In this document: positions 1 through 41,134 of the stretch, piece by piece | Layout of the letters: every line of letters begins with the position of its first letter | Position numbering within the stretch: position 1 is the first letter of the stretch | Assembly: GCA_937124585.1 (NCBI GenBank) | Contig: CAKZKT010000143.1 | Coordinates: 1 to 41,134 of the forward strand | DNA length: 41,134 nucleotides | Source: an uncultured Anaerolineae bacterium | Lineage (GTDB): Bacteria > Chloroflexota > Anaerolineae > CG2-30-64-16 | Direction: 5' to 3' | Translations under genes and position numbers: made by a program | The notes under the pieces: model-generated | Told to the model about the DNA's origin: nothing | The model's input: only the letters and a program-made list of their open reading frames with translations | Database searches by the model: none

Positions 1-2
1 AA

Positions 3-311
3 TGGACGTTGGACTGGAAACAACAGGGGATCGAGGAAGGCCGACGAGAAGGGCTGCAACAGGGGCTGCAACAAGGGCTGCAACAAGGGTTGCAACAGGG
101 CCAGATCACGACAGCACGCGAGGATGTGCTGTTGGCGCTGGAGATCCGTTTCGGCGCGCCGCCGGTTGCATTGCGGGAGACCATTAATCGCGTCAGCGAT
201 CTGACACGACTGCGTGCCCTGCATCGTCAGGCGATCCTGGCGACCAGCCTGGAGGAGTTTGCGGCCGGATTAAGTGAAGCGGATCTCCGTCCAGAGGAAG
301 CCGGGGATTGA
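3..311 (+). CDS. C-terminal fragment of Rpn/PD-(D/E)XK-type protein (partial, cut by window edge)
   Basis: The reading frame is open to the left edge with no stop, so the gene probably starts outside the window; a TTG at 9-11 is the first possible internal start. The visible ~100 residues carry a charged stretch followed by four GLQQ repeats, then a helical tail with LEIRFG and a final helix. This E/R/Q-G repeat followed by a short helical end is typical of the C-terminus of Rpn recombination-promoting nucleases and related PD-(D/E)XK 'transposase family' proteins. The nuclease domain itself is not visible, so the assignment rests on the tail alone. Convergent with etfA, with a hairpin in between. 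Confidence 0.55.
   Translation, partial: WTLDWKQQGIEEGRREGLQQGLQQGLQQGLQQGQITTAREDVLLALEIRFGAPPVALRETINRVSDLTRLRALHRQAILATSLEEFAAGLSEADLRPEEAGD
51..98 (+). repeat. Four tandem 12-bp repeats coding GLQQ
   Basis: Four consecutive 12-mers of the form GGGYTGCAACAR sit in frame and encode GLQQ four times. Units at 51, 63, 75 and 87 differ only at one or two bases. Such in-frame repeats can expand or contract by slippage without breaking the frame. Confidence 0.85.
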
Positions 312-332
312 CCTGAAGATAACCGCGGAACG

Positions 333-360
333 TGTCAGGCCCCTGAGAGGGTGCCTGGCA
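333..360. terminator. Hairpin between convergent genes (possible bidirectional terminator)
   Basis: Arms TGTCAGGC (333-340) and GCCTGGCA (353-360) pair with one G-U, and an inner CCCT/AGGG adds four pairs around a GAG loop. It lies 21 bases after the stop of the left gene and 131 bases beyond the etfA stop on the other strand. There is no clear T-run, so termination is inferred from position only. Confidence 0.45.
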
Positions 361-491
361 TATGGATACGATTCTTGCCCGATTGAGACCGTCATCTGCG
401 CCGCGTGCTCGACGCGGCAGATCATGCCGAACGCGGCGCAGACAACCATGTGAAAGACGCGCCAGACACCGCGCAAGCGGTCGGTCCGCCA

Positions 492-1499
492 TTATGCACG
501 GCTTAGCCGCTCGAGCAGGGCTCGAGCGAAATCGGCCGGATCAGCGTGGATGTTGTAGTCGGCGGCGGCCACGATCGGCGCTGCCGGGTCGGGCTGTACT
601 GCCACGATCAGGCCGGCGTCCTGGATGCTCATGAAAAGGCTGGTGTCGCCGTCCAGGCCGAGTGCCAGCAATAGTTTTGGCGCGATCCGTGCGCCTGTCA
701 GCCCGATGAGCTCCTCCTCGGCGATCCAGCCGGCGTCCAGTGCCGTCAGGTCGCCGCCCGCTACGCCGCCCAGCGCTTGAGCCAGCTGTCGAGCAAGCGC
801 GAACCCTTCCACCGTCTTCAGTCCCCGCCCTCCCGCCACGACTACAGCCGCGTTCGCCAGCGTCACGGCGGGCTGCGGCCATGTGATCGGCCGCGGCTCG
901 GCTGCCGGGACCCAGTCCGCGCCGGCATCGGCCACCGCGCCGCTGCGCCACGGTTCGTTGAAGGCAGCCGGCAGCGCAGCGGTATCCACGATTGCCATGG
1001 CCGGCGCAGCCAGGATGGTCATCCGCTGACGGGCAGCGTCATCCAGCACCGGCTGGTGCGCCACGATGCGCCGGTAGATCGGGTCTACTTCCAGGTCAGC
1101 GGCATGGCCGCACAAGCCGCCGTCCAGCCGTTGTGCTAGGCCCGCTCCCAGGATCCGGCCGACCCGCGTGCGCGGGAAGAGGATGACCTCCGGCTGCCGT
1201 GGCTCGAAAAAGCTCACCAGATCGGTCAGGGTCGGTGAGCCCTGCGCCAGCAACACCTGGTCGGCGCCGGCCCGGATGGTGCTTTCAGCTGCTTCTCGGT
1301 CGCTGCCGTTCGTCAGCAAATAGACGTACGCGCCCAGCGCGTCGGCCAGGACGCGTGCTTTGCCGACCAGGCGCAACAGGCCGTCGTCCAGTCTGCCCTC
1401 GACTCCGACGACCCACACGCCGCCGGCCGACTCGCTGGTTGTCGGTTCGGCGGCCACGCCACCCATGAGCGCCTCGAGGTATGAGAGATCCATGCCCAT
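492..1499 (-). CDS. etfA: Electron transfer flavoprotein alpha subunit (atypical FAD site)
   Basis: 335-residue EtfA homologue: N-terminal ETF domain, then a C-terminal FAD domain with the recognisable VAGGRGLK start, the TG..(I)AP.L segment, DP.API and the ADYNIHAD end. It should pair with EtfB to pass electrons from acyl-CoA dehydrogenases to the quinone pool. The start at 1499 is chosen because GGGAGGG lies just upstream and it leaves 31 bases after etfB; an upstream ATG at 1571 would overlap etfB. Odd: residues that hold FAD in typical EtfA are changed. The usual (S/T)RAAVDAG reads DLTALDAG, VGQTG reads IGLTG, and GISGAIQH reads GLDGDTSLF. The fold is clear, but cofactor binding may be altered or lost. 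Confidence 0.87.
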   Translation of the reverse strand: MGMDLSYLEALMGGVAAEPTTSESAGGVWVVGVEGRLDDGLLRLVGKARVLADALGAYVYLLTNGSDREAAESTIRAGADQVLLAQGSPTLTDLVSFFEPRQPEVILFPRTRVGRILGAGLAQRLDGGLCGHAADLEVDPIYRRIVAHQPVLDDAARQRMTILAAPAMAIVDTAALPAAFNEPWRSGAVADAGADWVPAAEPRPITWPQPAVTLANAAVVVAGGRGLKTVEGFALARQLAQALGGVAGGDLTALDAGWIAEEELIGLTGARIAPKLLLALGLDGDTSLFMSIQDAGLIVAVQPDPAAPIVAAADYNIHADPADFARALLERLSRA

Positions 1500-1530
1500 G
1501 TTGCCCTCCCCGCGTGTGCTGTCGTCGGCT

Positions 1531-2313
1531 TCAGAGGATGCGCTTCGTCCGGAGAAGGCCGACCAACTCATCGGCTGCTGTCTCCGTCGGACCGACGATG
1601 GTCTGGCCGCGCGTGCGTTCTGGCGGCAGGATCAGGCCGCCGACTTCCACGTCCGCCGTCAGCGCTGCTGCATCGAGGCCGAGCCTGGTGCAGGAACAGA
1701 CCTCGACCAGCCCTGGCGCCCAGGCATTTGCAATGCGTGCCGGGTGTGCATAGCGCGGCCGTTCTGAACCGGTCGCGACCGAGATGACGGCCGGGAGCGC
1801 CAGGCAGACGATCTCGCCGACACCCGGGCTGCACGCCACGGTCACTTCGATCTGCCCATCTGTCATCGGCGCCAGGCGCACTGCGTCGAGGCACACCTCC
1901 CAGCCCAACTCGGCCGCCAGTCGCGGGGCCAGGCTGCCGGTACCGTCGGTCAGCCCGACCTGACCGGTCAATACCAGGTCCACAGCGTCCAGGTAACGCA
2001 CGCCCGCAGTCAATGCGCGCGCCACGGCGCGGCCGGTGACGCCAATCACCTCTGGCCCGCTGATGAGCAGGGCCCGATCGGCGCCCATGGCGATCGCCTC
2101 GCGACACACATCATCGGCCTCCGCGTCCCCTAGGCTGAGGGCGATCACCTCGCCGCCGACGGCCGCGCGCAGGCGCAGCGCAGCCTCCAGCGCGTGTTTG
2201 TCCGGCGTGTTGGTGATTTTGACCGCGCCACGCAGATCGAATTCCTCGCGGCTGCGCGAGATCCTGGTTGTGGCGGGGTCATAAACTTGTTTCATGCACA
2301 CGACGATTCGCAT
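1531..2313 (-). CDS. etfB: Electron transfer flavoprotein beta subunit
   Basis: 260 residues, the normal length for EtfB. It starts MRIVVCMKQVYDP as in the family, keeps the NTPDKHALEAALRL helix, the AIAMGADRA segment, the nucleotide-binding GQVGLTDGTG loop and the ERPRYAHPARIANA segment near the end. EtfB normally holds AMP and docks to acyl-CoA dehydrogenases through its recognition loop. AAGGAG precedes the ATG by a good distance. It lies 27 bases after the first acyl-CoA dehydrogenase and 31 bases before etfA, so these genes are very likely cotranscribed. Confidence 0.92.
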   Translation of the reverse strand: MRIVVCMKQVYDPATTRISRSREEFDLRGAVKITNTPDKHALEAALRLRAAVGGEVIALSLGDAEADDVCREAIAMGADRALLISGPEVIGVTGRAVARALTAGVRYLDAVDLVLTGQVGLTDGTGSLAPRLAAELGWEVCLDAVRLAPMTDGQIEVTVACSPGVGEIVCLALPAVISVATGSERPRYAHPARIANAWAPGLVEVCSCTRLGLDAAALTADVEVGGLILPPERTRGQTIVGPTETAADELVGLLRTKRIL

Positions 2314-2340
2314 GGCCCACTCCTTTCCGCGCGCATCCGA

Positions 2341-3507
2341 TTACGGTCGCACGCGCACACCGTAGGGTCGCATTGCCTGCTCGGCGATGACGATGCGCTG
2401 GATCTCATTGGTGCCCTCGAAGATCTCGGCGATGCGCGCGTCGCGCCACATCCGTTCCAACGGAAAGGCACAGCTGTAGCCGAGCGCACCGTGCACCTGC
2501 AGCGCCCGATTGATCGCGCGCGAGGCCACTTCAGAGCCGAAGAGCTTGCAAATGGCGGCTTCGCGCGTGAAGGGCTGATGGGTGTCAACCATCCAGGCTG
2601 TGCGATAGACCAGGGCACGCAGCGCTTCGATCTCGGTCGCCGTGTCTGCAATGAGCCATTGAATGGCCTGTTTGTCGGCGAGGGGCCGGCCAAACTGCAT
2701 GCGGCCGGCCGCATAGCGACACATCATGTCGAGCGCGGTCGTCGCGCCGCCCAGACAGGCCGCGCCGAGCCCAAGCCGGCCGGTGTCGAGGGTCTGCATG
2801 AAGGTGATGAAGCCGGCGCCGACCTGGCCGATCACATTGGCCGACGGAACGGCTACCTCGTCGAGGATGATCTCGGAGGTGGCGCTGCCGCGGATGCCCA
2901 GCTTGTGCTCGATGGTGCCGACCGAGAGCCCCGGCATGCCTTTTTCGACAATGAAGGCGGTCACACCGCCGCGCGCGCCGAGGGCCGGGTCGGTGACGGC
3001 CAGCACGGTGAGCACGTCGGCGATCGGGCCATTGGTGATGTAGATCTTCGAGCCGGAGAGGATCCAGCGGTCGCCGTCGCGTACTGCGCGCGTCTGGATG
3101 GCCGCGGCATCTGAGCCCGCGTTCGGTTCGGTCAGGCAGAAGGCGGCCAGCTTCTTCCCCGCACACAGGTCAGGCAGAAAGCGCCGTTTTTGCTCGGCGT
3201 TGCCGCCCAGATAGATCGCCATCACACCGATGCCGATGTGCGCGCCGATGATCGCGGCCGTGCTGGTGCAAACCGCGCCGACCTCTTCCATGAGGATGCA
3301 ATAGCCCAGTTCGCCCAGCCCGGCGCCGCCGTACTCCTGCGGGAACGGGATCCCCAGCAGACCGTGTTCTCCCAGTTTGTGCACGAGCTCCATGTCGGGC
3401 CAGCCCTGGCGATCCACCTGGCGCGTCCGGGGCGCGATCTCTTGGGTGGCGAATTCGCGTACCATTTTCCGAAAGAGCTGATGCGATTTGGGAATCGTGA
3501 AATCCAT
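2341..3507 (-). CDS. Acyl-CoA dehydrogenase (paralogue 1)
   Basis: 388-residue flavin-dependent acyl-CoA dehydrogenase, first step of beta-oxidation (acyl-CoA to trans-2-enoyl-CoA, electrons to ETF). It begins MDFTIPKSHQLFRKMVREFA and has the FAD/substrate signature CLTEPNAGSDA, the YITNGPIADV strand, the QFGRPLADKQAIQ helix and the terminal IFEGTNEIQR block, in which Glu364 is the expected catalytic base. The ATG at 3507 follows a strong AAGGAGG; the frame upstream of it is open but has no family resemblance. The adjacent gene at 3576-4742 has exactly the same length and a similar end, so the pair looks like an old duplication. Substrate chain length cannot be read from sequence. Confidence 0.93.
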   Translation of the reverse strand: MDFTIPKSHQLFRKMVREFATQEIAPRTRQVDRQGWPDMELVHKLGEHGLLGIPFPQEYGGAGLGELGYCILMEEVGAVCTSTAAIIGAHIGIGVMAIYLGGNAEQKRRFLPDLCAGKKLAAFCLTEPNAGSDAAAIQTRAVRDGDRWILSGSKIYITNGPIADVLTVLAVTDPALGARGGVTAFIVEKGMPGLSVGTIEHKLGIRGSATSEIILDEVAVPSANVIGQVGAGFITFMQTLDTGRLGLGAACLGGATTALDMMCRYAAGRMQFGRPLADKQAIQWLIADTATEIEALRALVYRTAWMVDTHQPFTREAAICKLFGSEVASRAINRALQVHGALGYSCAFPLERMWRDARIAEIFEGTNEIQRIVIAEQAMRPYGVRVRP

Positions 3508-3554
3508 GTTGCCTCCTTGCAACCAGGCGATCGCCATCAGGATGCCTGTGGTGA

Positions 3555-3574
3555 GGCGACCCTCCAGGGTCGCC
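3555..3574. repeat. 20-bp perfect hairpin immediately after an acyl-CoA dehydrogenase stop
   Basis: GGCGACCCT (3555-3563) and AGGGTCGCC (3566-3574) form a perfect 9-bp inverted repeat with a two-base centre. It lies directly beyond the stop codon at 3576-3578 on the minus strand, in the 68-base gap between the two acyl-CoA dehydrogenase genes. It could be a dispersed palindromic element or an mRNA-stabilising hairpin. Confidence 0.6.
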
Positions 3575-3575
3575 C

Positions 3576-4742
3576 CTACGGTCGCACCTTGACGTTCGTC
3601 CCGGCAAACAGATTGCTCGCGATGACGATCTGCTGAATCTGCGAGGTGCCTTCGATGATCTCCAGGCCGCGCGCGTCCCGATAGTAGCGCTGGATCGGAT
3701 AATCCATGATGTAGCCGTAGCCGCCGTGGATCTGCAGGATTTTGTTTGTCACGTTGGCGGCCATGCGGCTGGCGAACAGTTTGGCCATGGCCGCCTGCTG
3801 GGTGAAGGGTTGGCCCTGCGCGGCGAGCCAGGCCGCGCGCCGCGTCAGTCCCTCGGCCGCGGCGACCTCGGTGGCGCAATCGGCCAGATAGCCCTGCAGC
3901 GCCTGTTTGTTGCCGATAGGGCCGCCGAACTGAACGCGCTCGCCGGCGAATTTGATGCCCAGCTCGACGGCGCGTCGGGCCAGGCCGACTGCAATGGCAG
4001 CAGTGCCGACGCGACCGTAATCCAGCGTCTCGAGCGCAATCTTGTAGCCCTCTCCTTCTCCTCCCAGCAGGTGATCGGCCGGTACACGACACTCGTTCAG
4101 ATAGACGCGGTGAATGCTCACCGCGCTCAGGCCCAGCGTGTGCTCGCGGCCGCCGATCACCAGGCCGGCGGTCTCGACCGGCACCGCGAACGCGCTCAGC
4201 CCGCGCGGGCCGGCAGCCGGATTCGTGGCGGCAAAGATCACGAAGACGCCCGCGATGGCGGCGTTACTCACCCAGGTCTTGACGCCGTCGAGCACATATT
4301 CGCTGCCAACGCGGACAGCGGTTGTGCGGAGATGGGTCGGATCGCTGCCCGCGCCGGCCTCGGTCAGCGCGAACGCGCCGATGCGTTCACCGGCGATCAT
4401 GGCGGGGATCAGGTTGGCCTGGATGGCTGCGCTGCCGCGGCGCAAAAGCGTGCCCAGGGTCAGGGTGTTGTGGACGTGGATCGTCAGCGCGGTGCTGGCA
4501 CATTCGGTGGCGAGGGCCTCCAGGAGGAGGGTGAAGGTGAGGAAATCGAGGCCTGCACCGCCGAATGGCTCCTCCGGCGCGATGGCGCCCATGAATCCCT
4601 GGGCCGCTGCACGCTTCAGCAGGCGCAACGGCAGCGTTTCTTCTTTGTCCGCCTTGTCCGCCGTCCGCGCCACCTCTTTGGCTGCAAACTCCCGGAACAT
4701 CTGGCTCAGCATTTCTTGTTCCGGAGTCAGAGAGAAGTCCAT
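3576..4742 (-). CDS. Acyl-CoA dehydrogenase (paralogue 2)
   Basis: 388 residues, beginning MDFSLTPEQEMLSQMFREFA. Signatures in order: FALTEAGAGSDPTHLRT (FAD/substrate loop), TWVSNAAIAGVFVIFA, ERVQFGGPIGNKQALQ, and the end block LEIIEGTSQIQQIVIA with Glu364 in the catalytic-base position. It should oxidise acyl-CoA and pass electrons to ETF. AAGGAGG precedes the ATG at 4742 closely. It lies between the NYN gene (68-base gap) and its paralogue (68-base gap). Overall identity with the neighbour is only moderate, consistent with different substrate ranges. Confidence 0.93.
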   Translation of the reverse strand: MDFSLTPEQEMLSQMFREFAAKEVARTADKADKEETLPLRLLKRAAAQGFMGAIAPEEPFGGAGLDFLTFTLLLEALATECASTALTIHVHNTLTLGTLLRRGSAAIQANLIPAMIAGERIGAFALTEAGAGSDPTHLRTTAVRVGSEYVLDGVKTWVSNAAIAGVFVIFAATNPAAGPRGLSAFAVPVETAGLVIGGREHTLGLSAVSIHRVYLNECRVPADHLLGGEGEGYKIALETLDYGRVGTAAIAVGLARRAVELGIKFAGERVQFGGPIGNKQALQGYLADCATEVAAAEGLTRRAAWLAAQGQPFTQQAAMAKLFASRMAANVTNKILQIHGGYGYIMDYPIQRYYRDARGLEIIEGTSQIQQIVIASNLFAGTNVKVRP

Positions 4743-4762
4743 GGCGCCTCCTTGCGGGTTTA

Positions 4763-4814
4763 CAGGTTGCAAGTCCCAGGTTGCGGGCTTGACGCGCGAC
4801 GTTTCACGTCTCAC
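4763..4814 (-). repeat. Short-period repeat array overlapping the NYN gene stop
   Basis: Read on the minus strand, the NYN stop codon lies inside a heptad run GTGAGAC-GTGAAAC-GTCGCGC. Further on, the 8-mer GCAACCTG occurs twice 14 bases (two heptads) apart. The array fills most of the gap before the acyl-CoA dehydrogenase ribosome-binding site. Confidence 0.55.
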
Positions 4815-6910
4815 GCCTCCCGCTTCCCATCTTTCTTCTCCTGCTGGGCGATGAGATTCGCCAGAAAGGCCCGCGTGCGCTCGGCGCGCGCCAGGCCATC
4901 GCCGCCCGCCTGGGTCAGGGGGCTGATCTGGTCGGCGATCTCGCGATAGGTCTGGCGGACGATGCCCAGGTTGACCTCGGCCAGCCGACCCATCAGGCTT
5001 TCCCATGCTTCGGCCACCTGGGGATTGTCGTGATTGTGGATGCGCAGCGCCACCTGGTGCGCCAGCGAGCGGCCCAGGTTCGACGGCACCGTTTCGTTGA
5101 GCTGTTTGCCGGCGATCGCGTAGAAGTAGCTGGCCATCGGATTGACCAGCCGTTGGATACGCGGCCATACGCAATCGGCCTCCTGCGCCAGGCCGAAGAA
5201 AGCCAGGTAGTAGGGCACAGCCTCGGCATAGCTGCCGGTGACGAACGCATGGCCGGCTTTAACCGAGCAATAGCTGGCCAGATACCATTTGAGGTCGTCG
5301 AAGCCGGCGCGCGTCTGCGGGATGCGCAGCGCATCGAGCTGGACGCGCGCGGCCTGGAGATAGCGTTGTGCGCTGCCGGCGAAGTCCTTCTGGCGTAGCT
5401 CTGAGCCTTCCCGAAAGAGGTTTTCGGCCGTGTGGGGCGTGATCGGTTCGTTGGCCGGCGGGGCAGTGCGTGCCAGGTCGCTGGCCGGCAGCGCCAGCGC
5501 AGGACGTTGCAGGAAACGGGTGATCTGCCCTGGCGCCAGCGCATAGCCGTCACCCTGCGCGATGAGCTTGCCTTCTTTCGTCAGCTCCTGGCAGAGGGCG
5601 GTCACGCGTGCGACACCTGTGTCGGCATCGTAGAGCAGCGGCGCGAGTTGGCTCACCTCGATCGGCAGGCCGCCCTCGGCCAGCCGCCAGATGTAGACGC
5701 GATCGCAGGCGGCGCTCAGCCGGTCGAGCTCTGGCAGTTCGGCCACCTGGATGGGCGCGTCGCTGCTGGCATGGCCGCCGGCAAACGGCAACGCTTCGCT
5801 CATGATCAACAGGCGCATGAGCTCCGGCACTGCCACCTTTTGGGTAAGCGCGTTCTCGGCATCGTAGCGGTCTTTCAGCAAGTCGGCACAGTCATTGAGC
5901 GACAACGGTTCTGGCCGGCCCTGGATGGTCGCCAGGAAATCGGCCAACACGCGTTGACGCGTGGCCACATCCACGATGCGCAGGCCGGCTTCACGCAGAA
6001 AGCCGCGATAGCGTTGGCACAGGTCTGACTGAGATCGGGCGGCCAGGGTGAGATTGGCCGCAGTGGACGGCGCGGTGGCGGCCGGGGCCGGGCCTGTAGC
6101 GCCGGCCACGGATCGTTGGGCCGTCGGCTCGGCGGTGGGTTTGACCAGGGGCGGCGGCATGACCGGCTGGGATGATGCTGTCTTGGGCGTGCTCACAAAG
6201 AGCTGCAGCCCCTGCTCTTCCAGTGCTACCAGGTCCGGATAAGCTTCCAGGAAGGCCCGAAACTGCGGGTAACCGTAGTTGGCCTCGTTGAACGATGAGT
6301 CGAGGTTCAAGATCATCTGCTTCAGGCGGCCGGCGAAGATGGGCAGGTCTCCTTTCTGCTCGGCGGCGCTCAGCGCGCGGCGCAACAGGTCGCGCGGATC
6401 GGGCAGCTGCAGCTCGTCGGAGATATCCACCGCTTCTTCGATGACCAGCGTCTCGTAGAAGATGAACTCGTCGCAGGCCCGGCGCAACAGATCACTGGTG
6501 GCCGAGCGCAGGCCGATGCCGATGGTGTATTTGCCGTGATCGCGCAGCTTGTGAATCAGCTCGGTGAAGTCGCTGTCGCCGGAGATGATCGCATACACGT
6601 CAATGCTGGGCCGGGTGAAAACCGTCTCCAGTGCGTCAATGGCCAACCGGACGTCGGCCCGGTTCTTCTGTTGCACGCCCATCGAATAAAGTTGAAAGAG
6701 ATCCACGCCGTTTTCCAGCATGGCGCGGCGATAGCGGTGAAAGCGTCCCCAATCGCCATAGGCGCGCTTGATCAGCAATCGCCCACGCGTGCGCAAGAGG
6801 TCCATCACCGCGGTCACATCGAAATCACCGAAATTGGCCTCAGCTGAGGTCGCTACGTTTTCGAAATCAATGAAGACGGCTATTTGAGGGCCATTAGGTC
6901 GGGTTTCCAT
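4811..6910 (-). CDS. NYN-domain putative ribonuclease with LOTUS-like domain and helical C-terminus
   Basis: 699 residues. Residues ~8-155 are a NYN (PIN-like) nuclease domain with the expected acidic residues: Asp15 in FIDFEN, Asp86 in NRADVRLAIDAL, and Asp112/Asp114 in ISGDSDFTELI. Residues ~176-245 look like an OST-HTH/LOTUS winged helix (FAGRLKQMILNLDSSF ... YPQFRAFLEA). A Pro/Ala/Thr-rich linker (~246-290) leads to a second helical region and a TPR-like C-terminus (~495-670). NYN-LOTUS proteins of the LabA/MARF1 type are known or predicted to bind and cut RNA. It sits between the enoyl-CoA hydratase and acyl-CoA dehydrogenase genes on the same strand, so it is probably cotranscribed; its role there is unknown. 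The ribosome-binding site (AAAGGA) is rather far from the ATG at 6910. Confidence 0.85.
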   Translation of the reverse strand: METRPNGPQIAVFIDFENVATSAEANFGDFDVTAVMDLLRTRGRLLIKRAYGDWGRFHRYRRAMLENGVDLFQLYSMGVQQKNRADVRLAIDALETVFTRPSIDVYAIISGDSDFTELIHKLRDHGKYTIGIGLRSATSDLLRRACDEFIFYETLVIEEAVDISDELQLPDPRDLLRRALSAAEQKGDLPIFAGRLKQMILNLDSSFNEANYGYPQFRAFLEAYPDLVALEEQGLQLFVSTPKTASSQPVMPPPLVKPTAEPTAQRSVAGATGPAPAATAPSTAANLTLAARSQSDLCQRYRGFLREAGLRIVDVATRQRVLADFLATIQGRPEPLSLNDCADLLKDRYDAENALTQKVAVPELMRLLIMSEALPFAGGHASSDAPIQVAELPELDRLSAACDRVYIWRLAEGGLPIEVSQLAPLLYDADTGVARVTALCQELTKEGKLIAQGDGYALAPGQITRFLQRPALALPASDLARTAPPANEPITPHTAENLFREGSELRQKDFAGSAQRYLQAARVQLDALRIPQTRAGFDDLKWYLASYCSVKAGHAFVTGSYAEAVPYYLAFFGLAQEADCVWPRIQRLVNPMASYFYAIAGKQLNETVPSNLGRSLAHQVALRIHNHDNPQVAEAWESLMGRLAEVNLGIVRQTYREIADQISPLTQAGGDGLARAERTRAFLANLIAQQEKKDGKREA

Positions 6911-6954
6911 ATTTTGAAAGAACGTCCTTTTAGGGGGTCAAAATGTGGCCGGGA

Positions 6955-7007
6955 AACAGGAGTCAGGGGCTTGCCTGCGTCACGGCACCTGATGCCTGAC
7001 TCCTGTT
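6955..7007. repeat. 13-bp inverted repeat plus heptads after the enoyl-CoA hydratase stop
   Basis: AACAGGAGTCAGG (6955-6967) and CCTGACTCCTGTT (6995-7007) are perfect complements around a 27-base loop. On the minus strand the right arm runs into a CAGGAGT-CAGGCAT-CAGGTGC heptad series. It lies 13 bases past the stop of the enoyl-CoA hydratase gene. It may act as an attenuator or processing site inside the operon, since there is no T-run. Confidence 0.55.
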
Positions 7008-7019
7008 GCCTGGACCGGG

Positions 7020-7805
7020 CTAATTATCGGTGAACCTGGGCTGTCTTTTCTGCAAGAACGCGCTGACTCCTTCCTGCGTGTCATGGCTGCCGATCAGTTT
7101 GCCGAACTGGTCGGCTTCGAGGCGCAGGCCCTCGCTGAGGCTGAGTTTGAGCCCGCCCAGGATCGCCTCCAAGGCGGCTTCGTTGGTCAGCCGGCTTTTG
7201 GCGGCCAGTTTTTTCGCCAGGCCCTTCGCCTCGGCCAGCACCTGGCCGGCCGGCACGACCTTGTTGGCCAGGCCCAGCCGGTAGGCCTCCTGGGCATTGA
7301 TCGGGTCGCCGGTGAGGATGAGCTCGATCGCTTTGGCCGCGCCGACGATGCGTGGCAGCCGTTGTGTGCCGCCCCAGCCCGGAATGATGCCCAGGTTGCT
7401 CTCCGGCTGGCCCAGTCGGGCGCGATCGGCCAGGATGCGGATGTGACAGGCCATCGCCAGCTCCAGCCCGCCGCCCAGCGCCACGGCATTAATGGCCGCG
7501 ATCACCGGCTTGGGGCAGGCCTCGATTTTGTTGAAGACCCCCTGGCCCTTCAGGATGAACTCACGCGCCTCGGCCGCATCTTTGACCGCCGCGATCTCGT
7601 TGATGTCGGCGCCGGCCACGAAGGCAAACTCGCCGGCGCCCGTGATGATGATGACCTTCACCTGATCGTTGGCGATCAACTCGTCGAGCGCCGCATCCAG
7701 ATCGTTCAGCGTGGCGTGGTTGAATGCATTCACCGGCGGATGATCAATGGTCAGGATGGCCACCCGATCTTCCAGCGCGACCCTGACGTTGGTGTACTCG
7801 CCCAT
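7020..7805 (-). CDS. Enoyl-CoA hydratase/isomerase family protein
   Basis: 261 residues, typical crotonase length. It should hydrate trans-2-enoyl-CoA to 3-hydroxyacyl-CoA in beta-oxidation. The oxyanion-hole segment AFVAGADI and the GGGLELAMAC and QPESNLGIIPGWGGTQRL blocks are intact, with both glutamates of the classical hydratase active site (Glu115 and Glu135) present. The ATG at 7805 is preceded by GGAAAGGAGG; an in-frame GTG/ATG extension upstream runs through repeat DNA and is rejected. It lies between the 3-hydroxyacyl-CoA dehydrogenase and NYN genes. Confidence 0.93.
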   Translation of the reverse strand: MGEYTNVRVALEDRVAILTIDHPPVNAFNHATLNDLDAALDELIANDQVKVIIITGAGEFAFVAGADINEIAAVKDAAEAREFILKGQGVFNKIEACPKPVIAAINAVALGGGLELAMACHIRILADRARLGQPESNLGIIPGWGGTQRLPRIVGAAKAIELILTGDPINAQEAYRLGLANKVVPAGQVLAEAKGLAKKLAAKSRLTNEAALEAILGGLKLSLSEGLRLEADQFGKLIGSHDTQEGVSAFLQKRQPRFTDN

Positions 7806-7831
7806 TAAAACCCCCCTCCTTTCCTCGGGAA

Positions 7832-7890
7832 GTGTCACGTGCCACGTGTTCACGTGTTCATATGTCATGTGTTATGTGTCACGTGTCACG
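7832..7890 (-). repeat. (GTGNNAC)n heptad array overlapping the hydroxyacyl-CoA dehydrogenase stop
   Basis: Read on the minus strand this stretch parses as GTGACAC, GTGACAC, ATAACAC, ATGACAT, ATGAACAC, GTGAACAC, GTGGCAC, GTGACAC: eight units of 7-8 bases. The TGA stop codon of the upstream gene (7886-7888) lies in the first unit. The array ends before the ribosome-binding site of the enoyl-CoA hydratase. Confidence 0.8.
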
Positions 7891-9097
7891 CATACTCATG
7901 GAAGCCGCGGCCGGTTTTCACGCCCAGGTGGCCGGCGCGCACTTTGGTGCGCAGCAGGCGGGCTGGTCGGAACCGCTCGCCGTAGCGGCTGTGGAATTGC
8001 TCCAGGCCTGCCAGCACCACGTCCAGCCCGATGATGTCGGCGATGGCCAGCGGCCCTTTGCGCTCGCCGTGATAGGTCATGCCAGTGCCGGCGATCATTG
8101 CCATGTCAATGTCGTTGATGGAGGCGATGTGCTCTTGCAACGCCAGCACGGCCTCGTTGATCAGCGGATACATCACCCGTTCGACGCTGAAGACGCTCTC
8201 CGGCGCGCGGCCGAAGCTGGCGATCATCTGCTGCACCGGCTCGTCGGTCTCGCCGCCGTAGCCGTAGAAGCCCTTGCCGGCCTTTTCGCCCAGTCGGCCT
8301 GCCTCGACCAGCTTGTAGAAGAGCGGCGCGGGCGTCATGCGGGGACCATACTCGCTGTAAAGGTACTCGCCGACATATTGGCACACGTCAATGCCCAACA
8401 TGTCCATCAGCGTGAACGGCCCCATGGGCATCCCGAACTCCACGACGGCTTTGTCTATCTCGCTCGCCGTGGCCGCGCCTTCCTGGAGGCAGTAGGTCGC
8501 CTCGTTCAGGTAGGGCATAAGCAGCCGGTTGACCAGGAAGCCCGGGCATTCCTGCACCACCACCGGGATTTTACGCAGCGACTCGGCGAACATGACCACA
8601 TCGTCAATCGTCTCCTGGCTGGTCTCCAGGCCGGGGATGACCTCGACCAGCTTCATCACGTGGGCGGGGTTGAAGAAGTGCATCCCGATGACTTTGGCCG
8701 GCCGCCGTGTGGCCGCGGCCAGCTCGCTGATGGAGAGCGCCGAGGTGTTGCTGGCGAAGATGGTCATCTCCGGCACGACCTGTTCCAGTTCGGCCAGCAC
8801 CTGTTTCTTGATCGCCATTTTCTCCGGCACGGCCTCGATGACGATGTCCACATCGCTGAAGCTGTCATAGCTCAGCGTCGGCTCGACGAGCGCCAGTTTG
8901 CTCTCCATCTCGCCGGCGCTCATGCGGCCCTTGTCCACCCGGCTCTGATAGATGCGCCGGATGGTCGCCATGCCTTTGTCGAGCATCTGCTGATCAATGT
9001 CTTTCAGAACGACCGGCAGACCGGAGAAGCTGATCACCTGGGCGATCTCGCCGCCCATGGTGCCGGCACCCACCACACCCGCCTTAAAGATATACAT
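7886..9097 (-). CDS. 3-hydroxyacyl-CoA dehydrogenase (NAD-dependent)
   Basis: 403 residues. N-terminal Rossmann fold with GAGTMG at 10-15, the SNTSALSISELA segment, the family signature GMHFFNPAHVMKLVEV with the catalytic histidine, and ECPGFLVNRLLMPYLNEA. Two C-terminal 3HCDH domains follow: one with GEKAGKGFYGYGG, the second ending in GVKTGRGFHEYA. It should oxidise 3-hydroxyacyl-CoA to 3-ketoacyl-CoA. Unlike FadB or FadJ it lacks a fused hydratase domain, which is supplied by the next gene. The ATG at 9097 is preceded by AAGGAGG, which is itself the last unit of an octamer repeat array. Confidence 0.93.
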   Translation of the reverse strand: MYIFKAGVVGAGTMGGEIAQVISFSGLPVVLKDIDQQMLDKGMATIRRIYQSRVDKGRMSAGEMESKLALVEPTLSYDSFSDVDIVIEAVPEKMAIKKQVLAELEQVVPEMTIFASNTSALSISELAAATRRPAKVIGMHFFNPAHVMKLVEVIPGLETSQETIDDVVMFAESLRKIPVVVQECPGFLVNRLLMPYLNEATYCLQEGAATASEIDKAVVEFGMPMGPFTLMDMLGIDVCQYVGEYLYSEYGPRMTPAPLFYKLVEAGRLGEKAGKGFYGYGGETDEPVQQMIASFGRAPESVFSVERVMYPLINEAVLALQEHIASINDIDMAMIAGTGMTYHGERKGPLAIADIIGLDVVLAGLEQFHSRYGERFRPARLLRTKVRAGHLGVKTGRGFHEYA

Positions 9098-9102
9098 GTA
9101 GT

Positions 9103-9165
9103 CCTCCTTGTCTACTATTTCCTTGTCTACTTGCCTACTTGTCTACTTGCCTGCTTGCCTGCTTG
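9103..9165 (-). repeat. CAAGYAGR octamer array whose last unit is the ribosome-binding site
   Basis: Read on the minus strand: CAAGCAGG, CAAGCAGG, CAAGTAGA, CAAGTAGG, CAAGTAGA, then CAAGGAAATAGTAGA and finally CAAGGAGG, six bases before the ATG of the hydroxyacyl-CoA dehydrogenase. The final unit provides the Shine-Dalgarno AAGGAGG. The array starts 9 bases after the thiolase stop codon. Confidence 0.8.
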
Positions 9166-9174
9166 TTCCCTTTC

Positions 9175-10380
9175 CTATACCCGTTCGACGATCAGCGCGG
9201 CACCCTGACCACCGCCCACGCAGAGGGTCGCCGCGCCGTGGCGGCTGCCCCGGCGCTTCATCTCGTGCAGCAGGGTGACCACGATGCGCGCGCCTGACTG
9301 GCCTACCGGGTGGCCGAGCGCAATGGCGCCGCCGTTGACGTTCGTCTTGGCCCAGTCCCAACCGTGGCCGTCCTGGGTCATCTTGATGCCCACGGCCAAT
9401 GCCTGCGCGGCGAACGCCTCGTTCAGCTCGACCAGCTCGATCTGGTCGTATTTCAGGCCGGCGCGGGCCAATGCTTTGGGCAGTGCGGTAGCCGGGCCGA
9501 TGCCCATGTAAGCCGGGTCCACCGCCGTGACAGCATAGCTCAGGATGCGCGCCATCGGCTTCAGCCCCAATCGTTCGGCGCGCTCGGCTGTGGTCACCAG
9601 CATGGCCGCCGCGCCGTCGTTCATCGGGCACGCGTTGGCTGGCGTGACGGTGCCATTCTTTTTGAATACGGTCGGGTAGAGCGCCGCCTTCTGCACCGTC
9701 AGCGCCGGGTTGATGCTCTCATCCTGAATGATGTTCTCTTTAGCGACTTCTTGGCCGGCCGCCGTCTTCACCACCTCGACCGGCACAATCTCATCCCTGA
9801 ATTTGCCCATGCGGGTGGCCATGAAGGCTTTTTTGTGGCTTTGCACGGCGAACTGATCTTGCTCCTCGCGGCTGATATGGTACTGCTCGGCCAGGTTTTC
9901 GGCGGTAGCGCCCATGATCAGGTTGCAGGTGGGGTCGGTGAGGCCTTCCCACAGCGCGTCGGTGAGCTCGGAGTGGCGCAGTCGCAGCCCCCAGCGCGCG
10001 CCTTTGAGCACGTAGGGGATCTGGCTCATGTTCTCTGTGCCACCCACCAGATACAGCTCGCCGTCGCCCGCCTGGATCGAGTTGTAGGCGTTGATGATCG
10101 CCTGCATGGCCGAGGCGCAGTTGCGCTGCACGGTGTAGGCCGGCACATGATGGGGAATGCCGGCGTAAATGGCCGCCACGCGCGTGATGTTCGCCGCCTC
10201 TGACGGCTGGCCGATGTTGCCGAAGATCACATCGTCCAGCATGGCCGGATCAATGCCGGAGTCGGCGATGATGCGTTGCATCACCACTTTGGCCAGGTCG
10301 TAGGCCGGCACAGTCTTGAACGCGCCGCCAAAGCTGCCGTTGGCGGTGCGCAGTGGGTTGGTGATGACGACTTCTTTCAT
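9175..10380 (-). CDS. Acetyl-CoA acetyltransferase / 3-ketoacyl-CoA thiolase
   Basis: 401 residues, standard thiolase length. The nucleophilic Cys88 lies in VQRNCASAMQAI, the NEAFAAQALA block is present, His357 lies in GGAIALGHPVGQSGAR, and the second catalytic Cys387 lies in LCVGGGQGAALIVE. It should cleave 3-ketoacyl-CoA with CoA to release acetyl-CoA; the biosynthetic direction cannot be excluded, but the operon argues for degradation. The ATG at 10380 has GGGAG about ten bases upstream; the open frame beyond it has no thiolase resemblance. It follows the TetR gene after 184 bases in which I see no convincing promoter. Confidence 0.93.
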   Translation of the reverse strand: MKEVVITNPLRTANGSFGGAFKTVPAYDLAKVVMQRIIADSGIDPAMLDDVIFGNIGQPSEAANITRVAAIYAGIPHHVPAYTVQRNCASAMQAIINAYNSIQAGDGELYLVGGTENMSQIPYVLKGARWGLRLRHSELTDALWEGLTDPTCNLIMGATAENLAEQYHISREEQDQFAVQSHKKAFMATRMGKFRDEIVPVEVVKTAAGQEVAKENIIQDESINPALTVQKAALYPTVFKKNGTVTPANACPMNDGAAAMLVTTAERAERLGLKPMARILSYAVTAVDPAYMGIGPATALPKALARAGLKYDQIELVELNEAFAAQALAVGIKMTQDGHGWDWAKTNVNGGAIALGHPVGQSGARIVVTLLHEMKRRGSRHGAATLCVGGGQGAALIVERV

Positions 10381-10564
10381 GGATGCTTCTCCCTCTGTGG
10401 ATGATCGTCCGATCCCGTTCGCAGGTTGAGAATGAACGCACCGTGCCGGATGGCCGTGCATCGCGTGCGGGCTCTGCTGCAGGCGAGCGATGTCGAAGCT
10501 CCCCGCACGCGGCAGGGTGTGAACCGGGCGCATTGGGCCACGTCATCTGCGGCCGACGGCCCGA

Positions 10565-11200
10565 TCAACCGTTGCGCAGGCCGCGCAGAACCAGTTCGAA
10601 CGTCGCCCGATACAGGGTCGTTGTGTCCGTCTGCATGGCCTGACGACGAATAGGATGGCTGGTGAGCGCCAGCGCGCCATTGAGCGCTGCCCAGAGCACA
10701 CAGGCTGCCTGACGCGCGTCGCCAGGCGTGAACAGGCCCAGCGCCATCCCGTCGTTGATCGCTTGCGTTGCCAGCGCCAACGTCTGTTCGCTCGCCGCGA
10801 CGATCTGGTCGTGGCGCTCGGCCGAGATGCCGTCTTGAAACGCGCCGCGGCTGAAAGCGTTCAGCAGCCAAAAATAGTCAGGGGCATTCCGTGCGAAGGC
10901 GAGATACGCGTCGGCCATCGCCTTGAGCTTTTGATCCGGGTGGAGGAGAGAGCAACTGTCGTAGGCAGCCTGAAGCTGCATCGCCAATTCCGTCAGGGCT
11001 CGCAGAACCAATTCGGCGAGGATCGCTTCTTTGCTTTCGAAATAGAGGTAAACGGTGCCTTTGGCGACCTCCGCGCGTTGCGCGATGGCATCTACAGTCG
11101 CCCGGCGGAAACCCTCCTGAGCGAATACGGCGCGCGCCGCGTCCAAAATCGCCTGACGGCGTCGCGCCCGTTCCTGCTCACGACGGTCTATCGGAGCCAC
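10565..11200 (-). CDS. TetR/AcrR-family transcriptional regulator, likely of beta-oxidation
   Basis: 211 residues from a GTG at 11200 (an AGAGGTG ribosome-binding site lies just upstream; an in-frame ATG at 11260 is the alternative). The N-terminal TetR helix-turn-helix is clear: RRQAILDAARAVFAQEG then TVDAIAQRAEVAKGTVYLYF and SKEAILAEL. The C-terminal helical ligand domain is not assignable to a ligand. By family, such repressors leave DNA when a ligand, often an acyl-CoA in lipid operons, binds. It is the first gene of the beta-oxidation run and its promoter carries two palindromic operator-like sites, which suggests it represses itself and the genes behind it. Confidence 0.9.
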   Translation of the reverse strand: MAPIDRREQERARRRQAILDAARAVFAQEGFRRATVDAIAQRAEVAKGTVYLYFESKEAILAELVLRALTELAMQLQAAYDSCSLLHPDQKLKAMADAYLAFARNAPDYFWLLNAFSRGAFQDGISAERHDQIVAASEQTLALATQAINDGMALGLFTPGDARQAACVLWAALNGALALTSHPIRRQAMQTDTTTLYRATFELVLRGLRNG

Positions 11201-11274
11201 TGTGCACCTCTGCACGGCCGGCCGCCGGTGAACGAATGCCGGCGAGAACTCAAAGTACACGAACCCAGGGAAAT

Positions 11275-11305
11275 TGACCGTCGGTCATTTACTGACCAAT
11301 CGTCA
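11275..11305. promoter_or_regulatory. Double operator-like palindrome for the TetR regulator
   Basis: Two sites of the form TGAC-N5-GTCA start 18 bases apart: TGACCGTCGGTCA (11275-11287, palindromic with 5-bp arms) and TGACCAATCGTCA (11293-11305). They overlap the -10 box edge and the expected transcription start of the minus-strand promoter, which is where a TetR repressor would block RNA polymerase. Assignment to this regulator is inferred from position and symmetry. Confidence 0.75.
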
Positions 11306-11333
11306 GTATAGCGGAACGACACCGCTTTGTCAA
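11305..11333 (-). promoter_or_regulatory. Sigma70-type promoter of the beta-oxidation operon
   Basis: On the minus strand the -35 is TTGACA (11328-11333, consensus), the spacer is exactly 17 bases, and the -10 is TATACT (11305-11310, five of six). It points to tetR and the genes behind it, with a leader of about 100 bases to the GTG start. Confidence 0.85.
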
Positions 11334-11366
11334 GCATTGTGCGCTGTTCGCGGCAAACTGATCAAT

Positions 11367-11400
11367 CGGCTCGCGCGGCCCGACGGCACAGCGCGAGCCG
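11367..11400 (-). terminator. Hairpin just past the PstS-like gene
   Basis: CGGCTCGCGC (11367-11376) and GCGCGAGCCG (11391-11400) pair perfectly over 10 GC-rich bases with a 14-base loop, 7 bases past the stop codon. No long T-run follows, so it is a candidate terminator by position. Confidence 0.6.
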
Positions 11401-11407
11401 GCCGTGT

Positions 11408-12235
11408 TCAGCGCAGCGAGGCGTGATAGCGGCCGATGATGCGTTGGCCCTCGGCGCTGGCGACGAAGGCGAGAAAACGTTGTACTTCGGAGGGGGGCGT
11501 CCGGCGAGCATAGAGATAGAGGTCGCGCGTCAGGTGATACGCGCCGGTGCGCACAGAGGCCGAGGTCGGCAACATCTCTTCTACCGGCACGACGCGTACC
11601 GTATCGGTGATGACAGCCATCGAGACATAGCCGATGGCGCCGATCCGTCGCGCCGTCTGGCTGACCACGGCCTGGCTGCTCGGCATGACGATCGCGTTCA
11701 GCGTGACCTGCTCGCCGGCCATGGCGATGGCCTCGAACGCGGCACGCGTCCCCGATCCCTCCTCGCGGCTGATCACCAGCGGCTCCTCGGCCGGCCCGCC
11801 CAGCGTTTGCCAGTCGAGCACCTCGCCGCGATAGATGCGCCGCACCTGATTCAGAGTCAGGCCGGCGATGCGGTTGGCCGGGTGCACGATGATGCCGATG
11901 CCATCACGGGCGAACGGCGTGGCGACCAAGCCGGCCGGCGCCGCGCTCTCTTCCGGTTTCCACGAGATGGCGGCGATGTCCACCGTTCCGTTTTGCAACT
12001 CACGCAGGCCGGCGGCCGAACCGTTGCCCAAAAGCTCGATGCGCACGTGCGGCCGGCGCTGCTGGTAGGCAGCCGCCAGGTCGTGCAGCGCCGGCATCAT
12101 GCTCGTCGAACCGGAGATGCGCACCACGACCGACGGCGTCGGCGAGGCGATCGGATCGGCACACGCCGCGAGCAGCACGAGCACGACAACCGACAGGAAG
12201 CCCCGCACCGGCTTCCAGTTTCCGGCTTTTGGCAT
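11408..12235 (-). CDS. PstS-like phosphate/anion-binding lipoprotein
   Basis: 275 residues. A basic N-terminus, hydrophobic stretch and lipobox LAAC (Cys25) mark an exported lipoprotein. The body is a type-2 periplasmic binding fold of the PstS group: ISGSTSMMPALHDLAAAY, then LLGNGSAAGLRELQNGTVDIAAIS, then VISREEGSGTRAAFE and the IGYVSMAVI segment. The GST and GSGTR motifs correspond to the phosphate-contacting loops. No PstC/PstA/PstB genes follow, so it may be an orphan sensor or binding protein. It starts one base after the uppP stop, with GAGG inside the uppP end, which implies translational coupling. Confidence 0.85.
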   Translation of the reverse strand: MPKAGNWKPVRGFLSVVVLVLLAACADPIASPTPSVVVRISGSTSMMPALHDLAAAYQQRRPHVRIELLGNGSAAGLRELQNGTVDIAAISWKPEESAAPAGLVATPFARDGIGIIVHPANRIAGLTLNQVRRIYRGEVLDWQTLGGPAEEPLVISREEGSGTRAAFEAIAMAGEQVTLNAIVMPSSQAVVSQTARRIGAIGYVSMAVITDTVRVVPVEEMLPTSASVRTGAYHLTRDLYLYARRTPPSEVQRFLAFVASAEGQRIIGRYHASLR

Positions 12236-12236
12236 C

Positions 12237-13103
12237 TCAACCTCGCGCCAGCGCCACGATCACGATGAGCACGGCCAGCGCCCAGCGGTAGTAGGCGAAC
12301 ACGGCGACCGAATTGCGCTGCAGATAGCGGAGCAGATATTTGATGCAGAGGTAGCCGCTGATCGCCGCCGCTGCAAAACCGACCGCGAAGAAAATCAGGC
12401 CCGAAGCTGCCATCTGTCCCGTCTGCAGCTCCTGCACGACATCCCACAGGCTTTTCAGGCCGGCGCCCGCGATAATGGGCGCCGAGAGGAGGAACGAGAA
12501 GCGCGCCGCGGCCGGCCGCTCGAGCCCCAACGCCAGCCCGGCCGTGATCGTTGCGCCGGAGCGGGAGACGCCAGGAAAGACGGCCAGCGCCTGCGCGCAG
12601 CCGATGACGAGCGCATCGCGCAGAGTCAATTGTGTCATGCCGCGCAGGTGGCGGGCCAGGCGGTCGGCCAGGAGCAGGGCCGCGCCGGCCAGCGCCAGCA
12701 TCGTCGCAATGCCGATCATCGCGGCGACCTGATGCGGTTGATCGGGCTGGTGGAAAGCCTGTTCGACCGTGCTTTCGGCCAGCGCACCGACGACGGCGCC
12801 CGGGATGCAGCCGATCACCAACAACCAGGCCAGCCGGCGGTCGGGGTCGGCTCCGATCCGGCGCTGGCGCAGGCTAACGATTCCGGCACGCAGCAGGCGT
12901 ACCCAATCGGTGTAAAAAAACCAGAGGACGGCGACCAACGTGCCCAGATGCAGCGCGACATCGAAGGCCAGGCTGTTCACCGTCAGGTCGTCCCAGCCGA
13001 AGAACCAGGGGACGACGATCAGATGTGCCGAGCTCGACACCGGAATGAACTCGGTGAGGCCCTGGAGGATGCCCAAGATGATCGCTTCGAGGATGGATAT
13101 CAT
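12237..13103 (-). CDS. uppP: Undecaprenyl-diphosphatase (UppP/BacA)
   Basis: 288-residue integral membrane protein. The two BacA signatures are intact: GLTEFIPVSSSAHL near the N-terminus and FPGVSRSGATITAGLALG in the second half, with several hydrophobic helices between and after. It dephosphorylates undecaprenyl diphosphate to recycle the lipid carrier for peptidoglycan and other envelope polymers. It follows tgt by 42 bases and is nearly fused to the PstS-like gene. An association between a phosphate-releasing enzyme and a phosphate-binding lipoprotein is suggestive, but functional coupling is only inferred. Confidence 0.93.
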   Translation of the reverse strand: MISILEAIILGILQGLTEFIPVSSSAHLIVVPWFFGWDDLTVNSLAFDVALHLGTLVAVLWFFYTDWVRLLRAGIVSLRQRRIGADPDRRLAWLLVIGCIPGAVVGALAESTVEQAFHQPDQPHQVAAMIGIATMLALAGAALLLADRLARHLRGMTQLTLRDALVIGCAQALAVFPGVSRSGATITAGLALGLERPAAARFSFLLSAPIIAGAGLKSLWDVVQELQTGQMAASGLIFFAVGFAAAAISGYLCIKYLLRYLQRNSVAVFAYYRWALAVLIVIVALARG

Positions 13104-13145
13104 GGCGCTCTCGTTTCGTCTGGCTGTGCAGGGAGGCGTTCTGTC

Positions 13146-14312
13146 CTACGTTGTGGCGCGCTGGCGCGCGAGAAAGCGTTCCCGCTGGGCATGGCGCACG
13201 TCCTGATTCGACAGCTGATATTCGGCCAGGAAGCTTTCGCGAAAGCTGGCGAATGTCCCTGCCGCGATGTGGGCCCGGATCTTCGCCATCAGCTGGATCA
13301 TGAAGTGAACGTTGTGGAGCGTCGCCAGATGCAGCCCCAGGATCTCGCCCGCCTTGAACAGATGGCGCAGGTAGGCACGACTGAAGTGCTGGCAGCAGTA
13401 GCAGGTGCAGCCCGGTTCTACCGGCAGCGGGTCGGCCGCGTAGCGGGCATTGCGCAGGTTGAGTCGGCCCTGCCGCGTGAAGAGCCCGCCGTTGCGCGCG
13501 ACGCGGGTGGGCAGGACACAGTCGAAGATGTCTATGCCGCGCGCCACGCCTTCGATGATGTCCTCGGGCGCGCCGACTCCCATCAGATAGCGCGGCTTAT
13601 GCGCCGGCAGCGCCGGCACGGTGAGGTCGAGCGTGGCATACATCTGTTCCTTCGTCTCGCCGACACTCAGGCCGCCGATGGCATAGCCGGGGAAGTCCAG
13701 CGCGGTCAGGGTGGTCGCGCTCTCGATGCGCAGGTCGCCGAAGATGCCGCCCTGCACGATGCCGAAAAGCGCCTGATCGGGCCGTTTGTGGGCAGCCCGG
13801 CAGCGCGCCGCCCAGGCATGGGTGCGGCGCAGCGCCTCTTCGTTGTATTTGCGGTCGAGCGGCTCCGCGCACTCATCCAGGCACATGATGATGTCGGCCC
13901 CCAGCGCCTCCTGGCTGGCGATGGCGCTCTCCGGCGTGAATCGGTGCAGGCTGCCGTCAATGTGCGAGCGGAAGGTGACGCCATCCGGGTCGAGTTTGCG
14001 CATCAGCGCCAGGCTGAACACCTGGAACCCGCCGGAATCGGTCAGCATGGGGCCTGACCAGCCCATGAACGCGTGCACGCCGCCGAAGTCGCGGATCAGC
14101 TCGACGCCTGGCCGTAGATACAGGTGATAGGTGTTGGCGAGCACCAGGGTCGCCCCCAGTGCGTGCAGATCGCGTGGAGTCAGCGTCTTCACAGTAGCCT
14201 GCGTGCCCACGGGCGCGAAGACGGGCGTGATCAGGTCGCCGTGAGGGGTGGCAAAGACGCCGGTGCGCGCGGCCGAGGACGGATCGGTCGCAGTGATCGT
14301 GAATTCAAACAT
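13146..14312 (-). CDS. tgt: Queuine tRNA-ribosyltransferase (bacterial tRNA-guanine transglycosylase)
   Basis: 388 residues, normal length. It exchanges guanine-34 of GUN-anticodon tRNAs for preQ1. Asp92 in DSGGFQVF is the general base, Asp264 in DIFDCVLPTR the nucleophile, VQGG lies at ~187-189, and zinc ligands Cys302, Cys304, Cys307 and His333 have the expected spacing. The ATG at 14312 begins MFEFTITA; there is no Shine-Dalgarno, but a TACAAT box lies six bases upstream, suggesting a leaderless or near-leaderless mRNA. No other queuosine gene is in the window. Confidence 0.95.
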   Translation of the reverse strand: MFEFTITATDPSSAARTGVFATPHGDLITPVFAPVGTQATVKTLTPRDLHALGATLVLANTYHLYLRPGVELIRDFGGVHAFMGWSGPMLTDSGGFQVFSLALMRKLDPDGVTFRSHIDGSLHRFTPESAIASQEALGADIIMCLDECAEPLDRKYNEEALRRTHAWAARCRAAHKRPDQALFGIVQGGIFGDLRIESATTLTALDFPGYAIGGLSVGETKEQMYATLDLTVPALPAHKPRYLMGVGAPEDIIEGVARGIDIFDCVLPTRVARNGGLFTRQGRLNLRNARYAADPLPVEPGCTCYCCQHFSRAYLRHLFKAGEILGLHLATLHNVHFMIQLMAKIRAHIAAGTFASFRESFLAEYQLSNQDVRHAQRERFLARQRATT

Positions 14313-14318
14313 GCGGCT

Positions 14319-14346
14319 ATTGTACCTTGAAAACAATGGAGCGCAA
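14319..14346 (-). promoter_or_regulatory. Candidate leaderless promoter of tgt
   Basis: On the minus strand a TACAAT -10 (14319-14324) ends six bases before the tgt ATG, so transcription would start at or next to the start codon. A weak -35 TTGCGC (14341-14346, spacer 16) overlaps the preceding hairpin. The 14 bases before the ATG are almost the same as those before the HAD gene at 25037. Confidence 0.55.
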
Positions 14347-14369
14347 AGCACGCCGATGCCTTGCGCTCC
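14338..14369 (-). terminator. Rho-independent-like terminator after the FmdB-type gene
   Basis: GGAGCGCAA (14338-14346) and TTGCGCTCC (14361-14369) form a perfect 9-bp stem. On the minus strand the stem is followed by ATTGTTTTC. It lies 27 bases past the stop of the FmdB-type gene and just before the tgt promoter. Confidence 0.65.
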
Positions 14370-14396
14370 GTATGATGCCGTTTTCTGGCTGCCAGG

Positions 14397-14690
14397 TCAA
14401 TCTGCTTTGCTTTCCTTGCTGGCGGTCGCGGTCGAGGAAGTCGTCGAGCCGCTCTCGCCGGCCGATTTGCCCTCCTCTTCCTTTTTCTTGTTCGGGATGC
14501 CCGTAGATGACTTGCCCTTGTTGTCGGTCACGTAAAAGCCTGACCCTTTGAAGATGATCCCGACCGGCTGCATCACCCGGTGGACATGGCCGTTGCATTC
14601 CGGGCATTCGGTCAACACGGGATCGGAGAATCGCTGTGTTTTCTCAAACCGCACGCCGCATTGTTCGCATTCATATTCGTAGATCGGCAT
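14397..14690 (-). CDS. FmdB-type zinc-ribbon protein
   Basis: 97 residues. It begins MPIYEYECEQCG with two CxxC knuckles (Cys8/Cys11 and Cys29/Cys32) that form the small zinc ribbon of the FmdB/CxxC_CXXC_SSSS family, followed by GFYVTDNKG and a low-complexity K/E/S/T tail. Members are linked historically to formamidase regulation, but their general function is unknown. GAGGAGA precedes the ATG at 14690. It has a strong promoter of its own and a hairpin in its leader. Confidence 0.85.
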   Translation of the reverse strand: MPIYEYECEQCGVRFEKTQRFSDPVLTECPECNGHVHRVMQPVGIIFKGSGFYVTDNKGKSSTGIPNKKKEEEGKSAGESGSTTSSTATASKESKAD

Positions 14691-14728
14691 CTTGCATCTC
14701 TCCTCAAAACGTTCATCCCTGACGTACA

Positions 14729-14759
14729 AACCTCCGGAGTTGATCAAACCCCGGAGGTT
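14729..14759 (-). promoter_or_regulatory. Long hairpin in the leader of the FmdB-type gene
   Basis: AACCTCCGG (14729-14737) pairs with CCGGAGGTT (14751-14759). With one G-U the stem extends inward to about 13 bp around a short loop centred on TGATCA. It lies between the promoter at 14786-14814 and the gene start, so it would be in the mRNA leader. The arms contain CCTCC and GGAGG, so it could compete with ribosome-binding-site pairing. Confidence 0.6.
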
Positions 14760-14785
14760 CTGCGATGGCTTGACGAACGTGTTCT

Positions 14786-14814
14786 ATTATAATCCTGCAG
14801 CGGCAGTTTGACAA
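14786..14814 (-). promoter_or_regulatory. Sigma70-type promoter of the FmdB-type gene
   Basis: Minus strand: -35 TTGTCA (14809-14814), 17-base spacer, -10 TATAAT (14786-14791, consensus). It gives a leader of about 90 bases that includes the hairpin. Confidence 0.8.
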
Positions 14815-14826
14815 ATAGCGCAGGGC

Positions 14827-14873
14827 GTGCAACGTGACGCTTGCCGCGCCACGTTGCACGTGGCACGTTTCAC
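14827..14873 (-). terminator. Hairpin and GTGNNAC heptads after the formate-THF ligase stop
   Basis: GTGCAACGTG (14827-14836) and CACGTTGCAC (14850-14859) are a perfect 10-bp inverted repeat with a 13-base loop. Read on the minus strand, the right arm is part of a heptad run GTGAAAC-GTGCCAC-GTGCAAC-GTGGCGC that starts immediately after the TAG stop of fhs. It is the likely 3' end of the fhs transcript. Confidence 0.6.
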
Positions 14874-16748
<1,875 letters not shown>

Positions 16749-16836
16749 TGAATCAGCCTCCATGTAGATGGAATGATCAAAAAAGGAACGAAAAAGGGAG
16801 CGTTAAGTCTGCACCGCCAGCATAGTCTAGGGACGT

Positions 16837-16865
16837 AGCATAGGGTAATCGGACGTCTCCGTCAA
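16837..16865 (-). promoter_or_regulatory. Promoter of formate-THF ligase
   Basis: Minus strand: TTGACG (16860-16865), 17-base spacer, TATGCT (16837-16842). It leaves a leader of about 80 bases with two T-rich patches (CCCTTTTTCG, CCTTTTTTGATC). The rest of the 250-base divergent gap shows no other gene. Confidence 0.6.
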
Positions 16866-16999
16866 TGATTGCGGTCATATCTCGATTTTGAGTTTGTCGC
16901 GACGAGACCGCCGTAACTTTTCAAGCAGGTCATCGTCATTTGTTGTAGCGGGACAAGTTACGTAGTTTTTATCGTACCACGCCTTCGCGGAGGAAAGAA

Positions 17000-17476
17000 A
17001 TGGCGCTATATGTGAGGCCCTTACGTCCGGACGAGCAAGCCCAACTGGAAGCCCTGCAGCGGACCGAAGGCGGTAGCGAATTGGGGAAACGGGCGAGCAT
17101 CGTTTTGTTGTCGGCCCGGCGTCAGGGCGTTCATGAGATCAGCGCAATTGTCGGACTGCACCCGATCAACGTGCGCAAGTGGATCCATCGTTTCAACCAG
17201 ATGGGAATTGATGGGCTTTATCCGCGGCGCTCGCCTGGCCGGCCCCGTGTGTTCGACGACAGCCAGCGTCAGGAGATCATCCGCCTGGCGCGCACATCGC
17301 CCAATGCCTTGGGCCGCGATTTTTCGACCTGGTCGCTGCAGCGACTGCGCCAGGAGCTCATCGCGCGCGGGGTGGTCGCCGAGATCAGCGCGGAAGCAAT
17401 TCGCCAGGAATTGCGCAAGGGCGGGCTGGTCTTCGAGGAGCGGCAGTGGGTGCCTGAACAGCGTCACGCGGATTAG
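17000..17476 (+). CDS. IS630-type helix-turn-helix protein lacking the DDE domain
   Basis: 158 residues made only of helix-turn-helix modules: a first at ~28-75 (SIVLLSARRQGVHEISAIVGLHPINVRKWIHRF), a linker GIDGLYPRRSPGRPR, and a winged-helix segment at ~109-150 (TWSLQRLRQELIARGVV..IS.EAIRQELRKGG). This is the DNA-binding half of IS630/IS-Tc1-type transposases. The protein stops exactly where the catalytic DDE domain would begin, and no such domain is readable after it. It is either a remnant or a domesticated DNA-binding protein. A good GGAGGA site precedes the ATG, which argues that it is still translated. Confidence 0.7.
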   Translation: MALYVRPLRPDEQAQLEALQRTEGGSELGKRASIVLLSARRQGVHEISAIVGLHPINVRKWIHRFNQMGIDGLYPRRSPGRPRVFDDSQRQEIIRLARTSPNALGRDFSTWSLQRLRQELIARGVVAEISAEAIRQELRKGGLVFEERQWVPEQRHAD

Positions 17477-17543
17477 CGCACACCCATGGGACAGCAAGCC
17501 CGGCTATGGGCGTGGTGTTTGGCCGAACCGGGCAGGTGTGGTG

Positions 17544-19706
17544 CTATTGCGCCGTCGGAGAGACTGACAGGAGAATGGGAAGCCAGACGCGCGGCTCGCG
17601 CATCGGCTCCCGGAAGCTGGCGCGCAGGCTATTGCCGGCGTTGCCGGTGATTTCGATCCAGCTCAGCATGACGCCGCCGGTCGGAATGGCGGCCAGTGCG
17701 ACATCGCGGAACCAGTTGTAGCTGCTCGTCACATAGCCCAACGGCCAATTCGGTGTGCCCGCTGCCGTGGCAGTCACCCGCAGCATGTTGGGCGCTTCCC
17801 CGTCTCCTTCTTCGTCCCATGCCAGGTGCAGGTATTTGCCCTTCTCTACGGTCAGGCGCGGGTTCTGGGCATAGCCGATGGCGGTTGAGATGAGCTGCGG
17901 CGCGCTCCAGGCCGTCTGTCTGCCGGAGCTGTAGAGCACCTGCCATTCGCCATCTACCCACACGATGTGCGCCTGGCCGTCGGCTGTGCTGGCAATCGTC
18001 GGCCCCAGCGATTCGACGAAGCGGCTGTCGGAGATGTCGAGCGGCGGCATCCAGGTGCCGGCATATAGCATAGTGAGGAAGATGTCGAAGTCGCCCAACG
18101 AATAATCGTCGCGGCGCACCCGATCCTGCCACACCATGTAGACAGCACCATCGGCGGTAACGCTGATGTCCGGAGATTGGCCGCGGCCGCTGGGAACCGG
18201 CCGGTTGCTCCAGAAGACGCCATCCCAGGTGGCGTAGTAGGTCGTCCAGTAGCCCGGTGTGTTGTCCATCCACACGGCATGCAGCGAACGGTCTGGGCCG
18301 AGCGCCAGGCGAGGGGCGGCCGAGTAGCCGGTCGTATGGGCCATGTTCACCGGTAGCGACCACGAACCGCCGGCGTAGACGAGGTGATACGTCTCGTGAT
18401 TGCCCATGAACGGGGCGACGTAGGCCACGTGGAGCGTGTTGCCGTCGGCCACAGCACAGGGCGCAAAGCCGTAGGCAATATGCTGCGCCGCCTTCCAGGT
18501 GCCGTTGGGCAGCCGATGGGCATGGTAGAGCTTGCCTTCGGCCTCCCACACCGCGTGCATAATGCGGTCTGCCGTGAAGGCCAGCGTCAGGTGCTCGGCA
18601 TTGTTTTGGCCGGGGATGATCGTGATCGGCGCGCTCCACGGCTGGACGCTCGCGCTGGCGGTCTGGGCGGCGATCGTCGCCGCTCCTGAACTGCGCGGCC
18701 GTGCGCGCTCGACGCGTACCCGGTCAGCCTGGTAGATCTGCGGCTGCAATGCCGTGCCCCGGACCTCTACCCATCTATCCAGTGCGGCTACGGCCGCAGA
18801 CTGATCCACCCACGTGTTGCCGTCCACCCTGACGCGCGCCACCCACGGCATGCCGGTCGGTTCGTCCGGATCTACCACGACGTCCCATGCGGCGCTGCCA
18901 TCGGCCTCGTTGTGCATAGCCACGATCGAGCCGGCGAGCCGGGCTTCGACGGTTTCTGGCAACGCGCGGATGCGAGTCGCCACCAACTGGCCGGCGTCGT
19001 CCAGAGCGCGACACTCGACGAGCCCGCCGATCGTTTCGGTGCCGATGATTTCGGTGTTTGCCGTCACCGTCACGCGGCGGCCCTCAATGATCCGATAGTT
19101 CTGGCCGCGCGCGGTGAGCTTGCCGCGGAACTCGAAGACGCGCGTGCTGGCGAAGACGACGATCCACTCGGCGCGCAGCCCGGTCGGGTACATCGTGGCG
19201 CCTACCCACAGCATGGCGTTCACGGCCGGCGTCCCGGTGATCTGGGTGCTGGTCGTTACTGCCACCGGTGTATTGTCCACCAACCACCAGGCCGGCAGTC
19301 CCCCGCCCATTTTGATCAGTTTGCCGACAAACTGAACCTGTGGCCCGGTCGCGCCGGCCGGCCGATCCACTTCGATGAGCAGCGCGTCCAGTTCGCCGGG
19401 GCTGCGCACCAGGCCGCGCACGATGACCCAGGCGCCTAATTCGGCCGCGCCTTTTTTGGTGATGATGGGGGTATCCGGCGTGACGTAGACGATGCGATTG
19501 CCTTCGAGATCGTTGCCGACCAACCACTTGGTCGTGCTTTGCGCCCGGATGTAGCCCTCAAAACGGATCGGCGCGCCGTCCGTCGTCTGAGCTCGCGCAG
19601 AGGCCATCGGCCCGAAAGCCTGGCTCGCTAGCAGTAGCATCACCGCCACGACGCCGAGCAGACGCCGATTCAGCCGCCGAGAGGGTTGGGTAGACCTGGC
19701 TTGCAT
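17544..19706 (-). CDS. Secreted protein with DUF5666-like repeats and a beta-propeller-like domain
   Basis: 720 residues. A basic, hydrophobic N-terminus ending near ASARAQ (res. ~40) is a signal peptide. Residues ~47-335 hold about four DUF5666-like beta units (e.g. FEGYIRAQSTTKWLVG...VDTPIIT-type pattern and FRGKLTARGQNYRIIEG...VTANTEIIG). Residues ~350-690 hold repeats resembling BNR/Asp-box propeller blades (LHAVWMDNTPGYW, AVYMVWQDRVRRDD, AHIVWVDGEWQVLYSS, LHLAWDEEGDGE). The C-terminus REPRVWLPILLSVSPTAQ resembles the LPLVL-type tail common on secreted Chloroflexi proteins. It lies downstream of the sigma/anti-sigma-like pair and shares its repeated domain. Its ligand is unknown. Confidence 0.75.
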   Translation of the reverse strand: MQARSTQPSRRLNRRLLGVVAVMLLLASQAFGPMASARAQTTDGAPIRFEGYIRAQSTTKWLVGNDLEGNRIVYVTPDTPIITKKGAAELGAWVIVRGLVRSPGELDALLIEVDRPAGATGPQVQFVGKLIKMGGGLPAWWLVDNTPVAVTTSTQITGTPAVNAMLWVGATMYPTGLRAEWIVVFASTRVFEFRGKLTARGQNYRIIEGRRVTVTANTEIIGTETIGGLVECRALDDAGQLVATRIRALPETVEARLAGSIVAMHNEADGSAAWDVVVDPDEPTGMPWVARVRVDGNTWVDQSAAVAALDRWVEVRGTALQPQIYQADRVRVERARPRSSGAATIAAQTASASVQPWSAPITIIPGQNNAEHLTLAFTADRIMHAVWEAEGKLYHAHRLPNGTWKAAQHIAYGFAPCAVADGNTLHVAYVAPFMGNHETYHLVYAGGSWSLPVNMAHTTGYSAAPRLALGPDRSLHAVWMDNTPGYWTTYYATWDGVFWSNRPVPSGRGQSPDISVTADGAVYMVWQDRVRRDDYSLGDFDIFLTMLYAGTWMPPLDISDSRFVESLGPTIASTADGQAHIVWVDGEWQVLYSSGRQTAWSAPQLISTAIGYAQNPRLTVEKGKYLHLAWDEEGDGEAPNMLRVTATAAGTPNWPLGYVTSSYNWFRDVALAAIPTGGVMLSWIEITGNAGNSLRASFREPMREPRVWLPILLSVSPTAQ

Positions 19707-19764
19707 ATCCGGAACCTGTCAAGGTTAAGCACGACTGAAATATCTATCTCAGGTAGCTTCAATC

Positions 19765-19793
19765 ATCATAAATTAATTTGTCAAAAATGTCCA
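19765..19793 (-). promoter_or_regulatory. Candidate promoter of the secreted propeller protein in an AT-rich island
   Basis: Minus strand: -35 TGGACA (19788-19793), 17-base spacer, -10 TATGAT (19765-19770). The surrounding ~75 bases are unusually AT-rich for this genome. A second TTGACA occurs closer to the gene without a matching -10. The gene may thus be transcribed separately from the sigma operon. Confidence 0.55.
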
Positions 19794-19820
19794 TTTTTTC
19801 GAAATCATGAAACGGCGCGC

Positions 19821-21689
19821 TCACTTTCCTCCAGCTTGAGCAACGGTGGCGGTGGGAGACGATGTGGGCGTCGGCGTGAAGGTGTGCGTCGGTGGCGGCG
19901 TGGGCGTGTGCGTCGCCGTTGGCGGTGGCGTGGGCGTCGGCGATGGTGTGCGGGTCGGCGTCGCCGTCGGCAGCGGCGTGGGCGTGTGCGTCGGCGGCGG
20001 TGTCGCCGTCGGTGTCCGCGTGGGCCGACGGGTCAGCGTCTCGGTGGCGGTCGGTATCGGTGTGGGCGGATAGACCATGATCTCACGCGCGATCAGCCGA
20101 CCATCGGTGTGGCGCAGCGCGCGCACGTCGGCCCAGCGCGCGACCGTGGCCGGGTCGCCCAAGAAGCGGGTCCGGTCATCGAAGTAGATTGTTTCGCGGC
20201 CAGGGCAGAGCAGCACGAGGTAGTCGCGGCTGACGACTTCGATCATGCCTTGCAGGTCATAGGCCGGCGCCGAACGGATCACCACGCGGTTGGCCCAGAT
20301 CTCGCCGTTGGCGCGGCGCACGGCATGAACTTCAGCGTGGTGATCTATGGCCGGCGTTCCTTCCACCTGAGTGTTGCCGGTGACCTTGAAGGTGATGTGG
20401 TTCACCGTCCACCATTCGCCCTCCAGCTTCTGAATCAAGCCCAGAAAATCCATCGGTTCGGGGGTGGCTTCTGGTTTGCCCCTGGCAACGATCTTGACCG
20501 CCACGTAGGTGTTGTTGCGGACGGCCAGTTCCGCTTCGACCCAATCGCCGATCTGCGGGTCGTTTTCGAACTGCGTGTTGCCGTCAATCAGGACCTCCCA
20601 CGCTGCATCGGCCTCGCGAATCGTCCAGAGATTGCCGGCTTTGCTGACGAGGGCTCCGAATTTGCGCCCCGGCTGCAGGACGCGCGGTGGGGTCGGTGAG
20701 GGGCCGGGTGTTGCGGTGGGCGTGGGCGTGCGCGTCGGCGTCGCCGTCCTGGTCGGGGTGGCGGTTGGCGCCGACGTGGCCGTCGGCGCGGGCGTATCGC
20801 TGATAACGATGATGGTTGCGGCCGGTTCGGTCGCGGTGGGCGAGGCGGTCGGAGTCGGCGCGGCCGTTTCGGTTGGCGTGGCAGTCGGCGTGGGGGCCTC
20901 GGACGCCGGTGCTTCGCCCGCGCCGGCCGGGGATCCGCTCACGTGGAGGGCCACGGCCACCAGGCTGCCATCGCCAGGCGCACTCAATTCAGCGAACACT
21001 AGCGCGCCGACCACGGGCCGGCCCACGATGGCGGTGCTCGGGGTGATGAGGAGCGTGAGGCCGGCCACGCGCCATTCGGCATCCGAGAACGACTCAAGCG
21101 TGCCGGAGATGCGCAGGCGGGCGACGGGCCGGCGCAACTCGCTGATCGCCTGCGCTTCCTGAACGCGGCGTGTGTTGATCGCGTCTTCCAGCGCCTGCCG
21201 CGCGACTGCATCGCGCGCCAGCAGCAACTGCACTTGCTCGGCGACCAGCTTCACCTGATACAGCCGATCGCCCGGCAGCGCGTTGGCCGAGGCCGTGACG
21301 ACGCCGGTGGTGGCCACGCCGAAGAGGAGGATGACGGCCAGCGCCAGCGCGAGGGCATAGGAGAGGCGGCGCGCGCCGGTCAGGCTGGCCATGAACGCTG
21401 CCCACCACGCCGCCAGTCGCTCGATCAGGCCGGGGGCCTGGCGGGCCGCAGCCAGATTGTATGCGGCGGCCATGAAGCGCTGACGGCTCGCGGCGGCGAC
21501 GGCAGGCGCACGCGGGGGCACGTCGCGTTGCCCCAGGATGAAGCCGGTCATCTCCAGCAGCGGGGCAAGCGCGGCCGCGTGTTCGGGATGCGCCTGCAGG
21601 AAGGGCTCGATGGGCTGCCCGATCCTCAGGAGCTCCGCCGCCTGGTTGAACGCGTCGTCACGAGATAGCGTGCTCGTCGGTCGCTTCAT
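19821..21689 (-). CDS. Membrane partner of the ECF sigma factor (DUF5667/DUF5666, Pro/Thr-rich)
   Basis: 622 residues. Cytoplasmic N-terminus (1-109) with a short helical motif (GQPIEPFLQAHPEHAAALAP) often seen in such partners; one membrane helix at ~110-133; DUF5667-type juxtamembrane segment LPGDRLYQVKLVAEQVQ at ~138-185. Outside follow four DUF5666-like beta units (~190-250, 342-404, 412-473, 477-540), split by a Pro/Thr linker (263-337), and a free Pro/Thr tail (541-615). Its start overlaps the sigma factor stop as ATGA, so it is translationally coupled and probably acts as an anti-sigma factor, although it lacks the HxxxCxxC zinc motif. The simple-sequence tail makes it prone to length change. 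Confidence 0.75.
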   Translation of the reverse strand: MKRPTSTLSRDDAFNQAAELLRIGQPIEPFLQAHPEHAAALAPLLEMTGFILGQRDVPPRAPAVAAASRQRFMAAAYNLAAARQAPGLIERLAAWWAAFMASLTGARRLSYALALALAVILLFGVATTGVVTASANALPGDRLYQVKLVAEQVQLLLARDAVARQALEDAINTRRVQEAQAISELRRPVARLRISGTLESFSDAEWRVAGLTLLITPSTAIVGRPVVGALVFAELSAPGDGSLVAVALHVSGSPAGAGEAPASEAPTPTATPTETAAPTPTASPTATEPAATIIVISDTPAPTATSAPTATPTRTATPTRTPTPTATPGPSPTPPRVLQPGRKFGALVSKAGNLWTIREADAAWEVLIDGNTQFENDPQIGDWVEAELAVRNNTYVAVKIVARGKPEATPEPMDFLGLIQKLEGEWWTVNHITFKVTGNTQVEGTPAIDHHAEVHAVRRANGEIWANRVVIRSAPAYDLQGMIEVVSRDYLVLLCPGRETIYFDDRTRFLGDPATVARWADVRALRHTDGRLIAREIMVYPPTPIPTATETLTRRPTRTPTATPPPTHTPTPLPTATPTRTPSPTPTPPPTATHTPTPPPTHTFTPTPTSSPTATVAQAGGK

Positions 21690-22321
21690 GGTCGCATAAT
21701 CCGGCGCAGGGCGAGAATGGCCCGGTATTGCAGCGCTTTGATCGCTCCCTCGTTTTTGCCCATGATGGCAGCGACTTCGGCAATGCTCAGATCTTCCAGG
21801 AACCGCAGCGTGATGACCTGCGCCTGTTCTTCAGTCAATTGGTTCAGCGCGGCGCGCAGGTCCTCCTGGTCTAGAGTGGCCTGCACCCGTCGCGCCGGCT
21901 CATCTTCGGTTGCCACGATCGGCGGTGCCTCATCTATGTCCACGAACGAGGCCCGCCCTCGACGTCTGTAATGATCAATGACCAGATTGTGCGCAATGCG
22001 ATATAGCCAGCCGGAAAACGAGGTCCTCCATCCCTGGCCGCTGCGAATCGCCTCCAACATTCGCATGAAGACCTGGCCGGTCAGGTCTTCTGCCTGCTCT
22101 GCCTGCCCCACTCGATGATAGATGTACGAGTAGATGCGGTTGACGTAACGATCATACAACTGGCCCAGCGCGATCGGATCGGCGCGCGCCGCGCGTTCCA
22201 GAAGCTCCCGTTCCTGCGGATCTTCTGTATGCGCTTTGTTATCTATGACGCTGAAAGCGCCAAAAGATAACGCAGAAATGAGCCAATTCAAGCTCAACAT
22301 GATCGAATTCCCGTCCGACAT
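21686..22321 (-). CDS. ECF-type RNA polymerase sigma factor
   Basis: About 211 residues from an ATG at 22321; ATG 22300 is an alternative, as neither has a strong ribosome-binding site. Region 2 is clear (ALGQLYDRYVNRIYSYIYHRV ... EDLTGQVFMRMLEAI ... SGWLYRIAHNLVIDHYRRR) and region 4 is complete (LTEEQAQVITLRFLEDLSIAEVAAIMGKNEGAIKAL). The N-terminus carries an extra ~40 residues, including a hydrophobic LNWLISALSFGAFSVI stretch, unusual for an ECF factor if it is translated. It is cotranscribed behind the CDP-alcohol phosphatidyltransferase (38-base gap) and coupled to its putative membrane partner. Confidence 0.85.
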   Translation of the reverse strand: MSDGNSIMLSLNWLISALSFGAFSVIDNKAHTEDPQERELLERAARADPIALGQLYDRYVNRIYSYIYHRVGQAEQAEDLTGQVFMRMLEAIRSGQGWRTSFSGWLYRIAHNLVIDHYRRRGRASFVDIDEAPPIVATEDEPARRVQATLDQEDLRAALNQLTEEQAQVITLRFLEDLSIAEVAAIMGKNEGAIKALQYRAILALRRIMRP

Positions 22322-22359
22322 GGCGATACGCCGGTCGGGCGTTGTCCGTGGTGTTCGTG

Positions 22360-22944
22360 CTATACGACCCGTTGATCGGCGGTGTACGTGACCAGGATGC
22401 GCTGCACGGCCGTGAGGCCGGCCAGGCCGGCGATGATGATCAGCGCCCACGCGGTCAGGCCCAGCAGCAAGCCGCTGATGAGCACCAGAAGACGTTCGAA
22501 GCGCGTGAAAATTCCCTCGGTGCAGGTGAGGCCGATGCCCTCGGCCCGGGCTCGCGTGTAGCTGACCATGAACGAGGTGGCCATAGCGGCCACCGCCAGG
22601 AGCACCATGTGATCTTGATCGGCCGCCAGATAGCGCCAGACCAACGCGCCGTAGAGGAAGAGCTCTGTCCAGCGGTCGAGGGTAGAATCGAGGAAGGCGC
22701 CGAAGCGCGACACGCGGCCCTGGGTGCGAGCCATCGTGCCGTCCACAGCGTCGAAGGCGAGGGTGACGATCAGCAGGGCACCGGCCAGGCGCAGCTGGCC
22801 GGCAGCCAGGATGGTTGCCACGCCCACATTGAGCACAAAGCCCAGAATCGTCACCGCGTTCGGATGGAACCCCAAACGCGACAAAACGTCAGCCACGGGC
22901 CGGATGAAGTGAGCACCCCAGGCTCGGGCGATGTTTGTCAACAT
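22360..22944 (-). CDS. CDP-alcohol phosphatidyltransferase (inositol-phosphate-synthase-like)
   Basis: 194-residue integral membrane enzyme that joins CDP-diacylglycerol to an alcohol head group. The full family motif D-x2-DG-x2-AR-x8-G-x3-D-x3-D is present in DAVDGTMAR...GAFLDSTLDR (res. ~65-91). Five to six hydrophobic helices follow. The FTRFERLLVLISGLLLG segment resembles phosphatidylinositol-phosphate synthases more than phosphatidylglycerol-phosphate synthases, but substrate choice is inferred. GAGGAGG precedes the ATG at 22944. It is the first gene of the sigma factor operon, and no clear promoter was found above it. Confidence 0.85.
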   Translation of the reverse strand: MLTNIARAWGAHFIRPVADVLSRLGFHPNAVTILGFVLNVGVATILAAGQLRLAGALLIVTLAFDAVDGTMARTQGRVSRFGAFLDSTLDRWTELFLYGALVWRYLAADQDHMVLLAVAAMATSFMVSYTRARAEGIGLTCTEGIFTRFERLLVLISGLLLGLTAWALIIIAGLAGLTAVQRILVTYTADQRVV

Positions 22945-23142
22945 AAAACCTCCTCAGTGCACAGAGTTGATGTGGACCGTCAGCGTCCAAAGGCAAGTGG
23001 CTCGGTGTGAGGCCCTGTATACAAGAACGAGGCGAACGAAATCTCCGACTGTGGCGTGAAATCACCGTGCCGGATCACGCGCGTTGATTCTACAACAGGC
23101 AGCCCCTATCGTCAACACGGCCCGACGCCACGCGCGTTTGCA

Positions 23143-23171
23143 TTCAAACGTTATCCATGCTACATTATAAT
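23143..23171 (+). promoter_or_regulatory. Promoter of the sirtuin gene
   Basis: Consensus -10 TATAAT (23166-23171) with a weaker -35 TTCAAA (23143-23148) at a 17-base spacing. It leaves a leader of about ten bases that carries GGAGGG before the ATG. Confidence 0.65.
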
Positions 23172-23188
23172 CCGACTTCGGAGGGACG

Positions 23189-23941
23189 ATGCAGTCGGTG
23201 ATCCAGCAGGCAGCGCAGATGGTGCGCCAGGCAGCCCATGTCGTGGCCTTGACGGGCGCGGGCATCAGCACACCCTCCGGCATCCCTGATTTCCGCAGCG
23301 CCGATTCTGGCCTGTGGCGACACGTGGACCCTCTCGAAGTCGCCTCAATCTGGGCGTTCTGCAATTGTCCTGCAGCGTTTTACGATTGGATCCGCCCGCT
23401 CGTGCAGCGCCTATCCGTCGCCGAACCCAACGCCGCCCATCGCGCCCTGGCCGAGCTAGAGGCGCACGGCTGCCTGGAAGCCGTTATCACCCAAAACGTG
23501 GATTCGCTCCATCAGCGCGCGGGCAGTCGCCGCGTGTTCGAGATCCACGGCCATGCTCGCTCGGCCACCTGTCTGCGCTGCGGCCAGGCCGCGGCCGCTG
23601 ATCTGCTGTGGCCGATCGTGCTGCGCGGTGCCTTGCCGCCACCCTGCGCCCATTGCGGTGGCCTCGTCAAGCCCGACGTGGTGCTCTTCGGCGAACCGCT
23701 GCCCTACGAGGCGTTGAGCCAGGCGCAACAGGCTGCACTGGCCTGCGATGTCATGTTGGTGGTCGGCACCTCGCTGGAGGTGATGCCGGCGGCCGACCTG
23801 CCGTTGTTGGCCAGGCGTCGGGGCGCCCGGCTGATCCTGGTGAATCGAGCCTCCACCCCCTACGACGCCGCGATGGATGTGATCATCCGCGCGGACGTTG
23901 TCCCGGCCCTCTCGCAACTGGCCCGTGCCGTGATAGACTGA
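23189..23941 (+). CDS. cobB: NAD-dependent protein deacylase (sirtuin, Sir2 family)
   Basis: 250 residues. It removes acyl groups from lysine using NAD. The NAD-binding motifs GAGISTPSGIPDFR (23-36) and TQNVDSLH (101-108) are complete, His120 in HGH is catalytic, and the zinc ribbon has Cys128/Cys131 and Cys153/Cys156. GTSLEV and LVNR later in the chain are normal. The Tyr-x2-Arg pair that marks desuccinylases is not apparent, so acetyl-lysine is the likelier substrate. Its own promoter and ribosome-binding site are clear. It converges with the PfkB gene. Confidence 0.94.
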   Translation: MQSVIQQAAQMVRQAAHVVALTGAGISTPSGIPDFRSADSGLWRHVDPLEVASIWAFCNCPAAFYDWIRPLVQRLSVAEPNAAHRALAELEAHGCLEAVITQNVDSLHQRAGSRRVFEIHGHARSATCLRCGQAAAADLLWPIVLRGALPPPCAHCGGLVKPDVVLFGEPLPYEALSQAQQAALACDVMLVVGTSLEVMPAADLPLLARRRGARLILVNRASTPYDAAMDVIIRADVVPALSQLARAVID

Positions 23942-24031
23942 TTTGAAAAGCGCCGCCGGACGTGCTCCCGCTTGTTTTCATGGTTTGTTGTGCGCCGGCG
24001 GGGACATGGACGCGGATTGGAAAATATCCGC

Positions 24032-24901
24032 TCAGCGAGTCGTCGCCAACGTGGCGGCGTGTGTGCCCAAGGCCACACCTTCCCGGCATGCCGCCGCGAT
24101 GTCGCCGTCGGCCAGCCAGCGCGCCAGGAAAGCCGCGTTGAATGCATCGCCGGCGCCGGTCGCGTTGACGATCTGCGCGGCCGGCGCGCTCGCGCGCCAG
24201 ACCTGTCCGGCCGCGGCCGCCAGACACCCCTCGCGATCGAGCTTGATGGCCACGATGGAGGCATGTTCCTGCAGGGTACGCAGCGCATCTATGGGCCGGG
24301 CCTGACCGCTCAACACCTGCGCTTCGTGACGATTCGGTAACAGAACGGTCACATGGCCGATCAGCTCCCAGAAGCCGGTCGGTGCCAGCGCCAGCAGCGG
24401 CGCATGAGAGCTGGGATCGAGGCTGATCGGCACGCCCGCAGCGCGTGCCTCGGCCATGGCCCGCAGCGCCCCGCGGCGACTGTCCGCGTCGAGCAGGACA
24501 TAGCCCACCACATGCAGCAGCCGGGCGCGGGCAATCAGATCGGCCGGCACCTCGTCGGCCGACCAGAACGCGTTCGCGCCGCGATCGGGCACCATGGTGC
24601 GCTCGCCGTCCGGCTCGACGAGCACCTGGATGACACCGGTGCGACGCCGTGGATCATACACTAGCGCCGGCGTCACCCCTTCGCGGGTCAGATCATCGGC
24701 TAGCCAGCGGCCGAACCAGTCGGTGCCCACCCGTCCGATGAAGGTCACCGCCTGGCCGAGCCGAGCCAGCCACACAGCCACGTTGGCGCCGGAACCGCCC
24801 GGCATGATGCTTACGGCCGCGGCGGCATCGCTGCCGCGCACGAGCGGCACAGCCAGCCGGCTGACGATGTCTACGGCGATATCTCCCAACACCATGATCA
24901 T
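24032..24901 (-). CDS. PfkB-family carbohydrate/nucleoside kinase
   Basis: 289 residues from the ATG at 24901; GTG 24907 and ATG 24895 are alternatives. Ribokinase-like fold: N-terminal MVLGDIAVDI, the substrate loop PGGSGANVAVWLARLG, the FIGRVGTDWFG segment, and the C-terminal signature NATGAGDAFNAAF with the catalytic Asp. It phosphorylates a sugar or nucleoside hydroxyl with ATP, but substrate cannot be read. A five-codon ORF (MKEL) overlaps the start region upstream. It is divergent from the HAD gene at 25037, so the pair could handle the same sugar phosphate, an inference from position only. Confidence 0.88.
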   Translation of the reverse strand: MIMVLGDIAVDIVSRLAVPLVRGSDAAAAVSIMPGGSGANVAVWLARLGQAVTFIGRVGTDWFGRWLADDLTREGVTPALVYDPRRRTGVIQVLVEPDGERTMVPDRGANAFWSADEVPADLIARARLLHVVGYVLLDADSRRGALRAMAEARAAGVPISLDPSSHAPLLALAPTGFWELIGHVTVLLPNRHEAQVLSGQARPIDALRTLQEHASIVAIKLDREGCLAAAAGQVWRASAPAAQIVNATGAGDAFNAAFLARWLADGDIAAACREGVALGTHAATLATTR

Positions 24902-24999
24902 CTTCACAGCTCTTTCATTTTATCTTCGCACCGGCAAGGCCGCGCGTCTATCCCGATATTTGCGGAATTCTGCGCGTTGCGCGCCATGGCCCGACCGGT

Positions 25000-25029
25000 T
25001 TGGTGCCCGGCGCCGGCCTCAGGTACAAT
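25000..25029 (+). promoter_or_regulatory. Candidate leaderless promoter of the HAD gene
   Basis: TACAAT (25024-25029) ends seven bases before the ATG, with a weak TTGGTG (25000-25005) 18 bases upstream. No Shine-Dalgarno is present. The element GGTACAATAGC is shared with the tgt start region. Confidence 0.55.
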
Positions 25030-25036
25030 AGCGGCC

Positions 25037-25930
25037 ATGCCGAAACTCTACGATGCTTACATTTTCGATCTGGATGGCACGGTCTACCTGGGCGATGCCC
25101 TGCTGCCGACGGCCGGGCCAACCATCACCAGGCTCCGTGAATTGGGCCGGCGCACCGTGTTTCTCTCCAACAACCCGACGCACACGCGCGAGGAATATGC
25201 GGCGAAGCTGACTCGCCTGGGCCTGCCCACGCCGCCAACTGATGTCATCAACTCGTCGCTGGTGATGGCGCATTTCTTGCAGCAGCGAATGCCCGGCGCG
25301 CGGCTGTTCGTGGTCGGCGAGAAGCCGCTGTGCGATGTGCTGGTCGCCGCCGGCTTCACGTTGACGGAGGATCCACGGCAGACAGACGCCGTGATCGCCA
25401 GCTTCGATCGCACCTTCGTCTACCGCAAGCTCCAGATCGCGTTCGATGCCATTCGCGCCGGCGCGCGTTTTTTTGCCACGAACAGCGACCGTTATTGCCC
25501 GGTGCCGGGCGGCGGCGAGCCGGACGCCGCCGCCATGATCGCCGCCATCGAGGCGTGCACAGCCAAGAAGGTCGAGGCGGTAGTCGGCAAACCCTCGTCG
25601 TACATGATCGAGGCGATTCTGGGGGTGTTGGGCCTGCCTCCGGAGCGGTGCATCATCACCGGTGACCGGCTGGAGACCGACGTGGCGATGGGGCTGAACT
25701 GCGGAATGGCGGTAGCCCTCACATTGACGGGCGCCACCGACGCCGCCACGCTCGCCGCTTCGCCCATCAAGCCGACTTATGTGCTGCGTCAGCTCGCCGA
25801 TCTGCTCCCGGAGAATGCGCAAAAGTGCGACGACGCAGCGGGGACACCCCGCCGCGGCAGAGGAGGAAGAAGAGAACCATCCGATCAGCGGCAGCGCAGG
25901 GCAATCTCCTGTCGCGGCCGCGACCGCTGA
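25037..25930 (+). CDS. HAD-IIA family phosphatase (NagD/PGP-like)
   Basis: 297 residues. The nucleophile motif DLDGT has Asp11 and Asp13, motif II is VFLSNN, the KPSSYM lysine is present, and motif III is GDRLETDVAMG. The large cap between motifs II and III is of the NagD type. These enzymes dephosphorylate small phosphometabolites such as p-nitrophenyl phosphate, glycerol phosphate or nucleotides. After the usual end (about residue 262) a ~35-residue tail rich in Arg, Gly and Gln follows, which is atypical and may be a recent extension. The ATG at 25037 sits just behind a -10-like box. It converges with the next gene with 29 bases between stops. Confidence 0.9.
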   Translation: MPKLYDAYIFDLDGTVYLGDALLPTAGPTITRLRELGRRTVFLSNNPTHTREEYAAKLTRLGLPTPPTDVINSSLVMAHFLQQRMPGARLFVVGEKPLCDVLVAAGFTLTEDPRQTDAVIASFDRTFVYRKLQIAFDAIRAGARFFATNSDRYCPVPGGGEPDAAAMIAAIEACTAKKVEAVVGKPSSYMIEAILGVLGLPPERCIITGDRLETDVAMGLNCGMAVALTLTGATDAATLAASPIKPTYVLRQLADLLPENAQKCDDAAGTPRRGRGGRREPSDQRQRRAISCRGRDR

Positions 25931-25959
25931 ACGGACCGGCACAACTACGGCTGGCCGCG

Positions 25960-26259
25960 TCAGGTGCACACGACCGAGTTGTCTGTGCCGTATTTGTTCT
26001 GCCGATACTTGTCGGCGTGCCAGTCGTTGTGCCAATCGCGGCCGTTGACTAGATAGCGGAACTCGTACTCCTTGCCTTTGGGCAGAACGAGCACGATGCG
26101 CCATTTGCCGTCGGCACGGCTCTGGCGCATTTCGTCTTTGGTCGTGTCCCAGTTGTTGAAATCGCCCACCAGGTTCACACGTTCCGCCCAAATGCTGGAG
26201 GGGAGTTCAAAGGTTACCTGTACCATCTCCTTGTCGGGCAATGGTTCTTTGTAGATCAT
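25960..26259 (-). CDS. Small glycogen-binding-domain (CBM48/AMPK-beta-like) protein
   Basis: 99 residues from the ATG at 26259 (AAGGGG upstream). Nearly the whole protein is one early-set beta domain: VTFELPSSIWAERVNLVGDFNNWD, KWRIVLVLPKGKEYEFRYLVNG and DWHNDWHADKYRQN, matching AMPK glycogen-binding and isoamylase N-terminal domains. Such stand-alone domains occur in several bacterial phyla and are thought to bind alpha-glucans or assist regulation; no catalytic part is present. Its promoter overlaps that of ffh in a divergent arrangement, with a long (~145-base) leader. Confidence 0.85.
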   Translation of the reverse strand: MIYKEPLPDKEMVQVTFELPSSIWAERVNLVGDFNNWDTTKDEMRQSRADGKWRIVLVLPKGKEYEFRYLVNGRDWHNDWHADKYRQNKYGTDNSVVCT

Positions 26260-26406
26260 CGCGTTACCCCTTGCGTTACCTGGTCTGTGCTGACAGAAGC
26301 AAGGCCATTTGTGCGGAACCTGAAACTGCCATTGTCCGGACCTCGACTGCATCGGCTCTGGCTGTCGCCGCTGACACCTTGCCTCTGCGTCTCACGTCAC
26401 AAGGAC

Positions 26407-26436
26407 ATTATAGCACGGACTTGACGAAAGATGCAA
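26407..26436 (-). promoter_or_regulatory. Promoter of the glycogen-binding-domain gene
   Basis: Minus strand: consensus -10 TATAAT (26407-26412) with a poor -35 TTGCAT (26431-26436) at 18 bases. It overlaps the -35 and spacer of the ffh promoter on the other strand, so the two may interfere. Confidence 0.55.
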
Positions 26437-26449
26437 TCCCTCGTAAAAT
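26421..26449 (+). promoter_or_regulatory. Promoter of ffh and the ribosomal/topoisomerase run
   Basis: TTGACG (26421-26426), 17-base spacer, TAAAAT (26444-26449): five of six matches in each box. It gives an ffh leader of about 85 bases containing the GC hairpin. A second -10-like GATAAT (26520-26525) lies 15 bases before the ATG. Confidence 0.75.
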
Positions 26450-26489
26450 CTCATCAATAGCATTGTGCAGCGAATGAGACGTGGGTGCC

Positions 26490-26515
26490 GGGGGCCGGCC
26501 TGTGGGCCGGCCCCC
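26490..26515 (+). promoter_or_regulatory. Strong GC hairpin in the ffh leader
   Basis: GGGGGCCGGCC (26490-26500) and GGCCGGCCCCC (26505-26515) pair perfectly over 11 bases with a TGTG tetraloop. It lies between the promoter and the ATG at 26541, in the mRNA leader, and has no T-run. It could affect translation, since ffh shows no good Shine-Dalgarno, or it could stop upstream transcription. Confidence 0.65.
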
Positions 26516-26540
26516 GCGCGATAATAGAGCGAAACGCAGC

Positions 26541-27875
<1,335 letters not shown>

Positions 27876-27980
27876 CCTTTGTCGCCCTTTGGCCTGGCTT
27901 CATGCCGGGTCAGGCGGCGGCGAGTGACCAGCATTCGGGACTTTCGCTGTCCCATATCTACAAGGAGCAAGCAGAAGAAA

Positions 27981-28244
27981 ATGGTTCGCATTCGTCTCAG
28001 CCGACATGGCGCCAAGCGGCAGCCGACCTATCGTGTCGTGGTGGCAGATCAGCACGCGCCGCGCGATGGCCGCATCGTCGAGAGCATCGGGTTCTTCAAC
28101 CCTCGCACCGAGCCCGAAACCATCAGCATTGACGTGGAACGAGCGCGCTACTGGCTCGGCGTAGGCGCGCAGCCTAGCCGGGCCGTCGAGCGCCTGCTCA
28201 AGGCAGCCGGCGTCTATGCCACGCCGGCCGCGCCAGCCGCCTGA
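27981..28244 (+). CDS. rpsP: 30S ribosomal protein S16
   Basis: 87 residues, normal for bS16. [23 protein letters not shown] and the [15 protein letters not shown] and [20 protein letters not shown] segments match the family over its whole length, with a short Ala/Pro tail. It is required for assembly of the 30S body. The ATG at 27981 is preceded by AAGGAG at a longish distance. It follows ffh by 105 bases without a new promoter that I can see. Confidence 0.97.
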
Positions 28245-28390
28245 TCGTGGTTTCCGGAGCCAGGCTTCAGACGCCTGTCTGGTCGTCCGGCCCGACCGTG
28301 GCCGAGATCGGGACAGGCTTCCGAGGCTGCGGGCTGCCGGCCGGCGGCCTGTTGGCCTGTGCGCTTGAGACCGGGAAAGGGGGCTGAATC

Positions 28391-28618
28391 GTGAGAGAAA
28401 AAGAGCTGGTAGAGTATATCGCCAAAGCATTGGTGGACAACCCGGATCGGGTGACGGTCAAAGAGACCCAGGGCGCCAGCGTCACCGTGTTGGAACTGCA
28501 CGTGGACCGCGATGATATGGGTCGGGTGATCGGCAAAGATGGCCGGGTGGCCAACGCGATCCGAACGCTGCTGAAGGTGGCAGCCGGCGACCGGCGCGTG
28601 GTGCTGGAAATCGTGTGA
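28391..28618 (+). CDS. khpA: KH-domain RNA-binding protein KhpA
   Basis: 75 residues from a GTG start. Single KH domain with the GxxG loop in GRVIGKDGRVANAIRTLL; begins MREKELVEYIAKALVDNPD as in the KhpA/YlqC family. KhpA binds many RNAs, partners with KhpB in other bacteria and affects cell division and translation. Its place between rpsP and rimM is the classical one. The 146-base gap to rpsP contains only short inverted repeats such as CAGGC/GCCTG. Confidence 0.93.
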   Translation: MREKELVEYIAKALVDNPDRVTVKETQGASVTVLELHVDRDDMGRVIGKDGRVANAIRTLLKVAAGDRRVVLEIV

Positions 28619-28653
28619 GGTCGGCTGCATCAGGCCGGCGCGATCGCACATGA

Positions 28654-28687
28654 GCGAGCGGGGGCGCTGCGCAGCGCCCCCGCTCGC
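28654..28687. repeat. Perfect 34-bp GC palindrome between khpA and rimM
   Basis: GCGAGCGGGGGCGCTGC (28654-28670) is followed immediately by its exact complement (28671-28687). As RNA it would fold into a 15-17 bp stem with almost no loop. It starts 35 bases after khpA and ends 25 bases before the rimM ATG. It has no T-run. Confidence 0.85.
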
Positions 28688-28712
28688 GCGTCAGGAAACG
28701 GGAGAAGGAACC

Positions 28713-29252
28713 ATGGACTCCGACACGCAGAAATCCGTCGGCTACTTTGCCATCGGTCGGATCGTGGGCGCACACGGCATTCGGGGCGAGGTCAAAGTGA
28801 TGGTGATGACCGACTATCCGGAACGCTTTCGCCCCGGCGCCAAAGCCTATCTGGGCACCGAGCTCGCCTGCACGCCCACCGAGATCGAAACGGCGCGGCC
28901 GCACAAAGGCGTCCTGCTGGTCAAACTATCCACCGTCCCCGACCGCAACCTGGCCGAGACCCTGCAGGGGCAATATCTCCTGATTCGCGCCGACCAGGCC
29001 ATGCCGCTCGCCGAACACGAATACTACGCCCACGATCTGATCGGCCTGGCAGTGGAAACCGACACTGGGGAGGCGTTGGGCACGCTCACCGAGATCCTCT
29101 ACACCGGCGCCAATGACGTCTACGTGGTTGAAGGGCCGAAAGGGGAGATCTTGCTGCCGGCGTTACGTTCGGTGATCATAGACGTCAATCTGGCCGCGCG
29201 CAAGATGACGGTGATCGTCCCAGAGGGCCTGTTGGGCCCGGAAGAAGATTGA
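28713..29252 (+). CDS. rimM: Ribosome maturation factor RimM
   Basis: 179 residues. N-terminal beta-barrel FAIGRIVGAHGIRGEVKVMVMTD and C-terminal PRC barrel (EHEYYAHDLIGLAVETDTGEALG ... NDVYVVEG ... LLPALRSVIIDVNL) are both complete. RimM binds S19 and helps mature the 30S head. GAAGGA precedes the ATG at 28713. In most bacteria trmD and rplS come next; here they do not, and dprA follows after 84 bases that show no gene. Confidence 0.95.
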   Translation: MDSDTQKSVGYFAIGRIVGAHGIRGEVKVMVMTDYPERFRPGAKAYLGTELACTPTEIETARPHKGVLLVKLSTVPDRNLAETLQGQYLLIRADQAMPLAEHEYYAHDLIGLAVETDTGEALGTLTEILYTGANDVYVVEGPKGEILLPALRSVIIDVNLAARKMTVIVPEGLLGPEED

Positions 29253-29336
29253 CAAATACATCACCATCGAGTATGCTGGCAGCCGTCAACGGAGCAGACC
29301 TGCATTCGCAAGGCAACGATCGGGAGGGGCGGGCGC

Positions 29337-30458
29337 ATGGATCCGCTTGCCTATTGGATCGGCTTCAACAAAGTGCGCGGCATCGGGCCGGCGCGATTGC
29401 GCGCCTTGCTCGACGCCTTCGGCTCCATCGAGCAGGCCTGGCATGCCCCGGCCGACCTGCTGGCCGAGATCGGCCTGGATCGCCGCTCGACCGCCAGCCT
29501 GGTGCAGGCGCGCCGCGAGCTCGACCTGGCGGCCGAGCTCGCGCGAGTGAAAAAGAGCGGCGTCCAGGTTTTAACCTGGGAGGATCAGCGCTATCCGGAA
29601 CGGCTGCGCATGATCAACGATCCGCCACCTGTGCTTTACATAAAAGGAGAACTACGGCCGGCCGATGACTGGGCGGTGGCGCTGGTCGGCACGCGCAAAG
29701 CGACCGCCTATGGCCGGGAGGCCGCCCGCATTCTGGCGACCGATCTGGCTCGCGCCGGTGTGACGATCGTCAGCGGGCTGGCGAAAGGCATTGACACCCT
29801 CGCGCATTGCGGCGCCATTGACGCCGGTGGCCGGACGTTGGCCGTGCTTGGCAGCGGGGTGGACATCATCTACCCCTATGAGAACCTGAAGCTGGGGCAA
29901 GAAGTGGTCAAACACGGCGCTCTGATCAGCGAATATCCGCTGGGCGCGCCGCCCGAAGCCAACAACTTCCCCCCGCGCAATCGCATCATCAGCGGCCTGA
30001 GCCGCGGGGTGATCGTTGTCGAAGCCGGCGAGCAGAGCGGCGCGCTGATCACGGCCGCGTTCGCAGCGGATCAGGGCCGCGAGGTCTTTGCCGTACCGGG
30101 CAGCATCTTCCAGCGCGGCAGCATCGGCACCAACCGGCTGATCCGCGATGGGGCCACACCCGTGCTCTCGGCCGACGACGTACTGGAAGCGCTCGACCTG
30201 AAGCGTGTGGCGCAGCATGCAGAGGCACAGATGCTGCTGCCGACCGACGCCACCGAGGCGCTGCTCTTCGAGCATATCGGCGAGGAGGCGACGCACGTGG
30301 ACGAGATCGGCCGTGCCGTCGGCCTGCCCATCGCCACCGTGTCCAGCACATTGGCGATCATGGAATTGAAGGGGCTGGTGCGCGCGGTCGGCGGCATGAA
30401 CTACGTGCGGGCGCGCGAGACCGGCCCCAGCTACGAGGCGACGTCTGACACAGCGTGA
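29337..30458 (+). CDS. dprA: DNA-processing protein DprA
   Basis: 373 residues. N-terminal helical HhH/SAM-like part (1-75) with WIGFNKVRGIGPARLRALL; Rossmann-like DprA core from ~110 (VALVGTRKATAYGREAA, VSGLAKGIDTLAHCGAI, GSGVDIIYPYEN, NFPPRNRIISGLSRGVIVVEA, GSIFQRGSIGTNRLIRDGA); C-terminal winged helix (~300-360). It loads RecA on incoming single strands during natural transformation. GGGAGGGG lies just before the ATG. Linked to topA and xerC as in Firmicutes, but with a mannose-1-phosphate guanylyltransferase gene in between. Confidence 0.95.
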   Translation: MDPLAYWIGFNKVRGIGPARLRALLDAFGSIEQAWHAPADLLAEIGLDRRSTASLVQARRELDLAAELARVKKSGVQVLTWEDQRYPERLRMINDPPPVLYIKGELRPADDWAVALVGTRKATAYGREAARILATDLARAGVTIVSGLAKGIDTLAHCGAIDAGGRTLAVLGSGVDIIYPYENLKLGQEVVKHGALISEYPLGAPPEANNFPPRNRIISGLSRGVIVVEAGEQSGALITAAFAADQGREVFAVPGSIFQRGSIGTNRLIRDGATPVLSADDVLEALDLKRVAQHAEAQMLLPTDATEALLFEHIGEEATHVDEIGRAVGLPIATVSSTLAIMELKGLVRAVGGMNYVRARETGPSYEATSDTA

Positions 30459-30562
30459 GCCGGACGCCGGCGTTGCGGGACGACTTTTGGATCCCGGCCG
30501 GTCATGAGGCCGTCGCAAGCACCGGGTGCAGGGATATATTCGGGACAGGAGGCTTTGCAACG

Positions 30563-31633
30563 ATGCTCTATGCCGTCATCATGGCGGGCGGTTCTGGCAC
30601 GCGGCTCTGGCCGTTGAGCCGCAAGAGCCGGCCCAAGCAGTCGCTCCAGCTCATTGGCGACCGCACCATGTTCCAACATGCCGTGGATCGTCTGGCATCC
30701 CTCTTGCCGGCCGAGCGCGTCTACGTGGTGACCAATGCCGCCGTGGCCGAACTTTTGCGACCTCAAGCCCCTGCTCTGCCACCGCAGAACTTCATCCTGG
30801 AGCCATTTCCCCGTGATTCTGCGCCGGCCGCCGGCCTGGCCGCCGTTGCCCTGTTGCATCAGGACCCCGACGCGATGATGGCGATGCTGACTGCCGACCA
30901 CTTCATCGTGGACACGGCCGGCCTGCGCGCTGCGCTGGCCGCGGCCGCCCAGGTTGCAGCCGACGGCACGATCGTTACGCTGGGCATTCGGCCCACCTTC
31001 CCGGCCACCGGCTACGGCTACATTCGTTTGGGCGAGCCGCTAGCGGCCGTGGATGGCCTGGCGGTCTATCGCTCGGCCGGCTTCGTCGAAAAACCGGATC
31101 GCCTCACGGCCGAACAGTTTCTGGCCGACGGCCGCTACGTTTGGAACAGCGGCATGTTCATCTGGCGGGCCGACCGGCTGCTGCGCGAGTTTGCCGATCA
31201 GCTGCCGGAGTCGTATACTGCGCTGCAACGCATCGCCGCCGCGTTCGGCACGGCCGAGCAGGCCGCGACGTTGGCCGCCGAATGGCCCAACATGCGGAAG
31301 ATCTCCATTGACTTCGGCATCATGGAGCGCGCCGAGCGGGTCGCCGTCATCCCGGTCGAGATCGGCTGGAGCGACATCGGCGATTGGGCTTCGCTGCTCG
31401 ATCTGCTTCCGGGCGATGAACGCGGCAACCTCATTACCGGCGAGGTGATCCTGCACGACACGGAAACGAGCCTGGTGCGCAGCGAGGGCAGGCTGGTTGT
31501 CGCCATCGGCCTGAAGAATTTCGTGATCGTTGAAACCCCCGATGTGGTGTTGGTTTGCCCGAAGGAACGCGTGCAGGAAGTGCGGACCATCGTTGATCGG
31601 CTGCGGGAAGAAGGCAATCAGAGATATTTGTAG
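30563..31633 (+). CDS. Mannose-1-phosphate guanylyltransferase
   Basis: 356 residues. It makes GDP-mannose from mannose-1-P and GTP. The nucleotide-binding start MAGGSGTRLWPLSRKSRPKQ (7-26), ILEPFPRDSAPAAGLAAVAL, the ADHFIVD metal site, GYGYIRLGEPL, FVEKPDRLTAEQFLADG and WNSGMFIWRAD segments are all typical. It lacks the C-terminal isomerase domain of bifunctional ManC. AGGAGG precedes the ATG at 30563. It lies seven bases before topA. GDP-mannose would feed glycans or glycolipids of the envelope. Confidence 0.94.
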   Translation: MLYAVIMAGGSGTRLWPLSRKSRPKQSLQLIGDRTMFQHAVDRLASLLPAERVYVVTNAAVAELLRPQAPALPPQNFILEPFPRDSAPAAGLAAVALLHQDPDAMMAMLTADHFIVDTAGLRAALAAAAQVAADGTIVTLGIRPTFPATGYGYIRLGEPLAAVDGLAVYRSAGFVEKPDRLTAEQFLADGRYVWNSGMFIWRADRLLREFADQLPESYTALQRIAAAFGTAEQAATLAAEWPNMRKISIDFGIMERAERVAVIPVEIGWSDIGDWASLLDLLPGDERGNLITGEVILHDTETSLVRSEGRLVVAIGLKNFVIVETPDVVLVCPKERVQEVRTIVDRLREEGNQRYL

Positions 31634-31640
31634 AGACGGC

Positions 31641-34463
31641 ATGGCTGAAGAGGAACTGACTGCTTATTGTGTGAAATGCCGGGCCATCCGGCCGCTGCGC
31701 GATCCGCAACCCGTGTTCATGGCCAACGGCCGGCCCGCGACGCGCGGGCGGTGCGCCGAATGCGGCATGAGCCTGTTCAAGATCGGCGAGACGCCGGCCC
31801 ATGCCGGTCTGGCGAAGCCCGCCGTCGCAACGACCGGCAAACCGCAGGCCGAACGGGCCGCGCCCAGGCCGGCCGAGACGGATGTCGTGTCCGGGCCGCT
31901 GACCGTCACCGTCCAGGCATATTGTGTCAAATGCAAGACGATGCGGGCCATGACAGAGGGTCGCGCCATCTTCATGGCCAACGGCCGACCGGCTGCCGAG
32001 GGTCGCTGTGGCGAGTGCGGCACCCGCCTGTTCAAGATCGGCGCCACACCGGATCATGCCAGGCTGAGCCAGCCGGCCGGCCCGACCCCCGCCGCGCGCA
32101 GCCGGGCCGACAAAGCCGGTGCCTCGCCGACTGCGACCGCGCGGACGGATGGGGCACGGCCATCCTCGCAAGCCGGGAAGACGAAGGCCACCGTAACCTC
32201 GTCGGCCGCGCGCCGGCAGCCGGCCACGCCAGAGCGGCCGGCCGGCCAGGGCAGTGGTCGCCTCGTCATCGTCGAGTCGCCCGCAAAGGCGCGCACGGTG
32301 GGCCGCTTCCTCGGCAAAGGCTATGACGTGCGCGCCTCGATCGGCCACGTGCGCGATCTGCTCAAATCGCGACTGTCGGTGGACATCGAACACGACTTTG
32401 TACCCACCTACCGCGTGCCCGATGACAAAAAAGAGGTGGTCAAGGCCCTGAAGGCGGCCGCGGCCCAGGCGCGCGAAGTTTACCTGGCCACCGACCCCGA
32501 CCGCGAGGGCGAGGCGATTGCCTGGCATTTGCTCGAAGCGGCCGAGATCCCCGCTGACCGGGTGCGCCGCGTGGTGTTTCACGAGATCACCAAACAGGCC
32601 ATTGACGAGGCGTTCGCACACGCGCGCGACATTGACATGCGCCTGGTAGATGCCCAGCAGGCGCGGCGCATCCTCGACCGCCTGGTTGGCTATCAGGTCA
32701 GCCCGCTGCTGTGGGACCGCGTGAAGAGCCGGCTCTCGGCGGGCCGCGTGCAGACCGTGGCCCTGCGCCTGGTTGTCGAGCGCGAGCGCGAGATCGCCGC
32801 GTTTGTGCCCGTCGAATATTGGTCCATTGACGCCGACCTGGCCCAGCGCACCACGCGCGGCCAGACGCCGCGGCCGAGCTTCCTGGCGCGGCTGATCCGC
32901 ATCCGCGGCCAGGAGGCCGACCTGAAGCGCCGCGAAGACACGCAGGCGGTCCTGTCTGAGCTGGAGACAGCCCGGTACACGGTCGCCGCGATCAGGCGTG
33001 GGGAACGCCGGCGGCGGCCCAACCCGCCCTTCACCACCAGCACGCTGCAGCAGGACGCCGGTCAGAAGCTCGGCATGACCGCGCAGCGCACGATGCGCGT
33101 CGCCCAGGAGCTGTACGAGGGCATTGACATCGGCGAGGGGGTGGTGGGCCTGATCACGTACATGCGCACCGACAGCGTCAACGTGGCCCAGGAAGCGCAG
33201 GCCGAAGCCCGTGCCCTCATTGCTGCCACCTACGGGCCGGAATATGTGCCGGCCGAGCCGAACATCTACAAAACGCGCTCGAAGAACGCGCAGGAGGCGC
33301 ACGAGGCGATCCGGCCCACCTCGAGCCGGCGCACGCCGCAGAGCCTGCGCGACCGGCTGACGCGCGATCAGTATCGCCTTTATGAGCTGATCTGGCAACG
33401 CTTCATCGCCAGCCAGATGGCACCGGCCATCTTCGACACGGTCACCGTGGACGTGGTGGCCGGTCCGCCGGGCAGCGAGGAACAGCCCTATCTGCTGCGC
33501 GCCAACGGCTCGGCCGTGCGTTTTCCGGGGTTCTTGGTGGTCTATGCGGGTGGCGCAGCCGGGCCGGCCGAAAACGGCACCGGCGAGCGCGAGAACGGCG
33601 TCGCAGCCCGTGAGACCGGCGGTCAGGCTGCGGAGCGGGAGGGCGGCGAGGCCGAAGCAAGCGTGACCGCCCTCAGCCCGGTGTTGACGCAGCTCAACGT
33701 GGGCGAGCCGCTCGACTTGCTGAAGCTCATCCCCGAACAACACTTCACGCAGCCGCCTCCCCGCTACACCGAGGCCACCCTGGTGAAGGCGCTGGAGGAA
33801 AACGGCATCGGCCGGCCGAGCACCTATGCCGCCATCATCTCGACCATCGTTGACCGCGGCTATGTGGAGCGGCAGGAGCGCAAGCTTGTGCCCACGGCGC
33901 TCGGCTATACGGTCAACGATCTGTTGGTGCAGTATTTCGACCCGGTGTTCAACGTCGGCTTCACTGCCTCGATGGAAGAGCATCTCGACAGCATCGCGCG
34001 CGGAGAGGAGCAGATGGCGCCCGTGCTGCGCACCTTCTACGATTTCTTCGTGCCGCAGCTTCAGCACGCCGAGCGCACCATGCAGAGGGTGACGGTAGAG
34101 CCGGAAAAGATCGGCGAGACGTGCCTCGAGTGCGGCGGCGAGCTGATCATCAAACAGGGGCGGTTCGGCAAGTTCATCGGCTGTGCCAACTATCCGACCT
34201 GCCGCTACACCCGGCCGCTGGTCGCCCGCTTGGGGATTGCCTGTCCGAAGGACGGCGGCGAGCTGGTCGAGCGGCGCAGCCGGGCCGGCCGGGTTTTCTA
34301 CGGCTGCGCCAACTATCCCAAATGCGATTTCACCACATGGCGTCGGCCCCTGCCGCAGCCATGTCCGCAGTGCGGGGGACTGCTGGTGGTCGTCAACAAA
34401 GAATGGGCCGAATGCACCGTCTGTCAGGCGCGGTTCAAAATCGAGAGCCTGACCGGCAGTTAG
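31641..34463 (+). CDS. topA: DNA topoisomerase I with two extra N-terminal zinc fingers
   Basis: 940 residues. The type IA core starts at ~207: TOPRIM LVIVESPAKARTV, ATDPDREGEAIAWHL, and the catalytic Tyr507 in YMRTDSVN. The C-terminus has three zinc ribbons (CLECGG, CPKDGG with GCANYPKCDF, CPQCGG/CTVC). Unusually, the N-terminus carries two DUF5679-like fingers, each YCVKC...NGRPA..GRC.ECG..LFKIG (Cys10/13/38/41 and Cys95/98/123/126), joined to the core by a ~70-residue Pro/Ala/Thr linker. A second low-complexity insert (~635-675) splits the core. It relaxes negative supercoils. The ATG at 31641 lies seven bases after the previous stop, with only a weak ribosome-binding site, suggesting coupling. 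Confidence 0.95.
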   Translation: MAEEELTAYCVKCRAIRPLRDPQPVFMANGRPATRGRCAECGMSLFKIGETPAHAGLAKPAVATTGKPQAERAAPRPAETDVVSGPLTVTVQAYCVKCKTMRAMTEGRAIFMANGRPAAEGRCGECGTRLFKIGATPDHARLSQPAGPTPAARSRADKAGASPTATARTDGARPSSQAGKTKATVTSSAARRQPATPERPAGQGSGRLVIVESPAKARTVGRFLGKGYDVRASIGHVRDLLKSRLSVDIEHDFVPTYRVPDDKKEVVKALKAAAAQAREVYLATDPDREGEAIAWHLLEAAEIPADRVRRVVFHEITKQAIDEAFAHARDIDMRLVDAQQARRILDRLVGYQVSPLLWDRVKSRLSAGRVQTVALRLVVEREREIAAFVPVEYWSIDADLAQRTTRGQTPRPSFLARLIRIRGQEADLKRREDTQAVLSELETARYTVAAIRRGERRRRPNPPFTTSTLQQDAGQKLGMTAQRTMRVAQELYEGIDIGEGVVGLITYMRTDSVNVAQEAQAEARALIAATYGPEYVPAEPNIYKTRSKNAQEAHEAIRPTSSRRTPQSLRDRLTRDQYRLYELIWQRFIASQMAPAIFDTVTVDVVAGPPGSEEQPYLLRANGSAVRFPGFLVVYAGGAAGPAENGTGERENGVAARETGGQAAEREGGEAEASVTALSPVLTQLNVGEPLDLLKLIPEQHFTQPPPRYTEATLVKALEENGIGRPSTYAAIISTIVDRGYVERQERKLVPTALGYTVNDLLVQYFDPVFNVGFTASMEEHLDSIARGEEQMAPVLRTFYDFFVPQLQHAERTMQRVTVEPEKIGETCLECGGELIIKQGRFGKFIGCANYPTCRYTRPLVARLGIACPKDGGELVERRSRAGRVFYGCANYPKCDFTTWRRPLPQPCPQCGGLLVVVNKEWAECTVCQARFKIESLTGS

Positions 34464-34482
34464 CGCCGTCGGGTCAGCCGCC

Positions 34483-35415
34483 ATGCAAGATGAGCTCGAC
34501 CGTTACATCAAATATCTGGTTGCCGAGCGCAACGCATCACCGCACACGGTTGCCAACTACCGCCGCGAGATCGCAGAACTGCTGGCATTTGCCCAGGAGA
34601 AGGGGCTCGCCGGTTGGGCAGAGGTGACGCCGGCTCTGCTTCGCCAGTGGCTGGCGAAGCTGCACGCGGCCGGATATGCGAAGGCCAGCATCGCTCGCCG
34701 CCTGTCCGAGGTGCGCGCCTTCTTCGTCTTTCTGCACAGCCGTAAGCTGGTGACGAGCAACCCGGCCCAGGCTGTCGCCGCGCCCAGGCTGCCGCAGCGC
34801 CTGCCGCGGCCACTGACTGCGGCCGAGATCAAAGCGTTGCTGGTCGCGCCCGATCCGGACACCCCGCAGGGCCAGCGCGATCGGGCCATGCTCGAGCTGC
34901 TCTACGCGGGCGGCCTGCGCGTCAGTGAGCTGCTCCTGCTCGATGTAGAGGATGTGGATCTGGCGCAGGCGCAGGTGCGCGTGCTGGGCAAAGGCGCCAA
35001 AGAGCGGATCGCGCTGATCGGTCAGCCGGCAGTGGACGCGCTGCGGCGCTACCTGGCCGAGGGCCGACCCAGCCTGCTGGCTGCTGCGGCCGCCGGGCGC
35101 TCGGGCCGGCCCGAACGGGCGCTCTTCCTCAACCGGTTCGGCCGTCGTCTCTCTGTGAGCATGTTCACCCGCTCGCTGGCTGACTATGCCCGCAAAGCCG
35201 GCATCGAGCATCCCGTGACGCCGCACATGCTGCGCCATAGTTTCGCCACGCATCTGCTCGACGGCGGCGCCGACCTGCGTTCGGTGCAAGAATTGCTGGG
35301 ACACGAGAGTCCCAGCGCAACCCAAATCTACACAGAGGTCAGCCAGGCGCATCTGCGCGACACGGTGCTGAACGCCCATCCGCGAGCCCGGCGACCGCCC
35401 ATCGAAGGGACATAG
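34483..35415 (+). CDS. xerC: Tyrosine recombinase XerC-like
   Basis: 310 residues. N-terminal SAM-like core-binding domain (1-95) and C-terminal catalytic domain with all six expected residues: Arg146 (GGLRVSEL), Lys in GKGAKER (170-173), His248 and Arg251 (HMLRHSFATH), His274 (LGHES) and Tyr283 (QIYTEV). It should resolve chromosome dimers at dif with a partner Xer protein. It follows topA by 19 bases and precedes the peptidase by five. XerC versus XerD cannot be told apart from sequence alone; linkage to topA and dprA favours XerC. No dif-like site was recognised nearby. Confidence 0.92.
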   Translation: MQDELDRYIKYLVAERNASPHTVANYRREIAELLAFAQEKGLAGWAEVTPALLRQWLAKLHAAGYAKASIARRLSEVRAFFVFLHSRKLVTSNPAQAVAAPRLPQRLPRPLTAAEIKALLVAPDPDTPQGQRDRAMLELLYAGGLRVSELLLLDVEDVDLAQAQVRVLGKGAKERIALIGQPAVDALRRYLAEGRPSLLAAAAAGRSGRPERALFLNRFGRRLSVSMFTRSLADYARKAGIEHPVTPHMLRHSFATHLLDGGADLRSVQELLGHESPSATQIYTEVSQAHLRDTVLNAHPRARRPPIEGT

Positions 35416-35420
35416 CACGC

Positions 35421-36533
35421 ATGGAATCACCGATGACCCCTCTCGCACCATCGCCTTTTGCCGATCGTCTGGCGCGGCTGCGCGCGAAGCTGGCTCAGGA
35501 GGAATTGGACGCGCTCCTGGTGAGCCAGCCCGAAAACCGCCGCTACCTGAGCGGCTTCACCGGCTCGGCCGGCTGGCTGCTGATCTCGGCCGATCAGGCC
35601 CTCTTCGCGACCGACTTTCGCTACTATGAGCAGGTGGGGCTGGAGTGCCCCGACTTCGAGCTGGTCAGGCTGACCACCGGCCTGAAGGATGCTTTGCCCG
35701 ATATGATCGGCCGCGTCGCCGCGCGGCGGGTCGGCTTCGAGGCCGATCACGCCACTTATGCCAGCTTTCAGGAATGGACCGAGGCGGTCAAAACGTGCGA
35801 GTGGGTGCCGACCAAAGGGCTGATCGCGCCCCTGCGCGCGGTCAAAGATGCGGCCGAGCTGGCGGCCGTGCGTGCGGCCGTCGCGCTGACGGACGAGGCG
35901 CTGGCCAGTGTGTTGCCGGAGATCCGGCCTGGCATGACCGAGCTGGACGTGGCCTGGCGCATCGAGAGCGCCATGCGCACGCGCGGCGCGGACGGCGTGG
36001 CCTTTGATCTGATCGTTGCTGGCGGCTCCAACGCCGCGCGACCACACGCCCGGGCCAGTCGGCGGCCGCTGCAGGCCGGCGAGCCGATCGTCATAGACAT
36101 CGGCGCGCGCGTCGACGGCTATTGCGCCGACCTCACCCGTACCGTCTGTCTGGGCCGGCCGGTGGATGAGGCGCGTTTCTGGGAGGTGTACAACACGGTG
36201 CTGCGCGCTCAGACGGCCGCCGAGGCTGCCATCCGGCCCGGCTTGCGGGGTAAGGAAGGCGATGCCGTGGCCCGCGATCTGATTGCGGCGGCCGGCTATG
36301 GCGAGTATTTCGGGCATGGCTTGGGGCATGGTGTGGGCCTGGCCGTTCACGAGGAGCCGCGGCTGTCGCGCCTGGCCGACGAGCCGCTGCCCGCGGGCGC
36401 TCTGGTCACCGTCGAGCCCGGCATCTATCTGCCCGGTTGGGGCGGTGTGCGCATCGAGGACCTGGTTCTGGTGACGGAAAACGGCGTCGAGGTGCTGAGC
36501 CAGGCTTCCAAAGAGCCGATTCTGTTCGTGTAG
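35421..36533 (+). CDS. Xaa-Pro aminopeptidase / dipeptidase (M24B)
   Basis: 370 residues. N-terminal creatinase-like domain (YLSGFTGSAGWLLIS ... ATDFRYYEQV) and pita-bread metallopeptidase domain with the five metal ligands: two Asp in VIDIGARVDGYCADLTRT, His in GHGLGHGVGLAVHEEP, Glu in TVEPGIYLPGWGG and Glu in VRIEDLVLV. It cleaves N-terminal residues before proline. AAGGGA precedes the ATG. It is cotranscribed with the recombinase and is followed by a hairpin, so a transcript end here is plausible. Confidence 0.93.
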   Translation: MESPMTPLAPSPFADRLARLRAKLAQEELDALLVSQPENRRYLSGFTGSAGWLLISADQALFATDFRYYEQVGLECPDFELVRLTTGLKDALPDMIGRVAARRVGFEADHATYASFQEWTEAVKTCEWVPTKGLIAPLRAVKDAAELAAVRAAVALTDEALASVLPEIRPGMTELDVAWRIESAMRTRGADGVAFDLIVAGGSNAARPHARASRRPLQAGEPIVIDIGARVDGYCADLTRTVCLGRPVDEARFWEVYNTVLRAQTAAEAAIRPGLRGKEGDAVARDLIAAAGYGEYFGHGLGHGVGLAVHEEPRLSRLADEPLPAGALVTVEPGIYLPGWGGVRIEDLVLVTENGVEVLSQASKEPILFV

Positions 36534-36560
36534 GCGGCGCCTTCCGCCGTGTTTGCGCGA

Positions 36561-36599
36561 GGTCTCCTGGCCGAGCGGCCACCCCGCGGTCGGGAGACC
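36561..36599 (+). terminator. Nested hairpin after the Xaa-Pro peptidase
   Basis: GGTCTCC (36561-36567) pairs with GGAGACC (36593-36599), and an inner TGGCC/GGCCA hairpin (36568-36581) stacks next to it. It lies 28 bases past the stop in the 174-base gap before the LCP gene. There is no T-run. The rest of the gap shows a GTGCC-T-GGCAC palindrome but no gene. Confidence 0.5.
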
Positions 36600-36707
36600 G
36601 CCTTGAGCATCCGTGTCCACGTGCCCCCGCTGTTGCGGGACTTCGCAGGCATCTTGCAGAGTGCCTGGCACGTTCACCGGCGATTTTCGGGTTAGAGCAG
36701 GTGACCT

Positions 36708-37862
36708 ATGCGGCACAAACAGAGTACGTTGACCGTTTGGTTGATCGGCGGGTTGGCAGCATTGGCGGGCGTGTTGGTCGGCTGGCTCGTGATCGGCTGG
36801 ACGTTGTGGCCCGTGCAGTGGACGAGTGTGCTGCCGGCCGACCTGGTCACAGAGGGCCGCCAACAGTATCTAGACCTGGTCGCCGAGTCGTATGTGCTCA
36901 ACAAAAACGTCGTCCTGGCTCAACAGCGCCTGACATCGTTCCTGCCTGCCGAACAGCCTGCGCTTCTGGCCGATGTCACCACGCGCGTGGCGCGCCGGCT
37001 CGAGCATACCGAGAACATCCTCGTGCTCGGTGCGGATCAGCGGCCTGGCTGGGAGGCCTGGCGCACCGATTCGATCATGGTCGTGGCGATCGACGCGCCG
37101 GCTCGGCAGGTGGGGATCATCAGCATCCCGCGCGATCTGTATGTGGAGGTTCCCGGCTACGGCAAGGAACGAATCAACGCCGTAGACTATATCGGCGAGA
37201 AGAAGAAGGTGCCGGGCGGCGGGCCGGGGCTGGTGGCGCAGGTGATCTCCGAGACCCTCGGCATCCCCACGCAGCACTATGCCCGTATCCAGATGGACGG
37301 ACTGGCACGGCTGATTGATGCGTTGGGCGGCGTCACGGTCACCCTCGATTGTCCCCTCTACGAGCGGACACCGAATGACGCCCTGCCGGCCGGTTACGAG
37401 GAATGGGTGCTGCCCGCGGGCACGGTGTGGCTCAACGGCGACGACGCTCGCAAGTTTGCCACCTACCGCTATGTCACCTCTGACTTCGGCCGCATTCAGC
37501 GTCAGCAGCAACTGATCTGGGCGATCCGCAACCGTGCCCTGCAGGCCGACGTTCTCCCGCGCATCCCGGAGCTGTGGCGCGCGTTCTCCGACATGTTCGT
37601 CACCGATCTGAGCCTGGTGGACGTGATCCGCCTGGCCAGTTTCGGCGTCAAGCTCAAGCCGTCCGATGTACATGGCCTGGTACTCGGCTACGGGGTGCTG
37701 CGCGATTACATCACCGAACACGGGGAGATGGTGCTGGTGATCGGCGATGAGGCCGATCTTGTTGTCGCCAAAGAACAGCTTTTCATGGGCAAACCGCTGG
37801 CTCAATTGGGCCGGTTGGAGCCGGGCCAGTCCCAAGAATGTCCGCCGCCGCCCAAGCCCTGA
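36708..37862 (+). CDS. LytR-CpsA-Psr (LCP) family glycopolymer ligase with WPVQWT module
   Basis: 384 residues. One N-terminal membrane helix (~10-33), then a juxtamembrane module (~34-80: WPVQWTSVLPADL...QQYLDLVAESY...AQQRL), then the LCP domain (~102-270). LCP motifs: ENILVLGADQR, RTDSIMVVAID, SIPRDLYVEVPG, KERINAVDYIG, and YVTSDFGRIQRQQQ with the conserved Asp and Arg residues. LCP proteins move undecaprenyl-linked polymers onto the cell wall or other acceptors outside the membrane. The C-terminal ~110 residues are a helical extension ending in a Pro-rich tail. It is followed 49 bases later by a gene sharing the same N-terminal module. Confidence 0.9.
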   Translation: MRHKQSTLTVWLIGGLAALAGVLVGWLVIGWTLWPVQWTSVLPADLVTEGRQQYLDLVAESYVLNKNVVLAQQRLTSFLPAEQPALLADVTTRVARRLEHTENILVLGADQRPGWEAWRTDSIMVVAIDAPARQVGIISIPRDLYVEVPGYGKERINAVDYIGEKKKVPGGGPGLVAQVISETLGIPTQHYARIQMDGLARLIDALGGVTVTLDCPLYERTPNDALPAGYEEWVLPAGTVWLNGDDARKFATYRYVTSDFGRIQRQQQLIWAIRNRALQADVLPRIPELWRAFSDMFVTDLSLVDVIRLASFGVKLKPSDVHGLVLGYGVLRDYITEHGEMVLVIGDEADLVVAKEQLFMGKPLAQLGRLEPGQSQECPPPPKP

Positions 37863-37911
37863 ATGTTGTTTGCGTGCAATTAACTCCTGGAGATCACGAG
37901 GAGGGTGAGAG

Positions 37912-39162
37912 ATGTCTGGCAACCCCGAAGTCAAACGACCCGTGTGGGTAGTTCCGGTTACGGCCTTCCTGATCGGCTTGCTGATCGGCTGGTGGGTGAT
38001 CGGCTGGTGGCTGTGGCCGGTACAATGGACGAATGCCTTGCCGGTTGATCTGCGCGCGGCGGAGCGCGATCAGTATCTGATGATGGTCGCCGAGTCTTTC
38101 GCCGCCAGTGGCAACGCCGACCAGGCGCGTGATCGGCTCAAATGGTGGTCTGCCGACAAGCTGGCCAAATATCTGGCAGATCTGCAGGAGCGGGTCGGCG
38201 CGAACACGCCCCAGGCAGCTCAAGTCAAGGCGCTGGCCGAGCTGATGGGCGTGAGCCAGCCGGCCGCGGCGGGACCTCAGGTGCCGGCTCCGACGACCGG
38301 TCGGCCCGAGGCGACGTCCGGGCCCGGGCCGAGCCTCGTCGCAGTGTTGCGCAGCATTGTCACGGTTCTCCTCTGGCTGCTGTTGTTTGTTGCGGCGCTC
38401 GTCATCGTTTATCTTCTGTGGGCGAAATGGCGAAAGGCATATCAGGGACCGCGGCCGGCCGCGATTGATGTGACCGCGCGGTCGGGCCGGACGCCGGCCG
38501 TCACGCAACGCACGCTCGATGAGATCGCCGCTGAAGGCAAGGGGCGCTGGATCGGCGAGGAGGTCGCAGAGACAACCGGCGCCGATATCTGGGAACCCGT
38601 CGCGGGCATTGACCAGGAGGGCCCGGCACCGCAGCCGACGCCGACCGCGCCCGCTGTCGGTGTCAAGCCGATCGTGCCGGGCGGCGTCACTCCGCCTTCG
38701 TCGCCGGCGACCGCGCGGCCGCAGCCCGGCAGGCCCGCCGGCCGCGTCATCACGTTCCGGGCGCTCTATCAGATGGGCGAGGCGGGCTATGACGAGGGCT
38801 TCGATATCAACGATGCCCGGGGTGAGTATCTGGGGCAGTGCGGCCTGGCGCTGAACGACCCGGTCGGCCGCAGCCACGATCAGGCGGCCGCATTGCAGGC
38901 CTGGTTGTGGGATCAACGCGACCCCGATACAAAGCTTAAAGTCCTGATGAGCGAGGGCGCGTATCGCGACACGGCCATGCGAGAGCAGCTGAAGGGCGAA
39001 CACGAGGCGATTCCGGTGCGCGCAGGCACGGAGTTCACGCTGGAGACCCACACGCTAATTCTGCACGGGACGGTGGAGCGGGTGGAATACGCCGATGTGG
39101 ACCCGCCCTTCACGATCTTCGCCGAGCTCATGGTGCGGTTCCAGGTGGCGCAGAAGGCCTGA
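37912..39162 (+). CDS. Two-helix membrane protein sharing the LCP-linked WPVQWT module
   Basis: 416 residues, not assigned to a named family. A first membrane helix (~12-34) and the segment WPVQWTNALPVDL...DQYLMMVAES...QARDRL (~35-76) match the start of the preceding LCP protein closely. A second membrane helix lies at ~148-170, followed by WAKWRKAY, so positive charges place the N- and C-termini inside and the module outside. A Pro-rich linker (~205-285) leads to a ~130-residue C-terminal domain (RVITFRALYQMGEAGYDEGF ... ILHGTVERVEYADVDPPFTIFAEL), rich in beta strands. A strong GAGGAGGG precedes the ATG. A sensor or envelope-assembly partner of the LCP enzyme is plausible, but this is inference. 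Confidence 0.75.
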   Translation: MSGNPEVKRPVWVVPVTAFLIGLLIGWWVIGWWLWPVQWTNALPVDLRAAERDQYLMMVAESFAASGNADQARDRLKWWSADKLAKYLADLQERVGANTPQAAQVKALAELMGVSQPAAAGPQVPAPTTGRPEATSGPGPSLVAVLRSIVTVLLWLLLFVAALVIVYLLWAKWRKAYQGPRPAAIDVTARSGRTPAVTQRTLDEIAAEGKGRWIGEEVAETTGADIWEPVAGIDQEGPAPQPTPTAPAVGVKPIVPGGVTPPSSPATARPQPGRPAGRVITFRALYQMGEAGYDEGFDINDARGEYLGQCGLALNDPVGRSHDQAAALQAWLWDQRDPDTKLKVLMSEGAYRDTAMREQLKGEHEAIPVRAGTEFTLETHTLILHGTVERVEYADVDPPFTIFAELMVRFQVAQKA

Positions 39163-39172
39163 GTGGGCGTGC

Positions 39173-39209
39173 AGGGCGCCGGGTCCGAGGCAGAGCCAGC
39201 CGGCGTCCT
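39173..39209. terminator. Bidirectional hairpin between convergent genes
   Basis: AGGGCGCCGG (39173-39182) and CCGGCGTCCT (39200-39209) pair over ten bases with one G-U, loop 17 bases. It fills the 49-base gap between the stop at 39162 and the dGTPase stop at 39212, as expected of a shared terminator. Confidence 0.6.
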
Positions 39210-39211
39210 GC

Positions 39212-40372
39212 TCAGACGCGTGCTTCGGGATCGAAGAGCTTTTTGTACTCTGAAATGGCGTAGCGGTCGGTCATGCCGGCCAGATAGTCGCAGACCACCC
39301 GCTCGGCCGGATCTGGGCCGCGCTGGATGCGCGTCTGGATATCGAAGGGGAGCTGCAGCGGTTCCTCCACATAGGCGTGAAAGAGATCGGTGAGGAGCCG
39401 GTGTGCTTTGCTGGCCATGCGCATCACGCGCGGATGGCGGTAGAAGCGGCGCATCAGAAAGTCTTTGAGCTCCCGATTCATCGCTGCCATCTCCGCGGAG
39501 AAGCCGGCAATGTTCTGCCCGACCGCGCGCACATCCTCTACGCTGCGCAGATCCAGCGCGGTGATGCGGGCTGTCGTCGCCGTGATGGCGTCGGTGATCT
39601 CCAGGCCGATCAGGCGGCGGATGACGCGTGCGCGCAGCAGATCATCCAGCCGGCAATCGAGGCGTTCCTGGAGCGATGCCAGGGCGCGGCGCCACAGCGT
39701 CAGCTCGCGCACCTCCAGCGGGTCGAGCAGGCCGCTGCGCAGACCATCCTCCAGATCGGCGGTGTTGTAGGCGATTTCATCGGCCAGATTGGCCAGCTGG
39801 CACTCCAGCGTGCCGACGCGCTCCGGCTCGTAGCCGGTGGCGTCGGTCACGTCGTAGTCGGTGTCATGCTTCACCAGCCCCTCGCGCACCTCGTAGGTCA
39901 GATTGAGGCCGGGGAATTCCGGATAACGCTCCTCGAGCCGGGTGACGATGCGCATCGTCTGGCGCTGATGGTCGAACCCGCCGTATTGTTGCATCAGGCC
40001 GTTCAGGGTTGTTTCGCCGGTGTGGCCGAAGGCCGGATGCCCCAGGTCATGCGCCAGGCAGATCGCCTCGGTCAGGTCTTCGTTGGCGCCCAGCGCGCGC
40101 GCCAGGGTGCGCCCCAGCTGCGCGACTTCGATCGTGTGGGTCAGGCGGTTGCGGTAGTGATCGCCTTCGTGGTAGACGAAGACCTGGGTTTTGTATTCGA
40201 GGCGACGGAAGGCGGTGGTGTGGATGATGCGGTCGCGGTCGCGCTGAAAGGCGGTGCGATAGGGATGCTCTGCTTCACTGTACTCGCGGCCGCGCGTGGC
40301 GCTGCTTTGCATGGCATAGGGCGCGAGCGATGCACGCTCGCGCGCTTCGATTGCTTCTCGGTCCACAAACAT
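39212..40372 (-). CDS. dgt: dGTP triphosphohydrolase-like HD-domain protein
   Basis: 386 residues. HD-domain hydrolase of the dGTPase family: RDRDRIIHTTAFRRLEYKTQVFV, then RLTHTIEVAQ (His79), AICLAHDLGHPAFGHTGE (His108/Asp109) and LADEIAYNTADLEDGL with the fourth metal ligand. These enzymes split dNTPs into nucleoside and triphosphate and adjust dNTP pools. The length fits the shorter, non-enterobacterial dGTPase-like type. AGGAGG precedes the ATG at 40372. It is cotranscribed 27 bases behind the small unknown gene. Confidence 0.93.
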   Translation of the reverse strand: MFVDREAIEARERASLAPYAMQSSATRGREYSEAEHPYRTAFQRDRDRIIHTTAFRRLEYKTQVFVYHEGDHYRNRLTHTIEVAQLGRTLARALGANEDLTEAICLAHDLGHPAFGHTGETTLNGLMQQYGGFDHQRQTMRIVTRLEERYPEFPGLNLTYEVREGLVKHDTDYDVTDATGYEPERVGTLECQLANLADEIAYNTADLEDGLRSGLLDPLEVRELTLWRRALASLQERLDCRLDDLLRARVIRRLIGLEITDAITATTARITALDLRSVEDVRAVGQNIAGFSAEMAAMNRELKDFLMRRFYRHPRVMRMASKAHRLLTDLFHAYVEEPLQLPFDIQTRIQRGPDPAERVVCDYLAGMTDRYAISEYKKLFDPEARV

Positions 40373-40399
40373 CGTTGTTCACCTCCTGAAGCCGCCAGA

Positions 40400-40825
40400 T
40401 CAGGCGCCTAGCGCATCCAGTTGCGCCTTCAAAGTGGGCAAGGCGCTCAGATCGAGCACCTCGAATTCGTCCTCCGCGATGTGGGCCTGCGCCAGGATGG
40501 CCTGGATGATCTGCTCGAGGGCATCTACAGGCAGATCTGGCACGCGAGCAATATTCGAGCGCACCGAACGGCCGGCGACCGGTGTGTGCACGGCAAAGGT
40601 GGTCAGTGCCAGGCGGCCATTGGCTTTGATTTTGGTGTAGATGCGATGGCGTAATTGGGTGCGCTGTCCGGCCGCCGACCGGAAGCAATAGAGCTTCCAG
40701 AGGCGTTCGTCGTCTTGCAGCTGGAGGAGATCATCCTCCAGGAGGTCGGCGAGCACTTCCGGACCGGCCGAACAGGAGAAGGTAGGCACTTCGGTATTCA
40801 TCGGCAATCGGGCATCTCTCTTCAT
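40400..40825 (-). CDS. Small protein of unknown function upstream of dgt
   Basis: About 141 residues from an ATG at 40825, or 133 from the ATG at 40801; neither has a good ribosome-binding site. The first lies nine bases after a -10 box, hinting at a leaderless start. I do not recognise the family. Visible features: an N-terminal acidic helix (VLADLLEDDLLQLQDDERLWKLY), a basic central stretch (TQLRHRIYTKIKANGRLALTTFAVHTP), and a C-terminal helix pair (PVDALEQIIQAILAQAHIAEDEFEVLDL). Likely soluble, no membrane segment. Its cotranscription with the dGTPase is the only functional clue. Confidence 0.6.
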   Translation of the reverse strand: MKRDARLPMNTEVPTFSCSAGPEVLADLLEDDLLQLQDDERLWKLYCFRSAAGQRTQLRHRIYTKIKANGRLALTTFAVHTPVAGRSVRSNIARVPDLPVDALEQIIQAILAQAHIAEDEFEVLDLSALPTLKAQLDALGA

Positions 40826-40834
40826 TCTGCCGAC

Positions 40835-40863
40835 AGTGTACACCGAAGCGCGTCGGGTGTCAA
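40835..40863 (-). promoter_or_regulatory. Promoter of the unknown gene and dgt
   Basis: Minus strand: consensus -35 TTGACA (40858-40863), 17-base spacer, -10 TACACT (40835-40840, four of six). Transcription would start around 40828, almost on the ATG at 40825. Confidence 0.7.
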
Positions 40864-40946
40864 TGTCTGGTGCGGGTTGACGTACCGGCAGGTCCGTAAC
40901 CCAGCGGCCGGCGTTGCATCTAACACTACAACCGCACTTCTTTGGA

Positions 40947-41134
40947 CTGCGGCAGCGTGCTGCCGCTTTTGATCGGGCTGCGGGGGGTGACGGCAAAGCG
41001 GCGTCGTGCCGCCGCAAGCCACAGTTTGGCCTGCGGCAGCGTGCTGCCGTTTTTGGCAGCGGGCTGCGGGGGGCGACGGCAAAGCGGCGTCGTGCCGCCG
41101 CAAGCCACAGTTTGGATTGCGGCCGCGTGCTGCC
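40947..41134. repeat. Tandem 84-86 bp hairpin-rich repeat running off the right edge
   Basis: Units start at 40947, 41031 and 41117 (the last cut by the window end). Each begins (C/T)TGCGGC(A/C)GCGTGCTGCC, where CGGCAGC and GCTGCCG form a tight hairpin, continues through a GGGCTGCGGGGGG block, then GACGGCAAAGCGGCGTCGTG with a second hairpin-forming GCGGC/GCCGC pair, and ends GCAAGCCACAGTTTGG. The first two units differ only around the T-run. The 83 bases to the left (40864-40946) show no gene, apart from a degenerate CTTTGG tail of a possible earlier unit. Confidence 0.8.

What the first reader, a model, noticed from the sequence alone, without database searches (positions are those of the whole stretch)
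36708..39162. LCP ligase and neighbouring membrane protein share an undescribed WPVQWT module
Both proteins begin with a membrane helix followed by the same pattern: G(W/-)..W.LWPVQWT..LP.DL....R.QYL..VAES.......AQ.RL. In the second protein the module is outside and a second helix leads to a cytoplasmic beta domain. The two genes are adjacent and may form a pair in which one ligates glycopolymers and the other reads or anchors the same site. I know no named domain for this module.
Basis: partly seen in the sequence, partly recalled or inferred. Interest (0 to 1): 0.6.

Follow-up and report, generated by a model that had tools for sequence, protein, structure and literature searches.

The report
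Shared membrane-anchor module in Anaerolineae proteins
Two neighbouring cell-surface genes in an uncultured Anaerolineae bacterium begin with the same undescribed membrane-anchor module; it turns out to be carried by many proteins across that whole bacterial class, and the enzyme that attaches sugar polymers to the cell wall acquired it only recently.

Summary
The LCP ligase (36708-37862) and its neighbour B (37912-39162) share a homologous ~95-residue N-terminus: 41/98 identities, E 2e-19, and still significant without the membrane helix. No Pfam, NCBIfam or PDB family covers it. It is a class-wide module of Anaerolineae (Chloroflexota): found in 39 of 41 relatives (with B as query) and in 48 of 55 class members among 400 phylum genomes, but in only 3 of the other 345. 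It is a TM helix, a Trp-rich WPV motif at the membrane edge, and a predicted four-helix, TPR-like bundle (pLDDT about 95). It carries at least five partners: an LCP ligase, B's cytoplasmic beta domain, secreted beta domains, a PP2C phosphatase, and a lipoprotein form. Tandem module genes lie divergent from an ECF sigma/anti-sigma pair in 11 genomes and convergent with an LCP gene in one other family. B is ancestral and syntenic. The module-LCP is rare and of single origin (3 genomes), derived from lipoprotein LCPs, and adjacent to B in only two of the three. So 'undescribed shared module' is right, while 'obligate ligase-reader pair' is weakly supported. Best reading: an extracytoplasmic anchor/docking stalk shared by envelope proteins. 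Function is inferred, not shown.

The parts
36708..37862 (+). A: LCP-family glycopolymer transferase with N-terminal module (384 aa)
   Evidence: PF03816 E 1.9e-32, TIGR00350 100.3 bits vs cut-off 62.3; solved LCP relatives incl. MsrR/LcpA and TagT
36732..37007 (+). module in A (residues 9-100): TM helix, WPVQWT, first helices
   Evidence: module profile match E 1.8e-29 over profile 2-92 of 109
37062..37538 (+). LCP catalytic domain of A (Pfam match)
   Evidence: R119, D143, N157, R254, D259 invariant in 22 family LCPs or nearly so and aligned with LcpA R99, D123, N137, R218, D224 (PMC7831098)
37912..39162 (+). B: two-TM protein with module and C-terminal beta domain (416 aa)
   Evidence: no Pfam/NCBIfam match over cut-off; homologues in 39 of 41 relatives
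37939..38250 (+). module in B (residues 10-113): TM 13-34, helices 49-66, 69-75, 81-94, 99-112
   Evidence: AlphaFold2 with 26-row alignment, pLDDT 94-97 over the helices; module alone with 80 rows, mean pLDDT 87, same helices
38335..38442 (+). second long helix of B (residues 142-177), TM2, followed by WAKWRKAYQGPRP
   Evidence: sequence
38746..39153 (+). C-terminal beta domain of B (residues 279-414), predicted cytoplasmic
   Evidence: pLDDT mostly above 90; conserved class-wide
35421..36533 (+). M24 aminopeptidase gene; class-wide upstream neighbour of B
   Evidence: PF00557 E 3.8e-68; synteny
34483..35415 (+). tyrosine recombinase (XerC-like), part of B's conserved neighbourhood
39212..40372 (-). 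dGTPase-like HD phosphohydrolase, convergent neighbour of B
   Evidence: PF01966/PF13286; synteny

Best explanation
The shared segment is an undescribed, Anaerolineae-wide membrane-anchor and stalk module: one TM helix, a Trp-rich WPV(Q/E)(W/Y)T motif at the outer membrane face, and a short TPR-like helical bundle held just outside the membrane. Different lineages put different domains on it. B is the ancestral, syntenic bearer, with the module outside, a second TM helix and a beta domain inside. In this family an LCP ligase that was originally a lipoprotein swapped its anchor for a B-type module, once. The module holds each attached domain at a fixed height at the membrane and most likely docks it to other module-bearing or envelope-assembly proteins. 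For A this means lipid-linked glycopolymer and nascent peptidoglycan can be joined at such a site. Shown by computation: homology, class-wide spread, architectures, single origin of the fusion, intact LCP active site. Inferred: the module lies outside, and the stalk role. Speculative: docking, and A-B interaction.
For: Homology of A and B N-termini. Class-wide family: profile built from 30 members finds 48 of 55 class members and 3 of 345 other phylum genomes; a post-TM profile of 80 members gives 71 hits at E <= 0.001 among the ORFs of later-fetched loci, some from genomes already sampled. Same module on LCP, PP2C (L057, PF13672 E 2.3e-17, with module C-terminal of the TM), secreted P/T-linker beta proteins, and a lipoprotein form in this same genome (L133). 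Position outside agrees across three architectures: LCP must be outside and follows the module; PP2C must be inside and precedes the TM; B has WAKWRKAYQ after TM2. Helical bundle predicted with pLDDT about 95; TPR families are the most frequent sub-threshold Pfam match (6 of 80 members). LCP tree: module-LCPs one clade (100/99) inside the family's lipoprotein-type LCPs. Module tree: one clade (99/97) on the B side; grouping with family B modules not rejected (AU p 0.69). Envelope context: ECF sigma/anti-sigma divergent from module genes in 11 genomes, LCP convergent with them in 7 refetched loci of another family.
Against: No experiment. No solved or named relative, so 'docking' rests on TPR resemblance only; Foldseek gives no match at E <= 0.001 and helical bundles match many things. 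In A the fourth helix is missing. Module sequences diverge fast (30% identity is common), which a passive stalk would also show. The sigma-factor and LCP neighbourhoods involve the tandem branch of the family, not B or A.
Confidence: 0.55

Rival explanations
1. Passive anchor. The module is only an interchangeable membrane tether plus spacer, spread by duplication of B's 5' end next door and equivalent in function to a lipoprotein signal; it binds nothing, and A and B share it by history only.
For: Anchors are exchanged in both directions: LCP paralogues in the same family are lipoproteins, and the module's helical part occurs behind a lipoprotein signal in this genome (L133). A sits beside B in the two genomes where capture by local duplication is easiest to imagine.
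Against: Conservation extends well past the membrane into a folded bundle with conserved R, L, Y and A positions, more than a bare tether needs; the helical part is kept even where the anchor was replaced by a lipobox.
Confidence: 0.28
2. One reading: A ligates glycopolymer and B recognises or anchors the same site through homotypic module contact, passing the state to the cytoplasmic beta domain.
For: Adjacent, same strand, 49 bases apart with a GGAGG-type ribosome site before B; adjacent also in G008. Precedent for ligase plus domain-sharing partner: LytR_C-only proteins Cei and VirR share LytR_C with LCP enzymes and give similar phenotypes (PMC7831098).
Against: B is found without module-LCP in the other family members and class-wide; in G002 both exist but lie apart. 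No co-occurrence pattern beyond three genomes.
Confidence: 0.15
3. Chance or compositional similarity of membrane-proximal Trp-rich sequence.
For: Both begin with a Trp/Gly-rich TM helix.
Against: Score of the post-TM part is far above every shuffle; reversed sequences give no hit with the post-TM profile.
Confidence: 0.01

Closest known systems
LytR-CpsA-Psr (LCP) glycopolymer transferases (PF03816; TagT/U/V, LcpA, Cps2A)
   Same: A's catalytic domain, active-site Arg/Asp/Asn positions and N-terminal membrane anchoring
   Different: The segment between TM and LCP domain is the WPV module, not seen in solved members; closest paralogues in the same family are lipoproteins without it
Cps2A accessory domain (between TM and LCP domain; PMC7831098)
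   Same: An extra extracytoplasmic domain between TM helix and LCP domain
   Different: A's module shows no sequence match to Cps2A: the alignment begins at A residue 102; the module is predicted all-helical and is shared with non-LCP proteins
LytR_C-only partner proteins (Cei, VirR; PMC7831098)
   Same: The idea: a TM protein sharing an accessory domain with an LCP enzyme but lacking the LCP domain
   Different: B carries no LytR_C domain in Pfam and has a second TM and a beta domain; no functional link has been tested
Tetratricopeptide-repeat (TPR) helical hairpins
   Same: Predicted antiparallel helical hairpins; 'Y..LVA.AYA..GDL..A..RL' resembles a TPR unit; TPR models are the commonest weak Pfam hits
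   Different: All below curated cut-offs, no significant fold match

Membership tests
LCP family (PF03816 / TIGR00350) | Catalytic domain over the curated score cut-off | tested here: met
   112.9 bits vs 24.6; 100.3 vs 62.3
LCP family (PF03816 / TIGR00350) | Conserved active-site residues (LcpA R99, D123, K135, N137, R218, D224) | tested here: met
   Align with A R119, D143, R155 (K to R), N157, R254, D259 (LcpA residues from PMC7831098, chain numbering offset of 54 inferred from their agreement)
LCP family (PF03816 / TIGR00350) | Transfer of glycopolymer to peptidoglycan | not testable with these tools
   needs biochemistry
TPR | Score over a Pfam TPR gathering cut-off | tested here: not met
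   TPR_19 in 6 of 80 members, best E 0.0033; consensus TPR_4 11.7 bits vs cut-off 27
TPR | TPR-like superhelical fold | tested here: inconclusive
   Four-helix bundle predicted; AIP, FimV, BepA and KLC1 TPR chains appear among weak matches only
Cps2A accessory domain | Sequence or fold relation to the Cps2A accessory domain | tested here: inconclusive
   A matches Cps2A only over the LCP domain; Cps2A absent from the profile search at E <= 10; folds not compared directly
LytR_C-only proteins (Cei, VirR) | LytR_C domain (Pfam) | tested here: not met
   No LytR_C match in B at E <= 10
WPV module family (defined here) | TM helix + WPV motif + Y..(L/M)(V/A)A..(Y/F)....(D/N)L..A..RL helices | tested here: met
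   A and B both match the class-wide profile (E 1.8e-29 and 4.9e-38; both are among its 30 seed rows)

The most novel reading that the evidence does not exclude
The module is a class-specific organiser of the Anaerolineae cell envelope: a homotypic docking stalk that gathers a glycopolymer ligase, a PP2C phosphatase, secreted beta proteins under an ECF sigma factor, and a transmembrane beta-domain protein into one assembly or signalling platform, comparable in role to LytR_C but unrelated in sequence.
Probability: 0.15. Interest if true: 0.7.

Novelty: new variant of a known kind. Interest (0 to 1): 0.42.

Why it matters
Anaerolineae are abundant but mostly uncultured, and how they build their envelope is poorly known. 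A class-wide domain without a name, placed on an LCP ligase, a PP2C phosphatase, sigma-factor-linked surface proteins and a conserved two-TM protein, gives one handle on several unknown proteins at once. It would also let annotators name many hypothetical proteins. The anchor swap in LCP enzymes shows that ligase anchoring is evolutionarily exchangeable.

Tried and rejected
Known-domain explanation for the module: Pfam, NCBIfam, PHROGs (B) and PDB sequence searches gave nothing over cut-off. Fold identity: full model and module alone gave no Foldseek match at E <= 0.001; VIA-align best Z 4.5 and 6.7, below the level the tool calls meaningful, so no fold is claimed. Two other LCPs whose matches began at A residues 16 and 37 (G469, G020) carry only a TM helix, no module. 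Plasmid search with the module: no match. Promoter/terminator scan around A and B: uninformative. No paper found joining Anaerolineae and LCP proteins; the 2008 LCP survey reports Chloroflexi LCPs from Chloroflexales and Herpetosiphonales (PMC2632651).

Full report
Observation. The two ORFs are at the stated places: A, 36708-37862, an LCP-family protein; B, 37912-39162, with no named domain. Their N-termini align without gaps at 41 of 98 identities, E 2e-19. Shuffling tests give 197 against a best shuffled score of 60; without the TM helix, 127 against 47. The similarity is therefore real homology that extends beyond the membrane.

What A is. PF03816 at 112.9 bits (cut-off 24.6), TIGR00350 at 100.3 (62.3). 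The nearest solved relatives are MsrR/LcpA and other LCP proteins. The alignment to LcpA places A's R119, D143, R155, N157, R254 and D259 on LcpA R99, D123, K135, N137, R218 and D224, residues named in the review PMC7831098. The chain-numbering offset of 54 is my inference from all six agreeing. Most of these positions are invariant or nearly so among 22 family LCPs. A is thus probably an active glycopolymer ligase; activity is not shown.

What B is. AlphaFold2 with a 26-row alignment gives: TM helix 13-34; helices 49-66, 69-75, 81-94 and 99-112 at pLDDT 94-97; a long second TM helix 142-177; a disordered linker; and a beta domain 279-414 at pLDDT mostly above 90. WAKWRKAYQ after TM2 puts the beta domain inside by the positive-inside rule (established knowledge). 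The beta domain has no confident structural match.

The module family. B homologues are in 39 of 41 relatives. A profile of 30 modules searched over 400 phylum genomes hits 48 of 55 same-class genomes (the seven without it all belong to one family) and 3 of 345 others. Named hits are Anaerolineae or unclassified Chloroflexota MAGs and Anaerolinea and Longilinea isolates, so the class is Anaerolineae. The consensus is a TM helix, then GW..WPV(E/Q)(Y/W)T(N/D).DP.DLR..(Y/R)...Y..(L/M)VA.(S/A)YA.DGDL..A..RL and two more helices. Its post-TM part alone, as a profile, gives 71 hits in later-fetched loci and none in reversed sequences. The later loci include some genomes already sampled, so this is not a fully independent test.

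Architectures: (i) B type, TM-module-TM-beta. (ii) Class-wide tandem genes, TM-module-P/T-rich linker-beta domain. (iii) PP2C-TM-module in G013, with the usual PP2C motifs by eye. (iv) TM-module-TM-acidic tail in G038. (v) LCP. (vi) In this very genome (C22), the helical part behind a lipobox, followed by an SH3_3 domain and a beta domain, with no WPV. These agree that the module faces outward: the LCP domain after it must be outside and the PP2C before the TM must be inside.

Neighbourhoods. B is syntenic across the class: dprA, a mannose-1-phosphate guanylyltransferase-like gene, topA, a tyrosine recombinase, M24 peptidase, B, and a convergent dGTPase-like gene, with losses. A is an insertion between the M24 gene and B in this genome and in G008. 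Tandem module genes lie divergent from an ECF sigma factor and a zf-HC2 anti-sigma gene in 11 genomes, including this one. In another family (f28; family name not established) they are convergent with a TM-type LCP gene in 7 of 10 refetched loci of that family, and in none of the 4 refetched loci from two other families. These are inherited neighbourhoods, so the counts are not independent events.

Origin of the LCP fusion. Module-bearing LCPs were found in three genomes only: this one, G008 (Prado095) and G002 (Prado092). A search of 249 class genomes showed no other among the listed matches; the list was cut at about E 7e-49, so weak ones could be missed, and two doubtful cases were checked and lack the module. 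In the LCP tree the three form one clade (100/99) inside the family's own LCPs, whose other members mostly have lipoprotein signals. In the module tree they form one clade (99/97) on the B side. A joint clade with the family's B modules is not rejected and had a higher likelihood than the free search (AU p 0.69); grouping with the tandem branch is disfavoured but not rejected (p 0.07). So an LCP exchanged its lipoprotein anchor for a B-type module once, plausibly copied from the gene next door. In G002 the fused gene lies away from B, between an aldehyde-ferredoxin-oxidoreductase-like gene and a solute-binding lipoprotein gene (identified by eye).

Mechanism. Best supported: a membrane anchor with a folded helical stalk that sets the height and surroundings of the attached domain and probably docks to other proteins. 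Docking rests on TPR-like hairpins: TPR families are the commonest weak Pfam match, but all are below cut-off, and fold matches are weak. LCP enzymes with an accessory domain between TM and catalytic domain (Cps2A), and LytR_C-only partner proteins (Cei, VirR), are known precedents for both halves of the picture (PMC7831098), but neither was found to be a sequence relative of this module.

Shared, undescribed module: correct. Outside module with inside beta domain in B: supported by prediction. A and B as a dedicated pair: possible but weak, because B is ancestral and independent and the adjacency holds in two of three cases.

Noticed in passing
L057:3192-4364 (-) (G013): PP2C-type phosphatase domain fused through one TM helix to the module at its C-terminus; PP2C motifs look intact.
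   Followed up: partly
L056, L058, L061, L062, L064, L067, L068, L069, L070, L133, L150: Tandem module genes lie divergent from an ECF sigma factor and a zf-HC2 anti-sigma gene (in L133 with a beta-propeller-like part): a candidate class-wide envelope-stress regulon.
   Followed up: partly
L152-L158: In one Anaerolineae family a TM-type LCP gene is convergent and adjacent to the tandem module genes, a second link between LCP enzymes and this module family.
   Followed up: partly
L133:2916-4871 (+) (own genome, contig C22): Lipoprotein-anchored version of the module's helical part with an SH3_3 domain and a beta domain, no WPV motif.
   Followed up: partly
window 38746-39153: B's beta domain (GEYLGQCG..., WLWD....T...VLMSE) is conserved across the class and lacks any Pfam family; weak versions occur in other Chloroflexota classes (L136, L137).
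   Followed up: partly
window 31530-34463: TopA carries two N-terminal DUF5679 zinc-ribbon-like repeats before the Toprim domain; the longest ORF overlaps the upstream gene, so the true start is probably later.
   Followed up: no
window 30455-31633: Mannose-1-phosphate guanylyltransferase-like gene (NTP_transferase + ManC beta-helix) in the conserved topA-B neighbourhood.
   Followed up: no
window 40941-41134: An 86-base tandem repeat, 2.3 copies, runs to the end of the contig, which may be why the assembly stops there.
   Followed up: no
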